Shown one piece after another: positions 1 to 7,795 of a DNA stretch of 7,795 nucleotides. The first letter of the stretch is position 1; the number at the start of each line of letters is the position of its first letter. Origin of the DNA: Desulfobacterales bacterium (GTDB taxonomy: Bacteria; Desulfobacterota; Desulfobacteria; Desulfobacterales; JAUWMJ01); assembly GCA_030613225.1 (NCBI GenBank), contig JAUWMJ010000126.1, positions 1-7,795 on the forward strand, read 5' to 3'. The notes under the pieces were generated by a model. That model saw nothing but the letters and a program-made list of their open reading frames with translations, was not told where the DNA came from and ran no database searches. Position numbers and translations under genes: made by a program.

Positions 1-538
1 AGGTGTTTCGCAGTCCCTCCAATGGGGTATGCCAGTTGCTGTAGAACTCAAATACTTCAGGCAGACCTGCAATTTTAACCGGTTTTAAAATCTCGTGAGT
101 ATTTTTATGCACTCTTGCTTCTTCCTCCATTTTTTCATCGGGTGAAGCATCAAAGTTTTGAAGAAATTTAGTGAATCTGACAATATGAATGAGTTCGTGG
201 GTTATGATATAAAGTGTAAAAGGAAAAAGTTTCAAACCGGCAGATTTATTCAGAGTTTCGCAGATTGAATGGTCCTGTAGGCATATCTTATAAAAATCGT
301 ATGTAGAGGAACCAAGGGAGCTGTTTTTATGTTGGCCCACATAACGGATGATCTGCGCAAAAGGACCGGTTACAATTTCATCAGAACTAAGATTTGTCTG
401 TGTCTTTATATCGTATCTTCGTCGAAGCCACTGACTTGCAGACATTTTATAAAAATTGCTTACAAGCTCTTCAGCCATTTCAACTGAGCTGTTTACAATT
501 TCAATCTGATCAGAAGTAAATTGTTTTAGTTTATCCAT
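1..538 (-). CDS. Partial uncharacterised protein with HExxH motif (possible zinc metalloprotease-like)
   Basis: An open frame on the minus strand starts at ATG 538-536 and runs off the left edge, giving 179 codons with no stop, so the C-terminus is missing. I do not recognise a named family. The clearest motif is ITHELIHIV at residues 112-120: HELIH (114-118) has hydrophobic residues on both sides, as in the zinc signature of many metalloproteases. A run of three glutamates (138-140) begins 20 residues after the second His, the spacing at which gluzincins place their third zinc ligand. His144 and His148 follow. There is no signal peptide or membrane segment, so it is probably cytoplasmic. No Shine-Dalgarno is visible; the ATG lies only about 5 bases from the arm of a repeat element, and an in-frame stop occurs about 37 bases upstream, so an N-terminal extension is unlikely. 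Met21 is an alternative start. The coding call is solid; protease activity is inference. Confidence 0.8.
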   Translation of the reverse strand, partial: MDKLKQFTSDQIEIVNSSVEMAEELVSNFYKMSASQWLRRRYDIKTQTNLSSDEIVTGPFAQIIRYVGQHKNSSLGSSTYDFYKICLQDHSICETLNKSAGLKLFPFTLYIITHELIHIVRFTKFLQNFDASPDEKMEEEARVHKNTHEILKPVKIAGLPEVFEFYSNWHTPLEGLRNT

Positions 539-543
539 ATTGT

Positions 544-746
544 GATTAAAGTGTCTAAAGTGAACTAAAGTGAACTAAAGTGCCTAAAGTATAGGTGTCG
601 CTTTGCTCCATCCTTTTTTATAAAAATAAAATAGAAAGAATTCCTTAACTTTAGACACTTTAGTCACTTTAGCTCACTTTAGGCACTCTTATTGACTCAG
701 TCAAAGCCAATTATTTCTGACCACGTACAAAAGACGTGGTTTTAAA
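544..746 (+). repeat. Palindromic repeat element A1 (9-10-bp unit arms, central core, external hairpin)
   Basis: The left arm (544-590) is a degenerate direct array of TAAAGTGNC/TAAAGTGAAC units with a 9-10-bp period. The right arm (643-690) is the same array in inverted orientation. Between them lies an AT-rich core (591-642) reading GGTGTCGCTTTGCTCC, then TTTTTTATAAAAA, then GAATTCCTTAAC. A spacer (691-707) leads to a module containing GCCAATTATTTCTGACC and a 19-nt hairpin, with homology continuing to about 746. The element fills the whole gap between the HExxH gene and the upstream membrane-protein gene. It is homologous to the element at 6366-6595, but with the core in the opposite orientation relative to the hairpin module. 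No open frame or transposase lies inside, so if mobile it is non-autonomous. Confidence 0.9.
721..739 (+). other. Hairpin module of repeat element A1
   Basis: CCACGT (721-726) and ACGTGG (734-739) form a perfect 6-bp stem around a 7-nt loop, followed on the plus strand by TTTTAAAAATT. On the minus strand, which carries the genes, no U-tract follows the hairpin, so it is a poor intrinsic terminator for the gene ending at 766. The same 19-nt hairpin, with the flank GTGGTCAGAAATNATTGG, recurs at 6376-6394, so it belongs to the repeat family and was not evolved locally as a terminator. Confidence 0.75.
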
Positions 747-765
747 AATTGAATAAATTACGAAA

Positions 766-1857
766 TTATTCCACTATAATGTTAGCAGATTCATCAGTTT
801 TCTTCAAAGTCGGAGTTTGTTCGTCAGATTCTTCCTGGCCAGGAATTGTTTTATCACTTTCTTTCAGGTTGGTTCCTGTGTCAATGGTTTCATCAGGAAC
901 CGGAGCTGTTTGCTTATCATCCTCCAAAGAAGTATCGGGTTTCTTTTCTTCTTTAAGGGGAGTAACGACAGGTTTGTTCTCCCGGGCAGGTGAAGCTTCA
1001 GGTTTCTTTTTTGGGGGAGGCGAAACAGTAGTGATCTTTTTTTTAACAGGCAAGAGCGCTGATTTCTTTTTTTTAGGAGCTGGGAGTGTTCTGAATTTCA
1101 CTCCAATGGGAAAGTCTTTTTCAATCAGTAATTTTCCGGTTCTGGAATATACATAGACTGTAGCGATATTAAATTGGCCAGGGCCGGTTTGATCATTAAC
1201 TCGGAATTTCATTGTTTTTAAATTGAAGATTGAAAAATTACGTCCTTTTTTACCTGAAGGTTTTCCTGAAACCAGCGGAACATGTGGAATAATAAGCCAT
1301 TTTTTCTGGTCGTCGTCTCCCTTGTTTTTTAATATCACCACAGACCTTCCGGCTATTGCATGTGCTTTAGACCCGGTATTTCTAAGCATGTATTGAACTC
1401 TCAGCGTATTTAAATCCGGCTGGTGAAATACAATAAGATCATCAGCAGAGACGCTCAAAGGCATTTCAGGCTGTACTGATTTTTTGTCAATATTAGAGTT
1501 TTTAGCAGCTGTTTTGTCAAAAGGAATTGTATCATCTGTTTTTGCCATGCTTTCTTCAACCCTTGACTCGGTTAAAATCAGCCTGGTCATGAGAATATCT
1601 TTTTCATGTTCAAGGGAAATGATTTTGTGCTGTAAATTCTTAAGATCAAACAGCATGTTTTTATTAGATTCAATTGAGTTTTTGTAAAGAAAACTAAGCC
1701 ATGCGCTTGCGGCTATGGCGAGAACCAACACGGATACGGTAGTAAATGCCAGTGTTTTAAACCATTTAATTGTAATTGATTTTCCGCGATTACTGATAAT
1801 TAAAAGAGTCCACTGTCGAACTCTTTTTGAGGTTTTCGGCTTTGAAATATTTGGCAT
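766..1857 (-). CDS. Membrane-anchored coiled-coil protein with beta-rich domain and Lys/Pro/Glu tail, function unknown
   Basis: A 363-residue protein that I cannot assign to a named family. A basic N-terminus includes WTLLIISNRGKSITI (16-30), which loosely resembles the cytoplasmic leader of some membrane-bound M23 peptidases, but no peptidase domain follows. A single membrane segment spans about 36-57. Residues 60-105 look like a short coiled coil. Residues 133-252 are rich in predicted beta strands, with landmarks LRVQYMLRNTG (152-162) and FSIFNLKTMKF (208-218). From about 259 to the end the sequence is low-complexity Lys/Pro/Glu/Thr, like an extended periplasmic tether. The likely topology is N-in with the bulk in the periplasm. 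It follows the SAM enzyme gene after 204 bp containing an inverted repeat. The start has an A-rich leader but no nearby Shine-Dalgarno. A cell-envelope role is inferred only from its architecture. Confidence 0.85.
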   Translation of the reverse strand: MPNISKPKTSKRVRQWTLLIISNRGKSITIKWFKTLAFTTVSVLVLAIAASAWLSFLYKNSIESNKNMLFDLKNLQHKIISLEHEKDILMTRLILTESRVEESMAKTDDTIPFDKTAAKNSNIDKKSVQPEMPLSVSADDLIVFHQPDLNTLRVQYMLRNTGSKAHAIAGRSVVILKNKGDDDQKKWLIIPHVPLVSGKPSGKKGRNFSIFNLKTMKFRVNDQTGPGQFNIATVYVYSRTGKLLIEKDFPIGVKFRTLPAPKKKKSALLPVKKKITTVSPPPKKKPEASPARENKPVVTPLKEEKKPDTSLEDDKQTAPVPDETIDTGTNLKESDKTIPGQEESDEQTPTLKKTDESANIIVE

Positions 1858-1885
1858 TGTTTTATTATTTTACCTTTTTTGTAAT

Positions 1886-2034
1886 AGTTCAGCCACAAAG
1901 GCACCAAGACACTAAAAATATAATATACTTTCTTAAGGTACAGTATATGCCGTATCTACAACTTTATTCTTCTATTTTTGATAAAGCTTTAAAATTAAAG
2001 TCCTTTTGTGTCTTTGTGACTTAGTGGCTGAACT
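1886..2034 (+). repeat. Inverted-repeat element D1 with 8-bp unit arms
   Basis: AGTTCAGCCAC (1886-1896) and GTGGCTGAACT (2024-2034) form perfect 11-bp terminal inverted repeats. Inside them each arm is a short octamer array: CACAAAGG, CACCAAGA, CACTAAAA on the left, and, read on the minus strand, CACTAAGT, CACAAAGA, CACAAAA on the right. The arms extend to about 1917 and from about 2004. The interior of roughly 86 bp is AT-rich and shows no clear match to the core shared by elements A and B, apart from a CTTAAGG and a short AATAGAA-like stretch. It occupies most of the gap between the SAM enzyme gene and the membrane-protein gene. Transcripts through it could fold into a long hairpin. Confidence 0.85.
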
Positions 2035-2061
2035 TTTATCCTTTTTTAAGTTGATTTTAAT

Positions 2062-2868
2062 TCATTTTACAGTGCTTATACTGACAACATCACCTTTTTC
2101 AACCATAAAGTGATTTGCGGCATTACCGCCATTTACTGATATTTCAAGATATCCACGGCTTCCAATGATAGCAAGGGGATGGCCGGCAATTGCGCTACTG
2201 TAATTCGGCGACAAACCACTGATTTTATCCCTGCCTACATTGATGCAAAGTTTTTTGCCGGGAACTGTATTATAAATCTTTTCAAGGTCGTCTAAATTAA
2301 TATTTGTTATCAGATTGCCGAAATGGTCAATTGAGACAATAGAGCCGACAAGTTCACCATTATCTGAAAAATATGGTTCAGGAATAGATAAACATATTAG
2401 ATTTTTTTGTGCAACAGGTGTACCAAGCTTTTTTATCGGAACACCTAAAGACAGATGGGCACTAACCGGGGCAAAGATGTCTCTGCCGTGGAATGTACGG
2501 CTGACAGGATCTAAGAAATAACTGGTATTATCAATACGGGCAATCGAATTAATGTTTCCTTCATTTATTAATAGTGTTAAAACACCGTTATCAGGAGCCA
2601 GAAAAATATGGTCCGCTATTTTAAAGGCTATTATTTTTCGGTCACTTCCTACTGTCGGATCCACCACAACCACATGAACAGTACCTTGCGGAAAATATCG
2701 GTAAGAAGAATAAATGGTATATGCTGCCTGGACCAGATCCTGTGGATCGACATGGTGTGTAATGTCGACAATAACGGCTGATGGATTTAAAGACAATATA
2801 ACACCCTTCATTATACCGGCATATTCATCAGCAGTGCCGAAATCGGTAGTTAGAGTAATTATGGACAT
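2062..2868 (-). CDS. S-adenosylmethionine hydroxide adenosyltransferase (SAM hydrolase, DUF62 family)
   Basis: A 268-residue cytoplasmic protein beginning MSIITLTTDFG, the characteristic start of the SAM hydroxide adenosyltransferase family. Family members split SAM with water into adenosine and methionine and are relatives of the fluorinase/chlorinase enzymes. Visible signatures are TTDFG (7-11), the DPTVGSDR segment (70-77), APDNG (91-95), FHGRDIF (126-132) and the C-terminal-domain segment IDHFGNLITN (180-189). The Asp-Arg-His set described for archaeal homologues maps to Asp70, Arg77 and His127, all present. Length is normal for the family. The start is fixed by homology, although the leader (TTATTAAAAA before ATG) has no Shine-Dalgarno. 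It lies 198 bp downstream of ruvB, separated by repeat element B1. The physiological role of these enzymes is unclear, and nothing here narrows it. Confidence 0.95.
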   Translation of the reverse strand: MSIITLTTDFGTADEYAGIMKGVILSLNPSAVIVDITHHVDPQDLVQAAYTIYSSYRYFPQGTVHVVVVDPTVGSDRKIIAFKIADHIFLAPDNGVLTLLINEGNINSIARIDNTSYFLDPVSRTFHGRDIFAPVSAHLSLGVPIKKLGTPVAQKNLICLSIPEPYFSDNGELVGSIVSIDHFGNLITNINLDDLEKIYNTVPGKKLCINVGRDKISGLSPNYSSAIAGHPLAIIGSRGYLEISVNGGNAANHFMVEKGDVVSISTVK

Positions 2869-2943
2869 TTTTTAATAAGTGACTATGCATATTTTTAACA
2901 TAAGTTTGAAAAATGCGACTATTTCAGAGCAGCGAATGACGAT

Positions 2944-3060
2944 GAATTGACGATTGAAGATTGACGATTGAAGATTTAAGGATGGAAATCTTTTTTATAA
3001 AATCGGTTTAGCGTAGCGACTTCCACCAATCGCCAATCATCAATCATCAATCGACAATCT
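2944..3060 (-). repeat. Palindromic repeat element B1 (7-bp unit arms, shared core)
   Basis: The left arm (2944-2981) is a heptad array of GATTGAC/GATTGAA ending in TTTAAGG. The right arm (3027-3060) is its inverse, with units AATCGCC, AATCATC, AATCATC, AATCGAC. The core (2982-3026), read on the minus strand, has GGTGGAAGTCGCTACGCT, then TTTTATAAAAAA, then TCCTTAAATC. This is the same order of blocks as in elements A1 and A2 although the arms are unrelated. The element begins 6 bases after the ruvB stop codon. The remaining 75 bases up to the SAM enzyme start (2869-2943) show no convincing promoter. Confidence 0.9.
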
Positions 3061-3066
3061 TTTGTG

Positions 3067-4110
3067 TCATCGAAACAACTTCTTCTGAACACTGTATCCG
3101 AGGTGGCGGTATGCAGATTCAGATGCCTTTCGTCCGGAAGATGTTCTAATTATCATTCCGATTTTTAAAAGATACGGCTCGACTACATCTACAAGAGTAT
3201 CGGTTTCTTCCTGAAGTGTTGCGGCAATCGCATCAATACCGACAGGGCCGCCATTATAAAATTCGATAATCGTTTTAAGAAAGCGTCGGTCAAGATTAGT
3301 CAATCCCTTCTCGTCAACTCCTTCAAGAGAAAGAGCGGCTTTTACTGCTTCCTTTGAAATTGTTCCGTCTATCTTAACCTGAGAATAGTCTCTTACTCGT
3401 TTTAAAAGCCGGTTTAAAATCCTGGGCGTTCCCCTGGAGCGTTTGGCTAGTTCAGCTGCTCCTTGGTCATCAATTGCCGTTTCAAGCAGAGAGGCTGATC
3501 GTCTGGAAATTGTGACCAGATCCGGCTCGCTATAAAAATCAAGGCTCCTGAAGATACCAAATCGATCTCTCAAAGGTGCAGATAACAGCCCTACTCGGGT
3601 TGTAGCACCGACAAGAGTGAAACGGTTAAGTCGATACCTGTGGCTTCGTGCATGAAAACCCTTGTCAAACATGAAATCGACCGCAAAATCTTCCATGGCC
3701 GGATATAAAAATTCTTCTACAGCCTTTGGCGTACGGTGTATTTCATCAACAAACAGGAGGTCCCCGTATTCAAGGTGAGTAAGAATACCTATCAGATTTC
3801 CGCCTTTATCAAGAGCAGGCCCTGAGGTGATTGTGATATTCGCGCCCATTTCATTTGCTATAATATGAGCCAGTGTAGTTTTACCAAGGCCGGGCGGGCC
3901 ATGGAAAAGAACATGATCAATCGGTTCTTTACGCTGTTGTGCCGCCTGGATTGCAATTTTAAGAGTTTCAACGACCTCGGACTGTCCAATGTAGTCTGAG
4001 AAATTTAATGGACGCAGGGACAGAATTTCAGGTTCCTGGTCTGCAGGCAGGCAAGACCCGGTGAGTATGCCCTGATTCTCTGAAGAATGTGTTATGATAT
4101 CGTCTGTCAT
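3067..4110 (-). CDS. ruvB: Holliday junction branch-migration ATPase RuvB
   Basis: A 347-residue RuvB. It forms hexameric rings on either side of RuvA-bound junctions and drives branch migration by ATP hydrolysis. All key AAA+ elements are visible: [11 protein letters not shown] (33-43), Walker [10 protein letters not shown] (71-79), Walker [10 protein letters not shown] (118-126), sensor 1 GATTR (168-172), the arginine-finger segment PLRDRFGI (179-186) and sensor 2 RGTPRI (226-231). The C-terminal winged-helix domain runs from about 265 to 340 and contains [10 protein letters not shown] (287-296) and EPYLLKIG (311-318). Length matches the family (E. coli 336). The N-terminal extension of about 30 residues before the conserved core is unremarkable. 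The start lies directly against heptad array C1, and the only Shine-Dalgarno-like stretch (ACGAG, 4 nt before the ATG) comes from that array. It ends 6 bases before element B1. Confidence 0.98.
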
Positions 4111-4113
4111 ATT

Positions 4114-4180
4114 ACTCGTTGCTTGTTGCTCGTTGCTGGTTACTGGTTACTCGTTACTGGGTACTGGCTGCTGGTTACTC
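4114..4180 (+). repeat. Heptad tandem array C1 (RCTSGTT), single-armed, between ruvA and ruvB
   Basis: Nine full head-to-tail heptads run without interruption from 4114 to 4176: ACTCGTT, GCTTGTT, GCTCGTT, GCTGGTT, ACTGGTT, ACTCGTT, ACTGGGT, ACTGGCT, GCTGGTT. A partial ACTC follows. On the coding strand the unit is AACSAGY. Unlike the other elements there is no inverted second arm and no core; on the ruvA side a 10-bp palindrome CCGAATTCGG (4180-4189) follows. The array starts 3 bases upstream of the ruvB ATG and so forms its leader. It is intergenic and interrupted by stops, so it is not coding. Confidence 0.9.
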
Positions 4181-4203
4181 CGAATTCGGCGAGCTCTTTC
4201 CCC

Positions 4204-4220
4204 TTCTGCCTTTGTGCCTT
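4204..4220 (-). repeat. Octamer remnant of the D1-type unit directly after ruvA
   Basis: On the coding strand, immediately after the ruvA stop, the sequence reads AAGGCACAAAGGCAGAA. This contains the CACAAAGG unit seen in the arms of element D1, in about two tandem units. It is separated from heptad array C1 by about 23 bases including CCGAATTCGG, so the ruvA-ruvB gap looks like a composite of two repeat types. The match is short and the call is tentative. Confidence 0.45.
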
Positions 4221-4838
4221 TCATTTTGAGGTTTCCCCGCGATATACTTCTTCAAAGAGTTCTTCAGGTGTTGAAACAGACCTGTTACGATTTAACGCTT
4301 GTGCTATCATCTGGTTTGCATCTGAAGTTTTATGTCCAAGCTGGTCAACAAGAACTCTAAGAACCTGACTTTTAAAATCCACATAAACAGGAGCGGTTAC
4401 AGTGTCTCCCTTGCTGATTAATACAAATTTTTCCATTTTGCCTTTTAATGTGGCGATAATTTTCTGCGCAGTCCTGTTGCCTATGCCTTTTAATTGCTTG
4501 AGAGCGGAAGCATTTTCTGTTTCAATGGCGCGTGCTATATCACGAACAGGAATGTTCATGGCTCTGGCGGCTTTTAATGGACCAACAGCTTCAACAGAAA
4601 TAAAAAGTTGAAAAAATTCCTTTTCAGCTTCGAGATTAAAACCGATGAGTACAGGCTTTGGCTGTCTTTCGGTTTGTTGGTAATATATGTAAAGAGAAAG
4701 TTCATCGCCGACCATTTTATTTTTTAAGGTTTCCACTACAATTGAAGGAAGAAGAACTTCGTATCCGACATGGTTCACAAGAAGAAGTATCCGATCTTCT
4801 TCTTTCTTTAAAATTTTACCTTCTAAATATCCTATCAT
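4221..4838 (-). CDS. ruvA: Holliday junction-binding protein RuvA
   Basis: A 205-residue RuvA (E. coli 203). It binds the four-way junction as a tetramer and loads RuvB. The start MIGYLEG matches the family start MIGRLxG, which fixes it despite no Shine-Dalgarno (leader AACAATTAG). The OB-fold domain covers about 1-65 with GYEV at 25-28. The two helix-hairpin-helix motifs are VEAVGPLKAARAM (82-94) and LKQLKGIGNRTAQKI (113-127). The C-terminal RuvB-contacting domain is about 153-202 (LRVLVDQLGHK, 160-170). Two departures from E. coli are visible. The acidic-pin pair Glu55-Asp56 aligns with Gln59-Pro60 in a TERQPKPVLIGF loop. The first HhH has Gly-Pro-Leu where Gly-Pro-Lys is usual. The gene is separated from ruvC by 178 bp with element B2 and from ruvB by 110 bp with array C1. 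Confidence 0.97.
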   Translation of the reverse strand: MIGYLEGKILKKEEDRILLLVNHVGYEVLLPSIVVETLKNKMVGDELSLYIYYQQTERQPKPVLIGFNLEAEKEFFQLFISVEAVGPLKAARAMNIPVRDIARAIETENASALKQLKGIGNRTAQKIIATLKGKMEKFVLISKGDTVTAPVYVDFKSQVLRVLVDQLGHKTSDANQMIAQALNRNRSVSTPEELFEEVYRGETSK

Positions 4839-4919
4839 CTAATTGTTTAGAACCTGGCTTTGAAAGTATTAATATTCTATTTTACCCCTGACCTGGAAAT
4901 GAAAAGAAATATTTATTAT

Positions 4920-5021
4920 TGTAGATTGAAGATTGTCGATTTAAGGTATTCTGTCGATTATAATTAAAAAGAAAGAGCGAAGCGATTCCGCAAATCATCA
5001 ATCATCAATCATCAATCTACA
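4920..5021 (-). repeat. Palindromic repeat element B2 (7-bp unit arms, shared core), overlapping the ruvC stop
   Basis: TGTAGATTGA (4920-4929) and TCAATCTACA (5012-5021) are perfect 10-bp terminal inverted repeats. The arms are heptad arrays: GATTGAA, GATTGTC, GATTTAAGG on the left, and three AATCATC units followed by AATCTAC on the right (4992-5020). Read on the minus strand the core has GCGGAATCGCTTCGCTC, then CTTTTTAATTATAA, then GACAGAATACCTTAA, closely paralleling the core of A2. The right end overlaps ruvC, so the stop codon TAG and the last two bases of the final Val codon lie within the repeat. The remaining 81 bases up to ruvA (4839-4919) are AT-rich without a convincing promoter. 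Confidence 0.92.
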
Positions 5022-5508
5022 CCTTGTGATCTCCAGCACGATAAAGACCAATAAGTGAAAGACCTAATGCATCAGATGCATGGTAAGGTCTAATCGGTGT
5101 TGTAATGTTTAACAAATTTCGAACTGATTTTTCAAGTTGTATTTTGCTTGCATTCCCATTTCCGGTTAAAACCTGCTTGGCCTCGCGGACGGATATTTCT
5201 GTAATGGATACATTAGTCCGGCAACCTGCAAGAAGAATAACACCTGTGACCCGCCCTAAAGTTATACCCGATTTTGGGTATTTGGGAAGGGAAAATACAT
5301 CTTCGACAACCATAAGATCGGGCTTTTCTTCCTTTAAAAGAGAAAGAAGGCGTGTGTAGATTTGTTCAAGGCGGTTTGGCAAAGAGATGTTTTTTGAAGT
5401 GTTGATTGCGCCAAAGGAAAAACCATCGATTTTAAACCCTGTTCCTCTGACAATTCCAACACCTGTTGCAGCCAGGCCAGGATCTATGCCGATGATCTTC
5501 ATCATCAT
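5017..5508 (-). CDS. ruvC: Holliday junction resolvase RuvC
   Basis: A 163-residue RuvC endonuclease, which cuts Holliday junctions symmetrically as a dimer within RuvABC. The RNase H-like fold is evident from KIIGIDPGLAATGVGIV (4-20) with catalytic Asp9, VVEDVF (67-72) with Glu69, the GNGNASKIQ loop (116-124), and PYHASDALGLSL (141-152). At the position of E. coli Asp138 there is His143, with Asp146 matching Asp141. An Asp/Glu/His/Asp set is also used by Thermus RuvC, so the enzyme is expected to be active. Three consecutive ATG codons open the frame and which one is used is undetermined; an AGGT about 10 bases upstream favours the first. cpoB ends 14 bp upstream, suggesting co-transcription. 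The C-terminus stops inside repeat element B2 and is about 10 residues shorter than in E. coli. Confidence 0.97.
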   Translation of the reverse strand: MMMKIIGIDPGLAATGVGIVRGTGFKIDGFSFGAINTSKNISLPNRLEQIYTRLLSLLKEEKPDLMVVEDVFSLPKYPKSGITLGRVTGVILLAGCRTNVSITEISVREAKQVLTGNGNASKIQLEKSVRNLLNITTPIRPYHASDALGLSLIGLYRAGDHKV

Positions 5509-5522
5509 GCGCTCATTACCTG

Positions 5523-6362
5523 TTAAAACTCTTTCAGCTTTTTTCTTGCTATTTTTGCTTCGTTTGATCCGGGATATTTTTTTATCAGTTCTTTAAAAAT
5601 AAGACGGGAATTTGGTTTATCTTTAAGGTTATAAAAGGCAAATCCTTGTTTTAAAAGGGAAGCTTGAACTTTATTCCCTTTAGGATAATTCTCAATTACT
5701 TTCTGGTATTCCAGTATGGCTTTTTCATACCATTTTTCACGATAAAAGATCTCACCGATCCAAAATTGTGCATTGTCAGCACTTTTTGATTTTGGGTATC
5801 GATCAAGTAATTCCTGAAATTTATCGCGCGCAATGTCAAGGCTGCCTTCGTCAAAGGCCTGTTTTGCAAGCTGGTAAAGTTCATTTTCAGTAAGTTTTTT
5901 TTCAGGCTGGTACGAAGGTTTTTTCGCAAGGTCAGGCTTTATTGTATGGACGGATTCGGATAATTCGAGATTCAGATACTGTTCAATGCGAATAATGCGT
6001 TCTTTATTAAAAGAAGTTATTTCTTTGACTCTGTCTAACCGTTTTTCCGACTTTTTGCTTAAATCATCATAAGACTTTGAAGAAGACGTTAATTTTTTTT
6101 TTAAAAGAAATTCGGTTTCTTCAATTTTTCCACTTAATGCCTGAATTTCTGCTCTGATTTCGCTGAGTTCTGCACGCAGTCCGGCAGACTGACCCCTTAA
6201 TTTTTTCCCCTCGGTTTTTTGGGATTTTGTAACCGTTTTAATCTTTGAGAGCTGATATTCCAATTCCACCAGACGATCATCAAGAATTATTACATCCTGC
6301 CGGGAAGCGCATCCGCCCATAGCGAGAAAAAAAGCAATGATAATAAGGATTGAGTGTTTCAT
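5523..6362 (-). CDS. cpoB: Tol-Pal system coiled-coil/TPR protein CpoB (YbgF), predicted lipoprotein
   Basis: A 279-residue exported protein that coordinates the Tol-Pal system with peptidoglycan synthesis at division (family knowledge from E. coli). A signal peptide covers 1-17 and ends LAMGGC, with Cys18 as a plausible lipidation site; E. coli CpoB is soluble, so the lipoprotein form is a difference. Residues about 24-130 are heptad-rich coiled coil. A linker is followed by three TPR-like units at roughly 160-193, 197-230 and 234-267, with landmarks FDEGSLDIARDKFQELL (170-186), YEKAILEYQKVIENYP (212-227) and SRLIFKELIKKYPGS (252-266). The TPR block is the typical C-terminal domain of the family. 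It is separated from pal by a terminator and element A2, so it probably needs its own promoter. The start abuts the repeat, and no Shine-Dalgarno is visible. Confidence 0.93.
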   Translation of the reverse strand: MKHSILIIIAFFLAMGGCASRQDVIILDDRLVELEYQLSKIKTVTKSQKTEGKKLRGQSAGLRAELSEIRAEIQALSGKIEETEFLLKKKLTSSSKSYDDLSKKSEKRLDRVKEITSFNKERIIRIEQYLNLELSESVHTIKPDLAKKPSYQPEKKLTENELYQLAKQAFDEGSLDIARDKFQELLDRYPKSKSADNAQFWIGEIFYREKWYEKAILEYQKVIENYPKGNKVQASLLKQGFAFYNLKDKPNSRLIFKELIKKYPGSNEAKIARKKLKEF

Positions 6363-6365
6363 TTG

Positions 6366-6595
6366 ATTTTTGAAACCACGTCCTTTGGGAGTGGTCAGAA
6401 ATGATTGGCCAGAGTAAATTTCAAAGAGTGACTAAAGTGAGCTAAAGTGACTAAAATGACTAAAGTTAAGGTGTTGCTTCGCTCCCGTCTTCGCCTTCGG
6501 CTACGCCGCGGCAAGCCATCTTTTTTATAAAAATAAAACAGACAGAATTCCTTAACTTTAGTCACTTTAGTTCACTTTAGTCACTTTAGTCACTT
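6366..6595 (+). repeat. Palindromic repeat element A2 (9-10-bp unit arms, core with GC-rich insertion, hairpin)
   Basis: Left to right: a hairpin module (6368-6407), a spacer, a left arm (6424-6471) of TAAAGTGAC/TAAAGTGAGC units, a core (6472-6549) and an inverted right arm (6550-6595). CTAAAGTTAAGG (6460-6471) and CCTTAACTTTAG (6550-6561) are perfect 12-bp inverted repeats bounding the core. The core shares GGTG, GCTTCGCTCC, TTTTTTATAAAAATAAAA and GAATTCCTTAAC with A1 but carries an extra GC-rich stretch of about 32 bp (6486-6517). The hairpin-proximal arm matches that of A1 at about 45 of 48 positions. The element starts about 4 bases upstream of the cpoB ATG and fills most of the pal-cpoB gap. 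Confidence 0.92.
6376..6394 (+). other. Hairpin module of repeat element A2 in the cpoB leader
   Basis: CCAC (6376-6379) pairs with GTGG (6391-6394). After one G/A mismatch the stem continues through T-G, C-G and C-G pairs to a 3-nt loop. It has the same 19-nt length and outer CCACGTC..GTGG as the hairpin at 721-739, with the conserved flank TCAGAAATNATTGGC. Here it lies 14 bases upstream of the cpoB start codon, within its expected untranslated leader, and could affect translation; that is inference. Confidence 0.65.
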
Positions 6596-6629
6596 AAAAC
6601 TTGGTGCAGCCCCTTAGAAGGGCAAATAA

Positions 6630-6654
6630 AACCCACTTCCTTCGGAAGTGAGTT
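6630..6654 (-). terminator. Intrinsic terminator after pal (bidirectional)
   Basis: AACCCACTTCC (6630-6640) and GGAAGTGAGTT (6644-6654) form an 11-bp stem with one G-T pair around a 3-nt loop. Read on the minus strand, the stem is followed by TTATTTG after its closing GGGTT, ending tolB-pal transcription 24 bases after the pal stop. On the plus strand it is followed by a longer T run, so it would also stop transcription coming the other way out of element A2. Confidence 0.85.
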
Positions 6655-6677
6655 TTTTTCGCTTTAAATGAATCAAT

Positions 6678-7232
6678 TTACGGAATAAGACAATGTGCGC
6701 GCCTGTTTTTGGCCCAGGCTTCTTCGTTATGACCTGTATCTACAGGGCGCTCTTCACCATAGCTTACGGTTGAGATCCTGTAAGCTTCAATGCCAAGGTC
6801 AACGAGAAATGACTTTGCGCTATCAGCACGTCTTTCGCCAAGAGCAAGGTTGTATTCATTTGTGCCGCGCTCATCACAATGGCCCTCAAGGCTCACAACA
6901 ACGTCTGGATTATCACGCATCCAGTCCGCCTTTCTTGATAAGATATCCTGTGACATTGAATCGAGTGTGGATTTATCAAATTCAAAGTAAATATCTTCAC
7001 TCAAAAACATGTTTCGCGCAGCCAGAATGGCGCGTTCTTCCGCACTCATGTCGGTAGTGGGCTGCACTTCTTCAGTTGCCGGTGTTGCTGTTTCTTCAGG
7101 CACTTTTTCAGGTTCTGTTGTTGCTGTTTCTTCAGTAGTATCCTTAACTTCCTGTTGAGCACAGGATACAGTAAACAGAAACCCGGGAATTAAAAAAAGC
7201 ATTACTAAACCTATCCACAAATTTTTTCGCAT
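6678..7232 (-). CDS. pal: Peptidoglycan-associated lipoprotein Pal
   Basis: A 184-residue outer-membrane lipoprotein of the Tol-Pal system. It holds the outer membrane to peptidoglycan and binds TolB. The signal peptide (1-23) ends FTVSC with lipidated Cys24; Thr at -3 is slightly unusual for a lipobox. Residues 27-62 are a Glu/Thr/Pro-rich tether. The OmpA-like domain covers about 80-184 with [10 protein letters not shown] (81-90), [20 protein letters not shown] (116-135), [13 protein letters not shown] (156-168) and AWAKNRRAH (172-180), all hallmarks of Pal. Beyond the conserved Cys119 there is a second cysteine, Cys181, in the C-terminal CLIP. The start is supported by a strong Shine-Dalgarno. 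tolB ends 29 bp upstream, so the two form an operon, closed by the terminator at 6630-6654. Confidence 0.98.
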
Positions 7233-7237
7233 TTTTT

Positions 7238-7245
7238 CCTCCTTT
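7238..7245 (-). promoter_or_regulatory. Strong ribosome binding site of pal
   Basis: On the minus strand AAAGGAGG lies 5 bases before the pal ATG. It is the only near-perfect Shine-Dalgarno among the seven start codons visible in this window. It suggests that Pal is made at a higher level than its neighbours. Confidence 0.9.
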
Positions 7246-7261
7246 CAAAATCAAAAACCAT

Positions 7262-7795
7262 TTATTCATTGTTAACATTTGGTGACCATTTTGGGTTGGT
7301 TTGCTCACCGTGTAAAAAAAGAAGCCGCCTCTGGTCGGTTCCAGAGGCAGTCATAATATAGATTCTGGATGGACCTTCTCGTGTAGAGCTAAATGCAATG
7401 AGGCTCCCGTCTGGTGACCAGGAGGGTGACTCATTGTCTGCTGCATCGAAGGTAAGTTGAATCGGTTGCCGACTCTTTATATCAACTACGAAAATATTAT
7501 TTCTTCCTTTCTCAAGTGCACAATACGCAATTTGGTCTCCCCTGGGAGACCAGTTTGGTTGTGTATTGTATTGACCATTAAATGTCAACCTTTCAACCTG
7601 TCCGGAATCGATATTCTTTATATAAATCTGGGGTGATCCGGCACGGTTTGAAACAAAGGCTATCTTTTTGCCGTCAGGGGACCAGGTCGGTGATATATCA
7701 CTGCCCCACTTTCTGGTCAGTCTTTTAATAATTTTCCCGGTTCCAGTCAACAGATAAATTTCCTGGTCTCCTGAAAAGGAAAGTGTAGCAGCAAG
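7262..7795 (-). CDS. tolB: Tol-Pal system beta-propeller protein TolB, C-terminal part
   Basis: The frame is open from the right edge and ends at TAA 7264-7262, giving the last 177 residues of a protein normally about 430 long. It holds the end of the periplasmic TolB six-bladed beta-propeller, which binds Pal. Four blade signatures occur at exact 44-residue intervals: WSPDG, WSPRG, WSPDG and WSPNV at fragment residues 38, 82, 126 and 170. SNRAGSPQIY (49-58) and SSTREGPSRIYIM (136-148) are typical TolB blade sequences. The TTG at 7750-7748 is an internal Leu codon, since the TolB-like sequence (LSFSGDQEIYLL) continues upstream of it to the window edge. pal follows after 29 bp. Confidence 0.96.
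   Translation of the reverse strand, partial: LAATLSFSGDQEIYLLTGTGKIIKRLTRKWGSDISPTWSPDGKKIAFVSNRAGSPQIYIKNIDSGQVERLTFNGQYNTQPNWSPRGDQIAYCALEKGRNNIFVVDIKSRQPIQLTFDAADNESPSWSPDGSLIAFSSTREGPSRIYIMTASGTDQRRLLFLHGEQTNPKWSPNVNNE

Follow-up and report, generated by a model that had tools for sequence, protein, structure and literature searches.

Intergenic palindromic repeats with a common core and several families of tandem-repeat arms in a Desulfobacterales bacterium and its relatives

The ends are what usually defines a small mobile repeat, since the enzyme that moves it reads them. In 2008, Elhai et al. reportedly described very small, hairpin-like dispersed repeats in Nostoc punctiforme that lie in heptameric tandem repeats and show nested insertions, and their hairpin is said to be backed by compensatory changes. 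These Nostoc repeats are mentioned in part of PMC3116915, and passages of the same source and of PMC3733652 define REP sequences and REPINs as palindromes tagged on one side by GTAG (or CGTC). For Geobacter metallireducens and relatives, text passages describe paired ‘global regulator binding sites’ and multicopy sequences (PMC2700814, PMC2996986). According to these passages, the G. metallireducens sites are predicted, with consensus units GTTGCTYN, TCTCCGTS[Y] and MTYCTGA (PMC2700814), and class 2 is evolutionarily related to class 1, with four sites in both (PMC2700814, PMC2996986).

The four elements of the window and their core

Our analysis started from a 7,795-nt stretch of a Desulfobacterales genome (contig JAUWMJ010000126.1), referred to in its entirety as the window. 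It contains four elements, A1, A2, B1 and B2, all of which are palindromes with tandem-repeat arms. TRF placed 9–10-bp arrays at 542–590, 648–687, 6427–6466 and 6555–6595 (arms of A1 and A2) and 7-bp arrays at 2946–2980, 3024–3052, 4918–4945 and 4993–5017 (arms of B1 and B2), in agreement with a preliminary description in which A and B arms differed in unit and period. In a repeat search of the window, A1, A2 and B2 each showed inverted pairs, and B1 was connected to B2 by direct repeats. Core limits were set from sequence as TCGC to CCT, which is sharper than the earlier limits, giving the following features:

542..590, plus strand: A1 left arm, tandem CTAAAGTG-type units with a period of 9–10 (TRF and repeat search)
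598..645, plus strand: A1 core (TCGCTTTGCT ... GAATTCCT), scored at 31.5 bits by a profile from which the window was excluded
646..687, plus strand: A1 right arm, arm family inverted (TRF and repeat search)
2943..2978, minus strand: CCT-side arm of B1, GATTGNN units with a period of 7 (TRF)
2979..3019, minus strand: B1 core, divergent, 9.9 bits (marginal)
3020..3056, minus strand: TCGC-side arm of B1 (TRF)
4918..4943, minus strand: CCT-side arm of B2 (TRF and repeat search)
4944..4985, minus strand: B2 core, 30.2 bits, E = 2.8e-9, matching A cores in relative G006
4986..5021, minus strand: B2 arm on the TCGC side (TRF and repeat search)
6427..6469, plus strand: A2 left arm (TRF and repeat search)
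6474..6552, plus strand: A2 core, interrupted, profile pieces of 11.1 and 16.1 bits
6486..6515, plus strand: insertion of ~30 bp within the A2 core, GC-rich and REP-like, with a similar repeat in relative G001
6553..6595, plus strand: A2 right arm (TRF and repeat search)

Elements of this type are about 100–170 bp long and consist of an asymmetric core of ~40 bp between two arms, which are composed of family-specific tandem units inverted on either side. The core has the layout TCGCT[T/A]CGCTC, AT-rich spacer, TTGAYAGAATWCCT. The outermost bases of the B2 TCGC-side arm include the ruvC stop codon (5017–5019). Repeats resembling the A2 insert occur at several places in G001 (L033, L039 and L057), and the B1 core region has a relative in the same genome with 91% identity over 64 bp.

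Core similarity was assessed using an nhmmer profile built from 11 arm-trimmed A cores found in other genomes, with the window excluded, against a background of 300 first-order Markov shuffles of the window. This A-only profile detected A1 and B2 (31.5 and 30.2 bits) far above the shuffle background and A2, despite its interruption, above it in two pieces split by the insertion (16.1 and 11.1 bits). B1 alone was marginal at 9.9 bits, with top shuffle scores of 13.2 and then 9.4, while B1-like copies elsewhere with the same core reached 13.5 bits (L058 in G006) and 15.3 bits (L051 in G001). The preliminary view of four cores built from one set of blocks is, therefore, upheld by the profile for A1, B2 and A2 and through its relatives for B1, although B1 itself stayed below one shuffle in the proposed profile check. 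GGTG/GCGG, formerly counted among the shared blocks, lies left of the core and is family specific instead.

Evidence independent of the A-only profile came from the B2 element as DNA query, which matched the cores of A elements in G006 (query part 39–86, E down to ~1e-8). Moreover, a 36-bp core is identical in A-armed L030 and B-armed L196, and the core of B-armed L093 is one edit from that of A-armed L237. Chance similarity of the cores is ruled out by the profile together with the identical core in different arms; judged by these sequence comparisons, the cores are homologous across arm families.

Arm families, copy number and orthologous sites

The preliminary description had called for a tabulation of the arm units that accompany the core. 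We found at least four families, with 7- and 9–10-base units, and single cases of others:

Family A: unit CACTTTAG plus 1–2 nt
Family B: unit GATTGNN
Family C: unit GAACATC
Family E: unit GAATATC, perhaps C-derived
Single-case arms with the core: GTGAACC (L103), AATTAGG (L276) and GATTTTG-like (L268)
Single-case arms with only part of the core: GTCAGGA (L277) and CTTGGTT (L278)
L267: GAGTGTG joined to an A unit within one arm, not a left/right hybrid

Among 144 non-redundant elements scored by script, 97 carried one family on both sides, while one side fell below the word threshold in 31 and both sides in 11. Two assigned families were recorded in the remaining five, comprising three clear hybrids (L286, L072 and L274) and two C/E calls, for which the words of C and E overlap. 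With L250 and L103 recognized as hybrids by eye, about five of the 144 elements (three by script, two by eye) bear different families on their two sides. Cores mostly cluster by arm family (67 of 73 A cores have only A cores as nearest neighbors), indicating that exchange is not constant. The several unrelated families, the 36-bp core shared by A and B arms and the two-family hybrids all support the earlier notion of a conserved core with exchangeable arms. Its companion idea, slippage, found partial support in arm units that are gained and lost between orthologous copies, as slippage would do. Regeneration of an arm from its partner is not supported, since a left arm resembles its own right arm no more closely than it does the right arms of other elements.

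A sample of 291 genomes from the nearest relative's order contained 107 with core matches at E ≤ 1e-4. Thirty of these positives were scored further (150 candidates each), and all gave matches, with 2 to 149 per genome; an A2 query yielded 103 matches in the 1.9-Mb draft genome G005. None of 19 full cores lay in an open reading frame (ORF), though 85% of the DNA examined was ORF-like. The element is a high-copy intergenic repeat without an ORF. Terminal inverted repeats, no coding capacity and multiple copies are found as in MITEs, and the intergenic location and high copy number as in REP/REPIN sequences. With several arm families around one core, these data fit the proposed non-autonomous, modular element family. 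The repeat sits between genes of many sulfate-reducer-type bacteria. No viral contig contained the core in a search with one exact pattern, and plasmids lacked a match to one A core by distant blastn. Across 1.9 Mb of loci that partly overlap, none of the core matches (180 full, 40 to the left half and 18 to the right half) belonged to an autonomous copy with the core split around an ORF, and no parent transposon sharing the element's ends was detected.

Orthologous copies in two genomes that are 94–95% identical in the compared blocks differ in arm-unit number. One element present in G065 is absent from the corresponding G006 position, and further orthologous elements differ in their arms. 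At this presence/absence site, which shows no clear target duplication, the short G006 sequence resembles arm sequence, so that loss in G006 is possible; none of the orthologous sites compared was a clean empty site with target duplication. Two further sites hold an A element in one genome and an unrelated palindrome in the other, and general palindrome turnover could, thus, explain part of the polymorphism. Another set of compared sites consisted of other repeats or unique sequence. All four window elements are missing at the matching places of a relative with an 81% identical RuvC.

Candidate origins of the core and arms

We consider it fairly probable that A1, A2, B1 and B2 are members of a single superfamily of MITE/REP-like repeats, non-autonomous, intergenic and palindromic, in which recombination at the core exchanges the arms. 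In its favor, palindromic clusters of these arms enclose the core in nearly all cases in the sample (counts below). A copy would spread as arms plus core through a trans-acting enzyme that needs both arms, which would account for the rarity of mixed arm pairs. Since all families have the core in common, it could be the place where ectopic recombination, gene conversion or template switching joins arms of different families into hybrids, and the same exchange may move a core into other arms, yielding an identical core in A and B elements; slippage would then change the unit number. Against this superfamily stand the lack of a clean empty site at the orthologous sites compared, the hit rate of 14 of 21 arm clusters at a stricter core limit and the coreless pair L162 (both discussed below), and the failure to find an autonomous copy or a transposase in the loci searched, as does the fact that ordinary MITEs have conserved ends rather than a conserved centre. 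In a bolder variant, which seems rather improbable to us, the core would be the replicating heart and the terminal repeats interchangeable, with each arm family acting as an ‘address’ for a different host or element enzyme and the short-unit arrays written by a slippage- or template-driven process. If this were true, changing arms at the core would let an element lineage escape to a new mobilizing system.

Alternatively, the core might be a very small mobile element that inserts mid-palindrome into pre-existing tandem-repeat palindromes of various families, like the Nostoc small dispersed repeats. Its homology borders are sharp and common (TCGC ... CCT), with family-specific junctions outside; L066, L094 and L072 read as one element just behind the TCGCTTCGCT block of another, and this block is at times replaced by other hairpins (L036, L049 and L067). 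One short A-like inverted pair without a core was also encountered (L162 in G006, minus strand, about 3345–3390). Nested copies, however, carry arms, so that what was inserted in these cases is the core together with its arms rather than the core alone, and palindromic arm clusters already contain a core match of ≥8 bits in 24 of 24 cases in 704 kb under one word rule and, under a second, looser rule added to test this result, in 20 of 21 (14 of 21 at 20 bits). We, therefore, regard core insertion as unlikely. Binding-site arrays for a protein that regulates genes or shapes the chromosome (IHF/HU or another regulator), with the core as anchor or second site, would fit the intergenic location (no full core among 19 in an ORF) and an anatomy like that of Geobacter classes 1–3, described in text passages as tandem 7–8-mers paired on opposite strands (PMC2700814). 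At least four unrelated arm families of different periods around one core in one order would be unexpected for one regulator, and the change of arm units between close genomes and the absence of all four elements from the relative with 81% identical RuvC further make this quite unlikely.

Mobilization as REP/REPIN sequences by a RAYT (Y1 HUH) transposase, with the TCGCTTCGCTC block as the REP hairpin, would agree with a short imperfect hairpin, the intergenic location and high copy number, and with Y1 genes in 11 of 12 relatives (59 matches). Among the 30 of these 59 Y1 loci that were examined (stretches of 1.7–3.4 kb each), the core occurred at one, L129, where a copy that has lost its arms (788–828) lies 78 bases from a Y1 gene start (709), while A, B or C arms were found at none using three word patterns. 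A single Y1 neighbor is not surprising because intergenic copies are so many. G005, a 1.9-Mb draft, has no Y1 match despite its 103 A2-query matches; no constant GTAG or CGTC tag adjoins the TCGCTTCGCTC block in 24 aligned cores, with CGTC in some only; and pairing in this block equals that of its shuffles. Neither the Y1 search in relatives nor the 30 loci revealed a transposase tied to the element, and the Y1/TnpA-REP partner suggested earlier appears very unlikely. Highly improbable, finally, is a structured RNA or terminator with a varying long stem (arms) and a retained loop (core). Strong single-strand DNA folding relative to shuffles favors it for A1 (z = −9.3) and A2 (z = −12.4), with moderate values for B1 (−5.4) and B2 (−3.0). 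Named helices also pair more than slid versions (for example, 83% versus 45–64%), a tendency expected as the structure was derived from these same sequences. Counted on one strand, however, three named helices did not exceed shuffled controls, RNAalifold returned no consensus pairs on either strand of the 24 aligned cores, and the arms within an element are unmatched beyond their family. Rfam gave no match at the gathering score, sub-threshold hits being miRNA-family hairpin look-alikes (24–45 bits versus 70–245 needed). Candidate covariation in TCYGTC/GACAGA was not borne out by pair counts. No structure had covariation support; the ‘functional’ status originally given to the core is putative.

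Comparison with known systems

A search of titles and abstracts retrieved no literature on this core; an earlier description may exist. REPINs and RAYT-associated sequences, as portrayed in passages of PMC3116915 and PMC3733652, are likewise palindromic, intergenic, high-copy and non-autonomous, but the present elements have no constant GTAG tag, a conserved centre with variable arms and no RAYT association at the loci examined. MITEs, described in passages of PMC4853749, share the short length, terminal inverted repeats, lack of an ORF and many copies; here, the ends vary instead of the centre, and neither a clear target duplication at the compared sites nor a parent transposase in the loci searched was found. 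The Beggiatoaceae TAACTGA repeats resemble the arms as intergenic tandem heptamers in many copies, yet are almost only direct repeats (one indirect), and their abstract mentions no core (PMC4679880). Unlike the Nostoc repeats, the tandem repeats described here are inverted arms accompanying a core, the bacteria are unrelated, and a count of compensatory changes in the hairpin block gave no pair changed on both sides.

The Geobacter sites, as given in text passages, are similarly tandem 7–8-mers paired on opposite strands, multicopy and from former Deltaproteobacteria, and insertion sequences whose distance to class 1 sites is constant recall the insert found here at an arm/core junction. They differ in unit sequence (A, B, C and E units versus the printed consensus units, by eye) and in the variable distance between sites, and these passages mention neither a common core nor arm exchange. 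The superfamily would unite heptamer and nonamer arrays of several types, in a large environmental bacterial group, as variants of a single element. Constant in its centre and unrelated at its ends, it reverses the usual pattern of small mobile repeats, and with its two-family elements it would represent a natural record of end-swapping and offer a direct route to asking how new families of non-autonomous repeats come about.

Core homology among the repeats of the window

The four palindromic repeats of the window, each consisting of a conserved core of ~40 bp (TCGC ... CCT) between inverted tandem-unit arms, are all intergenic:

A1, 542-687, palindromic repeat
A2, 6427-6595, palindromic repeat
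B1, 2943-3056, palindromic repeat, core on the minus strand
B2, 4918-5021, palindromic repeat, core on the minus strand

Judging by the translations, the gene block of the window probably comprises ruvC, ruvA and ruvB together with genes for SAM hydroxide adenosyltransferase-like, YbgF-like, Pal-like and TolB-like proteins. The preliminary description had proposed one core common to A and B repeats. An nhmmer profile was built from 11 A cores of relatives, with the arms cut off and the window left out, and was run on the window and on 300 first-order Markov shuffles, in which the best matches reached 13.2 and then 9.4 bits. A1 scored 31.5 bits, B2 30.2 bits, A2 16.1 and 11.1 bits in two pieces flanking an insertion, and B1 9.9 bits. 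The A profile thus detects B2 beyond doubt and B1 only marginally, one shuffle match scoring higher than B1, so that the refuting outcome named in the preliminary description was not obtained. B1 represents a divergent subtype; its relatives in genomes G006 (84% identity along nearly the full element) and G001 (91% over 64 bp) score 13.5 and 15.3 bits, respectively, with the same profile.

Further repeats accompany these elements. An additional palindrome at 1882-2038 has TTTGTG/CACAAAG-type arms and a centre unlike the core, and a tandem array of about ten TTACTGG 7-mers (4112-4179) has no inverted partner among the longest inverted pairs listed for the window. Hairpin-bearing flanks at 706-766 and 6349-6409 form an inverted pair (61 nt, 79% complementary), one beside A1 and the other beside A2. 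The two cores are equally oriented and the flanks lie on opposite sides of them, so that relative to this flank the core occurs in both orientations.

Arm families, hybrids and probable exchange

One and the same core was found between unrelated arms. The recurrent arm families are A (CACTTTAG plus 1-2 variable bases), B (GATTGNN), C (GAACATC) and E (GAATATC), the last perhaps derived from C. Other units were met once, either around the core (GTGAACC in locus L103, AATTAGG in L276 and GATTTTG-like in L268) or with a partial core only (GTCAGGA in L277, CTTGGTT in L278). Using a word-count script on the 75-bp flanks of 144 non-redundant elements, we assigned the same family to both sides in 97 (A 71, B 17, E 5, C 4), proportions that lean towards A and B because the loci are mostly best matches per genome. 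One side fell below the word threshold in 31 elements and both sides in 11, often with a short arm still visible. Two families were assigned to five elements; L286 (C/A), L072 (B/C) and L274 (B/E-like) are hybrids, the C/E pairs L183 and L105 were left out of the hybrid count, the words of these two families being overlapping. Inspection by eye added L250 (B/C) and L103, with GTGAACC on one side and one B unit on the other, for a total of about five hybrids.

For the 108 distinct cores assigned to a single family, nearest neighbours mostly belonged to the same family, and 67 of 73 A cores had only A nearest. For B cores (n = 18), the nearest were only A in five cases and only C/E in one; for C/E cores (n = 16), only A in two and only A and B in two. 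A-armed L030 and B-armed L196 share an identical 36-bp core, with identity continuing to ~41 bp in the flanks, and the cores of B-armed L093 and A-armed L237 are one edit apart. Since slow arm divergence cannot yield an identical core between unrelated arms, exchange between arm families is the simplest reading of these sequences. The identical core under A and B arms and the hybrids support the proposal of a conserved core with exchangeable arms. Left arms resembled the right arm of the same element no more than the right arms of other elements (A 19.2 versus 20.5; B 17.3 versus 16.4), and arms therefore look inherited with the family rather than copied from each other.

The main rival, in which the core would be a micro-element inserting into ready-made palindromes, is weakened to a less likely alternative. 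We searched 704 kb, comprising the window and 40 stretches from six relatives on contigs chosen for having matches. Under a first word rule, a core match of at least 8 bits accompanied inverted arm clusters in 13/13 (A), 7/7 (B) and 4/4 (C/E) cases, and direct-only clusters in 4/9. A second rule gave 11/11, 5/5 and 4/5 inverted clusters, the coreless fifth C/E cluster looking like chance words in a gene; at a 20-bit limit, 8 A, 3 B and 3 C/E of these clusters retained a core. On the rival's side stands a short A-like inverted pair in L162, missed by both word rules, that lacks any core match. We therefore favor arms and core as one unit.

Distribution and turnover among relatives

The closest relative by RuvC is L001 (81% identical); L001 to L012 are labelled Deltaproteobacteria, Desulfobacterales, Desulfobacteraceae or Desulfatitalea. 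With the A2 element as query, six of seven relatives matched, four with 100 to 105 matches, which do not equal copies because a palindrome can match on both strands. Of 291 genomes sampled from the order of G001, 107 matched a sequence-only model of 24 cores. In a sample of 395 from the phylum of G001, nine did, including five (G001, G033, G093, G112, G127) that were already positive in the order sample. All 30 genomes picked from the order-sample positives matched, 2 to 149 times each (150 candidates scored per genome). Viral contigs had no match to the exact core pattern, nor plasmids to one A core used as query. In the DNA searched for arm clusters, all 19 full cores fell outside open reading frames of at least 120 aa, although such frames cover 85% of it.

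All four window elements are absent from the matching places in L001, where the B2 place spans 45 bp versus 194 bp in the window. The ruvC stop codon falls inside the B2 arm (5017-5021) and the RuvC C-terminal ends of window and L001 are unlike, as if B2 insertion had trimmed the last ruvC codons. Genomes G065 and G006 are 91-95% identical over the longer compared blocks. At one site, G065 carries a complete A element and G006 just a short stretch, which may be a remnant; at two further sites, one genome has an A element and the other an unrelated palindrome, and arm units differ at other orthologous elements. An arm type similar to TTTGTG/CACAAAG occupies a G006 site where G065 carries an A element.

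In one G065 element, ~101 bp are inserted precisely where arm and core meet on the TCGC side, and no target duplication is visible; insertions in L031 and L129 are of the same kind and in the same place. The insert, with CCCTGGCC/GGCCAGGG-like ends, was found in G065, G005 and G006 and is perhaps a site-specific parasite of the core-and-arm repeat:

L217, about 2871-2971, junction insert
L031, about 985-1085, junction insert
L129, up to about 786, junction insert

Other rearrangements were also seen. An insertion in L308 relative to L171 (about 16230) is a further tandem-armed palindrome with GGAATGTTGG / CCAACATTCC units, which G005 has and G003, G266 and G290 lack. In L304 and L298, a different hairpin (GCGCTGAAAG...) takes the place of the element's right half, as though two left halves had been joined within the AT-rich spacer. 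A short hairpin, CCGG[A/G]TAAACCGG, occurs eight times in stretches L154-L162 of G006 and, judged by eye, leads directly into sequence resembling the arms of A or other palindromes in six of these cases; it also adjoins a B element (L058).

Candidate partners, proposed mobility and known systems

A structured RNA is an unlikely role for the core, consensus folding giving no pairs on either strand; three named helices paired more often than slid versions and no more than shuffled controls. The Y1/TnpA-REP transposase suggested earlier as a partner is not supported: 11 of 12 relatives encode Y1 transposases, and a core was present in the stretch at one of 30 Y1 loci examined (of 59 Y1 matches). 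That copy (L129 of G006, 788-828) lies 78 bases from the start of the Y1 gene (2-709, minus strand), carries the junction insertion and has no visible arms.

We consider it somewhat probable that arms and core spread together through a putative enzyme acting in trans and needing both arms, that different arms would be joined through recombination at the common core, and that the resulting hybrids would lose mobility and so stay rare. The parts of a Geobacter metallireducens study that treat paired inverted tandem 7-8-mer sites, annotated there as predicted global regulator sites, make no mention of a common core or arm exchange (PMC2700814). Those paired sites, which have insertion sequences at a fixed distance and units unlike those here, are the closest anatomy that we found in print (PMC2700814).
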